A DNA stretch of 64,000 bases from Tissierellia bacterium (GTDB taxonomy: Bacteria; Bacillota; Clostridia; Tissierellales; Peptoniphilaceae), in the NCBI GenBank assembly GCA_030538075.1, contig JAUNUQ010000002.1:62001-126000 (forward strand). Direction: 5' to 3'. A program made the translations under genes and the position numbers. Numbering within the stretch: position 1 is the stretch's first letter; each line of letters opens with the position of its first letter. Positions 1-64,000 of the stretch are shown here, one piece after another. The notes below the pieces were generated by a model. That model saw only the letters and a program-made list of their open reading frames with translations, did not search any database and was not told where the DNA came from.

Positions 1-1
1 T

Positions 2-721
2 CAAGGGGTGGGGATTGGAAATATCACAGATGCCATGTCCGCGGTGAAATACAATGTGTACGATCATCAGAACTTCACCATGGTTGAGTTGATGCAAGCT
101 GTAAAAGATAATTTTGTCGGCCACGATCGCATTTGGAACCTGGTCATGAACCGAACGCCGAAATACGGAAACGACGATGATTATGCAGACGCCCTTCTGG
201 TTCAGATCTTCAATGAATACCACGATATGATCGAAGGTAGACCAGCGGGACGAGGTGGACAGCATCATATCAATATGCTTCCGACGACCTGTCATGTCTA
301 TTTTGGCTCTGTGATCGGAGCGACTCCCGATGGCAGATTGTCGGGCAAGCCCCTGGCCGATGGGATCTCCCCTTCAAAAGGTGCAGACATCAACGGGCCG
401 ACTGGCGTGATCAAATCCGCCGCCAAGATGGATCATTCCAAGACGGGCGGAACCCTTCTAAATCAAAAATTCATCCCCTCCGTGGTCGCTGGGGAAGAGG
501 GTCTAAGCGGGATGGCAGCAGTTGTCCGCGGCTATTTTGAACTGGGAGGCCACCATGTACAGTTCAATGTCGTAGGTAGAGACACCCTGCGAAAAGCACA
601 GGAACATCCAGAGGAATTCAAAGATCTCATCGTCCGGGTTGCAGGCTATAGTGACTATTTCAACAATTTGGACAAGGCCCTACAAGACGAGATCATCGAA
701 CGAACAGAGCAGTCTGTATAG
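2..721 (+). CDS. Glycyl-radical enzyme (PFL-like dehydratase/lyase), C-terminal part
   Basis: The gene runs in from the left edge: the frame is open from base 2, so only the last 239 or so codons are visible. The translation carries the glycyl-radical loop near its C-terminus (RVAGYSDYFNNL), where the Gly would hold the radical, and other stretches typical of this superfamily (PKYGNDDDYAD, ATPDGRLSGKPLADG, KTGGTLLNQKF). The active-site Cys half and any activase lie outside the window. The family includes pyruvate formate-lyase, glycerol, propanediol and hydroxyproline dehydratases and choline/isethionate lyases. This C-terminal part looks more like a dehydratase/lyase than true PFL, but the substrate cannot be assigned here. 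A strong terminator follows, so it ends its transcript. Confidence 0.88.
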   Translation, partial: QGVGIGNITDAMSAVKYNVYDHQNFTMVELMQAVKDNFVGHDRIWNLVMNRTPKYGNDDDYADALLVQIFNEYHDMIEGRPAGRGGQHHINMLPTTCHVYFGSVIGATPDGRLSGKPLADGISPSKGADINGPTGVIKSAAKMDHSKTGGTLLNQKFIPSVVAGEEGLSGMAAVVRGYFELGGHHVQFNVVGRDTLRKAQEHPEEFKDLIVRVAGYSDYFNNLDKALQDEIIERTEQSV

Positions 722-741
722 GCCATCTAGGATACAGCAAT

Positions 742-782
742 AAAACTGGGATCAGAGCCATATTCTCTGATCCCAGTTTTTG
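742..782 (+). terminator. Rho-independent terminator after the glycyl-radical enzyme gene
   Basis: A perfect inverted repeat (AAACTGGGATCAGAG with CTCTGATCCCAGTTT) encloses a short loop and ends in a T run. It lies 21 bases past the stop of the glycyl-radical enzyme gene. Confidence 0.92.
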
Positions 783-836
783 TTATGTTATTGAGAGCAA
801 TTAGACAAAGCCCCTGCGAGAGAATAATTAGTGCGA

Positions 837-1430
837 TCACAGCTCCGATAATTCCCTCAAGAGGTCTCGCAGGTCCTCTTTCGTGAGCTCGATGAGTGCA
901 TAGAGATCTTCTACTGCTTCCGAAGCAGCGCTTTCCCTTTGAAGTATGCGGATCTCATGAAGTAGCTGAACATATTCCCTATCGAAGCGCTGATAACGCG
1001 ACTCTAAGTCCCTTCGGATATAGGAGGATAAAAAAGGAGCCAATCCATCCGTGGAGTGATAGAGGTGGATCCCCCCGAGAGAGATCTCAGCTGGCACTGA
1101 AAAATCAGAAGCAGCTTGATCATCCGCGCGATTCACCCATATACCGAGCTGATTTGCCCTCTGTGAAACCGCCTCATTGATGTTGGGGTCATCGGTGCAG
1201 ATAAAAACCAGGTTGTATACATCTATCTCCTGGTTAGAATATGGCTCGGGAACCCAATCCAGATCGGCTCCCTCCTCAATGAAATCCTGGATTCCTGGAG
1301 TGATCTGGGGACTGATCAGGGTGACGATGCCTCCCTCGGCCAACACGCGAGCGAGTCTGCGCTCCGCTACAGCCCCTCCTCCAATGAAGAGGATTTTTTT
1401 GTTTCGGATATTAAGTAGTAAGGGATACAT
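837..1430 (-). CDS. Precorrin-2 dehydrogenase / sirohydrochlorin ferrochelatase-like protein
   Basis: This protein should oxidise precorrin-2 with NAD to sirohydrochlorin, and possibly insert iron to give siroheme; it would be cytoplasmic. The start MYPLLLNIRNKKILFIGGG, with a Rossmann GGGxVAxRR motif, and the later stretch ADDQAASDFSVPA are hallmarks of the CysG N-terminal/Met8 family. At about 198 residues it is the single-domain form without the uroporphyrinogen methyltransferase. I chose the ATG at 1428-1430 because GGAGG sits just upstream; an in-frame ATG 24 bases earlier lacks a good ribosome site. It is convergent with the glycyl-radical gene and divergent from the Fur-family gene. 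No other siroheme gene is adjacent. Confidence 0.85.
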   Translation of the reverse strand: MYPLLLNIRNKKILFIGGGAVAERRLARVLAEGGIVTLISPQITPGIQDFIEEGADLDWVPEPYSNQEIDVYNLVFICTDDPNINEAVSQRANQLGIWVNRADDQAASDFSVPAEISLGGIHLYHSTDGLAPFLSSYIRRDLESRYQRFDREYVQLLHEIRILQRESAASEAVEDLYALIELTKEDLRDLLRELSEL

Positions 1431-1489
1431 GATCTGCCTCCATTTCTGGTTCATTATATCATAGGCTGGTCATAATAATGCAGATACAT

Positions 1490-1518
1490 TTGACGAAATA
1501 CACATTTGCGGTTAAGAT
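1490..1518 (+). promoter_or_regulatory. Sigma-A promoter of the Fur-family gene
   Basis: TTGACG and TAAGAT are separated by 17 bases. The expected start near 1525 leaves a leader of about 85 bases before the coding region. Confidence 0.7.
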
Positions 1519-1610
1519 ATATTTAGAGAATGCTATCCATTCTTAGACCATATCAATCTAGAATAGTTAGAGACGGAGTCAGTCTGAATTATCTAAGTCG
1601 AGGAGGAGCC

Positions 1611-1982
1611 ATGACAAAACAAAGAAATCTCATATTGCAGATCATTCGTGAATCCAACGAACATCTAAATGCGGAAGAGATCTATTTGCTTGCCAAAATG
1701 CAGATGCCCTCTATTGCCATCGGCACTGTCTATCGAAACTTGAATTTGATGGTGGATGCAGGAGAGATCAATCGGCTACACATCCCGAAGGAGCCAGATC
1801 GCTTCGATCGAAATATCCATAGACATGACCATTTGATCTGTGAGCGCTGCGGGGACATTCGAGACGTAAAGCTAGCAGATCCGATGAGGATGGAAGAGCT
1901 ATTGAAGACCTCAACAGGGGAAGAGATCAGCTCCTATGACCTGACGATTTATTATGTCTGCGAGAAGTGTAGGGCACATTAA
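1611..1982 (+). CDS. Fur-family metalloregulator, PerR-like
   Basis: A 123-residue DNA-binding repressor of the Fur family. It has an N-terminal winged helix (IAIGTVYRNLNLM) and two CXXC pairs, Cys77/Cys80 and Cys117/Cys120, for the structural zinc. The stretch DRFDRNIHRHDH and His18 (HLNAEEIY) fit the regulatory metal site of PerR, which senses peroxide by oxidising a ligand histidine. PerR rather than Fur or Zur is an inference from these ligands. The start is the ATG preceded by AGGAGG; an upstream in-frame codon would add about 27 residues without a ribosome site. It has its own promoter and terminator, so it is monocistronic. Confidence 0.85.
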   Translation: MTKQRNLILQIIRESNEHLNAEEIYLLAKMQMPSIAIGTVYRNLNLMVDAGEINRLHIPKEPDRFDRNIHRHDHLICERCGDIRDVKLADPMRMEELLKTSTGEEISSYDLTIYYVCEKCRAH

Positions 1983-2004
1983 GGCGAGAAGTATCATAGA
2001 ATAT

Positions 2005-2051
2005 GAAGGCACCGTAATCCAGAATACAAGCTGGAGAGCGGTGTCTTTTTT
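2005..2051 (+). terminator. Terminator after the Fur-family gene
   Basis: GGCACCG pairs with CGGTGTC, with an inner CCAG/CTGG stem, followed by a run of six T. Confidence 0.75.
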
Positions 2052-2134
2052 CATCGCTTCATTTTGAATACGGATATTAATCCGCTCCTAGTAAACGCTA
2101 AAAGACAATGGGAAAAAGGGGGAGAAAAACTCTA

Positions 2135-2163
2135 TTGACATGGAAATGCGCGAAGTGTATAAT
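2135..2163 (+). promoter_or_regulatory. Consensus sigma-A promoter of the aconitase X operon
   Basis: TTGACA and TATAAT are spaced by exactly 17 bases, a perfect consensus. Transcription should begin near 2170, giving a leader of about 94 bases. Such a strong promoter suggests control by a repressor; the FadR-type regulator in the same operon is a candidate. Confidence 0.9.
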
Positions 2164-2194
2164 AGGTGTATGCAGGTTACATAATCCTCAAACA

Positions 2195-2220
2195 CTCGGA
2201 TGGAGAGCGTTTCCACCGAG
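2195..2220 (+). promoter_or_regulatory. Hairpin in the aconitase X operon leader
   Basis: CTCGG-A-TGGA pairs with TCCA-CCGAG around a 7-base loop, giving nine base pairs with one bulged A. It lies in the 5' leader about 40 bases before the first start codon. As DNA it is an imperfect palindrome and could instead be an operator. It matches no riboswitch I recognise. Confidence 0.45.
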
Positions 2221-2263
2221 GGAGATAGATGAGGGTTTTACCTAGAAATTAAGGAGGTATCAG

Positions 2264-3469
2264 ATGGAGCTAACAAAAGACCAACAGGCGATGCTCGATG
2301 GCGAATATGATGCCGGTACACAACTGGCGATGAAGATTCAAGTGGCCATTGGGGAATCCTTTGGTGCAGAGCGAATGGTGCCAATCACCAGAGCTCACGT
2401 GGCGCTCAGCAACCAGGAGGCAGATCTATGGTTCGCAGAAAAACTACTGGGACTCGGTGCGAAATGTAGAGTTGCACCGACGGTAAACCCAGGGTTCAAC
2501 CATTCTTATTTTACAGAAAGGGATATGGTGGATCCGGAGTTTGCAGACTTGATGGCTAGAACCCATGCGGCATATAAAGCCCTTGGCGCAGTACTTACCT
2601 ACAACTGTACACCATATATCGATACGAATGTACCAAATTTCGGAGAGGTTACAGCGTATTCTGAATCCAGTGCAACCCCTTATGTAAATGGGGTTTGGGG
2701 AGCTCGGTCCAATCGTGAGGGTGCCAACAGCGCACTTTGCGCAGCGATTACTGGCTATGTGCCAGAGTATGGACTACTACTCGATGAAAACCGATATGCA
2801 AATATTTTAGTGGAAGTTCAGGCGGATATGAAAACTGCCTATGACTATCACATCTTAGGCATGTGTGGCAAGAAGATCGGCAGCGGAATTCCAGCATTTA
2901 CTGGTCTGCCAAAGCATGTCAGCAAAGAAGCATACAGAAATCTATGTGCTCAATTGAATACATCTGGCGCCTATGGGATGTTCCACATCATTGGAACGAC
3001 ACCGGAAGCTCCTGATTTAGAGACTGCCTTTGGTGGCAAAGAGCCGGCTCGCCGCGTCGTCATAACCAATGAAGACTTTGAAAAAGTGCTGTCGGAGATC
3101 TCTCTGCCAGGTGATCGAGAGATCGATTTCGTGATGTTCGGCTGTCCTCATTTCACTTTAGAAGAAGTCAAGCATATCGCGGATAAAGTAAAAGGCCAAA
3201 AAATGAAAAAAGAAATGTGGATCCTCACTTCTTCTCTCGTAAAGCAAATCTCTGAGAGAATGGGGCTGGATGAGATCATCACCGAAGCCGGTGGGCAAAT
3301 CGTCGCAGATACTTGTCCGGATCAGCCTTGCTGGAGACATTTGAATGGCAAGATCGGGATCACCGAATCCCCCAAATGTGCTTATTACCCGCAAAGAAGA
3401 GGCATGCATTTCGTCATTCGGGATTTAGATACCTGCATTGATGCAGCTCTCACTGGGGAGGTGAAGTAG
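2264..3469 (+). CDS. Aconitase X catalytic (large) subunit, cysteine form
   Basis: A 401-residue member of the aconitase X (AcnX, DUF521) family. Characterised members dehydrate cis-3-hydroxy-L-proline or mevalonate 5-phosphate using an iron or iron-sulfur centre. Family-like stretches include VPITRAHVALS, TYNCTPY and SESSATPYVN. Cys351 (IVADTC), Cys356 and Cys372 near the C-terminus are candidate metal or cluster ligands. A good ribosome site (AAGGAGG) precedes the ATG. The stop is directly followed by the small-subunit start, as expected for split AcnX. The tandem paralogue downstream has TGA in place of Cys351. The actual substrate is unknown; the TRAP transporter downstream suggests an imported organic acid or hydroxyproline-like compound. 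Confidence 0.88.
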   Translation: MELTKDQQAMLDGEYDAGTQLAMKIQVAIGESFGAERMVPITRAHVALSNQEADLWFAEKLLGLGAKCRVAPTVNPGFNHSYFTERDMVDPEFADLMARTHAAYKALGAVLTYNCTPYIDTNVPNFGEVTAYSESSATPYVNGVWGARSNREGANSALCAAITGYVPEYGLLLDENRYANILVEVQADMKTAYDYHILGMCGKKIGSGIPAFTGLPKHVSKEAYRNLCAQLNTSGAYGMFHIIGTTPEAPDLETAFGGKEPARRVVITNEDFEKVLSEISLPGDREIDFVMFGCPHFTLEEVKHIADKVKGQKMKKEMWILTSSLVKQISERMGLDEIITEAGGQIVADTCPDQPCWRHLNGKIGITESPKCAYYPQRRGMHFVIRDLDTCIDAALTGEVK

Positions 3470-3874
3470 ATGAGTCGTGAATTTAAATGTCACAGAATCT
3501 CAGAAGGAGTCGCTGAAGGAGAAGTCATCATCTCCAAAGACAATATCATGTTCTACTTGATTAAGCCTGAAACGGGTGAAGTCATTGAACCGGCCCATGA
3601 TCTGGAAGGCAAGACCATCGCTAAGAAAATTTTGATCTTCCCAGAGGGTAAGGGGAGTTCCGTCGTACAAGCAGATGGACTCTATCAACTGACAATGAAG
3701 GGAAATGCTCCCAAGGGTATGATTATCCAGTACCCAGAGACCGTATTGGTATCCAGCGCCATCATCTTCGAGATCCCCTTGGTTGACAAGGTAGATCCGG
3801 AGTTTTACGAAGTGGTAAAAGATGGCGACATGGTACGAATCGATGCGGATGCAGAAGTTATAACAATATTGTAG
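3470..3874 (+). CDS. Aconitase X swivelling (small) subunit
   Basis: A 134-residue DUF126 protein, the swivel domain of the aconitase fold, which pairs with the large subunit to close the active site. The conserved stretch GKGSSVVQADGLYQL contains the family GKGSS substrate-loop motif. It starts at the base after the large-subunit stop, with GGAGGTG inside the preceding codons as its ribosome site, so the two are translationally linked. It ends 18 bases before the second large subunit. Confidence 0.88.
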   Translation: MSREFKCHRISEGVAEGEVIISKDNIMFYLIKPETGEVIEPAHDLEGKTIAKKILIFPEGKGSSVVQADGLYQLTMKGNAPKGMIIQYPETVLVSSAIIFEIPLVDKVDPEFYEVVKDGDMVRIDADAEVITIL

Positions 3875-3892
3875 AAGAAACGAGGTAAGATT

Positions 3893-5110
3893 TTGAAACT
3901 CAATCAAAGAGAGAAAGATATTCTTGCTGGCAAGTACGGAGAGGGAATTCAGTTAGCTCTGGAAATTCAATTGGGTGTTGGGGAAACTTTTGATGCTGAT
4001 GTTTTCGTTCCCATCACCAGAGCCCATGTTGCTTTAAGCGCGCAGGATGCGGACGTGTGGTTTGCAGAAACCCTAAGGGACAAAGGCGCAAAATGTATTA
4101 TCCCGCCTACTGTGAATCCAAGTATCAATATCCAGTACTTAAATGAGCATCTCCATGAAGTACCCGAGGCAGGGGTGGAGAGGGTTCGAAGATGTCATGA
4201 GGCGTACAAAGCCCTTGGTGCGGTTCTAACCTATAACTGTACGCCCTATTTACAACAAAATGTGCCTGCTTTTGGGGAAGTCATTGCCTTTTCTGAATCC
4301 AGTGCAACTCCTTATGTCAACTCGGTGTTAGGAGCTAGGACGAATCGTGAATCTTCTCAGTCAGCGCTCTGCGCAGCTATTACAGGGGTCGTACCACGTT
4401 ATGGTTATTTATTAGATGAAAACCGTAAGGGCGAAATCCTGGTAGAAGTACAGGCGGATGTGAAAGATGATTTTGACTATCAGATTTTGGGTTGGTGTTA
4501 TCCGGAGAAGTACAAAGGACTTGAAGTGCCCGTATTCACAGGGATTAAGCAGAGACCAACCCCTGAAGGATTTATGAACTTCGGTGCACAGCTGAACACC
4601 TCAGGTGCCTGTGGTATGTATCATATGGTCGGTATCACGCCGGAAGCTCCAACTTTGGAAGCTGCCTTCGGTGGGAATGAGATTAAAGAGAAAATCATCA
4701 TTACGGATAAAGACCTTCAAGAAACACGGGAGAGGATGGCTGGCGATCCTAAAAAAGTGGATGTTGCTATGTTTGGATGTCCACATATCTCGATTCGCCA
4801 AGTAGGGATCATCGCACAGATATGTGAAGGAAAGCGATTTGCAATCGACACATGGCTATTGACCAGTGCCCTTACGAGAGAACTGGCAGACCAGATGGGC
4901 TATCTTGATATCGTACAGCGCGCAGGCGGTCATATCATCGCGGGCACCTGAATCGACGTACCACCGTGCTGGAAGCCGTATTATGGAAAAGTTGGCGTGA
5001 CTGATTCGCCAAAATGTATGTACTACAACGAAATGCGAGATATCGAGTTCATCGTAAGACCTCTTGAAGAAGCTGTTGAAGCTGCTTTAACTGGGGAGGT
5101 AAAGAAATAA
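3893..5110 (+). CDS. Aconitase X large subunit with in-frame TGA: putative selenoprotein (Sec353)
   Basis: The second AcnX large subunit starts at TTG (ribosome site GAGGT). Codon 353, TGA at 4949-4951, interrupts the frame. After it the frame stays open for 52 codons to a TAA whose last base is the first base of the next ATG. Those codons match the first copy closely: PCW, SPKCxYY, and ALTGEVK at the end. Upstream, AGGHIIAGT-TGA aligns residue for residue with AGGQIVADT-Cys of the first copy, so TGA sits at a conserved cysteine. Reading TGA as selenocysteine gives 405 residues against 401 for the paralogue. A hairpin fitting the bacterial SECIS pattern follows. The alternative is a nonsense mutation of Cys (TGT/TGC to TGA), but no other decay is visible. 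No selenium-insertion genes lie in the window. Confidence 0.8.
4958..4981 (+). promoter_or_regulatory. Candidate bacterial SECIS hairpin after the TGA codon
   Basis: Folding by eye pairs GUA with UAU, CG with CG and GC with GC, with bulges on the 5' side, around the apical loop UGGAA (4970-4974). The loop begins 18 bases after the TGA and has G at its second position. Both fit the published bacterial SECIS rules as I remember them: a 3-14 base loop, an early G, and 16-37 bases from UGA. The stem is bulged and the fold was not computed. Confidence 0.45.
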
Positions 5111-5511
5111 TGAAAACCTATAAATGTAGGAAGATCTCTAAGGGAGTTGCAAAGGGAAAGGCTCTCCTCTCAAAGGATGCGGTTTGTTTCTATACAGTTG
5201 AGCCGGAAACCGGAATTGTCATTGAAAAGAACCATGACATCAAAGGCAAGGTCGTTACGGATACAGTTTTGATCATTCCTTCGGGAAAGGGAAGTTCAGT
5301 GGTGCAAGCAGACGGGCTATACAAGCTCGACATGTATAAAAAAGCACCGGCTGCCATCATCGTAGAGCATGCGGACCCAGTCCTGGTATCCAGTGTCATC
5401 ATTATGAATGTTCCAATGGTGCACAAAGTCGATCCCGCATTCTACGAAGACGTCAAGGACGGCGACATCGTAGAAATCGATGCAGACGCCGAGGAAGTCA
5501 GAATCTATTAA
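5110..5511 (+). CDS. Aconitase X small subunit, second copy
   Basis: A 133-residue DUF126 swivel-domain protein, closely similar to the copy at 3470-3874, with GKGSSVVQADGLYKL conserved. Its ATG overlaps the TAA of the putative selenoprotein by one base, which argues that ribosomes really read through the TGA and deliver translation to this gene. It would pair with the Sec-type large subunit, and could exchange with the first. Confidence 0.87.
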   Translation: MKTYKCRKISKGVAKGKALLSKDAVCFYTVEPETGIVIEKNHDIKGKVVTDTVLIIPSGKGSSVVQADGLYKLDMYKKAPAAIIVEHADPVLVSSVIIMNVPMVHKVDPAFYEDVKDGDIVEIDADAEEVRIY

Positions 5512-5529
5512 AAAGTAGGGGGGAACAAA

Positions 5530-6603
5530 ATGAAGAAGAGATTATTAGCTTTATTATTGCTTTTCGCACTGGCGCTTACCGCCTGTGGGCCGAAGACAGC
5601 AGAACCAGCTACGACAGAAGCGGCTGCAACGGGTGAAACAGAAGAGGCTGCTGAAGTAGCAGAGCCAACAGAGGCGATTGAAGGAGAACCTGTAACCATT
5701 AAATGGGGATCCATCACCTCTGAAAACCACTCCAGCTTCAAGGCTGCAGAGAAATTTAAGGAACATGTAGAAAAAGCTTCAGGCGGAAATATCAAGGTGG
5801 AATTGTACCCCAATGCCCTACTGGGCGGCGACGTGCAAATGGTTGAGTCCGTAGCACTTGGAACTCTGGAAATGGCATTGCCAGCTACTTCCGTCTTCAC
5901 CATGTACTCCACGAAGTTCGGCGTCATCGACATGCCATATATGTTCAGTGATATGGACAAGGCCTTTGAAGCTCTGGATGGTGAAGTAGGACAAATTCTA
6001 GATGCTGAACTTGAAAATGTAGGCATTAAGAACCTGGGCTATGGCTTTAACGGCGTTCGAAATATGACCAATAACACCAGACCGATCACCAAGCCAGAAG
6101 ATCTGGAAGGCGTAAAGATGCGCGTTATGGAGAATCCAGTATTTATCGACCTGTTTACCTACCTAGGATCCAACCCGACGCCGATGAGCTTTGGAGAACT
6201 CTTTACAGCCCTTCAACAAAAGACTGTAGACGGACAGGAAAACCCCGCTTCACTGATCTTTGAATCCAAGTTCCAAGAAGTTCAGAAGTATTTCAGTGAG
6301 ACAAAGCATGTTTATAACTTCTTAGGCAATATCATCAACAAGGCTTTCTATGACGGTCTGTCCGACCAACAAAGAGCGGTCTTAGATGAGGGTGCAAAAC
6401 TGTATCTCTGCGATTGGCAACGTAAGACAGAGAACGAAGAAAATGACATGTATATCGAAAAGCTGGCAGAAGCAGGCATGGAAGTCAACCGTCTAAGCGA
6501 AGATGAAATCAAGGTCTTTGCAGAGAAATTGGCACCGATGTATGACAAATATCGCGGTGAGATCGGCGATGAACTATTTGACATGCTGGAGCCCTATAGA
6601 TAA
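5530..6603 (+). CDS. TRAP transporter solute-binding lipoprotein (DctP family)
   Basis: This protein captures an organic acid outside the membrane and hands it to the DctQM permease. The N-terminus is a lipoprotein signal (MKKRLLALLLLFALALTAC, lipid on Cys19), then an Ala/Thr/Glu-rich linker to about residue 55, then the DctP fold. The stretch GVRNMTNNTRPI holds the arginine that in this family clamps the substrate carboxylate. At 357 residues it is of normal length. It sits 18 bases after the second AcnX small subunit and 15 bases before dctQ, so the imported acid is probably the AcnX substrate or a precursor. Confidence 0.9.
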   Translation: MKKRLLALLLLFALALTACGPKTAEPATTEAAATGETEEAAEVAEPTEAIEGEPVTIKWGSITSENHSSFKAAEKFKEHVEKASGGNIKVELYPNALLGGDVQMVESVALGTLEMALPATSVFTMYSTKFGVIDMPYMFSDMDKAFEALDGEVGQILDAELENVGIKNLGYGFNGVRNMTNNTRPITKPEDLEGVKMRVMENPVFIDLFTYLGSNPTPMSFGELFTALQQKTVDGQENPASLIFESKFQEVQKYFSETKHVYNFLGNIINKAFYDGLSDQQRAVLDEGAKLYLCDWQRKTENEENDMYIEKLAEAGMEVNRLSEDEIKVFAEKLAPMYDKYRGEIGDELFDMLEPYR

Positions 6604-6618
6604 GAATAGGAGATAAAA

Positions 6619-7131
6619 ATGAGGAAACTACTCCGAATATATGATGAGATCGAAGAGAAGTTTTTAGTCGTAAGTTTAGCATTTACGGTAGTGCTCATCT
6701 TTATTCAAGTTGTCATGCGCTATGTCTTTAACCAGTCCCTCTCATGGAGTGAGGAGTTGGCAAGATATATCTTTATCTGGCAGTGCTGGCTTGGCGTGAG
6801 CTTTGCGTTTCGATTTGACTCCCATATTTCCGTGGAGCTCGTTCCGGATCGTATGAAGCCAAAAAATGCCAAAATCCTGAGAATTATTGCCAATGTCATC
6901 ACCTTCCTGTTTTCCGCATTCCTGGTATACGAAGGATTTAAACTGGTTGGCGCAATGGTAACTAGAGGAACGGTTTCTTCGGGGATGCGAGTCCCGCTGT
7001 GGATTGTCTATCTAAGCCTTCCGTTTTCATCACTGATGGTTTGTTTACGACTCGCTCTCAAGCTCTCTGACCAGGTCAGAGAGCTTGGGGACCACACCCC
7101 AGAAGAGACAACTCAAGTAAATGTGGAATAG
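6619..7131 (+). CDS. TRAP transporter small permease (DctQ family)
   Basis: A 170-residue membrane protein with four predicted hydrophobic segments (about residues 15-38, 48-68, 88-108 and 128-150). The pattern SWSEELARYIFIWQCWLG is the conserved signature of the TRAP small subunit, which bridges the binding protein and the large permease. It lies between dctP and dctM, with 9 bases to the next start. Confidence 0.9.
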   Translation: MRKLLRIYDEIEEKFLVVSLAFTVVLIFIQVVMRYVFNQSLSWSEELARYIFIWQCWLGVSFAFRFDSHISVELVPDRMKPKNAKILRIIANVITFLFSAFLVYEGFKLVGAMVTRGTVSSGMRVPLWIVYLSLPFSSLMVCLRLALKLSDQVRELGDHTPEETTQVNVE

Positions 7132-7140
7132 GAGGACGAT

Positions 7141-8416
7141 ATGGATAGTATTTTTCTATTTTTGATCTTTTTTATTCTGATCTTTATGGCTGTGCCCATC
7201 GGTTATGCCATTGGAATAGCAACATTTGCTGCCATGCTATTGTTCTCCAATATTCCCTTAGCTATGATAGCACAGAACGCCGTCACAGGCGTCGACTCTT
7301 TCCCGCTGATGGCCATTCCCTTCTTTATACTCGCGGGGGGGTTAATGAGCGTCGGGGGGGGTTGCAAAGCGGATCGTAGATGTAGCAAACCTGGGCTTTG
7401 GCCGCTTTACAGGGGGACTTGGAGCCGTAACAACTCTGGCTTCCATGTTCTTTGCAGCGATCTCCGGATCTGCGATGGCCACAGTATCTTCCATAGGTGG
7501 ATTTATGATTCCGGGTATGGAAGAACATGGCTATGATAAATCCTACTCAGCAGCCTTAGCTGCGGCAGCAGGTACTATTGGTGTCATCATACCACCCAGT
7601 ATTCCTTTCGTACTATATGGTGTTGTCGTCGGTACTTCTATTGGAGATCTATTCAAAGCTGGCTTTTTGCCCGGTATCTTGATGGGTGTGGCTCTGATGA
7701 TCGCCAACTACATCCTGTCCAAAAAATATGGATATAAAGGGGTACATGTTAAAAGACCCGCTAAAGAGACTATCATGATTTTATTGGATTCGATTCCAGC
7801 TCTATTAACTCCTGGAATTATCCTAGGTGGAATTTATTTGGGGATCTTCACCCCAACGGAAGCTGCTGTCGTGGCCTGCGTATATGCAACGGTAGTCAGC
7901 GTGTTTTTCTACAAGGAGATCACCTTTGCAGGTCTTTATCAAGCTCTAAAAGAGTCGATGATCACCAATGGTCTGACCATCTTCATGGTAGGCTTCTCAT
8001 CCGTATTCGCCGCTTATTTGGCAATGGCACAGATTCCGACTAAAATTGCCTCTGCAATCCTGGGCGTGACGGACAATCAAATCATCTTGCTGCTCATCAT
8101 CAACCTGTTCCTATTAGTCGTAGGTTGTTTCATCGACAATATCCCTGCGACGATTATCTTGGCACCGATCTTACTGCCCATCGTACAGGGAGCGGGAATG
8201 TCAGTGACAACCTTTGGTATTGTACTTACTATGAACTTGGCAATTGGTTTCGTGACGCCACCCTACGGAATAAACCTATTTGTAGCCTGTTCCGTGGCGA
8301 AGGTGAAGATGGAACCGATGGTAAAGCACTTGAAATGGTTTATTTTAGCTCTTCTAATCGTCTTAGCCATCACGACCTATGTGCCTTGGCTGACGATGTT
8401 CCCATTGGGGAAATAA
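7141..8416 (+). pseudogene. TRAP large permease (DctM family), frameshifted in a G8 tract
   Basis: The first part (7141 to about 7363) matches the start of the intact paralogue at 8834. After LAGGLMSVGG the frame fails at a run of eight G (7354-7361) and terminates at 7534-7536. The rest continues in the +1 frame to 8416. With seven G the reading becomes VGGVAKRIVDV, as in the paralogue, and the protein is 424 residues, equal to it. So there is one extra G. It may be a true inactivating mutation, a phase-variable tract (a G7 run lies 17 bases upstream), correction by transcriptional slippage, or a sequencing error. Everything else is intact, so decay, if real, is recent. Confidence 0.85.
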
Positions 8417-8429
8417 GCTCACCACAGTG

Positions 8430-8534
8430 AAAGGACGCATAATAGGCTCGGGGAAATACACTCCAACAAGATAACGAGAACCCAATTCCCCGCGTATGAA
8501 CCTCTACTCATCAAGCCTGAACTGCGTCCTTTTC
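8430..8534 (+). other. Nested inverted repeats between the two dctM genes (structured RNA or long terminator)
   Basis: An outer perfect 10-base stem (AAAGGACGCA at 8430-8439 with TGCGTCCTTT at 8523-8532) encloses a second perfect 7-base stem (CGGGGAA at 8459-8465 with TTCCCCG at 8486-8492). The outer stem ends in CCTTTTCTCTTT, so it may act as a terminator for the first dctM or as a structured leader for the second. I do not recognise it as a known riboswitch. Confidence 0.5.
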
Positions 8535-8540
8535 TCTTTG

Positions 8541-8833
8541 TTACCTATGGAAAGGAGTGGATGGACAGCGACAATCGGTCAAAGTGAGCAGGTTTGGAGC
8601 ATGAGATGCTCCATATCACGTAACTGATTCATAAAGGGTCAAAATTGGTTGGACAAAGATCGTATGAAGTAATGCTTTTCAATAAGTAGTATCCGTTCAT
8701 TTGGTTTAGGAGCCTTCCTTTTGCGTCTCTAATGGTGCGTAATGACTTTGCAAGCTGTTATTAGTCTGCATCGAGCGCACTGACATGCAAATCTGAAGAA
8801 ATTCAGTAGAACATTCAATTATCGGAGGGACCC
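8541..8833 (+). other. Non-coding gap before the second dctM
   Basis: No credible gene is seen. The gap holds two small perfect hairpins: GGAGCAT-GAG-ATGCTCC near 8596 and CTGAA-GAAA-TTCAG at 8793-8806. It also has an ATG with a good ribosome site near 8559 that gives only eight codons. No clear sigma-A promoter was found. It may be the scar of the duplication that made the second dctM. Confidence 0.4.
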
Positions 8834-10108
8834 GTGGACAGTATAATACTGTTTTTAATGTTTTTCTTGTTGATTTTTATGGCTGTGCCCATCGGCTATG
8901 CCATTGGGATATCCACTTTTTTAGCCATGGTATTCTTCTCGAATATACCATTGGCGATGATTGCACAAAATGCCGTCACAGGAGTTGATTCTTTTCCATT
9001 GATGGCGATCCCCTTCTTCATATTAGCGGGAGGGTTGATGAGTGTCGGAGGCGTTGCCAAGCGCATCGTAGATGTCTCCAATCTGCTATTTGGACGCTTT
9101 ACGGGAGGTCTCGGCGCGGTTACGACCATGGCATCTATGTTTTTTGCGGCCATATCCGGTTCAGCGATGGCGACGGTGTCATCGATTGGCGGCTTTATGA
9201 TCCCGGGAATGGAGGAAAAAGGGTACGACAAGGCATACTCCGCTGCCCTAGCAGCTGCAGCAGGTACGATCGGTGTCATCATCCCACCGAGTATTCCCTT
9301 TGTGCTCTATGGCGTCGTCGTTGGCGCCTCGATTTCGGATTTGTTTAAGGCTGGTTTTTTACCTGGAATACTGATGGGAATCGCATTGATGATTGCCAAT
9401 TATTTTCGATCTAAGAAATTCGGATATAAGGGTGAACCAGTCAGATACTCGACAAAAGAGTTCTTAATGATCATACTGGATGCAATTCCGGCGCTACTGA
9501 CACCGGCAATCATCCTAGGTGGGATCTATTTGGGTATCTTTACTCCGACAGAGGCAGCCGTTGTTGCCTGTGTCTATGCATCGCTGGTAAGTGTTTTCTA
9601 CTACAGGGAAATCACTTGGACTGGGATGTACAATGCTTTGAAAGAGTCGATGATCACAAATGGGCTGACGATCTTTATGGTTGGGTTCTCCACTGTCTTT
9701 GCCTCCTATTTGGCAATGGCACAGATTCCCACTAAAATCGCAGCTGGGATCCTGAGCATCACAGATAATAAGATACTGCTCTTACTGATCATCAACTTAT
9801 TTTTGTTAGTCGTTGGATCATTTATAGACAATATTCCCGCGACGATTATCCTAGCGCCGATCTTGCTGCCCATTGTGACACAGCTGGGCATGTCGGTGAC
9901 CACTTTTGGAATTGTTCTGACGATGAATTTAGCGATTGGATTTGTAACACCGCCATATGGGATCAATCTCTTCGTCGCCTGTTCTGTGGCCAAGGTCAAG
10001 ATGGAGCCGATGGTAAAACATCTCATATGGTTTATACTCGCATTGCTCATCGTACTCGCCATCACGACTTATGTGCCATGGCTTACGATGTTCCCGTTAG
10101 GCGGATAG
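8834..10108 (+). CDS. TRAP transporter large permease (DctM family), intact second copy
   Basis: A 424-residue membrane protein with about 12 hydrophobic segments, the transport subunit of a TRAP system. It starts at GTG with CGGAGGG upstream. It is very similar to the frameshifted copy at 7141 throughout, including AAAAGTIGVIIPPSIPFVLY and NLAIGFVTPPYGINLF, but the DNA differs at many third positions, so the duplication is not recent. It has no dctP or dctQ of its own and could supply the large subunit for those upstream. It ends 9 bases before the LarA-like gene. Confidence 0.92.
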   Translation: MDSIILFLMFFLLIFMAVPIGYAIGISTFLAMVFFSNIPLAMIAQNAVTGVDSFPLMAIPFFILAGGLMSVGGVAKRIVDVSNLLFGRFTGGLGAVTTMASMFFAAISGSAMATVSSIGGFMIPGMEEKGYDKAYSAALAAAAGTIGVIIPPSIPFVLYGVVVGASISDLFKAGFLPGILMGIALMIANYFRSKKFGYKGEPVRYSTKEFLMIILDAIPALLTPAIILGGIYLGIFTPTEAAVVACVYASLVSVFYYREITWTGMYNALKESMITNGLTIFMVGFSTVFASYLAMAQIPTKIAAGILSITDNKILLLLIINLFLLVVGSFIDNIPATIILAPILLPIVTQLGMSVTTFGIVLTMNLAIGFVTPPYGINLFVACSVAKVKMEPMVKHLIWFILALLIVLAITTYVPWLTMFPLGG

Positions 10109-10117
10109 GAGGATATC

Positions 10118-11365
10118 ATGCCAATTTTATTACCAGAAGATTATGCATTTCCCTTACCTAAGATGCACCGCGTAAGGCAGAGCTTTAAAGTTAGTCCCCA
10201 AATTCAGATTCACGATACGATCGAAGCTGAATTTCAAAAAGAGAAAATTCGTAAATCTATTCGACCCGGGGCCCGCGTAGCGGTTGCTGTGGGCAGTAGA
10301 GGAATTCATGGAATAGCAGATATAGTAAAAGATACCGTTGATCAGCTCAAATCCCTCGGTGCTGATCCCTTCATCGTCTCCGCCATGGGCAGCCATGGCG
10401 GTGGGCGAGAAGAAGGACAACGAGAGGTCCTCGCGAGCTATGGTATCACAGAAGAGGCCATGGGCGTCGAGGTCATAACAAAGGTCGACGTAGTGACCTT
10501 AGGCAGTACAACAAAGGGTTTTACAGTCTATTTTGACAAGACGGCCTATGAAGCGGATGCTGTAATTCCTATCAATCGCATCAAGGTTCATACGGATTTC
10601 GTCGCCAAAATTCAAAGTGGTCTATGTAAGATGCTGGTCATCGGACTGGGGAATCATATCGGTTGCTCTGCCATCCACGAAGAGGAATTCGAACACTTTG
10701 GAGAAATAATCCTTGAATCTGCGCAGATTATCATGGATAATGTATATATACCATTTGGTATAGGAATCATAGAGAACTCCAGAGATAAGACCTGTCATCT
10801 GGAAGCGATTCCAAGTGAGAATCTCATCGAAAGAGAAGTCGAGCTGGTCCAATATGCCATCGAAAACATGCCGAAGCTGATGATCAGAGACATCGACGTG
10901 TTGATCATTCAAGAGATCGGTAAGGATATTTCCGGCAATGGATTTGACCCCAATATCGTCGGGAAGAGTTTGATTTTAAAAGAATATATTTTGCCCGTTC
11001 CCAAAGTTGACAAGATGATTCTCAATGATCTGTCGGAGAAAACCCATGGGAATGCAGTTGGAATCGGAATCTTCGATGTGACGACGAGAAAAGTATTCGA
11101 TCAACTCGATTTAGAATCCATGTATGCCAATGATATCGCAATTAAATGTCTGGATGACTGTAAAATCCCCTTAGTGGCCGCTGATGAGACAGAAGCGCTC
11201 TTGGTTGCCATCAAATGCCTACGAAATGTCGAAAAGGATCAATTGAAGATCGTTAAGATCCAAAACACATTGGATCTAGAGCATATTTATGTCTCGGATG
11301 CCCTATTAGATGAGATTAGAGCCAATCCAATGCAGGAATTGGTAGGTGATCATACCACAGAATAA
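10118..11365 (+). CDS. LarA-like / DUF2088 protein (lactate-racemase fold)
   Basis: A 415-residue protein of the LarA superfamily. Lactate racemase itself uses a nickel pincer cofactor, and relatives racemise or epimerise other 2-hydroxy acids. Visible family features are the N-terminal VAVAVGSRGI strand, AMGSHGGGREEGQ with a conserved His, and INRIKVHTDF with Lys and His. Nothing shows that this protein binds the nickel pincer, and no larBCE genes are in the window. Its place between a TRAP permease, AcnX dehydratases and a 2-hydroxyacid dehydrogenase suggests it isomerises a hydroxy acid in the same pathway. That is inference. Confidence 0.75.
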   Translation: MPILLPEDYAFPLPKMHRVRQSFKVSPQIQIHDTIEAEFQKEKIRKSIRPGARVAVAVGSRGIHGIADIVKDTVDQLKSLGADPFIVSAMGSHGGGREEGQREVLASYGITEEAMGVEVITKVDVVTLGSTTKGFTVYFDKTAYEADAVIPINRIKVHTDFVAKIQSGLCKMLVIGLGNHIGCSAIHEEEFEHFGEIILESAQIIMDNVYIPFGIGIIENSRDKTCHLEAIPSENLIEREVELVQYAIENMPKLMIRDIDVLIIQEIGKDISGNGFDPNIVGKSLILKEYILPVPKVDKMILNDLSEKTHGNAVGIGIFDVTTRKVFDQLDLESMYANDIAIKCLDDCKIPLVAADETEALLVAIKCLRNVEKDQLKIVKIQNTLDLEHIYVSDALLDEIRANPMQELVGDHTTE

Positions 11366-11384
11366 TGAGAAAATGAGGTGAACC

Positions 11385-12071
11385 ATGGACAACAGGCAAT
11401 TTAGTCGCGCCAACTCCCGAAAGAGCTTAGCCAGTATTGCCTACGAATCCATACGTGAAATGATCCTGGACGGTCAGATTCAAGAGGGGGACATCCTCCC
11501 AGAGACCGCACTGGCCAAAAGGCTGAAAATGAGTCGTACGCCGATACGTGAAGCGATTCGAAAGCTGGAAAACGAGGGAATCTTAGTATCCATCGACGGA
11601 GTGGGTACCTTTTTAACGAGCATTAGCCTTAAAGACATTATTGATATGTATGAGGTGCGTACAGCACTAGAGGTAATAGCGCTAAAGACATCCATAAACA
11701 ATATGGACCGAAATGAACTCATTCGTATTCAAAACGGGATTCAAGAGGTGTTCCACCTATTATTAGGTGGGGTCGATGAGAGAAATTGTACGGATCAGCT
11801 GAATCAACTAGACACTGAACTGCATAATCTCATCGTACATGACTCAGACAATGACTATGTAAAGAGAGTCATGGAAGAGATCAATTTCAAGATCATGCGA
11901 AACAGAAAAGCTGCCTATGAGACATATACCATGGCTTCAGAAAGCGCGATGCAGCATTTAACTTTAATCGATCGATTCTTGGTCAAGGATTATGCCGCTG
12001 CAAGCGGATTGTTACGCGACCATATCCTATGGTCCCAAGGAATTTTAGAGAATTTCATCCTCAGGAGGTAA
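11385..12071 (+). CDS. GntR-family regulator, FadR subfamily
   Basis: A 228-residue regulator: N-terminal winged helix (about residues 12-75, with MSRTPIREAIRKLENEGIL as recognition helix and wing) and a C-terminal all-helical FCD ligand domain with acidic and His residues that often bind metal and a carboxylate ligand. The ATG follows AATGAGGTG. It lies inside the catabolic operon, so it probably senses the pathway acid and controls the promoter at 2135-2163. No operator was proven. Confidence 0.88.
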   Translation: MDNRQFSRANSRKSLASIAYESIREMILDGQIQEGDILPETALAKRLKMSRTPIREAIRKLENEGILVSIDGVGTFLTSISLKDIIDMYEVRTALEVIALKTSINNMDRNELIRIQNGIQEVFHLLLGGVDERNCTDQLNQLDTELHNLIVHDSDNDYVKRVMEEINFKIMRNRKAAYETYTMASESAMQHLTLIDRFLVKDYAAASGLLRDHILWSQGILENFILRR

Positions 12072-12072
12072 A

Positions 12073-13008
12073 ATGCAGATCAATTTCTTAGATGGTGAAT
12101 ACTTTGAGGATTTGGATTTATCAGTATTGAAGTCCTTTGGGGCTCTGCGATTGTTTCATACAAGTGATCCGATCCCACTATCGGAGAGAGTCGAGGGAGC
12201 GGATATCCTGATCTCTAACGGTTGGCCGATCACCCGCGAGCTACTAGAGCTTTCAAAGGCCAAATATATTTGTTTGAGCTACACCGGTTATGATGGGATC
12301 GATCTCGATCTCTGTAAATCATATGGAATCCAGATATCCAATATACCAGGATATGCTACAGAATCAGTGGCGCAGATGACGATGCTCCATATCCTCAATC
12401 TATCGAATCGCTTCTATGACTACCTCGCTGATACGCGAAGAGGCGATTGGAAAGCCTCAGAGAACTTCACCATTTGGAAGCCCAACACCCATCAGCTAAA
12501 GGGAAAAACCCTAGGCATCTTGGGGTATGGCGATATTGGAAGAAGAGTAGGCGAGCTAGCGAGCTGTTGGGGAATGCAGGTCTTACCCTATAGTCTTCGT
12601 CGGGATTCTGACTTTGAAGGATTTTTAAGTAGTTGTGATATGATCTCCATCCATCTTCCCCTGACGCCAGAAACCCAAAAGCTATTCGCTACAAGAGAAA
12701 TGCAAATGATGAAGGATTCCGCCTTCCTCATCTGTACCTCCAGAGGTGGCATCATCGACGAAGACGCTCTATTAGAAGCATTGGACAAAGGGTGGATCGC
12801 CGGTGCCGGTCTGGACGTCCTCGCAGTGGAACCACCTGTGGGAAGCCCCCTGTTGGCGCATCCCAACTGCTACATCACTCCCCATGCGGGCTGGGCATTG
12901 CAAGAGGCCAGGCAGCAGGCAATCACCTGTGTCAGTGATAATATCAGAGCCTATATCGATGGAAATCCGATCAATTTGATTGGAGAGTGGGGTTGTCAAT
13001 ATGTATGA
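12073..13008 (+). CDS. D-isomer-specific 2-hydroxyacid dehydrogenase
   Basis: A 311-residue NAD(P)-dependent dehydrogenase that interconverts a D-2-hydroxy acid and a 2-keto acid. The Rossmann motif GILGYGDIGRRVG is near residue 155, the catalytic Arg region is CTSRGGIIDEDALLEAL, and the catalytic His lies in TPHAGWALQEAR. This last stretch is most like glycerate dehydrogenase/hydroxypyruvate reductase. It begins one base after the regulator stop, with AGGAGG before the ATG, and overlaps the next gene by 8 bases. It could feed the keto product of the AcnX pathway into reduction. Confidence 0.88.
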   Translation: MQINFLDGEYFEDLDLSVLKSFGALRLFHTSDPIPLSERVEGADILISNGWPITRELLELSKAKYICLSYTGYDGIDLDLCKSYGIQISNIPGYATESVAQMTMLHILNLSNRFYDYLADTRRGDWKASENFTIWKPNTHQLKGKTLGILGYGDIGRRVGELASCWGMQVLPYSLRRDSDFEGFLSSCDMISIHLPLTPETQKLFATREMQMMKDSAFLICTSRGGIIDEDALLEALDKGWIAGAGLDVLAVEPPVGSPLLAHPNCYITPHAGWALQEARQQAITCVSDNIRAYIDGNPINLIGEWGCQYV

Positions 13009-13780
13009 TGACGAAAAACTCCGGTGGCTGATTCAGTACATGGCTGAGGAGATGAATTTCTCGAAAATTTCCCTTCCTACTTCGCAGGATCAGTTGTGGA
13101 GCTTGTATCGAGGACTTGCGAATCGCAGGCCACCGGATCCAGTGACCCAGGAGTTCCTAGAGATTCAGGATCAGCTCCTCTCAGAGATCAGGGAGAATCG
13201 CGGCGTCGTGGGCCTAATGGATGCGCAGAGGATAGGACCCAATTTATTTCTGTGGCAAGGGGACATCACTCGGCTTCAAGTGGACGGAATTGTCAATGCC
13301 GCAAATGGTCGAATGCTGGGCTGTTTTGTGCCTGGACATCACTGTATTGACAATGCGATTCACACCTATGCTGGAGTCCAGCTCAGGCTCGAATGCAATC
13401 GGCTGATGCTGGCAAAAGGTCATTTCGAGGAGACGGGGAGGGCGATACTGACGAGTGCATACAATCTCCCTGCGAAATATATTCTACATACTGTCGGGCC
13501 CATCGCCTCAGATGGACGGGTATCAGAAGAGCAGGAGATGCTTTTGGCCAGCTCCTATCGGGCCTGCCTGCAAATCGCTGTAGATCATGGACTTGAGTCC
13601 CTCGCTTTTTGCTCTATTTCGACTGGTGTGTTTGGATTTCCCAAGCCCCAAGCGGCTGACATCGCCTTAAAGACAATAATGGGTTTTCAGCTGGATACGG
13701 GTAGTGAGATGGACATCCTCATCGATGTGTTTTCCGATGAGGACTATAGAATATACAAAGAGGCGATCCAAGCTCTATAG
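13001..13780 (+). CDS. Zinc-type macrodomain protein (protein-ADP-ribose hydrolase-like)
   Basis: A 259-residue protein with an N-terminal helical region (1-75) and a macrodomain. The domain shows QGDITRLQVDGIVNAAN (ADP-ribose binding), GCFVPGHHCIDNAIH and SISTGVFGFPKP. The Cys/His-rich GCFVPGHHC segment is typical of the zinc-containing macrodomains of Staphylococcus and Streptococcus, which remove ADP-ribose from proteins. There the partner genes concern lipoylation; here the gene closes a TRAP/AcnX operon and overlaps the dehydrogenase by 8 bases, so it is translationally coupled to metabolism. I chose the ATG at 13001 over an upstream TTG. Its role in this operon is unknown. Confidence 0.88.
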   Translation: MYDDEKLRWLIQYMAEEMNFSKISLPTSQDQLWSLYRGLANRRPPDPVTQEFLEIQDQLLSEIRENRGVVGLMDAQRIGPNLFLWQGDITRLQVDGIVNAANGRMLGCFVPGHHCIDNAIHTYAGVQLRLECNRLMLAKGHFEETGRAILTSAYNLPAKYILHTVGPIASDGRVSEEQEMLLASSYRACLQIAVDHGLESLAFCSISTGVFGFPKPQAADIALKTIMGFQLDTGSEMDILIDVFSDEDYRIYKEAIQAL

Positions 13781-13795
13781 CGGGGATCGCCTTTC
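13761..13795 (+). terminator. Terminator at the end of the AcnX/TRAP operon
   Basis: AGGCGATCC (inside the last codons of the macrodomain gene) pairs with GGATCGCCT and is followed by a T-rich stretch. It also lies at the 3' end of the convergent racemase gene. Confidence 0.7.
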
Positions 13796-13799
13796 TTCA

Positions 13800-14588
13800 T
13801 TAAATTTGAATGGATATCTCTTTCAGGGTGATGGGACCATCGATGGTCACCGTAAAGATCTCGTCCTGCTTTACGGCCTTCGCTTGGATCGATCCTCCAG
13901 GCTGTAAAACGGAGCTACTCCAGTGATCCTCAGGGGAACCCTCTGCTTGATGCATGGCCAGGGCGATGGTGCCCGAACCACAGCTGCCTTCATAGTAGGA
14001 GGTGTTTGTAGCAAGGACCCGCACATAGGGAGTCATCATACCCGTCAGAGCATCTAGGTACATGACACCAACTGCCGGAGGGTTATGATCTTCCTTGGCT
14101 TTTGCGATCAAGAGCTCATTTAGATCCTCATCGGGACCTTGGTCAAAGGCCAGAAAATGGGTAATTCCGTCCATCAAAACAGCTGGAAAGGGGACGCCAT
14201 CGATAAAGGTGTATTTGATATGCAGTGAGGAATGGATGGTCACGGCGCCAGTCATCTCTTTGGGATCGACTTCGCAGATCAGGACCTCATCCATCCCGGA
14301 GATTTCAACGGGGATAGAGCCCTTTGGCAGTCCCTTTTTCACAGCGGTATACAATGCAAAACTTCGGGTCGCATTGGCACAGAATTCGAGCCCTGCCATT
14401 TCTAACCGGGAGATGGCACCTTGACCTAAAATGGGCTCTCTGACAAAGCCCACCTGTTCGATTTTCTCTTCTGCCATCTCGAATAAAGCACTGGAGATCT
14501 CCTGGTATCTGTTTCGATCAGTGACTCCTTCGACGATGGCGGTGATATTTCCGGCTGGATTGGCTATGGTGACGGTGATATTCATCAA
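13800..14588 (-). CDS. DapF-fold amino-acid racemase, histidine-racemase-like
   Basis: A 262-residue cofactor-free racemase of the diaminopimelate epimerase superfamily. The two catalytic cysteines are visible: Cys70 in GLEFCANATRSFALY and Cys203 in EGSCGSGTIA. The first motif lacks the Gly-Asn-Gly of true DapF and resembles the histidine racemases (CntK type, Cys near 72 and 204). Proline/hydroxyproline racemases share the fold but are longer. The neighbouring histidine operon (divergent across the GNAT gene) fits a histidine substrate, but this is inference. Its start overlaps the GNAT stop by 4 bases, so the two form an operon. Confidence 0.7.
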   Translation of the reverse strand: MMNITVTIANPAGNITAIVEGVTDRNRYQEISSALFEMAEEKIEQVGFVREPILGQGAISRLEMAGLEFCANATRSFALYTAVKKGLPKGSIPVEISGMDEVLICEVDPKEMTGAVTIHSSLHIKYTFIDGVPFPAVLMDGITHFLAFDQGPDEDLNELLIAKAKEDHNPPAVGVMYLDALTGMMTPYVRVLATNTSYYEGSCGSGTIALAMHQAEGSPEDHWSSSVLQPGGSIQAKAVKQDEIFTVTIDGPITLKEISIQI

Positions 14589-15028
14589 TTTCCTCCGATC
14601 AGTTTTTCCATTTCGACATGGGGTACGCGGCGGTATTCATAGATTTCGCCAACGGACTTATAACCCAATTTCTCGTAGAAGCCTAAGGCGCTGACCCTCG
14701 CCCGTAGGACGAGCCTATGAAATCCCATTTCGAATGCCAGTTCTTCTGCCTTGTCCATCAATTTTTTACCCAGCCCAATTCCCCTAGCTCTTGGGATTGT
14801 AATGACGCTCCGGATGCGAGCTGTTTGTGGATTTTCGGTCTGTAGAAATGTCATTCCGACCATCTCAGCTCCATCGAATGCGGCGAATAGGATATCTTTC
14901 GCATCTGCGCTATTGTCGTCGTCATATATGCTCAGTCCCCAAGGTTTTCGGAAGATCTCATCCCGGATGCGGAGGGACTCTTCGTATTCTGCTGAACCAT
15001 AATTGATTTGTCGAATTTCGAATTCCAT
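14585..15028 (-). CDS. GNAT-family N-acetyltransferase
   Basis: A 147-residue acetyltransferase of the GNAT fold. The acetyl-CoA loop is recognisable as ITIPRARGIGLGKKLMDKAEE (R/Q-x-x-G-x-G/A pattern), followed by VSALGFYEKLGYKSVGE. The substrate is not predictable. It is the first gene of a two-gene minus-strand unit with the DapF-fold racemase and has a well-formed promoter of its own. Confidence 0.85.
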   Translation of the reverse strand: MEFEIRQINYGSAEYEESLRIRDEIFRKPWGLSIYDDDNSADAKDILFAAFDGAEMVGMTFLQTENPQTARIRSVITIPRARGIGLGKKLMDKAEELAFEMGFHRLVLRARVSALGFYEKLGYKSVGEIYEYRRVPHVEMEKLIGGN

Positions 15029-15055
15029 TGATAGCCTCCTATCTCTTCTGATTAT

Positions 15056-15084
15056 ATTATACTCATAAGGAGATGGACAGGCAA
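15056..15084 (-). promoter_or_regulatory. Sigma-A promoter of the GNAT/racemase unit
   Basis: On the minus strand TTGCCT (15084-15079) and TATAAT (15061-15056) are separated by 17 bases, about 28 bases upstream of the GNAT start. It is divergent from the histidine promoter, and the two -35 elements are about 60 bases apart. Confidence 0.7.
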
Positions 15085-15142
15085 ACGGAGGAATAGTTTT
15101 GCATGCTAATGAGATAGCATGAAAAACAAAATAGAAAAATGG

Positions 15143-15171
15143 TTGACAATTATTTAGAACCCCATTATACT
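15143..15171 (+). promoter_or_regulatory. Sigma-A promoter of the histidine operon
   Basis: TTGACA and TATACT are spaced by 17 bases. The expected start near 15178 is about 20 bases before the leader peptide start. Confidence 0.88.
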
Positions 15172-15198
15172 ACAAGTAGTATATGAAAGAGGATTTCC

Positions 15199-15291
15199 AT
15201 GACCCGATTAATGCAATATTCATACGTCAATTTAATCATCGGAACTGAAGTCCATAGCCATCACGATCATCACAGTCTGGGGATGCGTTGA
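15199..15291 (+). CDS. Histidine operon leader peptide
   Basis: A 30-codon reading frame (ATG 15199, TGA 15289-15291) with an AGAGGA ribosome site. Codons 19-25 read HSHHDHH, five histidines in seven codons. It lies between a strong promoter and a terminator just before hisZ-hisG. This is the classical design of histidine attenuation: ribosomes stall at the His codons when charged His-tRNA is scarce. Confidence 0.88.
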   Translation: MTRLMQYSYVNLIIGTEVHSHHDHHSLGMR

Positions 15292-15358
15292 TGGCTTATT
15301 TGAGTTGAACTAAGCTTAGACCACAACCATCCCGCTGCGATTTTGCGGGATGTTTTTT
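15279..15358 (+). promoter_or_regulatory. Histidine attenuator: antiterminator and terminator
   Basis: The terminator is CATCCCGC (15328-15335) with GCGGGATG (15345-15352) and six T. The alternative pairing uses GGGATG-CG-TTG (15280-15290), overlapping the leader stop, with CAA-C-CATCCC (15325-15333), which removes the 5' arm of the terminator. A ribosome stalled at the His codons (15253-15273) leaves 15280-15290 free and permits read-through. A ribosome at the stop codon covers it and termination follows. No T-box motif is seen. Confidence 0.85.
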
Positions 15359-15376
15359 ATTGGACAGGAGGAGAAT

Positions 15377-16972
15377 ATGGAGAATTATGAGGTTGGAGGC
15401 GTTACATGCCTCATCGGTGAAAAGGTCAAGAGGATTCGAGAGATTTCTGATATCGTCACGAAGGAGGCGAGTCGACTCGGCTATATGGAAGTCATGCTGC
15501 CGAGCTTTGAGGAATATGACCTGTACAAAAAACACCGCGGCATCGACGCCTTAAAGATGATCAAGACCATCGACAATGATGGAAGGGTACTGGTCCTTCG
15601 GCCTGATGCCACAGTGGGCATCACAAAATTTGTGACGGCAAATTTCCCAGTGCCGGACAGTGCAGTCAAATTGTTCTATATCTCGACGATTTATCGGGAG
15701 TATAAGAGCCCCAAGAGCATCGGCAGGGATTTCTTGCAAGCCGGGGTGGAGTATTTTGGGGATGCTGGTCTGGGCTGTGAATGTGAAGCCATTGGCCTCG
15801 CAGTCGATATCCTGCACCGCATTGGAGTCAATAATCTCCAATTGGGTTTGGGTAGCGCGTCGTATCTGAATGGTTTTCTGGACACTCTCAATTTGAGAGC
15901 GGAAGATATTGAGCAGGTGCTGGAATACATCGAAGGGCGAAATCTCAGTGCCTTGGTACCATTCTTAAAAGATACGGGAGTCACTGAAAAGGATATTCGA
16001 GATCTGGTCAACCTGATCAGCATGGTGGGGACGATGGATGCAGTTCTGCCCTTTGCAAAGGAACTGGTTCGAAATGAAGAGATGGAAGAGGCGCTGAAAC
16101 GCTTGACGGAATTTAATGATCTACTCAAGAAGACCTATCCCAGACTGCAGATCAAGCTGGATATCTCGTTGACGGCCAGGTTTAACTATTATACGGATAC
16201 AATTTTTGAACTCTTCGCAGGGGGGATGCATGTTCCCGTCATCAGCGGAGGTAGATATGATTCCCTGGCAGGGGAGTTCGGTGAGCCCAGACCGGCCTTT
16301 GGGTTTGGACTGAATATCAATATGCTACTGGACTATGACGAGGAAGAACAGAGTCGATGTGTTCGACTGGCCATTGCAAAGGGACGCGTGGCAAGGGAGG
16401 TCATGGATTTTCTACAGGAAAGTGGCATCAACTTCCCCGATTACGACAAGGACTCTCGAAAACTCCGATTCTTTAGTGATTCCAAATCGGTGGAGGTCAT
16501 CTTGGTGAAATCTATGGATGTGCCCACCTATGTGGAAAGTGGTGCGGCGGACCTGGGCATTGTGGGCTCTGACGTCCTCTATGAACGGGACTTTGACGGT
16601 TATATTCTGAAGTCCACCGAGATCGGCAAATGCCGCATGTCGGTAGCCAAACTGAAGACGGATCGGATCACTACAGACCGAAATCTGATGGTGGCCAGTA
16701 AGTATCCAAAGATCACATCAGAATACCTAAAGCGCATGGGAGTAAATGCCAGTGTCATCCGTTTGGATGGTTCCGTGGAACTGGGTCCCATCGTAGGCCT
16801 GTCAGATGTGGTGGTGGACATCGTACAGAGTGGGGAGACCCTCAGGGAGAATGGACTAGAGGAATTGGACACCATACTGGAGATCTCATCGCAGATCATC
16901 TGCAATAAAGTGGCTTTTAAGACCAAACAGGAAGATATCGAGGGAGTTCTCGAAATCTTGTTAAAATTATAG
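15377..16972 (+). CDS. hisZG: Fused HisZ-HisG: ATP phosphoribosyltransferase with regulatory domain
   Basis: A 531-residue fusion for the first step of histidine synthesis (ATP + PRPP to phosphoribosyl-ATP). Residues 1 to about 320 are HisZ, a histidyl-tRNA-synthetase-like regulatory module (VLRPDATVGITKF, IYREYKSPKSIGRDFLQAG, SGGRYDSLAGEFG). From about 327 follows the short-form HisG (VRLAIAKGRVAREV, ADLGIVGSDVL, DIVQSGETLRENGL), about 205 residues. In most bacteria these are two separate chains in an octamer. Here there is no stop or shift between them. The start is the ATG after CAGGAGGAG. It is the first gene after the attenuator. Confidence 0.93.
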   Translation: MENYEVGGVTCLIGEKVKRIREISDIVTKEASRLGYMEVMLPSFEEYDLYKKHRGIDALKMIKTIDNDGRVLVLRPDATVGITKFVTANFPVPDSAVKLFYISTIYREYKSPKSIGRDFLQAGVEYFGDAGLGCECEAIGLAVDILHRIGVNNLQLGLGSASYLNGFLDTLNLRAEDIEQVLEYIEGRNLSALVPFLKDTGVTEKDIRDLVNLISMVGTMDAVLPFAKELVRNEEMEEALKRLTEFNDLLKKTYPRLQIKLDISLTARFNYYTDTIFELFAGGMHVPVISGGRYDSLAGEFGEPRPAFGFGLNINMLLDYDEEEQSRCVRLAIAKGRVAREVMDFLQESGINFPDYDKDSRKLRFFSDSKSVEVILVKSMDVPTYVESGAADLGIVGSDVLYERDFDGYILKSTEIGKCRMSVAKLKTDRITTDRNLMVASKYPKITSEYLKRMGVNASVIRLDGSVELGPIVGLSDVVVDIVQSGETLRENGLEELDTILEISSQIICNKVAFKTKQEDIEGVLEILLKL

Positions 16973-16980
16973 GGGGAAAT

Positions 16981-18267
16981 ATGAAAATTATCAAAGTTAC
17001 AAAGGACACCAATATCAGACAGACCTTATCCGAAGTATTGGATCGCACGGAGAATCCAAATCCAGAAATTGAAAAGTCAGTGGCTGACATCCTACACAAT
17101 GTTTCGGTGAAGGGTGACGAGGCTCTGGCCTACTACACGAAGGGTTTTGATCGGGCGACTGTGAAAGAACTCAAGGTAAGTGAAGAGGAGATCCAAGAGG
17201 CCATCGAAATCGTCGGAGAGGAATTTATGGAAATCCTACGCGAGGCCTATGCCAATGTCTATAGCTTTCACGAAGCTCAACTGGAGCAATCCTGGATGCG
17301 CGAGTTTCGAAAAGGTGTCATGTTGGGACAGAGGATTACCCCCATCGGACGGGTGGGACTCTATGTGCCCGGTGGCACAGCGGCTTATCCTTCTACGGTG
17401 ATCATGACTGCGGTTCCAGCCGTCGTCGCAGGGGTTAAGAGCATCGCCATGGTGACGCCTCCGAGCCAAGATGGCAAGGCGAACCCAAGTGTATTGGCGG
17501 CAGCCAGCATCTGTGGGATCACGGAGATCTACAAAGTGGGCGGCGCCCAGGCCATTGCGGCCCTCACCTATGGGACAAAGACCATCCAGCCGGTCAACAA
17601 GATTGTCGGACCGGGAAATATCTATGTGGCAACGGCGAAGCGCCAAGTATTCGGACTCGTGGGTATCGACATGATCGCTGGGCCCAGCGAAATTGGAATT
17701 CTCGCAGATGCTGGAGCGAATCCGAAACACATTGCAGCGGATCTATTGTCCCAAGCAGAACATGATCCAAGGGCCGCTTGTATTCTGGTAACCACCAGCG
17801 AAGATCTTGCCAAGAAGGTGCAGATGGAGGTCTTCATGCAGGTTAAGCAGCTTGAAAGATTGTCCATCGCTGAAGAAGCACTTGCTAATTACGGACTGAT
17901 CTTCGTCGTGCGTTCGAAAAAGATGGCGATTGAGTGGATGAATGAGATTGCCCCGGAACACTTGGAAATCCTATTTGAGAATCCAGAAGAGTACCTGGAT
18001 GAGGTTGAAAATGCGGGCTCCATTTTCCTTGGAGAATACACCCCTGAACCCCTTGGGGATTATTTTGCGGGACCAAATCACACCTTGCCTACCAGTGGAA
18101 CAGCAAAGTTCTCATCTCCTCTTGGGGTATATGACTACACCAAGCGCAGTGGGATCCTACGATACGATCGAGATGCCTTTATCGAGGTGGCGGACAAGGT
18201 GGGGACATTTGCAGTGAGGGAAGGGCTTACCGGACACAAGCAGGCCATTGAAGTGCGTAAAGAATAG
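16981..18267 (+). CDS. hisD: Histidinol dehydrogenase
   Basis: A 428-residue enzyme that oxidises histidinol to histidine in two NAD-dependent steps with zinc. Signature stretches are GRVGLYVPGGTAAYPSTVIM, KIVGPGNIYVATAK, LLSQAEHDPRA (zinc/catalytic region) and NEIAPEHLEI, plus GPNHTLPTSGTAKFSSPLGV near the C-terminus. Full length, 8 bases after hisZG and 9 before hisC. Confidence 0.97.
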   Translation: MKIIKVTKDTNIRQTLSEVLDRTENPNPEIEKSVADILHNVSVKGDEALAYYTKGFDRATVKELKVSEEEIQEAIEIVGEEFMEILREAYANVYSFHEAQLEQSWMREFRKGVMLGQRITPIGRVGLYVPGGTAAYPSTVIMTAVPAVVAGVKSIAMVTPPSQDGKANPSVLAAASICGITEIYKVGGAQAIAALTYGTKTIQPVNKIVGPGNIYVATAKRQVFGLVGIDMIAGPSEIGILADAGANPKHIAADLLSQAEHDPRAACILVTTSEDLAKKVQMEVFMQVKQLERLSIAEEALANYGLIFVVRSKKMAIEWMNEIAPEHLEILFENPEEYLDEVENAGSIFLGEYTPEPLGDYFAGPNHTLPTSGTAKFSSPLGVYDYTKRSGILRYDRDAFIEVADKVGTFAVREGLTGHKQAIEVRKE

Positions 18268-18276
18268 GAGAGTTAG

Positions 18277-19344
18277 ATGACGAGAGAGTATCTAAAGGAA
18301 GCGTTAAAGGACTATGTCTGCTACCAAGCTTCAAAGGTGACGGAAAAGACCTTCCTTCATGCCAATGAGAACCCCAGTAATCTGCTGGAAGATCCCTTCT
18401 TTAAGGAGGGGATCCTACAGATCATCGAGGAGATGGCGATCAATCGCTACCCAGATCCCAGTTCTTGGGAAATCCGGTGCGCTTTGGCGAAGTATTTGGG
18501 CGTCAAGCGAGAGGAGATCATCGTCGGCAATGGTGCTGATGAGATGATCACGTTGATCAGCAGCGTCTATCTGGAACCGGGAGATGTGGTGGTCACCCAC
18601 AGCCCCTCCTTTGAGATGTATGGGCTCAGTGCAAAACTGCAAAATGCCGTGGAGATCGCCGTACCGGATGTGGATGGGAAAATTGATGTCGAAGGGATGA
18701 TCCGCGCAGCGAACGAGCACCGGGCTAAGCTGCTCTATCTGTGTACCCCAAATAATCCCACGGGATTTTTATTGAGTGAAGAGTCGGTTCGGCGGGTCAT
18801 CGATGAGACCGATGCTCTGATCATCTTAGATGAAGCGTATTTGGAATTCACCGGCAAGAGGATTCGGCCCTTCCTATTGGAGGACCGAGTCATCGTGCTT
18901 CGAACTCTATCGAAGGCATTTGGATTAGCAGGGCTAAGGGTGGGCTATGCCGCCGCGCAAGAGCCGTTGATCAACGAATTGAATTTCGCGCGAGCTCCCT
19001 TTAATCTAAATCAGTTCAGTCAACAAGTGGGCGCGTTCTTGGTAGAGCATGCAGATCGGCAATTAGAGCAGGTCCAAGGCATCATAGATGAGAGGGAGCG
19101 AATGTACCAAGAGCTGAAGGATAAGATGGGCGTTACCCTGTGGCCTTCCGAGGGGAATTTCCTCTTGCTTCGAATCGACCCTAGTCGATACGAAGCCCTA
19201 CTGGACTCCTTTGCGGCGGCTTCTATTCGGGTCAAAGCCTATGGTAACAGGCCGCAGCTGGAGAACTGCATCCGCTTGACGATCGGATCCCCTTCAGAGA
19301 ACGATCGGGCTCTCGCCTGCTTCGAGGAGGGGAAGGATGCGTAG
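18277..19344 (+). CDS. hisC: Histidinol-phosphate aminotransferase
   Basis: A 355-residue PLP aminotransferase (fold type I) that converts imidazole-acetol phosphate to histidinol phosphate. The early HANENP motif, CTPNNPTG, DEAYLEF and the PLP lysine in TLSKAFGLAGLRVGYA are all present. It overlaps hisB by 8 bases, so the pair is translationally coupled. Confidence 0.95.
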   Translation: MTREYLKEALKDYVCYQASKVTEKTFLHANENPSNLLEDPFFKEGILQIIEEMAINRYPDPSSWEIRCALAKYLGVKREEIIVGNGADEMITLISSVYLEPGDVVVTHSPSFEMYGLSAKLQNAVEIAVPDVDGKIDVEGMIRAANEHRAKLLYLCTPNNPTGFLLSEESVRRVIDETDALIILDEAYLEFTGKRIRPFLLEDRVIVLRTLSKAFGLAGLRVGYAAAQEPLINELNFARAPFNLNQFSQQVGAFLVEHADRQLEQVQGIIDERERMYQELKDKMGVTLWPSEGNFLLLRIDPSRYEALLDSFAAASIRVKAYGNRPQLENCIRLTIGSPSENDRALACFEEGKDA

Positions 19345-19921
19345 ACATCAGATTGTCCGAATTACTGCGGAGACACAGATTCAGATGGAGCTGAATCTGG
19401 ATGGAGAAGGCATCTACAGTGGCCATTGTGGGATAGGTTTTTTTGATCATATGCTAACTCTGCTGTGCAAACATGGAAAATTGGACCTCAACTTGAAGGC
19501 AAAGGGAGATTTAGAGGTGGACAATCATCACCTCATCGAAGATCTGGGCATCGCTTTGGGTATATGTATCCATGAGGCAGTCGGCGAAAAGCGCGGCATC
19601 CGCCGCTATGGCAATATGCGACTGCCGATGGATGAAGTGCTCACGTCGGTGGATCTGGATCTAGGTGGACGGGGATATCTAGTCTACAATGTGGACTTAG
19701 CGCGGGAGAGGGTCGGAGAATTTGAATGTGAAACCCTTCGGGAATTCTTTTACGCTCTGGCCATCAATGGGGGGATGAATCTCCATATCAACCTACACTA
19801 TGGAATCAATGACCATCACAAGATCGAGTCCATCTTCAAGGCCTTTGCTCGAGCATTGGCCAGTGCGGTGGAAGTCATCGACGAGAGTGGAGCGATTCCC
19901 TCGACGAAGGGGGTACTTTAG
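19337..19921 (+). CDS. hisB: Imidazoleglycerol-phosphate dehydratase
   Basis: A 194-residue single-domain HisB that removes water from imidazole-glycerol phosphate. Metal-binding His clusters are visible in GFFDHMLTLLCKHG, VDNHHLIEDLGIALG and NDHHKIESIFKAFARAL. No phosphatase domain is fused; that activity comes from the PHP enzyme at the operon end. It is followed directly by hisA, with no hisH between, unlike the common B-H-A-F order. Confidence 0.96.
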   Translation: MRRHQIVRITAETQIQMELNLDGEGIYSGHCGIGFFDHMLTLLCKHGKLDLNLKAKGDLEVDNHHLIEDLGIALGICIHEAVGEKRGIRRYGNMRLPMDEVLTSVDLDLGGRGYLVYNVDLARERVGEFECETLREFFYALAINGGMNLHINLHYGINDHHKIESIFKAFARALASAVEVIDESGAIPSTKGVL

Positions 19922-19930
19922 GAGGAGATT

Positions 19931-20653
19931 ATGAAAATTTTTCCAGCAATTGATTTAAAGGGTGGAAAATGCGTCCGGTTATCCCAAGGGAAAGCAAATC
20001 AAGAATTTGTCTATGGGGAAGATCCCGTTCAGATGGCACAATACCTCATGAAGGAAGGGGCTATGCAGCTCCATATCATCGACTTAGATGGGGCCTTTGG
20101 TCAGGGTAGAAACAATATAGAGAAACTGAAAGAAATTCGCCTGGCAGTGGATCTGCCCATTCAGGTGGGTGGTGGGATCCGTACGCCAGAAAGGGCGAAA
20201 GAGCTGATCGAATTGGGCTTTGATCGATTGATTATCGGTACGAGGGCGATCACCCATCCAGATTTTCTAGGAGCACTCTTAGAAAAATATGGAGAGAAGA
20301 TCTGCGTCTCTGTAGATACTCTGGGCAATCGAGTTGCCATACGGGGCTGGCTGCAAGAGACGGGTCTAGATCTATTTGAATGTGTGAAGAATCTGCGTCA
20401 GCAGGGTGTCGATACGATTATCCATACGGACATTGAGAGAGATGGCATGTTGACTGGACTCAATTACGAGACTCTAGAAAAGCTCCAGCGGGAAATTGGT
20501 GGGAAATTCATCGCGGCTGGTGGCGTAAAGGGGAAAGAGGACTTCAAAGTCTTGAAAGAACTGGGGATCTATGGTCTGATCACGGGAAAGGCGATCTATG
20601 AAGGGAATCTGAGCATGGCACAGATTCGAGAGTTTCAAGAGAAAAATCAATGA
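19931..20653 (+). CDS. hisA: ProFAR isomerase (HisA)
   Basis: A 240-residue TIM-barrel isomerase that opens the ribose of ProFAR. The N-terminal catalytic Asp is in FPAIDLKGGKCVRL and the second in IIHTDIERDGMLTG; phosphate-binding loops are QVGGGIRTPE and AAGGVKG. It starts after AGGAGG, 9 bases past hisB. Confidence 0.95.
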   Translation: MKIFPAIDLKGGKCVRLSQGKANQEFVYGEDPVQMAQYLMKEGAMQLHIIDLDGAFGQGRNNIEKLKEIRLAVDLPIQVGGGIRTPERAKELIELGFDRLIIGTRAITHPDFLGALLEKYGEKICVSVDTLGNRVAIRGWLQETGLDLFECVKNLRQQGVDTIIHTDIERDGMLTGLNYETLEKLQREIGGKFIAAGGVKGKEDFKVLKELGIYGLITGKAIYEGNLSMAQIREFQEKNQ

Positions 20654-20663
20654 GGGGCATGAT

Positions 20664-21413
20664 ATGATAGAGAAAAAGCGAACTCTCGTCGCCTGTCTGG
20701 ACGTGAAAGACGGCAGTGTGGTGAAGGGAGTGAAATTCCAGGAGGTACAGCCCATCCTGGATCCGGTTGAGGCCGGACTAAAATACGTGGCTGCAGGTAT
20801 CGATGAACTGGTATATTATGACATCTCTGCGACAAATGAAGGGCGAAAGATGCTTCTCGAACCTGCTCGAGAGCTGGCAAAAAAGGCGGGCATCCCCTTT
20901 ACAGTAGGGGGTGGGATTGCGTCTTTAGAGGATATCGAGGAGGTCTTTCAACTCGGTGTGGACAAGGTGTCCATCAACTCCGCTGCGGTCAAAGACCCAG
21001 AGCTGATCAGAGAAGCCGCCAAAAGATATGGGAAGAGCCGAATCATGGTCGCCATCGATGGGAAGAAAGTGGGTCCTGGGAAGTGGAATGTCTACTTAAA
21101 GGGCGGTACTCTAGATACGGGGATCGACGTCGTAGAATGGGCGACCAGACTGGAGATTTTGGGAGCCGGGGAACTGTGCATGAATTCCATTGACGAGGAT
21201 GGTGTACAAGATGGATATGATTTAGAATTGATCGAAAAGCTAAGTCAGGTGCTCACCATCCCGATCATCGCTTCTGGCGGTGCGGGGAAAATGAAAGACT
21301 TTGCCGATGCTTTCCGCGCAGGAGCTTCAAAGGCATTAGCAGCATCGGTATTCCACTATGGCACAGTCAGTATACCTGAGTTGAAAGCCTACCTGCAGGA
21401 GGAGCTAGATTGA
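20664..21413 (+). CDS. hisF: Imidazole glycerol phosphate synthase cyclase subunit
   Basis: A 249-residue TIM barrel that uses ammonia to cyclise PRFAR to imidazole-glycerol phosphate and AICAR. The catalytic Asp pair is visible in [14 protein letters not shown] and VAIDGKK (about residue 130), with phosphate loops VGGGI and ASGGAG. Normally the ammonia comes through HisH, the glutaminase partner, for which no gene is seen here. It overlaps hisIE by 4 bases. Confidence 0.95.
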
Positions 21414-22036
21414 AACTGAAGTATGACGAGAAGGGCTTGATCCCAGCAATCGTACAGGATGCCAAAACAGGACAGGTTCTGATGTTGGCCTATATGAACA
21501 GTGAATCCTTGGAAAAGACACTTGAAACAAAAACGACCTGGTTTTATTCTAGGTCCCGAGGAGAGCTGTGGAACAAAGGCTATACCAGTGACCACTACCA
21601 GGACGTGGTGAGTGTCGCTGCTGATTGTGATTTTGACACCTTATTGGTCCGGGTACATCCCAGAGGACCAGCCTGCCATACGGGAGAAGTCAGCTGTTTT
21701 TACAATGGGATCCTCGACGATCCAGATCCACTGGATCGGGGGATTCTATATGGGGAGTTTGAACGGATCTTGGACCGTAGAGCAAATCCCATCGAGGGGT
21801 CTTACACCAATTATCTCTTCGAGAAAGGGGTAGACAAGATCTGTAAGAAAATTGGGGAGGAATCTGCCGAGACTATTATCGCCGCAAAAAACGATGATAA
21901 AAAGGAGCTGATCGCCGAATCAGCGGATCTACTCTACCACTTAAATGTGCTTTGGGCCAACCAGGGAGTGCATCCAGACGATGTCATGGTGGAGGTGGCC
22001 AAGAGATACCGGGAGCAAAAGAGGAAAGATAAATGA
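21410..22036 (+). CDS. hisIE: Bifunctional phosphoribosyl-AMP cyclohydrolase / phosphoribosyl-ATP pyrophosphatase
   Basis: A 208-residue two-domain enzyme for steps two and three. HisI covers about residues 1-110: [16 protein letters not shown], then [13 protein letters not shown] and zinc ligands around [13 protein letters not shown] and ACHTG. HisE covers the rest: [20 protein letters not shown]. The start is TTG, with CAGGAGGAG upstream, overlapping the hisF stop. It overlaps the phosphatase gene by 4 bases. Confidence 0.95.
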
Positions 22037-22848
22037 TCTGGGATGGACATACCCATACGGAATACTGTCCCCATGGAGATGCACAGCCAGCAGAGGAAAA
22101 GATTCGAAAGGCGATTGAACTGGGATATACGGATCTGAGTATCACAGAACATGCTCCCCTACCCAAATCCCTATTGGCTGACCTCAGCCCAATCTATGCA
22201 GATATCGAGGATGCGGCGATGGACATCTCCCGAATCGGCTCCTACTTTAAGCAGATGCATGAGCTCAAAGGCAAGTATAAAAATGAGATCCGCGTTCATG
22301 TGGGCGTTGAGCTGGATTTTTTAGAAGACTATATCTCCTTCACACAGGACTTTTTAAAAGAATATGCAGCCCTAATCGACGACGCCATCCTATCTGTCCA
22401 TTTTATGAAGGGGCAAGGGGGGATGAGAATGGTCGATTACTCCCCTGAGGATCAACTGCATTTAATCGAATACTATGGCTCCTATGAAGGAGCAGAGGAA
22501 GCTTACTATCAGACATTAATTCAATCGGTTCAGGCAGATCTGGGACCTCATAAGCCAAAGCGCATAGGACATCCGACGGTATTTCGGAAGTTTCAGCTCT
22601 TTGATTATTCGGAGGATTTTAAGCCAAAATCGGCCATTCGTCTTCCCGACGATCTGGTACAGGCCCTCCTAGAGGAGAAGATGGGCATTGACTACAACGG
22701 ATCCGGCGCAGTGAAGAAATTGTCCGGAGTCAGTTATCCCCCTCCAGAGGAAGCCCAACGACTACAGCTCCTTGGGATTCCCCTGATTCCAGGATCAGAT
22801 GCCCATCGAACAGAGGAATTTGGCAACGCCCCTCGGAGTTTCGCCTGA
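22033..22848 (+). CDS. hisK: Histidinol phosphatase, PHP family
   Basis: A 271-residue metal-dependent phosphatase of the PHP family (HisK/HisJ type) that releases phosphate from histidinol phosphate. The metal ligands are in [28 protein letters not shown] and GSDAHR. Its place at the end of the operon, with HisB lacking a phosphatase domain, supports this role. The C-terminus ends soon after the last metal motif, somewhat earlier than I would expect; the few codons after the TGA hold no conserved continuation. Confidence 0.88.
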
Positions 22849-22910
22849 CGATTTATCTGATTCGGCAAGTATTTAATCCACTTAGCACTATATATGCCCC
22901 CTCTACTTTA

Positions 22911-22919
22911 TGATATAAT
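22911..22919 (+). promoter_or_regulatory. Extended -10 promoter before the EIIA gene
   Basis: TGATATAAT is an extended -10 element (TGnTATAAT). No good -35 is seen at the usual distance. The leader would be about 55 bases. Confidence 0.5.
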
Positions 22920-22935
22920 GGTTTTGATTTTGGGG

Positions 22936-22963
22936 AGCAGTGAGACGCTGCTTTCTACGCAGC
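22936..22963 (+). promoter_or_regulatory. Two mutually exclusive hairpins before the EIIA gene
   Basis: AGCAG (22936-22940) can pair with CTGCT (22948-22952), or GCTGC (22947-22951) can pair with GCAGC (22959-22963). The middle segment can pair with either side but not both. The ribosome site AAAGGAGG begins about five bases later. Confidence 0.4.
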
Positions 22964-22980
22964 CGTAAAGGAGGACAAGC

Positions 22981-23469
22981 ATGCTGTCGAAACTGTTTAA
23001 AAAGAAAAAAGATGACGGGAAAACTTGTAAGCTTTATCTTCCAAAGGAGAGTGAACTCCACTCTTTAGAGGATGTGCCCGACGTGGCTTTTGCTGAGAAG
23101 ATGCTCGGCGATGGCTTTGCCATCAAACCATTCGAAAATGTGATTTACAGTCCAGTAGCTGGGACGGCTTCTCTAGTGGCAGAGACCAAGCATGCCGTGG
23201 GCATCACCACTGCCAATGGCGCAGAGGTATTGGTGCATTTCAGCACAGATTCTGTTGCCCTCTATGGAAGGGGACTGGAGGTAATGGTGCGAACAGGGGA
23301 TACCGTCCAAGTGGGTGATCCTTTAATCCAATACGATTGGGATGAGATCAAGGATCAGATTACGGACACGATTACGCCTGTAGTCGTGACAAATATTATG
23401 GACTACTTATATGAAGTAAATCTTCAAGCGGAGTCCGAGGCGGTCGTGATGACGGTAACCAAGAAATGA
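22981..23469 (+). CDS. PTS EIIA component, glucose (Crr) type
   Basis: A 162-residue stand-alone EIIA-Glc domain. His71 (ETKHAVGI) and His86 (VLVHFSTDSVAL) correspond to the paired active-site histidines of Crr; the second accepts phosphate from HPr. The N-terminal 15 residues are Lys-rich. No EIIB, EIIC, HPr or EI gene is adjacent, so it may serve other permeases or have a signalling role. The next gene, tadA, overlaps by 4 bases. Confidence 0.9.
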   Translation: MLSKLFKKKKDDGKTCKLYLPKESELHSLEDVPDVAFAEKMLGDGFAIKPFENVIYSPVAGTASLVAETKHAVGITTANGAEVLVHFSTDSVALYGRGLEVMVRTGDTVQVGDPLIQYDWDEIKDQITDTITPVVVTNIMDYLYEVNLQAESEAVVMTVTKK

Positions 23470-23927
23470 CAGAAGAATATTATATGGGGCTGGCCATTGA
23501 GCAAGCCAAATTGGCAGCGTCTATCGGAGAGGTTCCGGTGGGCGCTGTCATTGTGTGGAAAGATGTCATCATCGGTCAGGGCTATAACCGGGTCGAGACG
23601 GACAAAAATCCGCTGCGCCATGCGGAGATCATCGCCATTGAGGAGGCCTCAGAGAAGCTGGGGGCATGGCGCTTACTGGATACGACCCTCTATGTGACAT
23701 TAGAGCCCTGCGCAATGTGTGCAGGGGCCATGATCCACGGTCGAGTAGGACGCATTGTCTACGGGGCGTCGGATCCGAAGAGGGGCTGTGCAGGTTCCGT
23801 CTTGAATCTGATCGAACACCCAGCGTTTAATCATCGCTGTGAACTCATAAGGGGAGTAAGAGGAGAGGAATGCGCTGGCCTCCTATCTGATTTTTTCAAA
23901 AAACTGCGGGAAGAGCGCAAAAAATAG
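23466..23927 (+). CDS. tadA: tRNA-specific adenosine deaminase
   Basis: A 153-residue zinc deaminase that changes the wobble adenosine of tRNA-Arg(ACG) to inosine. Motifs are HAEIIAIEEA (zinc His and proton-shuttle Glu) and LEPCAMCAGAM (two zinc Cys), with the family C-terminal FFKKLREERKK. It overlaps the EIIA gene by ATGA, an unusual partner. Confidence 0.94.
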   Translation: MTEEYYMGLAIEQAKLAASIGEVPVGAVIVWKDVIIGQGYNRVETDKNPLRHAEIIAIEEASEKLGAWRLLDTTLYVTLEPCAMCAGAMIHGRVGRIVYGASDPKRGCAGSVLNLIEHPAFNHRCELIRGVRGEECAGLLSDFFKKLREERKK

Positions 23928-24207
23928 AGTTTGTATGCTGTATGTTAAAATAATGTAATAAATCATAGCGGATGCCCCCAGGATAATATTAATTATTCGA
24001 AGATATCGTATAATTGTATGAACCGGATTTTGCTTGCATGAATACTCTGGAAAATTCGGAATTTGAAGTTGGGATTTGGAGCGCAAAAATTGATAATAAT
24101 ACAGTATTGCTTCTTGGACGAAGTAGTTTTTCAAGAATTCAAAGGGGTAACCATAGAAATTCATTGATCTATTTTGTGCTTTTATTCATAAAATCGTTTC
24201 CAAGCCC
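23928..24207 (+). other. AT-rich gap before the liv operon
   Basis: No gene is supported. The stretch is markedly richer in A and T than its surroundings and no obvious T-run terminator follows tadA. One short plus-strand frame (24014-24235) has no ribosome site or recognisable features. Confidence 0.4.
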
Positions 24208-24236
24208 TTCCACATTATGGGTGAAATTGCTATAAT
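24208..24236 (+). promoter_or_regulatory. Sigma-A promoter of the liv operon
   Basis: TTCCAC and TATAAT are spaced by 17 bases. Transcription should begin at about 24243, at the edge of the palindrome that follows. Confidence 0.65.
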
Positions 24237-24244
24237 GAAACATA

Positions 24245-24265
24245 AGTATTCTCTCAGAGAATACT
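24245..24265 (+). promoter_or_regulatory. Perfect palindrome at the liv operon transcription start
   Basis: AGTATTCTC-TCA-GAGAATACT is a perfect 9-base inverted repeat beginning 9 bases after the -10 element. The position fits a repressor operator; as RNA it would be a hairpin at the very 5' end that could protect the message. No T run follows. Confidence 0.6.
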
Positions 24266-24289
24266 AATACTTTTGAGAGGGAAGTGTTT

Positions 24290-25492
24290 ATGAAGAAGAG
24301 AGTATTATGGCTACTTGTTGCGATGATGCTGGCGATCACTGCTTGTCAGCCCCAGGCATCTGAGCCTACAACGGAGAATTCCGAAGCAGCCACTACTGAA
24401 GGGGCAGCAGAGGGAACAACGGAAGCTGCAGCAACGGGTGAAGTGATCAAGATCGGTGGTCTTGCACCTTTGACAGGCGACGTAGCTGTCTATGGTAACA
24501 CCTCTATGAATGCTGTAAAATTGGCAATTGAAGAAGTCAATGCCAATGGCGGTATTCTAGGGAAACAAGTCGAGTTCATCCTATATGATGAAAAGGGCGA
24601 CGCGACAGAAGCAGTAACTGCTTACAACCGTTTAATGGATGACGGTGTAGATGCGGTCATCGGTTCCGTAACCTCCAAGCCAACCTTGGCAGTTGCCGAA
24701 GTTGCAAAGGGAGATGGAATCTTGATGATCACACCGACCGGAACTCAACAGAACATCACGGAAGGCAAGGCCAATGTATTTAGAACTTGCTTTATCGACC
24801 CATATCAAGGGACGATCTTAGCGAAATTTGCCAAAGAGAATCTGGACGCAAAGACAGTAGCAGTCATTTCCAATACTTCAGACGACTATTCTCAAGGCGT
24901 TAAGAATGCATTTATCGAAGAGGCAAAAGCTCTTGGTCTAGAAGTCGTCGCGGATGAATCCTATGCGGCAACGGATACGGATTTCAGATCGCAGTTGACG
25001 AAGATGGTCGCGCTGAAGCCAGATGTAATCTGTATGCCAGACTACTACAAGGTCGTATCTCTGATGGCGGCACAAGCTAGAGAAGTCGGTCTGGAATCCA
25101 CTTTTGTCGGTCCGGACGGATGGGATGGAGTACTTGCTACTCTAGACGCATCAAATATGGATGCAGTTGAGAATTCCTACTTTACAAACCACTACTCTTT
25201 GGAAGATACGGATCCCAAAATTGCGGACTTTGTAAAGGCTTATCGTGAGAAGTACAATGAAGACCCATCTGCATTCTCAGCGCTGGGCTATGACACGGTT
25301 TATATGATCAAACAATCGATGGAAACCGCCGGATCTACAGAGCGTGAAGCAGTTGTAGATGCGATGAAGAACATCGAGTTTAGCGGTGTCACAGGCAGTC
25401 TGCGCTATGATGAGAACAATAACCCGATCAAGGCAGTTACCATTATGAAGATCGTAGATGGAAAATACACATTCGATAGCGTAATCGAATAG
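24290..25492 (+). CDS. livJ: Branched-chain amino acid ABC transporter, binding lipoprotein
   Basis: A 400-residue periplasmic-binding-type lipoprotein. The signal MKKRVLWLLVAMMLAITAC gives a lipid-anchored Cys, followed by a Thr/Glu/Ala-rich linker and a Leu/Ile/Val-binding fold (IGGLAPLTGDVAVYG, ILYDEKGDATEAV, GPDGWDG). I chose the ATG at 24290, six bases after an upstream GTG, for better spacing to GAGGGAAG. It heads the five-gene liv operon. Specificity within hydrophobic amino acids is not certain. Confidence 0.9.
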   Translation: MKKRVLWLLVAMMLAITACQPQASEPTTENSEAATTEGAAEGTTEAAATGEVIKIGGLAPLTGDVAVYGNTSMNAVKLAIEEVNANGGILGKQVEFILYDEKGDATEAVTAYNRLMDDGVDAVIGSVTSKPTLAVAEVAKGDGILMITPTGTQQNITEGKANVFRTCFIDPYQGTILAKFAKENLDAKTVAVISNTSDDYSQGVKNAFIEEAKALGLEVVADESYAATDTDFRSQLTKMVALKPDVICMPDYYKVVSLMAAQAREVGLESTFVGPDGWDGVLATLDASNMDAVENSYFTNHYSLEDTDPKIADFVKAYREKYNEDPSAFSALGYDTVYMIKQSMETAGSTEREAVVDAMKNIEFSGVTGSLRYDENNNPIKAVTIMKIVDGKYTFDSVIE

Positions 25493-25517
25493 TAACAAAG
25501 TCAATAAAGAGGAGAAC

Positions 25518-26402
25518 ATGGAGCTTTTACTGCAGATAATTAACGGATTATCCATCGGAAGTATCTATGCTCTGGTATCACTTGGCTATACCATGGTCTA
25601 TGGTATAGCCAAGTTGATTAACTTTGCCCATGGTGACATCATCATGATCGGAGCCTATACTTCCCTGTTGTTGATCCCCTTATTCACCCAATTGAATCTA
25701 CCCATCTGGCTGACGGTGGTTCCGTCGATTTTGATGTGCATGCTTCTGGGTATTACCGTAGAGCGCATTTGCTACAGGCCACTGCGCAACTCTCCCAGAA
25801 TTGCCAATCTGATCACTGCCATCGGTGTCAGTTTACTGCTACAAAACTCGGTCATGAAGATTTTCGGACCGGATTTTAGACCTTATCCGAAATTATTTAC
25901 TAGCCCACCTGTCCAAATTGGTGGTGTGCGCATCGGCGTGAATGTCCTAGTGACGATTGTAATTACCGTAATCTTGACGATATTATTGCAATTCTTTATG
26001 AACAAGACCAAGTATGGAAAAGCCATGCTGGCAACCAGTGAGAACTACACGGCATCCAAGCTGGTAGGGATCAATATTGACTCGACGATAATGCTGACCT
26101 TTGCCATTGGAAGTGGATTGGCAGCGGTAGCTTCAATTTTATATGTTTCCTCCTATCCCCAAGTACAGCCCACCATGGGTTCCATGCTGGGGATCAAGGC
26201 TTTTGTTGCCGCAGTACTCGGTGGTATTGGGATCATCCCAGGCGCCGTATTGGGAGGATTTATCCTGGGGATAGCAGAAACTCTAACCAGAGCCTATCTA
26301 TCTTCGCAATTGGCCGATGCCATTGTGTTTGGGATCTTGATCTTGGTACTGATCCTCAAGCCCACGGGAATCATGGGTAAGCAGCAGAAGGAGAAGGTGT
26401 AA
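25518..26402 (+). CDS. livH: Branched-chain amino acid ABC permease LivH
   Basis: A 294-residue inner-membrane permease with about eight hydrophobic segments. The signatures GSIYALVSLGYTMVYG, INFAHGDIIMIGAY and AAVLGGIGIIPGAVLGGF are typical of LivH. It overlaps livM by one base. Confidence 0.93.
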   Translation: MELLLQIINGLSIGSIYALVSLGYTMVYGIAKLINFAHGDIIMIGAYTSLLLIPLFTQLNLPIWLTVVPSILMCMLLGITVERICYRPLRNSPRIANLITAIGVSLLLQNSVMKIFGPDFRPYPKLFTSPPVQIGGVRIGVNVLVTIVITVILTILLQFFMNKTKYGKAMLATSENYTASKLVGINIDSTIMLTFAIGSGLAAVASILYVSSYPQVQPTMGSMLGIKAFVAAVLGGIGIIPGAVLGGFILGIAETLTRAYLSSQLADAIVFGILILVLILKPTGIMGKQQKEKV

Positions 26403-27385
26403 TGGATCGAACGAAAAAACTCAGCTATGCCGCCACTGCGGTCCTCGTAGTGGGACTGTTTGGCCTTTTGATGTTATTGGCAAATATGGGGGTCATCTCT
26501 CGTTTTATGCAGGGGATCATCATTTTGATCTGTATTAATATCATCCTCGCCGTCAGCCTCAATGTCACCGTGGGCTGTCTAGGGCAGATCACCTTAGGCC
26601 ATGCGGGCTTTATGTCCGTCGGCGCCTATGCTGCTGCCCTCTTCACAAAATCTGGCATCATCCCTGGCATCCCCGGTTATCTGGTGGGGATTTTAATTGG
26701 AGGACTCTGTGCAGGTCTGATTGGCATCGCCGTCGGCGTACCGGCCCTCAGGCTACGCGGCGACTACCTCGCCATTATCACATTGGCCTTTGGTGAGATC
26801 ATCCGGGTACTGATCGAGTACTTCGACTTTACAGGCGGAGCACAAGGTCTCATCGGGATCCCCAGATATCAGAACTTTGCGATCATATACTTCGTCATGG
26901 TGCTCTCCGTCGTCCTGATGTTCTCTATCATGACCTCAAGGCATGGGCGAGCCGTCCTCGCAATAAGGGAGGATGAGATCGCCAGTGATGCGGCAGGGAT
27001 TAACACAACTTATTATAAGACCTTCGCCTTCGCCCTGTCTGCGGTATTCGCAGGGGTTGCCGGTGCGGTCTATGCACATCATATGGGAGTCCTCGGAGCG
27101 AAACAATTTGACTATAACTATTCCATTTCCATACTGGTCATGGTCGTATTGGGCGGTTTGGGTAGCTTTACTGGAGCCACCTTATCCGCTGTCGTATTGA
27201 CCATCTTGCCAGAGGCTCTCCGTGGATTCAACGACTACCGAATGATTCTGTACTCCCTGATTCTGATCTTGATGATGCTCTTTCGACCTACTGGGCTCTT
27301 GGGCCGGAAAGAGTTTGAGATCTCACGCATCATCCGCAAGCTCACGGAAAAGGGAAATGAACAGACCACAGACCCATTGGGGTAG
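26402..27385 (+). CDS. livM: Branched-chain amino acid ABC permease LivM
   Basis: A 327-residue permease with about nine hydrophobic segments and the family motifs LNVTVGCLGQITLGHAGFM, RLRGDYLAIITLAFGEI and VVLGGLGSFTGA. Partner of LivH in the membrane complex. It ends 8 bases before livG. Confidence 0.93.
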   Translation: MDRTKKLSYAATAVLVVGLFGLLMLLANMGVISRFMQGIIILICINIILAVSLNVTVGCLGQITLGHAGFMSVGAYAAALFTKSGIIPGIPGYLVGILIGGLCAGLIGIAVGVPALRLRGDYLAIITLAFGEIIRVLIEYFDFTGGAQGLIGIPRYQNFAIIYFVMVLSVVLMFSIMTSRHGRAVLAIREDEIASDAAGINTTYYKTFAFALSAVFAGVAGAVYAHHMGVLGAKQFDYNYSISILVMVVLGGLGSFTGATLSAVVLTILPEALRGFNDYRMILYSLILILMMLFRPTGLLGRKEFEISRIIRKLTEKGNEQTTDPLG

Positions 27386-27393
27386 GAGGATCT

Positions 27394-28167
27394 ATGCAAT
27401 CGACATTAACTGTAACGGGTTTGGGCATCAACTTCGGTGGCCTTAAAGCCGTTGAAGATTTTAATATGGACATCGGCAAGGGCGAACTCGTCGGCTTGAT
27501 CGGCCCAAACGGCGCAGGAAAGACGACGGTATTTAACATGCTCACAGGCGTGTATGAGCCCACCTATGGGACGATCTCCCTCGAGGGGGAAGCCCTCAAT
27601 AAGGTGCCCACACACAAGATCGTGAAGAAGGGCATGGCGCGTACTTTTCAAAACATTCGGCTCTTTGGTCACTTGAGCGTACTCACCAATGTGATGGTCG
27701 CACAGAATCTAGAAATGAAATACGGTTTTTTAGCGGGTATGCTCCGCTTGCCGAAGTATTGGCAAGAGGAAAAACAGACTCGAGCGAAAGCCATGGAGCT
27801 CCTCAGATTCTTTGATCTGGATCTATATGCGAGCATCCCTGCGAATTCTCTGCCCTATGGGAAACAGAGAAAGCTCGAGATTGTGAGGGCAATGGCAACA
27901 AATCCCAAGATCCTACTCTTAGATGAGCCAGCTGCCGGCATGAACCCAAGTGAAACCCAGGAATTGATGGATACCATTGGAAAGCTGCGTCAGGAATACG
28001 GCATCTCCATCCTGCTCATCGAGCACGATATGAAACTGGTCCTCGGCCTTTGTGAAAGACTCATCGTATTGGATCATGGGAAGATCATCGCCCAAGGCGA
28101 TCCCACTGAAGTGGTGAATAACAAGGATGTCATCACGGCATACCTAGGAGAGGAAGTGGTGAGCTGA
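27394..28167 (+). CDS. livG: Branched-chain amino acid ABC ATPase LivG
   Basis: A 257-residue ATPase. Walker A is GPNGAGKTT, the signature segment is LPYGKQRKLEIVRAMA, Walker B is ILLLDEPAAGMNP, and the switch His is in IEHDMKLV. The LivG-type C-terminal tail (QGDPTEVVNNKDVITAYLG) is present. It overlaps livF by one base. Confidence 0.94.
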   Translation: MQSTLTVTGLGINFGGLKAVEDFNMDIGKGELVGLIGPNGAGKTTVFNMLTGVYEPTYGTISLEGEALNKVPTHKIVKKGMARTFQNIRLFGHLSVLTNVMVAQNLEMKYGFLAGMLRLPKYWQEEKQTRAKAMELLRFFDLDLYASIPANSLPYGKQRKLEIVRAMATNPKILLLDEPAAGMNPSETQELMDTIGKLRQEYGISILLIEHDMKLVLGLCERLIVLDHGKIIAQGDPTEVVNNKDVITAYLGEEVVS

Positions 28168-28886
28168 TGAGTACGTCCATGTTGGAAGTCAAAGACTTAA
28201 ATGTCTTCTATGGTAATATCCACGCGATCAAAGATGCATCTCTACGAGTTGAAGAAGGGGAGATCATCTCTCTGATCGGTGCGAACGGAGCTGGAAAGAC
28301 GACGATGCTGCAGACCATATCTGGTATATTGCGTTCCAAGTCCGGCAGCGTCTCCTACAAGGGGGCGGATATCACCAAGACGCGTGCTCACGAGATCCTG
28401 CGAATGGGCATCGCCCAGGTGCCAGAAGGACGCCAGGTATTTGCAAATCTGAGTGTGCTCGACAATCTGGAGATGGGCGCCTTTAGCGTCAAAGCTTCTG
28501 CAGAAGACAAGGCAGCGCTCAGGGAGAGATTTTTTGACCGCTTCCCCCGAATGAAGGAGAGAGCCAACCAGATGGCGGGCACCTTGTCCGGTGGTGAGCA
28601 GCAGATGCTCGCCATGGGCAGAGCCATCGCCAGTCGCCCACAGCTGATGATTTTAGACGAACCCTCTATGGGACTGTCTCCCATCTTCGTAAAGGAGATC
28701 TTTGAGACCATAAAAAAGCTAAATGAAGAGGGGACGACCATCCTCCTCGTCGAGCAAAATGCGATGATGGCGTTATCCATCTCAGATCGTGCCTATGTCT
28801 TAGAGACGGGCAGTATCGTCATGGAGGGTACCTCTCAAGAATTGGCAAATGACGACCGAGTAAAGAAGGCATATTTGGGTGCCTAG
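28167..28886 (+). CDS. livF: Branched-chain amino acid ABC ATPase LivF
   Basis: A 239-residue ATPase, partner of LivG. Walker A is GANGAGKTT, signature LSGGEQQMLAMGRA, Walker B LMILDEPSMGLSP, and the LivF variant VEQNAMMAL replaces the usual switch-His context. Last gene of the operon; a terminator follows. Confidence 0.94.
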   Translation: MSTSMLEVKDLNVFYGNIHAIKDASLRVEEGEIISLIGANGAGKTTMLQTISGILRSKSGSVSYKGADITKTRAHEILRMGIAQVPEGRQVFANLSVLDNLEMGAFSVKASAEDKAALRERFFDRFPRMKERANQMAGTLSGGEQQMLAMGRAIASRPQLMILDEPSMGLSPIFVKEIFETIKKLNEEGTTILLVEQNAMMALSISDRAYVLETGSIVMEGTSQELANDDRVKKAYLGA

Positions 28887-28896
28887 AGGTTAATAG

Positions 28897-28930
28897 AACT
28901 GTCAGGAGAATCTCTTCTGGCAGTTTTTTT
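28897..28930 (+). terminator. Terminator of the liv operon
   Basis: AACTGTCAG pairs with CTGGCAGTT (one G-U) and a run of seven T follows. Confidence 0.88.
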
Positions 28931-29073
28931 ATGATAGCTTTCATCAGATCTTCATTCTCTCTTAACAGTGAACCATGATACTTTGATGATTGATTGGGTA
29001 TAAAAAGAATGGCATACGTGTAAATAGGATGCGTGTGCGGTTTTACATCAAATTATCTTAGGAGGAAATTGAT

Positions 29074-31506
29074 ATGCGAATTACGAGCAAGAAACTGTTG
29101 GCACTTTTGATCGTTTTCGTCATGGTATTTGCAGCGATTCCCATGCAGCCTGCTCTGGCTGCCAATGGGGAGTTTGAAATCCTGCATACAAATGACATCC
29201 ACGGCAATGTCGTAGGAGACGAAGATATTGAGAAAGGTGAGAAGATCGGGTTTGCGAAATACAAGACCTTCATCGACCAAGAGAAGGAGACGAAAAATGT
29301 CCTTGTCGTCGATGTGGGTGACCTGCTCCATGGAACCACCTTTGCTACCATCAGCCGCGGAGAGTCCATGGTTGAATTGGCAAACAGATTGGGCGTCGAT
29401 GCTTTCACCCCGGGAAACCATGACTTCAACTATGGCACCGATCGTCTAGTAGAGCTTGAAGGGCAAGTGGATTTCCAAATTCTCGCATCCAATGTCATCA
29501 AAGAGGGGGAGACAGACCCGATCTTTGAGAATTTCACGATCAAGGAGATTGGTGGCATCAAGGTGGGGATCTTTGGGATAGCAACACCTGAGACGAAGAC
29601 AAAATCCAACCCTCTCAATACCGAAGGGGTAAACTTCATCGATCCGATCAAAGCAGCAGAAGATGCAGTCGCTGCATTGACTGGAAAGGTTGATGTCATC
29701 GTAGCCCTTAGCCACCTGGGACTCGATAAAGAATCAGAGATTACATCTGAGGACTTGGCAGTTGCTGTTCCTGAGATAGATATCATCATCGATGGCCATA
29801 GCCACACCCAATTAGACGCTGGTAAAAAAGTGGGGGACACATTAATCGCCCAAACCGGTGGACATCTAAAGCAAATCGGTAAAGTAAATGTTAAGGTCGA
29901 AGACGGTAAAGTGACAGCTGAAGCGGCTCTCATTCCCTTTGCAGAGGCTTTTGCGCTTGAGCCCAACAAGGACATCGCCGACTATATTGCATCAGTAGAA
30001 GAAGACAATAAGCCCTATCTCGAGACCATCATCGGTAAGACCAAGACCGATCTAGTGGGAGAGAGAGAAATCGTAAGAACTGGTGAATCCAACCTAGGTC
30101 AACTATTGACCATCGCCATGCTAATGGAAACGGACGCAGATGTGGCGATCACCAATGGCGGCGGTATCCGTGCGACGATCAAAGCAGGGGATATCACTCG
30201 CGGTGATGTCCTCTTGGCATTCCCCTTTACGAACTATCCAGTTGTGATTGAAGCGACGGGACAAGTCATTGTCGACGCCCTAAACCATGGTATTGACGCC
30301 TATCCAGAGGCAGCGGGCAAATTCCCCCATGTCGCCGGAATGAATTTCGAAATCGAGAAGACAGCAGAGGGAAATAGGGTTAAGGACCTGATGATCAAGG
30401 ATCAGCCAGTTGATCTGACCAAGACCTATAAGCTGGTCACCAACGACTTTATGGCTGTTGGTGGAGACGGATACGAGATGTTCAAAGGGCTGAAAAAGCT
30501 CTCAGAACATGCCCTGTTGTCGGAAGTCCTAGAAAACCGTATCGTCGCAATGGCGAAAGAGGGAGAAATCGAAGTCAATCAGGAACAGCGAATCAGATTC
30601 CCATCTGCAGCAGAACTACCGAAGAGAATTGCCGGAGATAACCGCTACTTGACAGCAGTTGAAATCAGTAAAGAGGGATTTGCTAAGGCAGAGACCGTCC
30701 TAATTGCAAGTGGCACAGTCGAGTGGGATTCCCTGTCAGCAGGACCTCTCGCTTCCCTTAAAGGTGCACCAATTCTCCTGACAGAAGGAAACAAATTGAC
30801 CACCAGTGCTGGCGCAGAGATAAAGAGACTCGAAGCCAAAAACGCCATCCTCATCGGTGGAGAGAGAACCCTCGAAAAAGCAGTAGAAGACGAGCTAAAG
30901 GGATTGGGACTTACAGTATCGCGAATTTCTGGACCAAACCGCTATGAGACTTCTGCAGAAGTGGCAAAGACCATACTGAAGGAGACCAGTGCGAAAAAGC
31001 TGATGGTAGCTAGTGGCGATGTTGTAGCCGATGCATTGTCTGCATCCTCCTTAGCTTCTAAAGATAAGACTGCGATCCTGCTCATCAACGGCAAGGGGAA
31101 TCTTGCTCCATCTGCAACAGCCTTGATCAAAGAGCAAGCTATTACAGAAATTGTCATCGCAGGCGGCGAAAGCACAGTTCTTCCAGCCGTAGAGGAGGCC
31201 CTTAAGACAGGAGGCGTCACCGTAACCAGACTAGCTGGACTGAACCGCTATGAAACCGCAGTGGCCATCGCAAAAGCCGCTTATCCTGAAGGAGAAAAGG
31301 CATTTGTAGCGAATGGTCTGGGCTTTGCAGATGCACTAGCAGTAGCTCCATATGCACACAAAGAAGGTGCGGTCCTACTCCTAGTCCAACCAGAAGAGGT
31401 TCCAGAAGCAACTGCTAATTACCTCAAAGACTCCAAGATCACAACCATTACCGTCATTGGAGGCACAAACTCCGTTTCGGATGATGTGGCAGGTAAGCTG
31501 AAATAA
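29074..31506 (+). CDS. Secreted 5'-nucleotidase-family phosphoesterase with CWB2 cell-wall repeats
   Basis: An 810-residue exported protein. A signal peptide (about 1-29, cleaved after PALA) precedes a metallophosphoesterase domain (30 to about 280: HTNDIHGN, DVGDLLHG, GNHDFNYG, DGHSHTQ) and a 5'-nucleotidase C-terminal domain (about 315-480: AITNGGGIRATI, NDFMAVGGDGYEMF). From about 515 to the end come three CWB2-type repeats, each with a RIAGDNRY, RISGPNRYET or RLAGLNRYETA-like start. Such repeats anchor proteins to wall polymers in Clostridioides and relatives. It likely hydrolyses nucleotides at the cell surface. AGGAGG precedes the ATG; monocistronic. Confidence 0.92.
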   Translation: MRITSKKLLALLIVFVMVFAAIPMQPALAANGEFEILHTNDIHGNVVGDEDIEKGEKIGFAKYKTFIDQEKETKNVLVVDVGDLLHGTTFATISRGESMVELANRLGVDAFTPGNHDFNYGTDRLVELEGQVDFQILASNVIKEGETDPIFENFTIKEIGGIKVGIFGIATPETKTKSNPLNTEGVNFIDPIKAAEDAVAALTGKVDVIVALSHLGLDKESEITSEDLAVAVPEIDIIIDGHSHTQLDAGKKVGDTLIAQTGGHLKQIGKVNVKVEDGKVTAEAALIPFAEAFALEPNKDIADYIASVEEDNKPYLETIIGKTKTDLVGEREIVRTGESNLGQLLTIAMLMETDADVAITNGGGIRATIKAGDITRGDVLLAFPFTNYPVVIEATGQVIVDALNHGIDAYPEAAGKFPHVAGMNFEIEKTAEGNRVKDLMIKDQPVDLTKTYKLVTNDFMAVGGDGYEMFKGLKKLSEHALLSEVLENRIVAMAKEGEIEVNQEQRIRFPSAAELPKRIAGDNRYLTAVEISKEGFAKAETVLIASGTVEWDSLSAGPLASLKGAPILLTEGNKLTTSAGAEIKRLEAKNAILIGGERTLEKAVEDELKGLGLTVSRISGPNRYETSAEVAKTILKETSAKKLMVASGDVVADALSASSLASKDKTAILLINGKGNLAPSATALIKEQAITEIVIAGGESTVLPAVEEALKTGGVTVTRLAGLNRYETAVAIAKAAYPEGEKAFVANGLGFADALAVAPYAHKEGAVLLLVQPEEVPEATANYLKDSKITTITVIGGTNSVSDDVAGKLK

Positions 31507-31528
31507 AATGAGATAGAGAAATAATAGG

Positions 31529-31560
31529 ACAACTCCCTAGCATAAAGCTGGGGAGTTGTT
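31529..31560 (+). terminator. Hairpin terminator after the nucleotidase gene
   Basis: ACAACTCCC pairs perfectly with GGGAGTTGT; only a weak T-rich tail follows. Confidence 0.65.
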
Positions 31561-31754
31561 TGCTTGTGGATATAGTTTTCGGTGGAGAGAATCATTAGCG
31601 TTTTTTTAAACTGCAAATGAAGTCTCGTGAGATAGCTCGGATCGGATGGATTGATTTTGATCTGTCATCAAAGGAGATATTTTTCAAAACCGCAAGCCGA
31701 TACAGTTTTAAGGGTATATATTATATAATACATAAATAAATTGGAGGTTATCCC

Positions 31755-33767
31755 ATGACAGAAATTCAAACACCGCTGGAGATTTATCAAATCGACCCTT
31801 GGTTGAAGGATTTTAAAGGGGATTTGGATTATCGTAACCGGAGGTATCATGAGATCCGGCGCACTCTCTTAAACGGGGGCTCCCTCACAGATTTTGCAAA
31901 TGCGCATAAGTATTATGGATTTCACAGGGAGAATGGGGGCTGGGTCTATCGCGAATGGGCACCAGCAGCAGAGGCATTATATTTGATTGGAGATTTTAAT
32001 AAATGGGATCGAAGCTCTCACCTCTTAGAGCGCATTGACTTTAATACTTGGGAGATCAAGCTACCAGCAGATGCTTTAAAGCATGAGGACCTTGTCAAGG
32101 TTCGGGTTTTATCAAGGGGACAGTCCGTTGATCGCATCCCGATTTATATCCGCAGAGCGGTTCAGGATCCACAGACGAATAGCTTCAGTGGTCAGATCTG
32201 GGATCCGCCGGCGCCCTTTGAGTGGAGCGATCAAGACTATCGGGGACTAAATGGCGAAGCTCCCTTCATCTATGAAACCCATGTCGGCATGGCACAGGAA
32301 AAACGGGGAATTGGGACATATCGAGAGTTTGCGGATACGATCCTGGACCGCATTGTGGATCAAGGCTATAATACCGTGCAGATCATGGCGATCATGCAGC
32401 ATCCCTATTATGCATCTTTTGGCTATCATGTCTCCAGTTTTTTCGCAGCATCTTCATGGTTTGGAACACCAGAGGATCTCAAGTACCTAGTCAATAAAGC
32501 CCATGGTAAGGGGATCGCCGTTCTAATGGATATTGTTCATTCCCATGCAGTGAAGAATACGGCGGAAGGGATTAATGAATTTGACGGTACCGATCACCAA
32601 TTCTTCCATTCCGGCAGCAGAGGGAATCACGATCAATGGGATTCAAAGGTCTTCAATTATGGAAAGCATGAGGTCATCCATTTTCTATTGTCGAATGTCA
32701 AATACTGGATGGAGGAATTCCATTTTGATGGATTCCGTTTTGATGGTGTCACCTCGATGCTCTATTTAGACCATGGGATGGGAACGGATTTCGACAGCTA
32801 TAGCAAGTATTTTAGTATGAACACCGATGTCGAAGCCATCACATATCTTCAGCTTGCGAGCTCCTTGGTAAAAGAGATCAACCCACAGGCTATCGCAATT
32901 GCAGAGGATATGAGTGGTATGCCGGGCATGTGTCTTCCAATCGATAAGGGGGGGATCGGATTTGATTATCGGCTATCCATGGGGATGCCCGATTATTGGA
33001 TTCGCACTCTGAAGAAAAGTGATGACCACTGGGATATGCATGAAATGTACCACGAATTGTCGACGACTAGGCCATCAGAAAAGCGTATCGGATATGTAGA
33101 ATCCCATGATCAGGCACTTGTCGGAGATAAGACCGTGATCTTCCGAATGGCCGACAAGGAAATGTACACGGATATGAATAAATTTGGCGAAAATCTGATC
33201 ATCGATCGAGCGATCGCCCTCTCGAAGATGATTCGCTTTGCGACGATCGCCATGGGGAGTGATGGATATCTGAATTTTATGGGTAACGAATTCGGTCATC
33301 CCGAATGGATTGACTTCCCCAGAGAGGGGAACAACTGGAGCTTCGAGCATTGTAGAAGGCAGTGGTCTCTGGCGGAAAAGGACTATCTCCGTTATAAGGG
33401 ACTCAATGAATTCGATAAGGCGATGATCCATTTCATGAAAGAGAACGATCTGATGGGCACAGAGCATCCTGAGGTATTATGGAGGGACAATGGTCGAAAA
33501 GTGATTGCCATCAGAAAAAAAGGTCGATTATTCCTCTTCAACTTTCATCCGACGGAATCCTATGAGGGATTTGAACTACCAACCCATGATCAGGGCGCAT
33601 ATCGTGTTGTGCTCGATACCGATGAGCAGCGTTTTGGTGGGATGGGAGGCAGGATTTCTCATGACTATGAGTATCCCGTGTTCCCTATGAAGATGGACCC
33701 AGAATACCAGGGAATCACCCTATATTGTCCCAGTAGAACAGCAATGGTCTTAGAGAAGATCCGGTAG
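31755..33767 (+). CDS. 1,4-alpha-glucan branching enzyme, eukaryotic-type (GH13_8-like)
   Basis: A 670-residue cytoplasmic enzyme that forms alpha-1,6 branches in glycogen. An N-terminal CBM48-like domain (about 55-150, VYREWAPAAEALYLIGDFNKW) precedes a GH13 barrel. The nucleophile is in FDGFRFDGVTSMLY, the acid/base in IAIAEDMSGMPG and the third carboxylate in YVESHDQALVGDKT. The last two segments are characteristic of the eukaryote/Bacteroidetes-type branching enzymes rather than the usual bacterial GlgB. No glycogen synthase, phosphorylase or ADP-glucose gene is nearby. A TATAAT lies near 31724 with a poor -35; terminator downstream. Confidence 0.9.
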   Translation: MTEIQTPLEIYQIDPWLKDFKGDLDYRNRRYHEIRRTLLNGGSLTDFANAHKYYGFHRENGGWVYREWAPAAEALYLIGDFNKWDRSSHLLERIDFNTWEIKLPADALKHEDLVKVRVLSRGQSVDRIPIYIRRAVQDPQTNSFSGQIWDPPAPFEWSDQDYRGLNGEAPFIYETHVGMAQEKRGIGTYREFADTILDRIVDQGYNTVQIMAIMQHPYYASFGYHVSSFFAASSWFGTPEDLKYLVNKAHGKGIAVLMDIVHSHAVKNTAEGINEFDGTDHQFFHSGSRGNHDQWDSKVFNYGKHEVIHFLLSNVKYWMEEFHFDGFRFDGVTSMLYLDHGMGTDFDSYSKYFSMNTDVEAITYLQLASSLVKEINPQAIAIAEDMSGMPGMCLPIDKGGIGFDYRLSMGMPDYWIRTLKKSDDHWDMHEMYHELSTTRPSEKRIGYVESHDQALVGDKTVIFRMADKEMYTDMNKFGENLIIDRAIALSKMIRFATIAMGSDGYLNFMGNEFGHPEWIDFPREGNNWSFEHCRRQWSLAEKDYLRYKGLNEFDKAMIHFMKENDLMGTEHPEVLWRDNGRKVIAIRKKGRLFLFNFHPTESYEGFELPTHDQGAYRVVLDTDEQRFGGMGGRISHDYEYPVFPMKMDPEYQGITLYCPSRTAMVLEKIR

Positions 33768-33800
33768 TTAAAAATTGTTTTCATTGTGAGTAAGCAGAAC

Positions 33801-33838
33801 ACAAAGGCGGCATCGAAATTAGCGGTGCCGCCTTTGTA
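33801..33838. terminator. Bidirectional terminator between branching enzyme and sigma-54 regulator
   Basis: ACAAAGGCGGCA and TGCCGCCTTTGT form a perfect 12-base stem with a 13-base loop. T- and A-rich flanks allow it to serve both convergent genes. Confidence 0.8.
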
Positions 33839-33867
33839 TTTAAACTATTTTATTTCCTTAGATTCAT

Positions 33868-35553
33868 CTACATCGCCTTTAATCTCCGATATAAGGTGCG
33901 CAGGCTGATGCCCAATTCGTCAGCTGCTCTTTTTTTGCCTTCTAGATTCCAGCCATGGCGATCCAATGCCTCTATGATAGGGGTTTCTCTTGAGGAGAGG
34001 GAAGGGGCGGTGATCTGCTCTTCCTGTAGTTTTAAGGGCAGTGATTCCCTGCTGATACAATGCGAATCCTCCATATTGATCGCATATTCGATGACATTTT
34101 CCAGCTCCCTAATATTTCCTGGCCAGCAATAATCTTTGAGCGTTTTTAGTGCATCCGGGGAGATGGACCGGATGTCTCGACCCAAGGATCGGCTGTATTT
34201 TTCGATAAAATGCTGAGTCAGGGTCTCAATATCATCTGGGCGCTGGGACAGGGGTGGTACGAGTAGGGGTATGACATTGAGGCGATAAAAGAGATCTCCT
34301 CGGAACTTTCCTTCTTTCATCATCTCCTCTAGATTTCGATTGGTAGCGGAGATGATGCGTATGCGGATGGGAATGAGGTGGATTCCACCAATACGCTGGA
34401 TAACCCCCTCCTGTAAAACGCGTAGTAGCTTTGCCTGTAAGTGGAGTGGGAGCTCACCGACCTCATCTAAGAATACTGTACCACCATCGGCGATCTCAAA
34501 GATACCTGGCTTACCACCCTTCTTTGCCCCGGTAAACGCCCCATCCTCATAGCCAAATAGCTCGGATTCGAACAGGGTGTCGGGGATATTGGCGCAGTTT
34601 ACAGGTACAAATGGCTTTGATATCCGTGAGCCCGAATAGTGGATGGCCTTCGCTATCATCTCCTTCCCTGTACCTGTGTCACCGGTGATTAGGACCGATG
34701 AAGTGGAATTGGCAATTTTGACAATCTTCCCCTTGATGCGGTCAATCACGGGATCAGAGGAAATGATGGAGTCGATATAATTGTCATGGGACTCTATCTG
34801 TTTTACTTCTTCCTGTTCCACCCGCATTGTATATCCAAGGATTTCTCCGTCAACTTTGAGGGGTGTGACATAGATCATCCCTCCAAAGGTATCAAAGCGG
34901 TAATACTTTCGGCGTGGTTCTTTCGAACTGAGCACCCAATCCACAAAATCTTGCGGGAACATGGCACTGATATTATGGGATTGGAGATCGCAAAATGGTA
35001 AAAACTTTTCTACATTGATGTCCCAATGGACGATGAACCCCAGCTGGTCTATGAAAAGATAATTCACCTGCATCTCATCCACCATTTTTCCGATGATGCG
35101 GTGGAGGAGCTTATGCTGGAAGCCGAGCTGCTCATTGACTGCAAACATGGCGATCATCTCTGTGAGGGACTCCAGGATATCGGTATAAGTACGGATATTT
35201 CGTTCGATTCGGTTATGACCCTCTTGGGAAAAGGAGGTCATGCTGACGACGCCAATGGGTTGATCGCCTACGTCGATACAGGAGAGTATTTCAATGGTGG
35301 AGGGACAATTATTGACAAAGCGGCAACCGATACAGGACTTCATCTGACCGGGCTTGTTGACGACGACATTTCCCTGCTCGATGACTTCTTCAATGGACTC
35401 TGGATGTACACCGCTTCCTTTCCTGCGCAGATAGGTGGGTGTACCGCTTATTAGATTTGCAGATGAGCTAAAGATCGCGAATTCTGCGTGGGTGAGTTTG
35501 GACATGGATGTGAGGATTCTCTCCAGAATCGGCTTGATTACCTGTAAATTCAT
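33868..35553 (-). CDS. Sigma-54-dependent transcriptional activator with Cys-rich sensor
   Basis: An enhancer-binding protein of about 561 residues. The N-terminal sensor (about 1-140) holds four cysteines spaced CX2CX5CX8C (Cys75, 78, 84 and 93, counted from an ATG one codon upstream), possibly a metal or redox site, then ends in VVSMTSFSQEGHNRIERN. A PAS-like region follows (about 150-250). The AAA+ domain has Walker A GDTGTGKE (292-299), GAFTGA (339-344, sigma-54 contact) and Walker B VFLDEVGE. A Fis-type helix-turn-helix closes the protein (KKRAADELGISLRTLYRRL). Two ATGs are adjacent; the second has better spacing to AGGAGG. It faces a -24/-12 promoter across a 200-base gap and very likely controls the cluster that begins at 35765. 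Confidence 0.93.
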   Translation of the reverse strand: MNLQVIKPILERILTSMSKLTHAEFAIFSSSANLISGTPTYLRRKGSGVHPESIEEVIEQGNVVVNKPGQMKSCIGCRFVNNCPSTIEILSCIDVGDQPIGVVSMTSFSQEGHNRIERNIRTYTDILESLTEMIAMFAVNEQLGFQHKLLHRIIGKMVDEMQVNYLFIDQLGFIVHWDINVEKFLPFCDLQSHNISAMFPQDFVDWVLSSKEPRRKYYRFDTFGGMIYVTPLKVDGEILGYTMRVEQEEVKQIESHDNYIDSIISSDPVIDRIKGKIVKIANSTSSVLITGDTGTGKEMIAKAIHYSGSRISKPFVPVNCANIPDTLFESELFGYEDGAFTGAKKGGKPGIFEIADGGTVFLDEVGELPLHLQAKLLRVLQEGVIQRIGGIHLIPIRIRIISATNRNLEEMMKEGKFRGDLFYRLNVIPLLVPPLSQRPDDIETLTQHFIEKYSRSLGRDIRSISPDALKTLKDYCWPGNIRELENVIEYAINMEDSHCISRESLPLKLQEEQITAPSLSSRETPIIEALDRHGWNLEGKKRAADELGISLRTLYRRLKAM

Positions 35554-35610
35554 CATTACCTCCTAGAAAATTGACAAATGGCAATAGATATTGGCAAGTT
35601 TGACAGTTTT

Positions 35611-35638
35611 ATTATATCAAATATATGATATTTTTCAA
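35611..35638 (-). promoter_or_regulatory. Sigma-A promoter of the regulator gene
   Basis: On the minus strand TTGAAA (35638-35633) and TATAAT (35616-35611) are spaced by 16 bases. The palindrome at 35614-35631 lies inside this promoter. Confidence 0.6.
35614..35631. promoter_or_regulatory. Candidate binding palindrome for the sigma-54 activator
   Basis: ATATCA-AATATA-TGATAT is a 6+6 inverted repeat about 90 bases upstream of the -24 element, a usual distance for an enhancer site. It overlaps the -35/-10 region of the divergent regulator gene, so binding could both activate the cluster and repress the regulator. The surroundings are very AT-rich, so chance is possible. Confidence 0.45.
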
Positions 35639-35709
35639 AGTGGTGATACAGTGTAATTTGGGAAGTGCTTGATTTAGCCGAAAAAATAATTATGAGAAAA
35701 TATTTCGTA

Positions 35710-35727
35710 TTGGCATGCCGATTGCAT
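35710..35727 (+). promoter_or_regulatory. Sigma-54 (-24/-12) promoter
   Basis: TTGGCAT-GCCGA-TTGCAT matches the consensus TTGGCAC-N5-TTGCA with GG at 35712-35713 and GC at 35724-35725. The expected start is near 35737, about 28 bases before the SDR gene. The divergent sigma-54 activator supports it. Confidence 0.9.
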
Positions 35728-35764
35728 ATATAATAACCAGAAAACAAAAAATGAGGAGGTACAT

Positions 35765-36541
35765 ATGAAAGATCCATTGGATTTAACAGGTAAAGTTGCC
35801 GTAATCACTGGGGGTGCTTCCGGTATAGGTCTTGGCGCCACAGAACTATTGGCAGAGCATGGAGCGACCGTAGTGATGATTGGGACGAATCCTGCGAAGG
35901 GGAAAAAAGCGGAAGAGGAACTGAAGGCGAAGGGTTTGAATGTCAAATTCCTGCAGGGAGATGTCACAAAAGAAGCGAGCTGTAAAGAGAATTTGGAGCA
36001 GGTGGAAAGAGAATTTGGCAGACTGGACATCCTGTTCAATAATGCAGGGGCAACGGTTCGAAAAAAAGTTACGGATCTCACAGAAGAAGAATGGGATTTC
36101 GTTCTCGATGTAGGTTTAAAAGGTACTTTCTTAATGAGCAAATACGCTATTCCATTGATGAAAGAAAGCGGTGGAGGAAGCATTATCAACTGTGGATCAG
36201 GATGGGGACTCAAGGGTGGCAATCTGGCTGCCGCATACAATGCGGTTAAAGGTGGAATTGTCATCATGACCAGAGGGATGGCAATCGACCACGGACCTGA
36301 CAATATCCGCGTGAACTCAGTCAACCCTGGAGACACAGATACAGAAATGCTAAGAGATGAGGGAGTCCAGACGGGTGAAACCAATATGGAAGAGTACTTG
36401 AAAGACTGTGGAGTAGGCAGACCCCTATCTAGACTGGGGAAACCTAGGGATATCGCTAATGCCGTGTTATTCTTGGCCAGTGACCTATCTTCTTGGATTA
36501 CTGGAACGGCTATTGTAGTAGACGGCGGCGGCATCGCATAA
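35765..36541 (+). CDS. Short-chain dehydrogenase/reductase (SDR)
   Basis: A 258-residue classical SDR. The cofactor motif is TGGASGIG (about residues 15-22), then NNAG, the catalytic Ser in CGSGWG and YxxxK in YNAVKGG, with PGDTDTEM after. It should oxidise or reduce a hydroxyl/keto group with NAD(P). First gene behind the sigma-54 promoter, with AGGAGG before ATG, and 18 bases before the glycine-decarboxylase-like genes, so it may act on their substrate or product. The similar SDR at 40767 belongs to the same cluster. Confidence 0.9.
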   Translation: MKDPLDLTGKVAVITGGASGIGLGATELLAEHGATVVMIGTNPAKGKKAEEELKAKGLNVKFLQGDVTKEASCKENLEQVEREFGRLDILFNNAGATVRKKVTDLTEEEWDFVLDVGLKGTFLMSKYAIPLMKESGGGSIINCGSGWGLKGGNLAAAYNAVKGGIVIMTRGMAIDHGPDNIRVNSVNPGDTDTEMLRDEGVQTGETNMEEYLKDCGVGRPLSRLGKPRDIANAVLFLASDLSSWITGTAIVVDGGGIA

Positions 36542-36559
36542 AAACGAAGGAGGAAATTG

Positions 36560-37957
36560 ATGAACAAAGGATTTAAAAATCATCCGTACATCCCGAACTC
36601 GGATCCGGATGTACAAGCGGAAATGTTGAGAGAATTGGGATTGTCCAGTCTGGAAGATCTCCATGCTGAGATTCCAGAGGAGCTAAAATTAAAAGAACCC
36701 CTGAATTTGCCAGAACCCTATCGATCAGAATATGAGCTGAAGCGGGGCATCGGCAAGATCATGAATAAAAATATCAGTACTGCTGAAAACCTGAACTTCC
36801 TAGGCGCTGGCTGCTGGCAACACTATGTGCCCGCCATCTGCGACGAAATCAACTCCAGATCGGAATTCCTAACGGGATATGCTGGAGAGCCCTATAATGA
36901 TCATGGCCGTTTTCAATCCCTATTTGAGTACGAGTCTCTTTTAGCGGAACTGATTGATATGGAAGTCGTCAGTGTGCCGACTTTCGACTGGCCACAAGCA
37001 GCTGCCACCTCTCTTAGGATGTCTTCTAGAATCACCAATAGAGGAAAAGCTCTAGTATGTGGGACCATTCATCCAGAGAGATATTTGGTCATGGAGAACT
37101 ACTGTGATCCTGGCGTAGAATTGGTTAAAGTCGCCTTTGATGAAAAGACAGGCAGAATGGATCTCGAAGATCTCAAAAATAAGATCGGAGACGATGTCTG
37201 TGCGGTATATTTCGAAAACCCAGGATATTTAGGTTTTATCGAAGACCAGGGAGAAGAGATCTCTGCAATCGCCCATGAAGCCGGCGCCATCAGCGTCGTC
37301 GGAGTAGACCCCAGCAGTTTAGGCGTACTCGCTCCTCCATCAGCTTATGGAGCAGATATTGTCTGTGGTGATTTGCAGCCCCTAGGCATGCATATGAATT
37401 ATGGTGGTGGTCAATCTGGTTTTATTTCCACTCGTGATGAGGAGAAATTTGTACTGGAGTTTCCATCTAGACTATTTGGAGTCGCTCCTACCATTGTCGA
37501 AGGTGAATATGGATTTGGAGACATCGCATATGAGCGAACTTCCTTCGGTAACCTACGGGAAAAGGGAAAGGAATATGTCGGAACACAGACAGCGCTACTC
37601 GGAATTACAGCAGGTGTTTATCTGTCATTGATGGGACCCCAGGGAATGTATGATCTGGGACAAAATATTCTGCAAAAGAGCCAGTACACAATCCAAGAAC
37701 TCTCCAAGATCAAAGGCGTTAAGGGCTCTCGATTTGAAGGAACAGGATTTAAAGAGTTTGTCGTAGATTTCAATGAAACCGGAAAATCTGTTAAGGAAAT
37801 CAATGAGGCTCTCTTGGAGAAGGGAATCTTTGGCGGAAAAGATCTGGCAGTGGAATTCCCGGAAATGGGAGAATGTGCTCTATACAGTGTAACGGAAGTC
37901 CATTTAAAAGAAGATATCGATACTTTGGTCAATGCGCTAAAGGCCATCGTGGAATAG
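36560..37957 (+). CDS. Glycine dehydrogenase (decarboxylating) subunit 1-like protein, divergent
   Basis: A 465-residue PLP-fold protein of the GcvP N-terminal (GcvPA) family, the half that forms the P-protein together with GcvPB. Recognisable parts are NFLGAGCWQHYVPA, YNDHGRFQSLFEYESLLAEL, VYFENPGYLGFIED and PLGMHMNYGGGQSGFIS. The canonical stretch near residue 110 (YTPYQxExxQG in the usual enzyme, from memory) is replaced by YAGEPYNDHG, in a region close to the active site. No gcvT, gcvH or lipoamide dehydrogenase gene is in the window. It may decarboxylate a different amino acid or work without the normal lipoyl partner; that is inference. Confidence 0.82.
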   Translation: MNKGFKNHPYIPNSDPDVQAEMLRELGLSSLEDLHAEIPEELKLKEPLNLPEPYRSEYELKRGIGKIMNKNISTAENLNFLGAGCWQHYVPAICDEINSRSEFLTGYAGEPYNDHGRFQSLFEYESLLAELIDMEVVSVPTFDWPQAAATSLRMSSRITNRGKALVCGTIHPERYLVMENYCDPGVELVKVAFDEKTGRMDLEDLKNKIGDDVCAVYFENPGYLGFIEDQGEEISAIAHEAGAISVVGVDPSSLGVLAPPSAYGADIVCGDLQPLGMHMNYGGGQSGFISTRDEEKFVLEFPSRLFGVAPTIVEGEYGFGDIAYERTSFGNLREKGKEYVGTQTALLGITAGVYLSLMGPQGMYDLGQNILQKSQYTIQELSKIKGVKGSRFEGTGFKEFVVDFNETGKSVKEINEALLEKGIFGGKDLAVEFPEMGECALYSVTEVHLKEDIDTLVNALKAIVE

Positions 37958-37967
37958 GGGGTTAGAG

Positions 37968-39524
37968 ATGAAGAGAATTAGAAGAGAAGGCATGGTACAA
38001 GAAGTACAACAAGCCAGCTGGAATGAGCCGATCATCTTCGAGTTGGATCAACCCGGCGAGAGGGGAATATTAGTCCCCAAGGCAGAAGCGGCAATTGCAG
38101 AGGCAGTAGGTGATGGTGTGTCCAAACTCAGTCCAAAGATGAAGAGAGATGGACTGCCAAAACTGCCAGAGATCAATCAAAAACGAGTGCTGATGCACTA
38201 TTTACGACTCTCCCAAGAAACACTGGGCGGAGACATCAACCCGGAAATCGGCCAGGGAACCTGTACAGTCAAATACAATCCCAAGATCAATGATCGCATT
38301 GCAAATACGGAAAAGATGACGGATCTCCATCCCCTACAAGACCCGTCGACGGTTCAGGGTATCTTAGAAGTCCTGTACAAATCCGATGTGATGATGAGAG
38401 AAATCTCAGGAATGGATTACTTTACATTCCAAGCAGGCGGTGGATCCCAAGCAACGATGACCATGGCTTCCATCGTGCGCATGTACCATAGACTCCGCGG
38501 AGAAGAAGAGCAGCGCGATGAAATCATCACGACGGCATTTTCTCATCCATCGGATGCTGCAGCTCCTGCGCTCAAAGGCTATAAGATCATCACGATCATG
38601 GCAGATGAGTATGGCAGGCCTGATTATGAGGCATTTAAGGCAGCGATTAGTGAGCGTACAGCGGCTTTCGTCGTAGCCAATCCGGAAGACTCAGGGATTT
38701 ACAATCCAAGGGTGAAGGAATTTACGGATCTGGTCACCAAGGCTGGTGGGCTGAACTGCTATGACCAAGCCAATGCCAACGGGCTATTTGGAATTGCCAG
38801 AGCAAAAGAAGCGGGCTTCCATATGTGCTATTTCAATATGCACAAATCCTTCGGAACTCCCCATGGCTGTGGTGGCCCAGGATCAGGCGCTGTCGGTGTC
38901 GTAGCAGAGCTTAAGGATTATATGCCCAGACCATTGATCGCGTTTGATGGAGAAAAATATTTCTTCGACTATGATCTACCCAAATCCATTGGAAAGGTCA
39001 AGATGTTCAATGGAAATGCGCAAGCGATGCTGAAAGCCTATGCTTGGATGATGAGCTTTGGCGCTGAAGGATTATACGAAGTCGGTAAAGTCGCCGCATT
39101 GAACAATGTCTATCTATATAAGAAGATGCTGGAGCACGATGCGATTAAGGTGCCCTTTAAAGAGGAGACCCAGCGCATCGAGCAGACGAGATACACTTTC
39201 GAAGACTATGCAGAAGAGACTGGATTCAGCTATGATGACCTGTCTCGCAGAGTCATGGACTTCGGAATGCATATCTGGTCCAGCCACCATCCCTATTATG
39301 TACCAGAACCATTCACGCTAGAACCCACGGAAACTCCTTCCAAGGCAGATCTGGACAAATATGCGGCGACTATTCACCATATCATGGATGAGTTCAAAGA
39401 GAACCCAGAAATAATCAAATCGGCTCCCAACAATAGCACGATCCACAGAGTCGATGAATCCAGTATGGATGATCCTGAAAAATGGTGCCCAACCTGGAGA
39501 GTCTATCTGCGTAAAACCAAATAG
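37968..39524 (+). CDS. Glycine dehydrogenase (decarboxylating) subunit 2-like protein, divergent
   Basis: A 518-residue partner of the preceding subunit, related to GcvPB. The PLP lysine is in YFNMHKSFGTPHGCGGPGSGAVG, and CTVKYNPKIND near residue 100 is family-typical. However, the segment that is usually AHGTNPA in glycine decarboxylase reads SHPSDAAAPA, and the tail (from about 380) differs. This supports a paralogue with a changed substrate rather than a standard glycine cleavage enzyme. It starts 10 bases after subunit 1. Confidence 0.82.
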   Translation: MKRIRREGMVQEVQQASWNEPIIFELDQPGERGILVPKAEAAIAEAVGDGVSKLSPKMKRDGLPKLPEINQKRVLMHYLRLSQETLGGDINPEIGQGTCTVKYNPKINDRIANTEKMTDLHPLQDPSTVQGILEVLYKSDVMMREISGMDYFTFQAGGGSQATMTMASIVRMYHRLRGEEEQRDEIITTAFSHPSDAAAPALKGYKIITIMADEYGRPDYEAFKAAISERTAAFVVANPEDSGIYNPRVKEFTDLVTKAGGLNCYDQANANGLFGIARAKEAGFHMCYFNMHKSFGTPHGCGGPGSGAVGVVAELKDYMPRPLIAFDGEKYFFDYDLPKSIGKVKMFNGNAQAMLKAYAWMMSFGAEGLYEVGKVAALNNVYLYKKMLEHDAIKVPFKEETQRIEQTRYTFEDYAEETGFSYDDLSRRVMDFGMHIWSSHHPYYVPEPFTLEPTETPSKADLDKYAATIHHIMDEFKENPEIIKSAPNNSTIHRVDESSMDDPEKWCPTWRVYLRKTK

Positions 39525-39533
39525 ACGATTACG

Positions 39534-40646
39534 ATGAAGAAAATCGGCTTGATTGTCAATCCCATTGCAGGAATGGGAGGAAGAGTCGGATTAAAGGGAA
39601 CGGACGGCCAGGAGACATTGGCCAAGGCGAAAGAACTCGGGGCTTCTCAGGAAGCCCCCGAGAAAGCCAACCAGGCCTTAAAAGAGCTCCTCCCCTTGAA
39701 GGAGGATTTGCTGTTATTAACAGCAGCTGGAGAGATGGGGGAGAGTATTGGCAGGGAGCTCGGTTTTGAAACCAGCGTCCTTTATCACTGCGAGAACACC
39801 TGCAGTGGAACCGACACCATCAACGCAGCGCAGCGCATACTAGAGGAAAAACCAGATCTTCTGCTCTTTGCCGGCGGAGATGGAACGGCTAGGGACATCT
39901 ATCAGGGAATTGGCTTAGAACAGGGCGTCGTGGGTATTCCAGCTGGGGTTAAAATCCACTCCCCGGTGTATGCAAATACACCTAAGGATGCAGGTCGATT
40001 GGCCAAGGAGTATCTGGAGGGAAAACTCACTCTTCTCCAAGATCTGGAAGTCGTCGATATCGATGAAGTCTCTTACCGGGAGGATCGACTGATTACATCG
40101 CTGTATGGCTATCTCAAAGTGCCCGTCTCCAATGTGCTCCTACAAAACAAAAAAGCGCCAACCCCTTTAACACAGGAAGCCAGCCAACGGGCGATCGCTT
40201 TGGACATTATCGATCATATGGCCAAAGATGTGGCCTATATTGTTGGACCTGGTTCCACCACTCAATATGTCAACAAAGAGCTGGGAATCCCATCAACCCT
40301 TCTGGGCGTCGATGTGATTCGAAACCGAAAGCTCTACCTAAAAGATGTCACAGAAAAGGATCTACTGCGGATCACCAATGAATTTGAATCGGTCTTGATC
40401 ATGACTCCGACCGGAGGACAGGGTTATCTCTTCGGTAGAGGGAACCAGCAGATCAGTGGCAATGTGCTGAAACAGATTAATAAGGAAAATATTCGTATTC
40501 TGGCAACGACGGATAAGATAGCCAAACTCAAAGGAAAACCTTTACGCATCTACACGGGTGACGATGAGGCGGACCAGAGGATCGTTGGCTATTACCGAAT
40601 CAAGACCGGATATGGTATGGAAATGATGTATCCGGTTAGAACTTAA
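39534..40646 (+). CDS. ATP-NAD kinase-like protein (COG3199/AcoX-like)
   Basis: A 370-residue protein of the diacylglycerol-kinase/NAD-kinase fold. IGLIVNPIAGMGGRVGLKG at the N-terminus and LLFAGGDGTARDIYQ (GGDGT motif, about residue 120) are diagnostic. It matches the longer AcoX-type branch found in some catabolic operons, whose function is unclear, rather than housekeeping NadK. It has a weak ribosome site and follows subunit 2 by 9 bases. It might make NADP for the SDRs or phosphorylate another metabolite. Confidence 0.8.
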   Translation: MKKIGLIVNPIAGMGGRVGLKGTDGQETLAKAKELGASQEAPEKANQALKELLPLKEDLLLLTAAGEMGESIGRELGFETSVLYHCENTCSGTDTINAAQRILEEKPDLLLFAGGDGTARDIYQGIGLEQGVVGIPAGVKIHSPVYANTPKDAGRLAKEYLEGKLTLLQDLEVVDIDEVSYREDRLITSLYGYLKVPVSNVLLQNKKAPTPLTQEASQRAIALDIIDHMAKDVAYIVGPGSTTQYVNKELGIPSTLLGVDVIRNRKLYLKDVTEKDLLRITNEFESVLIMTPTGGQGYLFGRGNQQISGNVLKQINKENIRILATTDKIAKLKGKPLRIYTGDDEADQRIVGYYRIKTGYGMEMMYPVRT

Positions 40647-40766
40647 GTTTATTTATATGAGTTGGATGAAACATATACAGAACTTTTTCAAGATGCAGTG
40701 ATAATAAACCTGAATAAAAAATGGAATAATCCTTTAACTATTAAATCAAAAAGAGGGGTAGATTCG

Positions 40767-41510
40767 ATGGCAAAATATGAGGATATGCGTGGTAAGCGAG
40801 TGATTGTAACCGGCGCTTCAAGTGGGATTGGTCTGGCTACGGCACAACGTTTTGTTAAAGAGGGGGCAAAAGTGGTTATCTTCGGCAATACTGAAGAGAA
40901 ACTAAGGAGGGTGATGGAGGAGAATCCAGAATTCTTAGGAGGATTTTCTGTCGATGTAAGTGTTGAAGAGAGTGTAAAGGAGGGGTTTGCTAGAGCGGAT
41001 GAGGTTCTAGGAGGTTTGGACGTACTTGTCGCTAATGCGGGAATAAGTATCAGAAATCTATTCAAAGATACTAGCTATGAACAATGGAAGAAAGTAGTAG
41101 ACACCAATCTCGGAGGGATGTACCTGTGTGCAAAGGAGGCTTTGTCACGCATGGAACAACAAAAATCAGGAGTATTGTTGTTGACAGCATCTACCAATGG
41201 GATGGAAGGTCATCCCCATTACGCAGATTATAATGCTTCTAAAGCAGGGGTTATTCTCTTGGGTAAGACATTGGCTCTAGAGTATGCTCCCCATATTCGT
41301 GTGAACTCCGTCTGTCCAGGATATGTACTTACCCCAATGCAGCGCGCAGAATACACAGATGAAATGCTAGAAGTAGTTAACCAAGGAATTCCGATGAAAC
41401 GACATGCTGCTCCAGAAGAAGTTGCAAATCTATTTGTATTTCTAGCATCGGACGAAGCGGCATATATTACTGGTCAATATATTGCAATTGATGGTGGAGA
41501 AACGGCATAG
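40767..41510 (+). CDS. Second short-chain dehydrogenase/reductase
   Basis: A 247-residue classical SDR with TGASSGIG, NAG, YxxxK (YNASKAG) and PGYVLTPM. I chose the ATG at 40767, preceded by AGAGGGG; an earlier in-frame start would add 35 residues encoded by unusually AT-rich DNA with no ribosome site. The 120-base gap before it differs in base use from its neighbours, so the gene may have been joined to the cluster later. Confidence 0.88.
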   Translation: MAKYEDMRGKRVIVTGASSGIGLATAQRFVKEGAKVVIFGNTEEKLRRVMEENPEFLGGFSVDVSVEESVKEGFARADEVLGGLDVLVANAGISIRNLFKDTSYEQWKKVVDTNLGGMYLCAKEALSRMEQQKSGVLLLTASTNGMEGHPHYADYNASKAGVILLGKTLALEYAPHIRVNSVCPGYVLTPMQRAEYTDEMLEVVNQGIPMKRHAAPEEVANLFVFLASDEAAYITGQYIAIDGGETA

Positions 41511-41581
41511 TTCTGTGGATTTAAGAAATCTTGCCCGAGTTTCTCACAATAGTATTATCGAAACAAAACTGGAGGAAAAAA

Positions 41582-43018
41582 ATGACGGATAACAACTATA
41601 AACCGAGTTTTGGGATCGCCTTATTCATCGTTCTATCCCTATTAGTAGTTATGGGATTATCCCTTGGTGTACTCGGGATCCCGGTTCACGTCGCCATGTT
41701 TATTGCTCTGGCGATTGCAGCTGGTACATTGATGTTTGGTGGAATGGGCTGGGATAAACTGGTAGAAGCCATGGAAGATGGAGGTAGAATGGCTTTAACC
41801 ACTGTACTCATCCTATTGATCATTGGGATGGTTATGGGTTCTTGGATGGCCAGCGGTACGGTTCCGGCGATCATCTATTGGGGATTAAAGATCATCAATC
41901 CAAATATGTTCCTGGTTACATCTTGCCTAGTATGCTGTGTTGTATCTCTAGCAACGGGGAGTTCTTGGTCCACTGCTGGAACCATTGGGGTTGCTCTGAT
42001 GGCTGTTGGCGATGGTCTTGGGATCAATCCGGCGATAACAGCAGCAACGATCGTATCTGGTGCGTATTTTGGAGATAAGATGTCTCCTCTATCTGATACG
42101 ACCAACCTTGCACCTGCAATGGCGGAAGGTGACCTGTTTGACCATATTCGCGCCATGATGTATACAACTCTGCCTAGTCTCCTTATCACTTTGGGATTCT
42201 ACTGGTTTTTAGGTCGAGGATATGGGGCAGACACCATAGACGCACCATTAATCAATGCAACACTGGAAGGGATCGAAACCGTATTCAACATGAACTTCCT
42301 GGTCTGGATTCCACCGATCTTCGTCATCGTCCTGGCTTTATTGAAAGTGCCAGCTTTGATCAGCTTGTTTTTTTCTGCCGTATTGGCGGGATTTATTGGG
42401 ATGGCGGTACAAGGCTATTCCATTGCTGAGATCACCACATTCATGGATTCAGGATTTGTATCGAGCATTGGAGTTGAATCTGTGGACAAGCTACTGAGTC
42501 GTGGAGGTCTTCAAAACATGTCCTATACGATCCTGCTGACCATGATCGTCATGCCCTTTGGGACATTACTGGAGCATTCTGGCGTTCTAAATGTCCTATT
42601 GGAACGATTCAAGCTGGTCACGAAGAGTGCCGCTTCATTGGTGGTAACGACGGTTTTAACGGCCATCGGACTAAATATTGTCACAGCAAGTCAGTATATG
42701 TCCATTGTTTTGACGGGCAGGATGTATGTACAAGCCTATAAAGACAAGGATATGCTGCCTCAGACTCTCTCTCGAACCTTGGAGGATGCAGGTACAGTTA
42801 CCTCCGTATTGGTTCCTTGGAACTTATGTGGAATGTTCTTTGCGGGAGCACTCGGGGTGAATACGATTGATTATGTACCTTATGCGATGTTCAACTGGCT
42901 CACTCCTCTGATTTCAATAGCATTTGCGATCTTTGGACTGTTCCAGTGGAGAACTGGCGATATTAAGTCCAATAAAACCTATCACAAACCAGAGAAAGAA
43001 CATATCGAACAATTGTAA
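41582..43018 (+). CDS. NhaC-family antiporter, first copy
   Basis: A 478-residue membrane protein with about 12 hydrophobic segments. The stretches ATGSSWSTAGTIGVALMAVG and GAYFGDKMSPLSDTTNLAPA are signatures of the NhaC family (Na+/H+ or substrate/H+-Na+ antiporters such as malate-lactate exchangers). Start after GGAGG. In this catabolic cluster it more likely exchanges an organic or amino-acid substrate than only Na+ for H+. Confidence 0.9.
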   Translation: MTDNNYKPSFGIALFIVLSLLVVMGLSLGVLGIPVHVAMFIALAIAAGTLMFGGMGWDKLVEAMEDGGRMALTTVLILLIIGMVMGSWMASGTVPAIIYWGLKIINPNMFLVTSCLVCCVVSLATGSSWSTAGTIGVALMAVGDGLGINPAITAATIVSGAYFGDKMSPLSDTTNLAPAMAEGDLFDHIRAMMYTTLPSLLITLGFYWFLGRGYGADTIDAPLINATLEGIETVFNMNFLVWIPPIFVIVLALLKVPALISLFFSAVLAGFIGMAVQGYSIAEITTFMDSGFVSSIGVESVDKLLSRGGLQNMSYTILLTMIVMPFGTLLEHSGVLNVLLERFKLVTKSAASLVVTTVLTAIGLNIVTASQYMSIVLTGRMYVQAYKDKDMLPQTLSRTLEDAGTVTSVLVPWNLCGMFFAGALGVNTIDYVPYAMFNWLTPLISIAFAIFGLFQWRTGDIKSNKTYHKPEKEHIEQL

Positions 43019-43036
43019 ATCCCTTAGGAGTATGCG

Positions 43037-44653
43037 ATGCGAAGGATATATATCAATGGACGAATCTACACCATGGATGCTGCAATGCCCTATGCAGAAG
43101 CGATGTGCACTGAAGATGGGAAGTTTTTGAAAGTTGGAACCAATTTCGACATGGAGGAGTTGCAAATTCCTGGAGTTGAAATCATCGACTTGAATCAACA
43201 ATCTGTCTATCCAGGATTTATTGACAGTCATATGCATCTGGGGATGCTGGGCAGTAATCTTTTTGAATGCGATCTCGTCAATACTGGCTCTATTGAAGAG
43301 CTTATAGAACGCATGAAGGCGTATCAGAAAGAAAAACAGATTCCAAAAGGCGAGTGGATTTTCGGCAAAGGCTGGAATGAAGACTATTTCGATAGTAAAA
43401 GGCTGCCTTCACGAGAGGACCTAGATCAGATCTCCACAGAACATAATATCTGTTTGACCAGGGGTTGCTATCATATGTGCGTGGTCAACTCGAATGTGCT
43501 AGATTTTTTGGGAGTGGATAGGGACAATCATATCATTGAAGGCGGTATCTACGATGTGGATGAGAATGGCGTTCCGACTGGGATTTGTCGGGAGGCGGCA
43601 CTTAAGCAGGTCTATTCTGCTTTTCCACCCAAGACGAAGGAAACATTCAAGGAGTATATACGACTCTCTTCGAAGTACTTATTGTCCAGAGGACTAACTT
43701 CGGTTAGCACCGATGATTTTATGCTTCCAGGTTTTCAAAAACAGGATGTCCTCGATGCATATGTAGAGCTACGCGATGCCAATGAACTGAAGCTCCGGAT
43801 CACCGAGCAGTGTCTATTACCAGATAGGGAATCCCTTGAGGCATTTATTGCCAAAGGATATAGGACTGGGAAGGGAGACGATCGATTCAAAATCGGTCAA
43901 CTCAAACTGTTAGCGGATGGGAACCTAGGTACGCGTACTGCTTATATGGAAGATGCATATGCAGATGACCCAGGTAATCATGGTTTCCCTCAATATAAGC
44001 AAGAGGATTTGAATGAACTGGTTCAGATCGCCACAGCAGGTGGTTTTCAGATCGCAGTACACGCGATTGGAGATAAGGCCTCAGGCATGGTGATTACTTC
44101 GCTGGAGGCCCTCCCTGAGGAACTGAAGCAGAAAGATCTTCGGGCAAATCTAGTCCACTGTCAAGTTCTCAATGAAGGACTGATGGATAAGATGCAGGAG
44201 CTTGGAGTAGTGGCAAATGTACAGCCCATCTTCCTTCACTACGATGTGCATATGGCAGAGCCTAGAATTGGTGCAAAGAAGCTGAAGACTTCCTACAATT
44301 GGAATACGATGTTGAAGCGGGGTATGCATGTGGCCTTCGGCTCGGACAGTCCCATAGAACTGCCAGATCCACTATTTGGGATATATTCTGCTGTCAATCG
44401 GCGGGATTTAAATGGCTATCCGGAGGGTGGTTGGTATCCAGAGGAAAAGATCACTGTTGATGAGGCGATCAGTTGCTATACCATGGGCAGCGCTTATGCC
44501 ACCTTTGACGATCATAGAAAGGGATCCATTCGCTCAGGTAAATTGGCAGATTTCATAGTTCTGTCTGAGAATTTGCAGGAGGTTGACCCCCTAGAGATAA
44601 AAAATCTTCAAGTACTTTCAACTTATGTAAATGGAGAAAAAGTACACGGATAG
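43037..44653 (+). CDS. Amidohydrolase, YtcJ-like (amidohydrolase_3), copy 1
   Basis: A 538-residue metal-dependent hydrolase. HxH metal ligands lie in GFIDSHMHLG, further histidines in CYHMCV, AVHAIGD and NLVHCQ, and the last metal Asp in AFGSDSP. The C-terminus has the family beta-sandwich (GSIRSGKLADFIVL). Relatives hydrolyse N-substituted amides or formamides. No signal peptide, so cytoplasmic. It is one of three tandem paralogues between two NhaC antiporters, which suggests related but distinct amide substrates. Confidence 0.9.
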   Translation: MRRIYINGRIYTMDAAMPYAEAMCTEDGKFLKVGTNFDMEELQIPGVEIIDLNQQSVYPGFIDSHMHLGMLGSNLFECDLVNTGSIEELIERMKAYQKEKQIPKGEWIFGKGWNEDYFDSKRLPSREDLDQISTEHNICLTRGCYHMCVVNSNVLDFLGVDRDNHIIEGGIYDVDENGVPTGICREAALKQVYSAFPPKTKETFKEYIRLSSKYLLSRGLTSVSTDDFMLPGFQKQDVLDAYVELRDANELKLRITEQCLLPDRESLEAFIAKGYRTGKGDDRFKIGQLKLLADGNLGTRTAYMEDAYADDPGNHGFPQYKQEDLNELVQIATAGGFQIAVHAIGDKASGMVITSLEALPEELKQKDLRANLVHCQVLNEGLMDKMQELGVVANVQPIFLHYDVHMAEPRIGAKKLKTSYNWNTMLKRGMHVAFGSDSPIELPDPLFGIYSAVNRRDLNGYPEGGWYPEEKITVDEAISCYTMGSAYATFDDHRKGSIRSGKLADFIVLSENLQEVDPLEIKNLQVLSTYVNGEKVHG

Positions 44654-44680
44654 AGAATCATCACAATTTCTAGAGCTAAA

Positions 44681-44723
44681 GCACCATATGGTTCTCGGTT
44701 TCAATATAAGAATCATATGGTGC
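44681..44723 (+). repeat. Strong inverted repeat between amidohydrolase genes 1 and 2
   Basis: GCACCATATG and CATATGGTGC form a perfect 10-base stem with a 23-base loop that itself contains TTCT/AGAA. No T run follows, so it is a message-processing or stabilising hairpin, or an operator, rather than a clear terminator. Confidence 0.6.
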
Positions 44724-44883
44724 CTCTGGAAGGGCGAAGTGTCATCCATTATGTTTTAGAGAGCTGCTGCTCACCTATACAGAACAGAAGGTCTCAGATT
44801 ACTTCCCTTTCAAGTAAAAATGAGTTAAGAGGCGAGATATTTGTTTCGCCGTGAAAGCAGGAAATCACGAACAAGGAGATTCC

Positions 44884-46521
44884 ATGAAATACTTATTCAT
44901 CAATGGCAAAATATATACACAATCCGTTGATCGATCGATTGAAGAAGCAGTATTGGTAGAAGATGGCCTTATCCAAAAACTGGGGACATCGAAGGATTTG
45001 TTAGATCAGTCAAGTAGTGGGGCAATAATCATCGATTTGGAAGGAAAAATCATGGTGCCTGGCTTTAATGACAGTCATATCCATCTTTTGAATTATGCAT
45101 ATGGCCTGAGCAAATTGGATTTGGGTGGTGCAAAGAATATCCCAGAGCTGATTGCAAGAGGCAAAAAAGTGATTCAAAATCGAAAATCTGGTGAAGATGG
45201 CTGGCTCTCAGGTAGAGGGCTTGATCAGAACATTCTCGAAGAGAATAGGATTCCTAACCGTTGGGATCTAGACCAGATTTCAACAGAGGTTCCAATCGTA
45301 TTTACAAGGGTATGTGAACATATCGTGACCGTCAACTCAAAGGCTTTAGAATTATGCGGAATAAATGCTTCGACTTCGCAGCCGGAGGGTGGACATATCG
45401 ATCAGGACGAAGAGGGCACGCCGACGGGAGTCTTAAGAGAAGCAGCTCGATATCTAGTTTATGAGAGGATTCCACCGGCAAACAAAGCAGCTATAAAGTC
45501 CATGCTAGCAGAAGCCGCAGAAGTCCTGTCATCCTATGGTCTCACCTCTCTGCAAACAGACGATATCGAGACCTTTTCAGATAAGGATTATGAGGTAATT
45601 TTTGAAGCTTATCGAGAATTAATTGATGAGGGAAAGCTGCCACTGCGGATATACAAACAGTGCCTACTGCCATCGATTGAAAGACTTCAGGCTTTTTTAG
45701 ACAAGGGTTACAACACCGGAGTAGGTGATGGATTCTTTAAGATTGGACCATTAAAGCTTTTAACGGACGGAACCCTAGGAGCTCGAACGGCATATCTCAA
45801 TGAGCCATATGCAGACGAACCTGATAATCGAGGTATCAACGTCTTTACACAAGATCAGCTGGACGAACTCGTAATGACTGCACATCAAAACGATATGCAG
45901 GTGTTGACCCATGCCATAGGAGATGGGGCAATGGATATGTGTATGGATGCAATGGAAAAAGCACAGCTCGCATATCCCAAGGATGACCCCCGCTTTGGTA
46001 TCGTACACCTGCAGCTTACCAGTCAGCGAAATCTCGAGAGGTTTAAAGAGCAGAACATCATCGCTTTCGCCGAACCGATTTGCATCAACTCAGATCTGTA
46101 TATTGTCGAAGATAGAATCGGTGCACAGAGGGCAAAGACTGCGTATAATTTCCGAAGCTTAATCGATGCAGGAGTGCATTTAACTCTTTCGACGGATACA
46201 CCAGTGGACTTATTTAATCCTATGAAGAGTATTTATGTTGCAGTGAACCGCAAGGACTACAATGGACATCCAGAGGCTGGATGGCGGATGGATGAGGCGT
46301 TGACAGTAGAGCAAGCGGTTTATGCCTATACTGCGGAATCCGCATATGCATCCTTTGAAGAAGATGTAAAAGGATCGATAGAACCTGGCAAATACGCAGA
46401 TTTGGTAGTTCTCTCCGAGGATATTTACCAGATCGACCCCAATCGAATTCAGGATGTTGCCGTCGAAATGACCATGATGAATGGAAATATTGTCTATGAA
46501 AGATCAGAAGTAGTAAATTGA
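44884..46521 (+). CDS. Amidohydrolase, YtcJ-like, copy 2
   Basis: A 545-residue paralogue of the preceding enzyme with GFNDSHIHLL, CEHIVTV, LTHAIGD, IVHLQ and LSTDTPV at the metal-ligand positions. The position usually occupied by His-Cys-Gln is His-Leu-Gln here. Start ATG after AAGGAGA, 230 bases past copy 1. It overlaps copy 3 by 4 bases. Confidence 0.9.
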   Translation: MKYLFINGKIYTQSVDRSIEEAVLVEDGLIQKLGTSKDLLDQSSSGAIIIDLEGKIMVPGFNDSHIHLLNYAYGLSKLDLGGAKNIPELIARGKKVIQNRKSGEDGWLSGRGLDQNILEENRIPNRWDLDQISTEVPIVFTRVCEHIVTVNSKALELCGINASTSQPEGGHIDQDEEGTPTGVLREAARYLVYERIPPANKAAIKSMLAEAAEVLSSYGLTSLQTDDIETFSDKDYEVIFEAYRELIDEGKLPLRIYKQCLLPSIERLQAFLDKGYNTGVGDGFFKIGPLKLLTDGTLGARTAYLNEPYADEPDNRGINVFTQDQLDELVMTAHQNDMQVLTHAIGDGAMDMCMDAMEKAQLAYPKDDPRFGIVHLQLTSQRNLERFKEQNIIAFAEPICINSDLYIVEDRIGAQRAKTAYNFRSLIDAGVHLTLSTDTPVDLFNPMKSIYVAVNRKDYNGHPEAGWRMDEALTVEQAVYAYTAESAYASFEEDVKGSIEPGKYADLVVLSEDIYQIDPNRIQDVAVEMTMMNGNIVYERSEVVN

Positions 46522-48155
46522 AAGCAGATAAAATTTTATTTAATGGTGTCGTCTATCCTATGAATGGACACAGATCAGAAGCCGTTGCAGTCTTGGGAGA
46601 TGAAATTCTCGCCGTTGGGTCCAACCGAGAGCTTGAAAGCCTTTGTGATTCAAATACGATGAGAATTGATCTCCAGGGCCGAACGATTCTTCCTGGATTC
46701 AACGACACACATGTTCATTTAGTGGGTTATGGTAGCGCCTTCGACGCGGTGGATTTAAATGAAGCAAATTCCATATCTGAGATGATTCAAAGATGTAAGG
46801 ATTTTCTGAAGGAACATCCCAGAAAGCCTGGGCAATGGCTGTACGGAAGGGGATGGAATCAGAATCTATTCGAAGAAGATGGACAGAGATTTCCAACCAG
46901 AGAAGATTTGGATCAAATCCAAGAGGGGCTGCCAGTTCTCCTCCTCAGAGTTTGCGGTCATATTGGACTTGCGAGTACAAAGGCATTGGAACATGTCGAC
47001 GTAATAGCACAGACTTTTATACCAGGCGGAGAGTTTGATCTGGGAACGGACGGAAAGCCAAATGGGATTATTCGTGAAGCAGCCTTGGAGTGGTTTAAGA
47101 AGAATATTAAATCCAATACTGGACTCGATGAGATCAAACAGGCGATTCTAACGGGATCCGAAGTCTTATTAGCCAATGGTATCACATCAGTCCATACGGA
47201 AGACTCCTACGATTTAGGCTATGGGGGCAGCTTCGAAGATATCCATCAAGCTTATCAAGAGCTCATCGAAGAAAAAAAGCTACCCATCCGCATTTACCAG
47301 AAGATTTCTCTCCCAAAACAGGAAGATATAAAGAGTTTTCTGGCAACTGGAAGGCGGACCGGAGATGGGGACGACTGGTATCGAATAGGTCCGGTCAAGC
47401 AGTGGTGTGACGGTACCATGGGTGCAAGGACAGCTGCTCTTCTTGAGGAATACAGTGATGATCCTGGGAATCTGGGGATATTGGTATATCCAGAAGAGGA
47501 ACTCTACGAGAACGTTAAGCTTGCTCACAACTCGGATATGCAGATGTGCCTCCATGCGATAGGAGATCGGGCCTTGGAAACGGCTTTAAATGCCTATGAG
47601 CGCGTGCTGGAAGAGTTTCCAAAAGAGCACCGACATCGAATTGTACATTGCCAAGTTGGAAATCTAGAACAATATAAAAGACTGGCCAGGCTTGGACTGA
47701 ATATCAACATCCAACCGTTGTCCACAGCAGTTGATTATCCGATTATGAATGCACGTCTCGGTGAAAAACGAGAAAAGGAAGCGCATAACTGGAGAACACT
47801 GACCGATCTAGGTGTATTGATTACCGCAAGTTCAGATGTACCCGTTGAAGATCCCAATGTCTTCTATGGTGTCCATGCTGTTGTCAATCGATGCAATATC
47901 GATGGAGATCCGCAAGGTGGTTGGCTACCAGAGCAAGGGATTACCGTTGAAGAAGCTCTGATGGAATATACGATAAATCCGGCGATCGCTGCCTTTGAAG
48001 AGCATCGTAAGGGTACACTAGTAGCAGGAAAATTGGCAGATTTAGTGATTTTGGATAAAGATCCCTTCCGTACTCCAAAAGAGGAGCTTAAAGAGATAAA
48101 AGTTTTGGCGACAATGGTTGGAGGGGAATTCAATTACGAAAAAGTGACTCGATAG
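46518..48155 (+). CDS. Amidohydrolase, YtcJ-like, copy 3
   Basis: A 545-residue third paralogue with GFNDTHVHLVG, CGHIGLA, CLHAIGD, IVHCQV and ASSDVPV. The TTG start overlaps the stop of copy 2 (TTGA); the N-terminal strand KADKILFNGVVYPMNG is typical of the family, which supports this start although the ribosome site is weak. Confidence 0.88.
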   Translation: MKADKILFNGVVYPMNGHRSEAVAVLGDEILAVGSNRELESLCDSNTMRIDLQGRTILPGFNDTHVHLVGYGSAFDAVDLNEANSISEMIQRCKDFLKEHPRKPGQWLYGRGWNQNLFEEDGQRFPTREDLDQIQEGLPVLLLRVCGHIGLASTKALEHVDVIAQTFIPGGEFDLGTDGKPNGIIREAALEWFKKNIKSNTGLDEIKQAILTGSEVLLANGITSVHTEDSYDLGYGGSFEDIHQAYQELIEEKKLPIRIYQKISLPKQEDIKSFLATGRRTGDGDDWYRIGPVKQWCDGTMGARTAALLEEYSDDPGNLGILVYPEEELYENVKLAHNSDMQMCLHAIGDRALETALNAYERVLEEFPKEHRHRIVHCQVGNLEQYKRLARLGLNINIQPLSTAVDYPIMNARLGEKREKEAHNWRTLTDLGVLITASSDVPVEDPNVFYGVHAVVNRCNIDGDPQGGWLPEQGITVEEALMEYTINPAIAAFEEHRKGTLVAGKLADLVILDKDPFRTPKEELKEIKVLATMVGGEFNYEKVTR

Positions 48156-48306
48156 AGGGAGCTCAAGGAATCATAGCAGGAAAAGCTTGTGAATGACCCC
48201 ACTGGAGAAGAGAAGGATTGAGGGTTCCATAATCGAGGTAGCAGAGAGCCGATTTTTGATGGGATCAGATATTCGGCTGGTGATAAACAATCTTAGGAGG
48301 TAAGAA

Positions 48307-49773
48307 ATGGCGTTTTTAAAGCTCACCCCAATCATGCTTTTAGCAGGGATGATGATCTATGGCATGGATCTGGTGATAGCAGCGGCTTTGGTTGTAATCT
48401 ATGCTGGATTTATTGCTGCGATTACTGAGAAGCACAAATTTGATGAAATTTTAGAGAATGCCTTTACGGCAGTAAAAGAGATGATCGTGGTATTCTTCAT
48501 CTTGATGTTCGCCTATGCGGTGGCAGAGACCTTTATGGCTACTGGTGTTGGCGCATCGATTATTGACATCTCACTCCGTTTGGGAGTAACTGGAAAAACA
48601 GTGGCATTAGTCGGATTCCTTGTCACATGCTTGCTGTCGGTTGCGACTGGTACATCTTGGGGTACTTTTGCAGCTTGTGCTCCGGTTTTTCTATGGCTCA
48701 ACTATATTGTTGGAGGGAATATCCTCTTAACAGCCGCTTCGGTAGCCGGAGGGTCTTGCTTTGGCGATAATATAGGCCTGATCTCCGATACTACAGTTGT
48801 CAGTTCTGGACTACAAGGCGTTCAGATTACAGATCGGGTTCGTCACCAAGGGGTTTGGTCAGGGCTATTGGTATTGGTGTCAGGAGTCATTATCTTCCTA
48901 GTCAGTAATGCAATGGGCCTTCCCACCACTGTGGGGAATGCCCAGGAGGCGATCAACTCCATCCCAGCAGATGTATTTACACGTCTAGGGGAGTTAAGAC
49001 CAGCGGCATTGACATTATTGGAGCAGGTTCGAGAAGGTGTCCCGGTTTACATGGTCATTCCTATGATTATCGTCATAATACTAGCTTTCAAAGGCTTACA
49101 TACGATGATCTGTTTGGGAATGGGGATTTTAAGTGCGATGATCTTTGGGATGATGGCAGGTACGGTTGGATCCGTAGGCGAATTCCTGGGTCTTGTGCAA
49201 ACTGGATTTGAAGATGCTGGTAGTATATCGATCGTCATGATGCTTTGGATTGGAGCTTTTGGAGGTATCATGAGCAGTATTAAAGCCTTTGAACCCATCT
49301 CGAATTTTGTACTACGTATCTCGAAAAATGTGAGACAGCTGATGTTCTGGAACGGTATGCTCTCCATGTTTGGGAATGCTGCCTTGGCAGATGAAATGGC
49401 CCAGATTGTCACCATCAGCCCCATTATCAAGGAGTTGACGGACGAGAATGTGGTCGCCAGTGAAGAAGACATGTATCGCCTGCGGCTTCGAAACGCCACC
49501 TTTACTGATGCGATGGGCGTTTTCGGATCTCAATTGATTCCATGGCATGTTTATATGGCGTTCTATGTCTCCATCTGTACAGCGGTGTATCCACTACAAG
49601 AAATCACGGCTATCCAAATCATGCAGTATAACTATATGGCCATTATCGCGGTCTTCTCCATGCTGATTTTGACACTGACCGGTTTGGATCGTCTCATTCC
49701 CTTCTTCAGTATACCCTCTGAGCCCCAGGTTCATCTGAGGAAAAATATCAAGCAAGACAATGCAAAACTATAG
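48307..49773 (+). CDS. NhaC-family antiporter, second copy
   Basis: A 488-residue membrane protein with about 12 hydrophobic segments, related to the one at 41582. The signature ATGTSWGTFAACAPVF and GGSCFGDNIGLISDTTVVS match the family. It is well diverged from the first, so the two are not a recent duplication. AGGAGG precedes the ATG. Confidence 0.9.
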   Translation: MAFLKLTPIMLLAGMMIYGMDLVIAAALVVIYAGFIAAITEKHKFDEILENAFTAVKEMIVVFFILMFAYAVAETFMATGVGASIIDISLRLGVTGKTVALVGFLVTCLLSVATGTSWGTFAACAPVFLWLNYIVGGNILLTAASVAGGSCFGDNIGLISDTTVVSSGLQGVQITDRVRHQGVWSGLLVLVSGVIIFLVSNAMGLPTTVGNAQEAINSIPADVFTRLGELRPAALTLLEQVREGVPVYMVIPMIIVIILAFKGLHTMICLGMGILSAMIFGMMAGTVGSVGEFLGLVQTGFEDAGSISIVMMLWIGAFGGIMSSIKAFEPISNFVLRISKNVRQLMFWNGMLSMFGNAALADEMAQIVTISPIIKELTDENVVASEEDMYRLRLRNATFTDAMGVFGSQLIPWHVYMAFYVSICTAVYPLQEITAIQIMQYNYMAIIAVFSMLILTLTGLDRLIPFFSIPSEPQVHLRKNIKQDNAKL

Positions 49774-49793
49774 CGAATCGATGGATTAAGGAT

Positions 49794-49835
49794 AAAATCC
49801 GCTTAGGGGAAAAGAGGTTCTCTGAGCGGATTTTT
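49794..49835 (+). terminator. Terminator after the second NhaC gene
   Basis: AAATCCGCTTAG pairs with CTGAGCGGATTT (one G-U) and ends in TTTTT. The racemase gene begins only 21 bases later, so it may depend on read-through. Confidence 0.85.
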
Positions 49836-49855
49836 GATTAGGATTGGAGGGTACT

Positions 49856-50923
49856 ATGCAATATCCAAGAATGTTAATATACCCGGAAAAAATTCGCCAT
49901 AATAGTAGAATTATGAAGGAGATACTCGCACAAAGTGGAATCGACACACTGGCTGGTGTGACCAAAGTCTTTGGAGGCAATCCAGAGTTAGCTCAAAAAA
50001 TGCTGGATGGAGGTGTGGACCAGCTGGCTGACTCTCGTATTAAGAATATCTTCCGAATGCGAGATCTGGATAGTGAAAAATGGTTGCTGCGAATGCCCAT
50101 GGAAGCGGAAATCGAAGATGTTGTGCGATACGCAGATGCTTCCTTTAACACGGAGATGCAAACTGTGAGGCAGTTGAACTTGGAAGCAGCTAGGCAGGGT
50201 AGGGTTCATAAAGTGTTCTTCATGGTGGACTTAGGGGATCTTAGAGAGGGCTATTATCGAAAAGAGAGGTTAATGGATGCTGTTGAGCAGAGCCTGAAAC
50301 TCAAGAATATTTTTCTGGAGGGAATTGGGGTTAACCTAAAATGCTATAGTGGCGTGATCCCCACCCCAGAAACCCTCTACCGCCTCTATGAGTACAGAGA
50401 AGAGATCCTTCAAAGATATAATTTCAAACTCAATATTCTCTCCGGTGGAAACTCTTCTACAATGTATCTGTTGGGAAAATCTACACTACCGGGAATCAAT
50501 AATTTGAGACTGGGGGAATCGATCGTATGTGGAACAGAATTTGCGTATGGACAGAGGATTCCAAATACCTTTGATGATATATTCGTATTGGAAGCACAAA
50601 TTGTAGAGGTCAAGTCTAAACCTTCCATTCCGTCTGGGAAGTTGGGTAAAAACTCCTACGGAATGATCCCAAGTCGTACGGACAAAGGGATTCGAAGGAT
50701 CGCCCTAGCGGCAGTGGGAAGTCAGGATACAGACCTGATTTCACTTCAACCTCTGGATGAGGATTTGGTGATTAACGGAATTGGATCCGATCTATTAATC
50801 GTGGATATTACTGAGTCACAAAAAGAGTATCAGGTGGGAGATATCCTTTCCTTCAAGATGGAGTATATGGCGATACTCAGTGGATGGACTTCGGAATATG
50901 TGGAGAAAGTATTTGTGATGTAG
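49856..50923 (+). CDS. PLP racemase of the alanine/ornithine racemase family
   Basis: A 355-residue PLP enzyme of fold type III. PLP Lys37 lies in LAGVTKVFGGNPELAQKML; LADSRIKNIFRM and LSGGNSSTMYLL follow. This pattern matches the ornithine racemase (Orr) of amino-acid-fermenting clostridia more than alanine racemase. No ornithine aminomutase genes are in the window. It ends the sigma-54 cluster, where it may convert the stereochemistry of an amino acid released by the amidohydrolases. Start ATG after TTGGAGGG. Confidence 0.78.
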   Translation: MQYPRMLIYPEKIRHNSRIMKEILAQSGIDTLAGVTKVFGGNPELAQKMLDGGVDQLADSRIKNIFRMRDLDSEKWLLRMPMEAEIEDVVRYADASFNTEMQTVRQLNLEAARQGRVHKVFFMVDLGDLREGYYRKERLMDAVEQSLKLKNIFLEGIGVNLKCYSGVIPTPETLYRLYEYREEILQRYNFKLNILSGGNSSTMYLLGKSTLPGINNLRLGESIVCGTEFAYGQRIPNTFDDIFVLEAQIVEVKSKPSIPSGKLGKNSYGMIPSRTDKGIRRIALAAVGSQDTDLISLQPLDEDLVINGIGSDLLIVDITESQKEYQVGDILSFKMEYMAILSGWTSEYVEKVFVM

Positions 50924-50948
50924 AAAGCAGACTACATGAAATAGTAAG

Positions 50949-50990
50949 CTCCCAAGAGCGCAGATATTCTGCTCGCTCTTGGGAGTCTTT
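50949..50990. terminator. Bidirectional terminator between racemase and azlD
   Basis: CTCCCAAGAGCG pairs with CGCTCTTGGGAG, followed by TCTTTT. It lies between convergent genes. Confidence 0.85.
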
Positions 50991-51298
50991 TACATTGGTA
51001 GCATCTCCACCACAAATACGACAACACAGGACAGGATGGACACCGTAAGCAGGCTCTTTCCAAAGAAAGCCAGTGCTAAGGCAGTGATAAAACCAGCGAG
51101 TGCAGATTGTAGGGAATTTGTGGCATCCAGTATGGCAGGGAAGATCAACAAACTCAATGTGACATAGGGCACATAATATAGAAATGAGCGGATAAAAGTG
51201 CTCTTGATCTGCTTGCGGATCAGGGTCAATGGGAGGGACCGGATCAAATAGGTGACCAAGGCCATCACAAATATTTCTAGGTACGGACTATAGCTCAT
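50990..51298 (-). CDS. azlD: AzlD-family branched-chain amino acid export subunit
   Basis: A 102-residue membrane protein with about four hydrophobic segments (MALVTYLIRSLPLTLI, FLYYVPYVTLSLLIFPAIL), the small partner of AzlC. The start at 51298 overlaps the azlC end by 11 bases and has GGAGG upstream. Together they likely export branched-chain or similar amino acids. Confidence 0.87.
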   Translation of the reverse strand: MSYSPYLEIFVMALVTYLIRSLPLTLIRKQIKSTFIRSFLYYVPYVTLSLLIFPAILDATNSLQSALAGFITALALAFFGKSLLTVSILSCVVVFVVEMLPM

Positions 51299-52025
51299 CG
51301 GTGGCCTCCTTGTGGGGGAATAGCCATGCGGCAATGGCTGTGATTAGCAATGTAAGTAGGATGATTCGCATACCCGAGGATAGGCCTTTTAGTCCAGGGA
51401 CAAAGTCGATGAGTGCATTGGTCATCATTGACACGATGACGAGTCCTGCGATCACTTTATTCTCCTTAGATGGGGGGATGATGATGGCGATCAGCATGCC
51501 ATAGAGGGCTAAACCCAGTGCATCGAGGATGCTGGCAGGTAGGATGTCCCCGGAGAGTACGCCGAGTACGGTTCCAAGTATCCATCCAGGAATCGTACAA
51601 CTCATCAGGCCATAGGTGTATACGGGTCTAAGAGTACCTGGATAGGCAAAGGACAGGGCGAAGTTCTCATCGGAGATGCCAAATGCCATCAACATTCTCC
51701 TTCGTGTCGGTTCTTCAGGATCCAGTTTTTGAGATAGGGCTCCAGACATCAACATATAGCGGGAGTTGATGATCAGCTGAGTCAAGGCGAGTTCAAATAG
51801 AGTGGCGCCAGACTGGATTAGGGTGATACCGGAAAACTGCCCTGCAGAAGTCAGGTTGGTACCCGACATCAACGCTGCTTGAAAAAGTGTAAAGCCAAGT
51901 TTTTTTGCTTGGATCCCAAAACTAAAAGAAACAGCGATATAGCCCAGACAGACGGGTATGGCATCTTTCATCCCTTTGACGAACAGTTCGCGGTTGGATG
52001 GAATTTGGTTAAGTGAAGTTTTCAT
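51288..52025 (-). CDS. azlC: AzlC-family amino acid exporter subunit
   Basis: A 245-residue membrane protein. The stretches AIPVCLGYIAVSFSFGI, AGQFSGITLIQSG and INSRYMLMSGAL are typical of AzlC. I chose ATG 52025 over an upstream TTG; neither has a strong ribosome site. It is the first gene of the azlCD pair. Confidence 0.88.
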   Translation of the reverse strand: MKTSLNQIPSNRELFVKGMKDAIPVCLGYIAVSFSFGIQAKKLGFTLFQAALMSGTNLTSAGQFSGITLIQSGATLFELALTQLIINSRYMLMSGALSQKLDPEEPTRRRMLMAFGISDENFALSFAYPGTLRPVYTYGLMSCTIPGWILGTVLGVLSGDILPASILDALGLALYGMLIAIIIPPSKENKVIAGLVIVSMMTNALIDFVPGLKGLSSGMRIILLTLLITAIAAWLFPHKEATDEL

Positions 52026-52177
52026 ATCAGTAACCCCATGGCTCAAGTCGGTTGTTTATATTTTGAAATTGGAATTTTGGGTTCCAGATCCCAGTACGAT
52101 TGTATTTCATCATTGCCTCCGAAACTAAACTAGCCTTAGTATAACATATTGCACCTGCCCTTTCCGATGCATTTTTC

Positions 52178-52205
52178 TTGACATGTCCCAAGCTCTTTGT
52201 ATATG
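52178..52205 (+). promoter_or_regulatory. Sigma-A promoter of the desulfhydrase-like gene
   Basis: TTGACA is followed after 16 bases by TATATG; a TAAAAT lies slightly further. The start codon is about 40 bases downstream. Confidence 0.55.
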
Positions 52206-52242
52206 GTAAAATGGGAATACATTAATGATATGAGGTGCAGAT

Positions 52243-53226
52243 ATGAAGAAGATTTCCCTTGCAAATCTACCCACTCCCATTCAAAAACTGGAGAGACTCT
52301 CTGGAGATTTGGGTTGCAATCTATATTTGAAGCGAGACGATTATACGGGGACGGAGGTCTCTGGAAATAAGATTCGAAAGCTAGAATACGCTATTGCCGA
52401 CGCCATAGCACAAGGAGCAGATACTCTGGTGACAGCAGGCGCGATCCAGTCCAACCATTGCCGTGCGACGGCAGCCGCTGCAAAGCGCTGTGGCCTCGGC
52501 TGTGAGCTAGTGATTCGGGGAGAAGACCCGCTGCAAATCGAAGGCAATTTCTTTCTCGATTATATGCTGGGTGCAATGGTCCACAGGCTTCGTCCTGAGG
52601 AGTCTCGAGAAGATAAGATGTTCGAGATTGAAACGCGCTTGACCAGTGAAGGGAAGAAAGCATATCGAATCCCAGTCGGCGCCTCCAATTCCGTAGGATC
52701 TTTAGGCTATGCAGAGTGTTTCCGAGAAATCCGCCAACAGGAATTGGAGTTGGGGGTCGAATTTGACGCCATTGTGCTCTCAGTAGGGTCCGGTGGCACC
52801 TATGCAGGACTCTGGTATGGTAACGAGATGGAACAGGCTGGAAAATGCATATATGGCATTTCTGTATCAGATAGCGAAGCGGAGTTTAAGAGGGAGATTA
52901 TACGAATCCTTCGAGGGATGGAAGGTATGACGGTAGCAGATGCTTATTTGAATGAAAACATTCGCATCAATGACCAGTATATCGGCAGGGGATATGCCCT
53001 CAGTACCCGAGAGGAGATCGCCTTTTTACTAGAAGTTGCCGAAAGAGAAGGGGTCATTTTTGATCCTTGCTATACGGGCAAGGCGTTTCTAGGATGTATT
53101 GAAGAGATCCGCAGTGGAGCCCTGAGTAAGTTCCAAAACATCCTCTTCATCCATACAGGAGGTCTGCAAGGCTGGACCCATGAGCAGCGTTTGATGGTGC
53201 TGGAGCTGATGGGCGTAGGGTTGTAA
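52243..53226 (+). CDS. D-cysteine desulfhydrase / ACC deaminase family PLP enzyme
   Basis: A 327-residue PLP enzyme of fold type II. PLP Lys43 lies in GTEVSGNKIRKLEYA; AIQSNHCRATAAAAKR and SVGSGGTYAGL (phosphate-binding loop) follow. This family includes D-cysteine desulfhydrase (gives pyruvate, sulfide and ammonia) and ACC deaminase. The sequence alone does not settle which, but free-living anaerobes more often carry the former. AGGTG ribosome site; monocistronic. Confidence 0.85.
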   Translation: MKKISLANLPTPIQKLERLSGDLGCNLYLKRDDYTGTEVSGNKIRKLEYAIADAIAQGADTLVTAGAIQSNHCRATAAAAKRCGLGCELVIRGEDPLQIEGNFFLDYMLGAMVHRLRPEESREDKMFEIETRLTSEGKKAYRIPVGASNSVGSLGYAECFREIRQQELELGVEFDAIVLSVGSGGTYAGLWYGNEMEQAGKCIYGISVSDSEAEFKREIIRILRGMEGMTVADAYLNENIRINDQYIGRGYALSTREEIAFLLEVAEREGVIFDPCYTGKAFLGCIEEIRSGALSKFQNILFIHTGGLQGWTHEQRLMVLELMGVGL

Positions 53227-53326
53227 TGCCATCCACAAATAACCGCATAAATCATATGGTGCAGCAAATCCTGCGATGCGACTTTTTGAAATGTAAGCAA
53301 ATTGTCGGATGGGGGATTGGTTTATC

Positions 53327-53335
53327 TGGTATAAT
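53327..53335 (+). promoter_or_regulatory. Extended -10 promoter of the small exporter gene
   Basis: TGGTATAAT fits TGnTATAAT, about 40 bases before the gene. Confidence 0.45.
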
Positions 53336-53374
53336 CTCCGTAGAATACTAAATAAATGAGCTGGAGTGGTTGGG

Positions 53375-53848
53375 ATGGAGTGGACTAAGGAAATCGTAGA
53401 TGGTTTACAAGTGATGTTTATGGCGATGCTGCCAGTGATTGAGCTGAGGGGGGCGATTCCCTTGGGAATTGCCAAGGGATTCAGCCATATGGGGGCCTTG
53501 TTTTGGGCTTATACTGGATCGATGATTCCCGTGCCCTTCATTTTGATTCTAATCCGTCCGATCACGAATTGGCTTCGTCAAACGAGTTTATTTCGAAGTT
53601 TGGTGGAGCGAATCGAAAATAAGACATTAAAAAAGGGCAGTGGTACGGTTAAAAAGTATGGCCTATTGGGTCTATTGATCTTTGTTGCAATTCCCCTGCC
53701 GGGTACTGGCGTCTGGAGTGGGAGCTTGCTTGCGTCCCTACTCAATTATCGCTTTAAGTATGCATTTCCGGCTGTTGCCATAGGGAACCTGATTGCTGGC
53801 TTTTTGATCTTGGCCTTGAGCTATGGCGTGCTGCATATTATCAGTTAG
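53375..53848 (+). CDS. Small multidrug-export family membrane protein (COG2426)
   Basis: A 157-residue membrane protein with four hydrophobic segments. PVIELRGAIPLGIAKG and FVAIPLPGTGVWSG are the hallmark repeats of this family. The name multidrug export comes from early annotation and the function is unproven. Start ATG 53375 is preferred to a GTG 9 bases upstream. Confidence 0.85.
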   Translation: MEWTKEIVDGLQVMFMAMLPVIELRGAIPLGIAKGFSHMGALFWAYTGSMIPVPFILILIRPITNWLRQTSLFRSLVERIENKTLKKGSGTVKKYGLLGLLIFVAIPLPGTGVWSGSLLASLLNYRFKYAFPAVAIGNLIAGFLILALSYGVLHIIS

Positions 53849-53877
53849 TAGATGAACATCTGTGGAGGGGATGAACG

Positions 53878-54369
53878 ATGGACAACCAGGAGACCAAGGG
53901 GAAGCACAACTCTCCAGATATAGGCGTTGAGTGGTCAATTGTATACCGAGAGTTTCATGAGTTGACCAAGCTCGAGCTCTACGATTGGCTGCGGCTGCGT
54001 ATGGAGGTATTTATGATCGAACAGAATTCCCTCTATCTGGACTTAGATGGGATTGATCTCGATTCGAAGCATCTATTGGCCATCGAGGGAGGGCGCGTCG
54101 TCGGTGGAATTCGCTGTATCCGCTCTCATTTGGATCAAGGGATTGGATCTCTGGGGAGGTTGTGTGTAACAAAAGGGAGAAGAGGACAGGGGATTGGCGA
54201 GGTCCTGCTCCAAAAAGGGATTCAGCAACTGATCGATGAAGGAATGCCCAAGATTCATATCGAAGCCCAGGTTTATCTGGTGGATTGGTACAGGGGATTT
54301 GGATTTGTGACAGAGAAAGATCCCTTCGATTTGGATGGGGTACTACATATTCAGATGGTTCGAGGATAG
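53878..54369 (+). CDS. GNAT acetyltransferase, ElaA-like
   Basis: A 163-residue GNAT protein. LYDWLRLRMEVFMIEQN and DGIDLDSKHLLAI are typical of ElaA; the acetyl-CoA loop is VTKGRRGQGIGEVLLQKG, followed by IEAQVYLVDWYRGFGF. The substrate is unknown. It ends at a strong terminator. Confidence 0.87.
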   Translation: MDNQETKGKHNSPDIGVEWSIVYREFHELTKLELYDWLRLRMEVFMIEQNSLYLDLDGIDLDSKHLLAIEGGRVVGGIRCIRSHLDQGIGSLGRLCVTKGRRGQGIGEVLLQKGIQQLIDEGMPKIHIEAQVYLVDWYRGFGFVTEKDPFDLDGVLHIQMVRG

Positions 54370-54373
54370 AAAG

Positions 54374-54415
54374 AGGGCAGTTGTCATGGGATTATTCCAT
54401 GTCAACTGCCCTTTG
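54374..54415. terminator. Bidirectional terminator between the GNAT and helicase genes
   Basis: AGGGCAGTTGTCATGG pairs with CCATGTCAACTGCCCT, 16 positions with one mismatch, around a 7-base loop. It can serve both convergent genes. Confidence 0.9.
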
Positions 54416-54418
54416 TGA

Positions 54419-56302
54419 TCATCGCTGTTTTTTCTTATTCATCCGCCGAACCTCTTCAAAGAAGCGTGAGGATTGGACTTTTTTTCCATTTCTGGTCTTG
54501 AGACTGATCAGAGTCAAGGAGGACTTGGCTCGGGTCATGCCCACGTAGAAGAGCCTTCTCTCCTCTTCTTGCGCCATAGAATCCCCTCGTGGGTCCATTT
54601 TACAGGAGTGCTGGGAAGGAAATTCCCCATCCACTAAGTCGATCATATAGACTGAATCGTATTCCAGACCCTTGGCCGAATGGATCGTCGAAAGGGTGAC
54701 GGCATCTGGTGAGGGAAAGCTGCGCTGGTTTCGGAGCTGCTCCAGTCTTTCGAGGAGTTCGGCTGGTTCCTTCATACCATGGGCCAATAGTTTGAGGTTT
54801 TCGAGGATTACATCCACTGGATCTCCACCAGTGCCCGATCGCCGAATACGCTCTTCCAGATAGGCGCCATAGCCTAATTCCTGTTCGATGTATTCGATGG
54901 CATCTGGAATGGAGAGTTTTGCCAAGAATTGAAAGCTGTGCTTGAGCCGTAGGATTCTCTCTATCTGATATTCTTTGAGATAGGGAATTTCCAGAAGCCG
55001 ATCAAAGATATTCTCCGCATAATTGGTACTTCGCAAAAATCCCAGGTAGTCCTTTTTTAAAAATGCATTGAGTTTATAGTAGATCTTTTCAAACAGTTCC
55101 AGATCCGATGGGTCTCGGGCAAAAAACAGTAGATTGAGGATGTCCTCTAGGACGAAATGAGACAGATAGGTCCTCTTGGCATCCCGCAGATAGTAGGGGA
55201 TACCTGCAGCTTCGAAGGCGCCGAATAGGGCCATGCCGCTCACATTATTTCGGTAGAGGATGGCGATTTTTCGCTGTGGGTCTTTTCGCTCTTGCTTCAT
55301 GCGTTCCACCAGATAGGCGGTTTGGACATTGGCGTTTTTACAGCTGACGATCTCAATTGGCTTGAGCTTCTCTTTTTTAGTATGGATTTTCTTTTCGTAT
55401 CGGTGCTTGTTGCCTCGGATAAAGGCATTGGAAACCATCACGATGTCTTTGTAGGAGCGGTGGTTCTCCTCCATGAAAAAGAGAGTGCCCTCGGGATATT
55501 TTTCTTTGAACCGAAGGAGTTCCTCTGGCCGAGCACCTCGAAAGCCATAGATGGACTGATCGTCATCGGCGACGATGAAGAGGTTGTTATTTGGCTCTGC
55601 CAACAGAGAGATCAACTCCAGCTGAATCTTTGAGGTATCCTGTCCTTCGTCGACTTGGATGAAGGGATAGGCTCTGCGAATTCGGGCGAGCAGGGCATCG
55701 TCCTGTTGGATGATCTCAAGGGATAGGGTGAGCATGTCGTCAAAGTCAATGAAATGGCGCTGCTTTTTAAATCCTTCGTATTGGAGGACTAAGTCCCGAA
55801 AGCCTTTCACCTCTGGTTGGAAGAGTTTGAGATAGTCGTCTAAAGAGAGCATGGTGTTTTTAATATAGGACAGCTCGGTGAAGAATGTCTCCAAGGTATC
55901 ATCGGTGATATAGCTGTGGTGCATGCGGTAGTAAAGGCTTCGAATCAGGGCGTATTTATTGTAATCCGAAGAGCCTTCGATCAACTCTAGGTGCCGATTT
56001 TGTTCTCGATTATAGGTCCTTAAGATCTGATAGGCAAAGGCATGGATGGTGGAAAAGCTAGGCTGTCCACTTTTCATGAGATCTGGATCTTGGCGCAGAA
56101 AAAAGCGCTGCTGCATATCCATGGCCTGCGCTTTGCTAAAGGTGATGGATAGGATCTGATCGGGGGCAACGCCGTTGTGCTCGATTAAGTTTTGAATGCG
56201 ATGCAGCAGGACTGTGGTCTTGCCTGCGCCGGGTACGGCGAGCACGAGTGCCGGCCCTTGGACATGCAGGATCGCCTGTTCTTGTTGTGGGGTAAGATTC
56301 AT
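54419..56302 (-). CDS. UvrD/Rep-family DNA helicase
   Basis: A 627-residue superfamily 1 helicase. Motif Ia/Walker A is VPGAGKTTVLLHRI, Walker B VDEGQDTSKIQ, motif III ADDDQSIYGFRGARP, motif V STIHSAKGLEYDSVYMIDL and motif VI FYVGMTRAKSSL. Smaller than PcrA (about 720-740 residues) and without its C-terminal tail, so it belongs to one of the shorter UvrD-like groups. Probably acts in DNA repair or recombination. Confidence 0.92.
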   Translation of the reverse strand: MNLTPQQEQAILHVQGPALVLAVPGAGKTTVLLHRIQNLIEHNGVAPDQILSITFSKAQAMDMQQRFFLRQDPDLMKSGQPSFSTIHAFAYQILRTYNREQNRHLELIEGSSDYNKYALIRSLYYRMHHSYITDDTLETFFTELSYIKNTMLSLDDYLKLFQPEVKGFRDLVLQYEGFKKQRHFIDFDDMLTLSLEIIQQDDALLARIRRAYPFIQVDEGQDTSKIQLELISLLAEPNNNLFIVADDDQSIYGFRGARPEELLRFKEKYPEGTLFFMEENHRSYKDIVMVSNAFIRGNKHRYEKKIHTKKEKLKPIEIVSCKNANVQTAYLVERMKQERKDPQRKIAILYRNNVSGMALFGAFEAAGIPYYLRDAKRTYLSHFVLEDILNLLFFARDPSDLELFEKIYYKLNAFLKKDYLGFLRSTNYAENIFDRLLEIPYLKEYQIERILRLKHSFQFLAKLSIPDAIEYIEQELGYGAYLEERIRRSGTGGDPVDVILENLKLLAHGMKEPAELLERLEQLRNQRSFPSPDAVTLSTIHSAKGLEYDSVYMIDLVDGEFPSQHSCKMDPRGDSMAQEEERRLFYVGMTRAKSSLTLISLKTRNGKKVQSSRFFEEVRRMNKKKQR

Positions 56303-56368
56303 TCTATTCTCCTGTCTGTAAGTTTACCACAATTGGATGGTTCCTTGGAGGATTTCGTAAAAGGAAAC

Positions 56369-56397
56369 TTGAGGGAAACAGGTCTTTGTAGTAAAAT
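56369..56397 (+). promoter_or_regulatory. Sigma-A promoter of the nitroreductase gene
   Basis: TTGAGG and TAAAAT with a 17-base spacer, about 50 bases before the start codon. Confidence 0.6.
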
Positions 56398-56445
56398 ACA
56401 TCTAGGAGCTTGAGACAGAGCATTGGAATAGAGGAGGATAGTAAT

Positions 56446-57240
56446 ATGTTGATGTCGGATTTTTTGACCACCCGTCGCTCAGTGCGAACCTTTAAGAATA
56501 AGAAAATTGACCAGAAGTCCCTGGATGGTGTTCAGGACCTGTTGGATCGCGTCAATCCACAGATGCTAGAGGCTGGTTATTTTCTATATGCCAATGGCGA
56601 TGAAATGTATAAAAAGTTAGAGGGAAAGGCGGGCTACGGCGGTGTTATGATCAAGGCACCCGCATATATTGCCCTAGTTACAAGAGAAGAAGTCCCAGAG
56701 GCGTATATCTATGGCGCCTATTATCTGGAGAAGGTCATTACCTCCTTGAAGAAATTCAATCTGGCCTCCTGTTGGGTAACCCTACAGCGCTTACCAGATG
56801 ATGAGGCGATTGCCACTTTTGGAGAGGTAAATGGCCGCATTATGTATCTGCTCGCGATCGGGTATCCTCCCAGAGATCTGAATATCGGAAAGGCGACCTA
56901 CAGTAGCCGCATTGGGATTCAAGACTATGTATTCAAAGAGAAATTTGGCCAACCCATGGACATCGACGAACTGGAGCAAATGGGTTTAGCAGATCTATTC
57001 TACTATCTGCGATTAGCGCCATCCTCCTATAATAATCAACCTTGGAGATTCGTCATCGACGGTCACCGGATTGAACTGTATTCGAAACAGCCTGCTCATA
57101 TCGATGAATTTGTTGACATGGGTATCATTCTCTTCTATTTTGATTCGCTTGCACAGACCTTGGGCATTCGCCCCGAGTGGACCATAGACATCAAAAAGAT
57201 GGATGGAGACTATGAATATATTGGAGAAGTGAACATCTAA
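56446..57240 (+). CDS. Nitroreductase-family protein (TM1586-like)
   Basis: A 264-residue FMN-dependent oxidoreductase fold. The N-terminal TTRRSVRTFKNK motif binds FMN phosphate; a second half contains APSSYNNQPWRFVIDG, giving the pseudo-dimeric architecture of the TM1586 group. The physiological substrate is unknown. I chose ATG 56446 after GAGGAGG rather than an earlier in-frame start. Confidence 0.85.
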   Translation: MLMSDFLTTRRSVRTFKNKKIDQKSLDGVQDLLDRVNPQMLEAGYFLYANGDEMYKKLEGKAGYGGVMIKAPAYIALVTREEVPEAYIYGAYYLEKVITSLKKFNLASCWVTLQRLPDDEAIATFGEVNGRIMYLLAIGYPPRDLNIGKATYSSRIGIQDYVFKEKFGQPMDIDELEQMGLADLFYYLRLAPSSYNNQPWRFVIDGHRIELYSKQPAHIDEFVDMGIILFYFDSLAQTLGIRPEWTIDIKKMDGDYEYIGEVNI

Positions 57241-57259
57241 GCAAATATTGAATAGAACA

Positions 57260-57287
57260 TCGAGCACTATCCTCGGATAGTGCTCGA
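57260..57287. repeat. Perfect 13-base palindrome before the map gene
   Basis: TCGAGCACTATCC-TC-GGATAGTGCTCGA is a perfect inverted repeat with a 2-base centre and no T run. It ends 18 bases before the map start codon. It could be an operator, a hairpin acting on ribosome access, or a weak terminator for the nitroreductase gene. Confidence 0.6.
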
Positions 57288-57305
57288 CTGATATTAGGAG
57301 CAATT

Positions 57306-58085
57306 ATGATCATCATTAAGACATTGGAAGAAATTGAAAAAATGAAAAAAGCCGGGGAAATCTTGGCGAAGACCCATTTGGAATTGCGAAAATTCATTCA
57401 CCCCGGGGTCAGCACTGCTGAGATCGACCAAGTGGCGGAGAACTTTATCCGTTCCCATGGAGCCATACCCGCTCAGATCGGATACAAGGACTACCCATAT
57501 GCCACATGCACCTCCGTAAACGATGAGATCTGTCATGGATTTCCCCTGAAAGAGATCATCTTGAAAGAGGGGGATTTGGTGACGGTGGATATGGTGGTAC
57601 TATTGGACGGCTATATGGCAGACTCCGCATGGAGCTATGGCGTCGGGCAGGTGTCGAAAGAAGTGGCAGATTTGATGGCGGCCACAAAGAAGAGCCTATA
57701 TCTCGGAATCGAGCAGGCTAGAGTTGGCAATCGCATCGGAGACATAGGTCATGCCATCCAGTCCTATGTTGAGCCCCTTGGCTACTCTGTCGTAAGGGAT
57801 TTTATCGGACATGGTATCGGCAAAGATATGCATGAGGATCCCCAGGTTCCCCATTATGGCAGACCGGGTCGCGGACCGCGGATTATGGAGGGGATGGTCT
57901 TTACCATTGAGCCCATGATCAACACGGGGGCTTGGATGTCCAAGCTGGATTCCAACGGCTGGACTGCCCGCACGGTGGACGGCTCCCTATCCTGCCAATA
58001 TGAACACACTTTAGCGGTCACTGCGGATGGACCGATCATTTTGACGGATCAATCCCTTTGGAGCGAGGACGATTCGGATGCATAA
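57306..58085 (+). CDS. map: Methionine aminopeptidase, type I
   Basis: A 259-residue metalloprotease that removes the N-terminal Met. The five metal ligands are visible: VDMV (Asp), ADSAW (Asp), GHGIGKDMHEDPQVPHYG (His), FTIEPM (Glu) and YEHTLAV (Glu). CTSVNDEICHGFP carries the substrate-contacting His. It overlaps the following phosphodiesterase gene by 8 bases. Confidence 0.94.
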   Translation: MIIIKTLEEIEKMKKAGEILAKTHLELRKFIHPGVSTAEIDQVAENFIRSHGAIPAQIGYKDYPYATCTSVNDEICHGFPLKEIILKEGDLVTVDMVVLLDGYMADSAWSYGVGQVSKEVADLMAATKKSLYLGIEQARVGNRIGDIGHAIQSYVEPLGYSVVRDFIGHGIGKDMHEDPQVPHYGRPGRGPRIMEGMVFTIEPMINTGAWMSKLDSNGWTARTVDGSLSCQYEHTLAVTADGPIILTDQSLWSEDDSDA

Positions 58086-59352
58086 GCTGATTGTACTCTC
58101 TTTAGATGCGCTGGGGGACACCGATGCAGTGCATTTTGAGAAGATGCCCGGTTTTCGCAGACTGATCGAAGAGGGAGCCTATGTAAAGAGGATGCGATCT
58201 GTGTTTCCGACATTGACCTATCCCTGCCATGCCAGTATCATCACCGGCAGGTATCCTAAGGACACCGGAATCATCAATAATCTGCTCCTGCAGCCCTCTA
58301 AAGAAAATATGGATTGGTACTGGTATGAAAAGGATATTCAGGGGGACACCCTCTTTCGAGCGGCAAAGCGAAGGGAACGGAGTACTGCGGCCTTTTTGTG
58401 GCCGGTCAGTGCCAACGGAAATATCGATTATAATATTGCGGAGATCATTCCCCATAGGCCTTGGCATACCCAGGCCATGGTGTCGGGATTAAACAGCAAT
58501 CTGCCTCTGTTATTGGAGCTGGATCAGAAGTATGGGCATCTGCGAAAGGGCCTTCAGCAGCCCAATCTCGACGATTTTACCGAGGCTTGCATGCACCATG
58601 TGTTGGAGAAACACGATCCGGATTTGACCATGACCCATTTTATCGCCGTCGATGACTACAAGCACAGATTTGGAGCGAATGCTCCAGAAGTCGTGGAGGC
58701 GATCACATCCTACGACGCTCGGATACAAAAGGCCCTGCATTTTATCGAGCATTTCGGCAGGGGACAGACGAGCTTAGTCGTCCTAAGTGACCATTCTCAT
58801 ATCGATTTGACCACGGGCCTCAGACTCAATAAATTCTTCTTAGATCGGGGTCTACTCACCGTCAACCCAAAGGGCATTGTGCAAAAATACGAAGTCATCA
58901 TGCATGAAGCTGGTGGCAGCTGTTATATCTATGCGAAAAATCAGAGCCCCAGGGCGATGACCAAGCTCAGGGATCTACTCGAAGAATTCGCGGCGCAGAC
59001 TGGAGGTATCCGCAGTATACTCACAGCCAAAGAAGCAGAAGTAAGGGGTACAGACCCGGACTGCACATTCCTATTGGATGCAAAAGACGGCTATTACTTT
59101 ATACAAGATGTCAATGGGGAGATCATTGAAGAGACGGATCACAAATATGCGGCCAATCACGGATATGACCCAGATAGGATGGGTTATTCGGCGGTATTCT
59201 TCGGATATGGTCCCGCTTTTCGCCCCACGAGTTTAGAAGATGCCCGGCTCATCGACATCGCTCCCACCCTGTCTCGTATCATGGATCTGCGCCTACGTGG
59301 CGCCGCTGGGAGGGTGATGGAGGAGATCCTCCGGCCAGAGGCGATGCAATAG
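58078..59352 (+). CDS. Alkaline-phosphatase-superfamily nucleotide pyrophosphatase/phosphodiesterase
   Basis: A 424-residue hydrolase of the NPP branch. Metal ligands and nucleophile are visible: LDALGD (Asp), FPTLTYPCHASIITG (Thr nucleophile), AVDDYKHRFG (Asp and His), SDHSHID (Asp-His) and ANHGY (His). There is no signal peptide, so unlike many relatives it seems to act inside the cell. Substrate unknown. Confidence 0.87.
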   Translation: MHKLIVLSLDALGDTDAVHFEKMPGFRRLIEEGAYVKRMRSVFPTLTYPCHASIITGRYPKDTGIINNLLLQPSKENMDWYWYEKDIQGDTLFRAAKRRERSTAAFLWPVSANGNIDYNIAEIIPHRPWHTQAMVSGLNSNLPLLLELDQKYGHLRKGLQQPNLDDFTEACMHHVLEKHDPDLTMTHFIAVDDYKHRFGANAPEVVEAITSYDARIQKALHFIEHFGRGQTSLVVLSDHSHIDLTTGLRLNKFFLDRGLLTVNPKGIVQKYEVIMHEAGGSCYIYAKNQSPRAMTKLRDLLEEFAAQTGGIRSILTAKEAEVRGTDPDCTFLLDAKDGYYFIQDVNGEIIEETDHKYAANHGYDPDRMGYSAVFFGYGPAFRPTSLEDARLIDIAPTLSRIMDLRLRGAAGRVMEEILRPEAMQ

Positions 59353-59356
59353 ACCA

Positions 59357-59396
59357 AGGGCTACCTGCATTCTGAAGAGATGTAGGTAGCTCTTTT
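59357..59396 (+). terminator. Terminator after the phosphodiesterase gene
   Basis: GGGCTACCTGCAT pairs with ATGTAGGTAGCTC (G-U pairs allowed), then TTTT. Confidence 0.82.
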
Positions 59397-59460
59397 AAGC
59401 TAATATACCCAAGTACTCCAATTCGGGGTATAATAGAAAGAGACCAAAAAGGAGAGACAT

Positions 59461-60066
59461 ATGACATTAAAACAAATGCAAAAACCAGCTAAAGGGGATA
59501 CTTTGGCTACCATTCATACAAATCGCGGCGATATTACTCTGGTTCTATTCCCTGAAGCGGCACCGAAGGCCGTGGAGAATTTTGTGACCCATGCGAAAAA
59601 CGGCTACTATGACGGCATTATCTTTCACCGGGTCATCCCGAATTTCATGATCCAAGGTGGAGACCCGACTGGAACTGGACGCGGTGGTGAGAGTATCTTT
59701 GGACGCTCTTTCGAAGACGAGTTCCATCCGGAATACCGTAATTTCCGCGGCGCGCTGAGTATGGCCAATGCAGGCCCAGGCACCAATGGCAGCCAGTTTT
59801 TCATCGTGACGGCACCTGAGGTGACGGTAGATTTCCTATCTCAAATGCGCGATTTAGGCGCGGAAAAGGGCTATGCACCAGAAGTCGTCGACGAGTATGA
59901 AAAGACGGGCGGCGCCTTTTGGTTGGACTTTAAGCATAGCGTCTTTGGACAGGTGGTTGAGGGGATGGACATCGTAGATGAAATCAGCAATGCAGAGCGC
60001 AATCCCATGGACAAGCCCCTAGAAGATGTGACGATCCAGTCCATCGAGATCAAGGAGCAAGAATAA
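59461..60066 (+). CDS. Peptidyl-prolyl cis-trans isomerase, cyclophilin type
   Basis: A 201-residue cyclophilin. [22 protein letters not shown] (catalytic Arg, Phe and Gln) and [11 protein letters not shown] are diagnostic. It has an insertion of about 30 residues before [12 protein letters not shown], seen in many clostridial cyclophilins. No signal peptide, so cytoplasmic. A TATAAT lies at 59429, without a good -35. Confidence 0.93.
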
Positions 60067-60109
60067 CGGACAGACTTACAGCATTTTCCAATTTTTCCAA
60101 GAGGATAAA

Positions 60110-61126
60110 ATGATTAATATTAAAAATGACTATAGTGAAGTCGCCCATCCGAAGGTATTGGAGCATATTATGGCCTATAGCATGCAGGTGAATGCGCCCT
60201 ACGGAGAGGATAAGCATTGTCTTCACGCTGCACAGCTCATTAAAGGTCATCTCAATAGAGAAGTGGACATCCACTTTGTCTCAGGGGGGACTTTGGCGAA
60301 TATCTTGTCGATGGCCGCTTTTTTACGACCCTATCAATCGATCATCGCCGTCGAGACGGCACATATCGCCGACAATGAGACCGGAGCCATTGAGGGCACT
60401 GGTCATAAGGTGATCACCGTAGAGGGGGAGGATGGCAAGATGACTCCCAAAGAGATCGAAGGGGTCATGTCCATTTACACTCATGAGCACAAGACCCAGC
60501 CGGCTCTGGTCTATATCACCAATGCTACGGAGCTTGGAACGGTATATACAAAGGGGGAGTTGATCGCTCTTCGAGAGGTATGCGACGAACATGGACTACT
60601 GCTTTACATGGACGGTGCGCGCTTAGCGGCAGCTTTGACCTCGGAATTCTCTGATATTAGTTTGGGTGATCTGGCAGAGTTGACCGATGCCTTCTTTATT
60701 GGCGGTGCCAAAAATGGCCTGATGTTTGGAGAGGCACTGGTCCTTGTCAATGATCGCTTAAAGCCTGATTTTCGGTATATGTACAAGAATCGTGGAGCCA
60801 TGTTTTCTAAGGGTTTTCTGATGGGGATGCAGTTTGAGGTCCTGTTTGAAAATGACCTTTATTTTGAACTGGGACGTCACGCCAATCGGATGGCGGCTCT
60901 GATGGCGGAGGGCCTGTTGGCACGTGGGATCGAATTCTACAAGCCACGGGTGACGAATCAGATATTTGTTCGGCTTAGCGACGAACAGATCGAGCGCCTG
61001 TCAGAGAAATTCCTCTTTGAGGTCTTTCAATACCCAAAAGACGGAAAAGTGGTCCGCTTTATCACGACCTGGTCGACCACCCAAGAGACAATCGACTTAC
61101 TGATGGATTTTTTGGATGGGCAGTAG
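60110..61126 (+). CDS. Low-specificity L-threonine aldolase-like PLP enzyme
   Basis: A 338-residue PLP enzyme (fold type I) that cleaves threonine or allo-threonine to glycine and acetaldehyde. FVSGGTLANILSM, AVETAHIADNETGAIEGTGHKV and the PLP lysine in FIGGAKNGLMFGEAL match the LtaE family. AAGAGGAT precedes the ATG. It lies between cyclophilin and hemZ, with short gaps. Confidence 0.88.
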   Translation: MINIKNDYSEVAHPKVLEHIMAYSMQVNAPYGEDKHCLHAAQLIKGHLNREVDIHFVSGGTLANILSMAAFLRPYQSIIAVETAHIADNETGAIEGTGHKVITVEGEDGKMTPKEIEGVMSIYTHEHKTQPALVYITNATELGTVYTKGELIALREVCDEHGLLLYMDGARLAAALTSEFSDISLGDLAELTDAFFIGGAKNGLMFGEALVLVNDRLKPDFRYMYKNRGAMFSKGFLMGMQFEVLFENDLYFELGRHANRMAALMAEGLLARGIEFYKPRVTNQIFVRLSDEQIERLSEKFLFEVFQYPKDGKVVRFITTWSTTQETIDLLMDFLDGQ

Positions 61127-61162
61127 AGGGTATTTGGGCTCCAGTCCCAATGAGGTGATCCA

Positions 61163-62632
61163 ATGATAAATGTGAAATTGATCGGCCACAAATATGAGCA
61201 TGACTTATATGAACTGATTCGGGTGTTCTATCCAGAGGAGTCCATCTATTTTATACCGGAGAATAGCCCTCTATTGGCGGATAAATACTTGATCAGTGAA
61301 TTGGATGCGGAAACGGGCGCCATTGATACGCAGTATTATGTGGATAAAGAGCTGACCGAATCCCATCAGTGGAATCTGTCGGACTTCCTCTGTAAGAAGC
61401 GATTGACCAATCCTGAATCGAAGGCTGTGAAGGCAAGTGTCTATCAAGTCCTATCCAATGCGACGCAGACCCGTCTGCCTTGGGGCATCCTCACTGGAGT
61501 ACGACCTGTAAAGATCGCACACCAATTGCTTGACGAGGACGGTGACGAGAAAAAAGCCCTGAAATGTTTAGTCAAGAGCTTCGCAATCGCTCAGGACAAG
61601 GCGGACATGATCCTGTCCATTGCCAAGCGCCAAATAGAAAAGTTAGATCTGGTGGAGCAGGGGGGATATTCTCTGTATGTAAACATCCCTTTCTGTCCAT
61701 CGATTTGTAAATACTGTGCTTTTCCAACGGCAAAGCTATCCCGCTATAAGGACCAGGTCCCGATGTATATGGATCGACTCAGAGAAGAGGTCATGCAGAC
61801 GGCAGAGCTGATGGAAGGCCAAAGGCTGAACACGGTCTATATCGGCGGAGGAACGCCTTCTTCCATACCGACTGCGGAGCTGGAGCGCTTGATCGAGACG
61901 GTAAAGGAGGAGCTCCAAGCGGATCAAGTACTCGAATTCACAGTTGAGTGCGGCCGAGCGGATACCATTTCCACACCCTTATTGCGCATGCTTAAGGAGC
62001 AGGGGGTGGATCGAATCAGCATCAATCCCCAAAGTATGAAGGCAGAATCTCTGGAGCTCATCGGCAGAGAACAGACTCGTGAGCAGGTTTTGGATGCCTT
62101 TAATCTCGCCAAGCGAGTCGGCATACCTGTAATCAATATGGATCTGATCCTGGGTCTGCCAGGGGAAAACCTAGAGGATATAGAGGCGACCCTTCGAGAG
62201 ATTGCAAAACTGGATCCAGAGAATTTGACAGTGCATACATTGGCTTTGAAAAAGGGATCTAAGCTCCGATCAAAAAAATCCCACGCCAGTCCAGAGGAAG
62301 CCGTTGAAGTGGAGAGGATGATCGATGAGACTCTGCGTTTTTCTAAGAAGCATGGTTATCATCCCTACTATCTATATCGACAGAAGAATATGCTCGGAAA
62401 TTTTGAAAACATTGGCTATGCTAAGCCAGGCGCCGAATGCATCTACAATATCCTCAGTATGGAGGAATGCGAGACCATTGTCGGCATTGGTATGGGGGCT
62501 ATTTCGAAATTCTATTTTCCAGAGGAGAATCGGATTGAAAGGGTGGCCAATTTCCGAAGTGTGGAAGAATACTTGAACCGCTTCCACGAACAGCATCGTA
62601 AAAAGAGAGCGACCCTCAAATTAGAGGATTAG
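61163..62632 (+). CDS. hemZ: Oxygen-independent coproporphyrinogen III oxidase-like protein HemZ
   Basis: A 489-residue radical SAM enzyme. An N-terminal region of about 165 residues, typical of HemZ, precedes the cluster motif CPSICKYC (CX3CX2C), then YIGGGTPSSIP and FTVECGRADT for SAM binding and NPQSMKAESLELIGR. The C-terminus carries LYRQKNMLGNFENIGYAKPG, shared with HemN/HemZ. It is assigned to anaerobic haem synthesis, although biochemical proof for HemZ is limited. Confidence 0.9.
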   Translation: MINVKLIGHKYEHDLYELIRVFYPEESIYFIPENSPLLADKYLISELDAETGAIDTQYYVDKELTESHQWNLSDFLCKKRLTNPESKAVKASVYQVLSNATQTRLPWGILTGVRPVKIAHQLLDEDGDEKKALKCLVKSFAIAQDKADMILSIAKRQIEKLDLVEQGGYSLYVNIPFCPSICKYCAFPTAKLSRYKDQVPMYMDRLREEVMQTAELMEGQRLNTVYIGGGTPSSIPTAELERLIETVKEELQADQVLEFTVECGRADTISTPLLRMLKEQGVDRISINPQSMKAESLELIGREQTREQVLDAFNLAKRVGIPVINMDLILGLPGENLEDIEATLREIAKLDPENLTVHTLALKKGSKLRSKKSHASPEEAVEVERMIDETLRFSKKHGYHPYYLYRQKNMLGNFENIGYAKPGAECIYNILSMEECETIVGIGMGAISKFYFPEENRIERVANFRSVEEYLNRFHEQHRKKRATLKLED

Positions 62633-62653
62633 ACCACTTGGAAAGGAGCGACT

Positions 62654-63304
62654 GTGAGCACAAGATTATACACTATCCAAGAAGAGATTTTTAACTCCAT
62701 CAGCCATGGGATCGGGGTCTTCCTCACCATGGGACTGACAATCCCCATCTTGATTGGCGCCGTGATGGAATCAAACTACCTGAAGTTGACGGCTTTTATC
62801 GTCTATATGGTCTGTGTGATGGCGATGTTTCTCTCGTCTACTCTCTACCATGCCATTACACATGAAAAAGCCAAGCGCATTCTCCGTCTCATCGACCACT
62901 GCGCGATCTTCATCTGTATTGCTGGAACCTATACCCCGGTTCTCCTATTGGGGATGGACAGCTTGACCATGGTGATTGTGCTTCCGCTGATCTGGACCTT
63001 GGCCTTGGCGGGCATCATTCTAAAAGTGGTGTCTTTTGTAAAAGGGAGTTTCAAGAAATTGGAAATCCCATCGCTGATACTTTACCTTGCGATGGGATGG
63101 ATTTCGGTATTTCTGGCGAAACAGATGATAGACAACCTGGGATGGGCTTTCTTCGCCTTCATCGCAGGAGGGGGTCTGCTCTATTCCGTCGGAGTGTATT
63201 TTTATAAGAACAAGAAGATCAAATTCAATCATGGAATTTGGCATCTGTTTATTCTGGCTGCATCCCTGATGATGTTTGCTGGAATTGCCCTGTATCTGGG
63301 TTAA
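62654..63304 (+). CDS. Hemolysin III family membrane protein
   Basis: A 216-residue protein with seven hydrophobic segments of the PAQR/YqfA family. EEIFNSISHGIGVFLT near the N-terminus, SSTLYHAI (metal-binding His region) and DHCAIFICIAGTYTP are typical. The hemolysin name is historical and function is unclear. Likely GTG start after AAGGAGCG. Its last 56 bases overlap the convergent MTHFR gene. Confidence 0.88.
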   Translation: MSTRLYTIQEEIFNSISHGIGVFLTMGLTIPILIGAVMESNYLKLTAFIVYMVCVMAMFLSSTLYHAITHEKAKRILRLIDHCAIFICIAGTYTPVLLLGMDSLTMVIVLPLIWTLALAGIILKVVSFVKGSFKKLEIPSLILYLAMGWISVFLAKQMIDNLGWAFFAFIAGGGLLYSVGVYFYKNKKIKFNHGIWHLFILAASLMMFAGIALYLG

Positions 63305-64000
63305 TTGCAGACAGGATTTTCGTTATGACATCCACCCGATTAAAGGGTGTGATCAAGTAATAGCCGTCGACATAATCTTCGATTCGCTGAATAAAGTGAA
63401 GGGAGAACTCGACGGCTTTTTGTGTGGCTTTCTCTCTATCCAGATCCATATAGGATTCGATGATGGAATTCTCCACTCGGATACCGGCGATCTCCTCATT
63501 CATAAATACGGCGTTTTTGTGGCTGATCACGGGGATAATCCCTCCCATCAGTTTAGCAGATAGGGCTTCCCTTGCCATCTGTAGATTTCTAACGGCCAGC
63601 TCAGATACAACTGGCTGGGTGAAAAAGACCTTTGCTCCCATGGACTCCTTGTAGAGGGCGCGTTTTAACTCAGCTCCAAAATTAGGAGCATTTAAATTCA
63701 ACGCCATCGCTGGCACCATCGGATTTGTGAATAGCTCTGTATTCAGTTTCTCCACATATTGGGTCAGCAGGGAGGAGTTGAAGTGAAACACCGACTGCAC
63801 ATCTCCTCGGTCTGCCGTGGGAATGGGATCCCCGGTGACCAAGATCAAATTGAGGATATTCTCGACATTTAGTCCCAAAAGCAGGGCCTTTGTCGCATTG
63901 AGATTGCGGTCTCTACAGGTCAGATGGACGATCGGGTCGATTCCAATTTCATTCTTGATCTTGTAGGCCATCAAGGAGCTGTCAAACCTCGCTCTGCCCA
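63249..64000 (-). CDS. Methylenetetrahydrofolate reductase-like protein, C-terminal part
   Basis: Only the last 250 or so residues are visible; the frame is open to the right edge and continues beyond it. VHLTCRDRNLNATKALLLG, LVTGDPIPTADRGD and AKVFFTQPV are diagnostic of the FAD-dependent MTHFR family. The ending YYLITPFNRVDVITKIL is like the MTHFR half of the bifunctional homocysteine methyltransferase/MTHFR proteins, so an N-terminal domain may lie outside. A tail of about 18 residues overlaps the convergent hemolysin III gene. Confidence 0.85.
   Translation of the reverse strand, partial: GRARFDSSLMAYKIKNEIGIDPIVHLTCRDRNLNATKALLLGLNVENILNLILVTGDPIPTADRGDVQSVFHFNSSLLTQYVEKLNTELFTNPMVPAMALNLNAPNFGAELKRALYKESMGAKVFFTQPVVSELAVRNLQMAREALSAKLMGGIIPVISHKNAVFMNEEIAGIRVENSIIESYMDLDREKATQKAVEFSLHFIQRIEDYVDGYYLITPFNRVDVITKILSAINPDTGQFQQTSSGMQPE

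Follow-up and report, generated by a model that had tools for sequence, protein, structure and literature searches.

Organization of the AcnX locus

The window, that is, the whole stretch of 64,000 nucleotides analysed here from the draft genome of a Tissierellia bacterium, carries two aconitase X (AcnX) large/small subunit pairs in tandem, followed by a TRAP transporter, a LarA-type nickel-pincer isomerase and a GntR regulator, all encoded on the forward strand. The first pair consists of an intact large subunit, AcnX1 (2264..3469; PF04412, 433 bits), which is a Cys-form paralogue of the gene under study, and an intact small subunit (3470..3874; PF01989, 88 bits). The second pair comprises the large subunit AcnX2-L (3893..5110) and, adjoining it as a separate gene, an intact small subunit that corresponds to the swivel domain (5110..5511; PF01989, 88 bits). 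Downstream lie the genes for the TRAP solute-binding protein DctP (5530..6603; TIGR00787), the small permease DctQ (6619..7131) and two large permeases, DctM1 (7141..8416) and DctM2 (8834..10108), that are 88% identical to each other. DctM2 is intact, and a +1 frameshift in a run of eight G (7354-7361) interrupts DctM1, which past this point still reads as a permease. This frameshift could be a true lesion, reflect a tract of variable length or come from faulty assembly, and because of it the operon is not free of lesions. The cluster continues with a LarA-type nickel-pincer-cofactor-dependent isomerase of group 22 (10118..11365; NF052515, 501 bits, over the cut-off) and a GntR/FCD transcription regulator (11385..12071). 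In several genomes (the window and the loci L050 and L026) the group 22 isomerase is found next to TRAP genes and AcnX, an association with AcnX that may offer a clue to its substrate. At the edge of the window (8-721) there is also the C-terminal part of a glycyl radical enzyme that matches the trans-4-hydroxy-L-proline dehydratase HypD.

AcnX2-L starts with a TTG at 3893 and ends with a TAA at 5108-5110. Translation reveals a single in-frame stop, the TGA at 4949-4951, and a search of its own genome likewise recovers the gene with one internal TGA. This codon is followed by 52 conserved codons up to the TAA, which overlaps by one base with the ATG of the small subunit (5110); the first-pass annotation had described this arrangement, and its coordinates and alignment were found to be correct. 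When the TGA is translated as a residue, taken here as selenocysteine 353 (Sec353), the product has 405 amino acids and matches the Pfam AcnX family PF04412 with 406 bits along positions 1-400 of the 400 in the profile (cut-off, 31.5). Standard gene callers would give AcnX2-L only as a truncated AcnX of 352 residues.

The TGA codon occupies the position of a cluster ligand

The conservation of the TGA column was analysed by aligning 66 AcnX large subunits, taken from the genome of the window and from other genomes; one row of the alignment is gapped at this column. All 64 other AcnX proteins that cover residue 353 have a cysteine there, encoded by TGT in 44 cases and by TGC in 20, with the TGA of the window as the remaining codon. 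In the paralogue AcnX1 this residue is the Cys of ADTCPDQPCW, which agrees with the earlier proposal that the TGA replaces the cysteine of the paralogue. The reading frame is conserved on both sides of the UGA, and Cys116 (codon 4238..4240) and Cys296 (codon 4778..4780) lie in columns occupied by cysteine in 66/66 aligned proteins. The residue two positions 5' of the UGA is Gly in AcnX2-L versus Asp in its nearest relatives; it was considered as a sign of decay and rejected, as this column varies widely and freely among AcnX proteins.

Alignment to the TkAcnX chain of PDB 7CNR, along which the TkAcnX residues were numbered by hand count, places residue 353 on Cys342, Cys116 on Cys110 and Cys296, which is part of a GCPH motif, on the GCPH of TkAcnX (Cys283). 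It has been demonstrated crystallographically that the three aligned cysteines of TkAcnX bind the iron-sulfur cluster (PMC8184944), and the counterpart of the TGA column in AtAcnX is also a crystallographic cluster ligand. In ApPMDh, the equivalent three cysteines are required for the [4Fe-4S] cluster and for activity, Cys356 being the one that matches the TGA column (PMC10040528). That this cysteine is a cluster ligand, a possibility raised from the sequence of the window alone, is therefore proven in two homologues, TkAcnX and ApPMDh. In AcnX2-L, sites A (116) and 1 (296) are cysteines and site B (353) is the TGA, so that the set of three ligands is complete only if Sec is counted as Cys.

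AcnX2-L resembles the type II AcnX large subunits (TkAcnX, PDB 7CNR/7CNS; ApPMDh) in its two-subunit layout, its fold and its three ligand columns. It differs from them in having Sec instead of Cys as the predicted ligand at site B, and in belonging to a bacterial operon that also encodes a TRAP transporter and a nickel-pincer isomerase, whereas TkAcnX and ApPMDh belong to the archaeal mevalonate pathway. The NF051439 family of fused, single-chain proteins is homologous in the large-subunit region, which AcnX2-L matches with 224 bits, far under the 700-bit cut-off. In contrast to that family, AcnX2 is encoded by two separate genes and lacks the C-x-C pair (Cys508/Cys510 in AtAcnX), and since this pair characterizes type I AcnX, AcnX2-L follows the type II pattern. 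TkAcnX is the best PDB match of a predicted AcnX2-L model (Foldseek E value 2.8e-29, probability 1.00), with a TM-score of only 0.59-0.61 in a moderate-confidence model whose mean pLDDT of 70 is too weak for judging the geometry of the site.

The position of a premature stop could by itself be accidental. Of the one-substitution routes to TGA in AcnX2-L, about 17-26% would alter a Cys codon and about 5-7% would strike one of the three cluster cysteines, so the position of the TGA alone is suggestive and not decisive.

Among the explanations that accept a Sec-containing enzyme, Sec353 might play a redox or regulatory role, as in thiol oxidoreductases, instead of binding the cluster. It is true that known Sec residues are mostly redox-active (PMC13188914), but the column corresponds to a crystallographic cluster ligand in both TkAcnX and AtAcnX, the other two ligand cysteines are retained, and the motif around the Sec (GTUIDVPPCW) contains neither UxxC nor CxxU. 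For these reasons we regard a redox role as unlikely, although it is the alternative that best survives, and favour Sec353 as a cluster ligand.

Selenocysteine machinery and candidate SECIS element

The host genome has the means to decode UGA as Sec, so that the refuting condition named in the first-pass annotation, a genome devoid of such machinery, does not hold. The genes selA, selB and selD, together with tRNA-Sec, are found on a single contig (C19), and UGA-containing genes other than AcnX2-L encode SelD, GrdA and three GrdB proteins, with the Sec in classic motifs. The sel genes and the window are on different contigs of a draft assembly with an estimated contamination of 2.1%. This set of three GrdB, GrdA and SelD genes, all with in-frame UGA (L060-L065 on C24, C18 and C56; L053 and L058 on C19), depicts the organism as an amino-acid fermenter of the glycine-reductase type. 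A weak scan of 560 kb of the host genome gave no clear gene interrupted by TAA or TAG; this codon-usage scan is insensitive owing to a weak codon bias and left AcnX2 itself below the threshold, and so it provides no usable base rate for interrupted genes.

A candidate bacterial SECIS hairpin follows the UGA (4953..4995; -7.9 kcal/mol), with the apical loop UGGAAGCC beginning 18 nt 3' of the UGA. According to the published bSECIS model, a stem-loop has to be located 16-37 nt after the UGA, with a G in the first two positions of the loop and a minimum free energy of at most -7.5 (PMC13188914). The window site agrees with these constraints, as do 36% of random codon positions, and within the host genome it outscores the SelD site, the GrdA site and all but one of the three GrdB sites. 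Plain RNA folding 3' of the window UGA was no better than that of shuffled sequences; this was considered as evidence against Sec and dropped, because GrdA, SelD and GrdB of the host are not clearly above chance either. The SECIS result is thus compatible with Sec and, being unspecific, adds little.

UGA serves as an ordinary stop elsewhere within the window. This bears on the possibility that near-cognate read-through inserts an ordinary amino acid, Trp or Cys, at the codon, or that the 352-residue fragment is itself functional. Bacteria do show some UGA read-through, but the 352-residue form would be devoid of a ligand that homologues need for activity, and the TGA-containing gene is present in two Sec-decoding genomes, the second of which is described below; together with the normal use of UGA in the window, this makes such explanations very improbable.

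A second TGA in an AcnX2 orthologue from another phylum

As a single case of TGA in place of Cys can be due to chance, further examples were searched for among relatives, in a comparison set whose closest members come from outside the genus of the window organism. No further in-frame TGA in AcnX appeared in the order (249 genomes), in samples of the class (391) and the phylum (399), or in the class of genome G998 (22), and the relatives recovered by scanning a genome collection with the AcnX2-L protein were all of the Cys form. These Cys orthologues of the same subfamily (L050, L051, L094, L121, L122 and L125-L127) have TGT or TGC at the site; L050 and L051 share the TRAP neighbourhood of the window AcnX2.

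The search was extended to the phylum of L051, which comes from a Synergistaceae metagenome-assembled genome, and in Synergistota genome G1199 it revealed an AcnX2-L orthologue (G1199:C7:31764-32969) that is 67% identical to the window protein and has a TGA at the same codon, in the context HIICDTUIDVPPCWWPYYGK (HIIAGTUIDVPPCWKPYYGK in the window). Two other stops in this search proved to be off the Sec column: a TGA in G1111, whose match has no internal stop, and a TAG in G1175, which is the terminal stop. G1199 has a tRNA-Sec (76.7 bits against a gathering score of 47), and its GrdA and GrdB genes contain UGA, while selA and selB were absent from the approximately 0.6 Mb of it that was sampled. 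The RNA at its candidate SECIS site folds strongly, ranking among the top 5% for the sampled part of the genome, and the genes flanking the TGA gene are intact open reading frames. G1199 also has a large open reading frame (L135, 10804-12474) that by eye resembles formate-tetrahydrofolate ligase; it has the Sec AcnX2 genes on one side and another AcnX pair on the other.

The two Sec proteins share 84% identity after the UGA and 65% before it, and synonymous sites are saturated. On the rough assumption of a 0.5-2% nonsense rate per gene, a matching TGA would arise by chance among about 10 orthologues with a probability of 2e-4 to 1.2e-3. Accordingly, the presence of TGA at the same codon in the G1199 orthologue takes the case beyond chance, and it is very unlikely that two independent nonsense mutations hit one codon by coincidence.

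In the maximum-likelihood tree (INDEPENDENCE), the window gene is sister to L050, a Cys gene from the same order (support 99/97), and the G1199 gene groups with Cys genes in a clade of seven rows (support 100/99). The topology test rejects a single clade of the two Sec genes (p-AU 0.000125); two changes at the Sec column are required. The AcnX2-clade genes seen mostly encode Cys, and only two of them have TGA. Sec may have been gained twice, or it may be ancestral and have been lost many times. Met376, Met381 and Asp383 are common to both Sec proteins (that of the window and L123) and to the Cys protein L127, and absent from the other orthologues; they could be Sec-linked residues or an older common state, and L127 may be a Sec-to-Cys revertant.

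This second case weighs heavily on the idea that the TGA is a nonsense mutation. On that view AcnX2 would recently have become a pseudogene, the operon would be in early decay, and the intact AcnX1 and DctM2 would serve as back-ups. A decaying operon would fit with the frameshift in the adjoining DctM1, an intact copy of which lies downstream, with the intact AcnX paralogue of the window and with the unspecific SECIS support. In addition, real nonsense alleles of AcnX do exist: an AcnX gene of genome G150 (L097; G150:C1:1089500-1096000) has a TAA at residue 221 and is apparently a true pseudogene. However, the G150 case looks different, given that its stop is a TAA at a non-Cys site. Against decay also stand the TGA that a second Sec-decoding genome carries at this codon on a separate branch of the tree, the intact genes around it, and the lack of any other lesion in the 405 codons of AcnX2-L or in its small subunit. 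Unique substitutions are not raised either, with 24 in the window protein versus 18, 38 and 18 in relatives. A pseudogene is consequently quite improbable, and the TGA is very likely a real Sec codon, because the same exchange occurs separately in another phylum. An assembly or sequencing error at 4949-4951 would suit a draft assembly in which the homopolymer frameshift of DctM1 could itself be an error, but it is scarcely credible, since TGA versus a Cys codon is a substitution and not a homopolymer indel, the other long G runs of the window lie in intact open reading frames, and the independent assembly of G1199 has the same TGA.

A proposed selenium ligand in a dehydratase cluster

Taking these data together, we propose, with a probability of roughly 0.87, that AcnX2-L is a selenoprotein in which the UGA at 4949-4951 is decoded as Sec to give the full subunit of 405 residues, with Sec353 most likely acting as a cluster ligand at site B. 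That the protein appeared to be a selenoprotein had been proposed in the first-pass annotation, and the proposal gains support from the Sec machinery, the invariant Cys column and the second case in G1199. The sequence data themselves establish the UGA, its column, the Sec machinery and the second case; selenium insertion is inferred, as are the role of Sec as a ligand, from the homologues, and the nature of the substrate, from the neighbouring genes. SelB and tRNA-Sec would translate the UGA, and the large subunit would pair with the small subunit encoded directly downstream. Since Sec353 replaces the Cys of site B, it most likely joins Cys116 and Cys296 in holding a catalytic [4Fe-4S] cluster. 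The remaining iron of this cluster, the fourth, would stay available for binding the hydroxyl of the substrate, as in aconitase and phosphomevalonate dehydratase, and AcnX2 would eliminate this hydroxyl, probably dehydrating a small hydroxy acid. Judging from the neighbouring genes, the TRAP system might import this acid and the nickel-pincer enzyme might isomerise it.

Sec usually serves redox chemistry or sits at a redox-active metal. To our knowledge, no natural iron-sulfur cluster has an experimentally proven Sec ligand, and predicted cases exist. Bacterial selenoproteins are known in which Sec lies at a metal or iron-sulfur site or close to one (FdhA, [NiFeSe] hydrogenase, HdrA, HesB-like, 2Fe-2S CopZ-like and DUF523 proteins). 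They resemble AcnX2-L in using Sec in place of a metalloprotein Cys and in having Cys homologues, while AcnX differs from them in being a non-redox hydro-lyase. The earlier remark that Sec at an iron site would be very unusual thus stands, with one restriction: because Sec has been predicted before in other iron-sulfur proteins (PMC13188914), among them DUF523 (PMC12013277), this class of site is rare and not unheard of. As for a Sec-containing aconitase X, of which the first-pass annotation knew no description, literature searches on Sec-containing aconitase or DUF521 found no paper, and the 119 families of prokaryotic selenoproteins inventoried in 2026 include no member of the aconitase superfamily (PMC13188914).

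We further consider it fairly likely, with less assurance than the decoding itself, that Sec is the native ligand of a catalytic [4Fe-4S] cluster in a non-redox hydro-lyase and that the exchange took place two or more times at this residue, in two phyla. This recurrence at one residue would therefore point to a probable advantage of Sec beyond classical thiol/selenol redox catalysis; as guesses, selenium could benefit the stability of the cluster or alter the Lewis acidity of the open iron. Sec at a cluster residue of an aconitase-superfamily dehydratase would constitute a natural test of the effect of selenium on a cluster that works as a Lewis acid and not in electron transfer, for which the Cys orthologues and the paralogue of the same operon are ready controls. 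If this reading is true, AcnX would add one family to the known prokaryotic selenoproteome.
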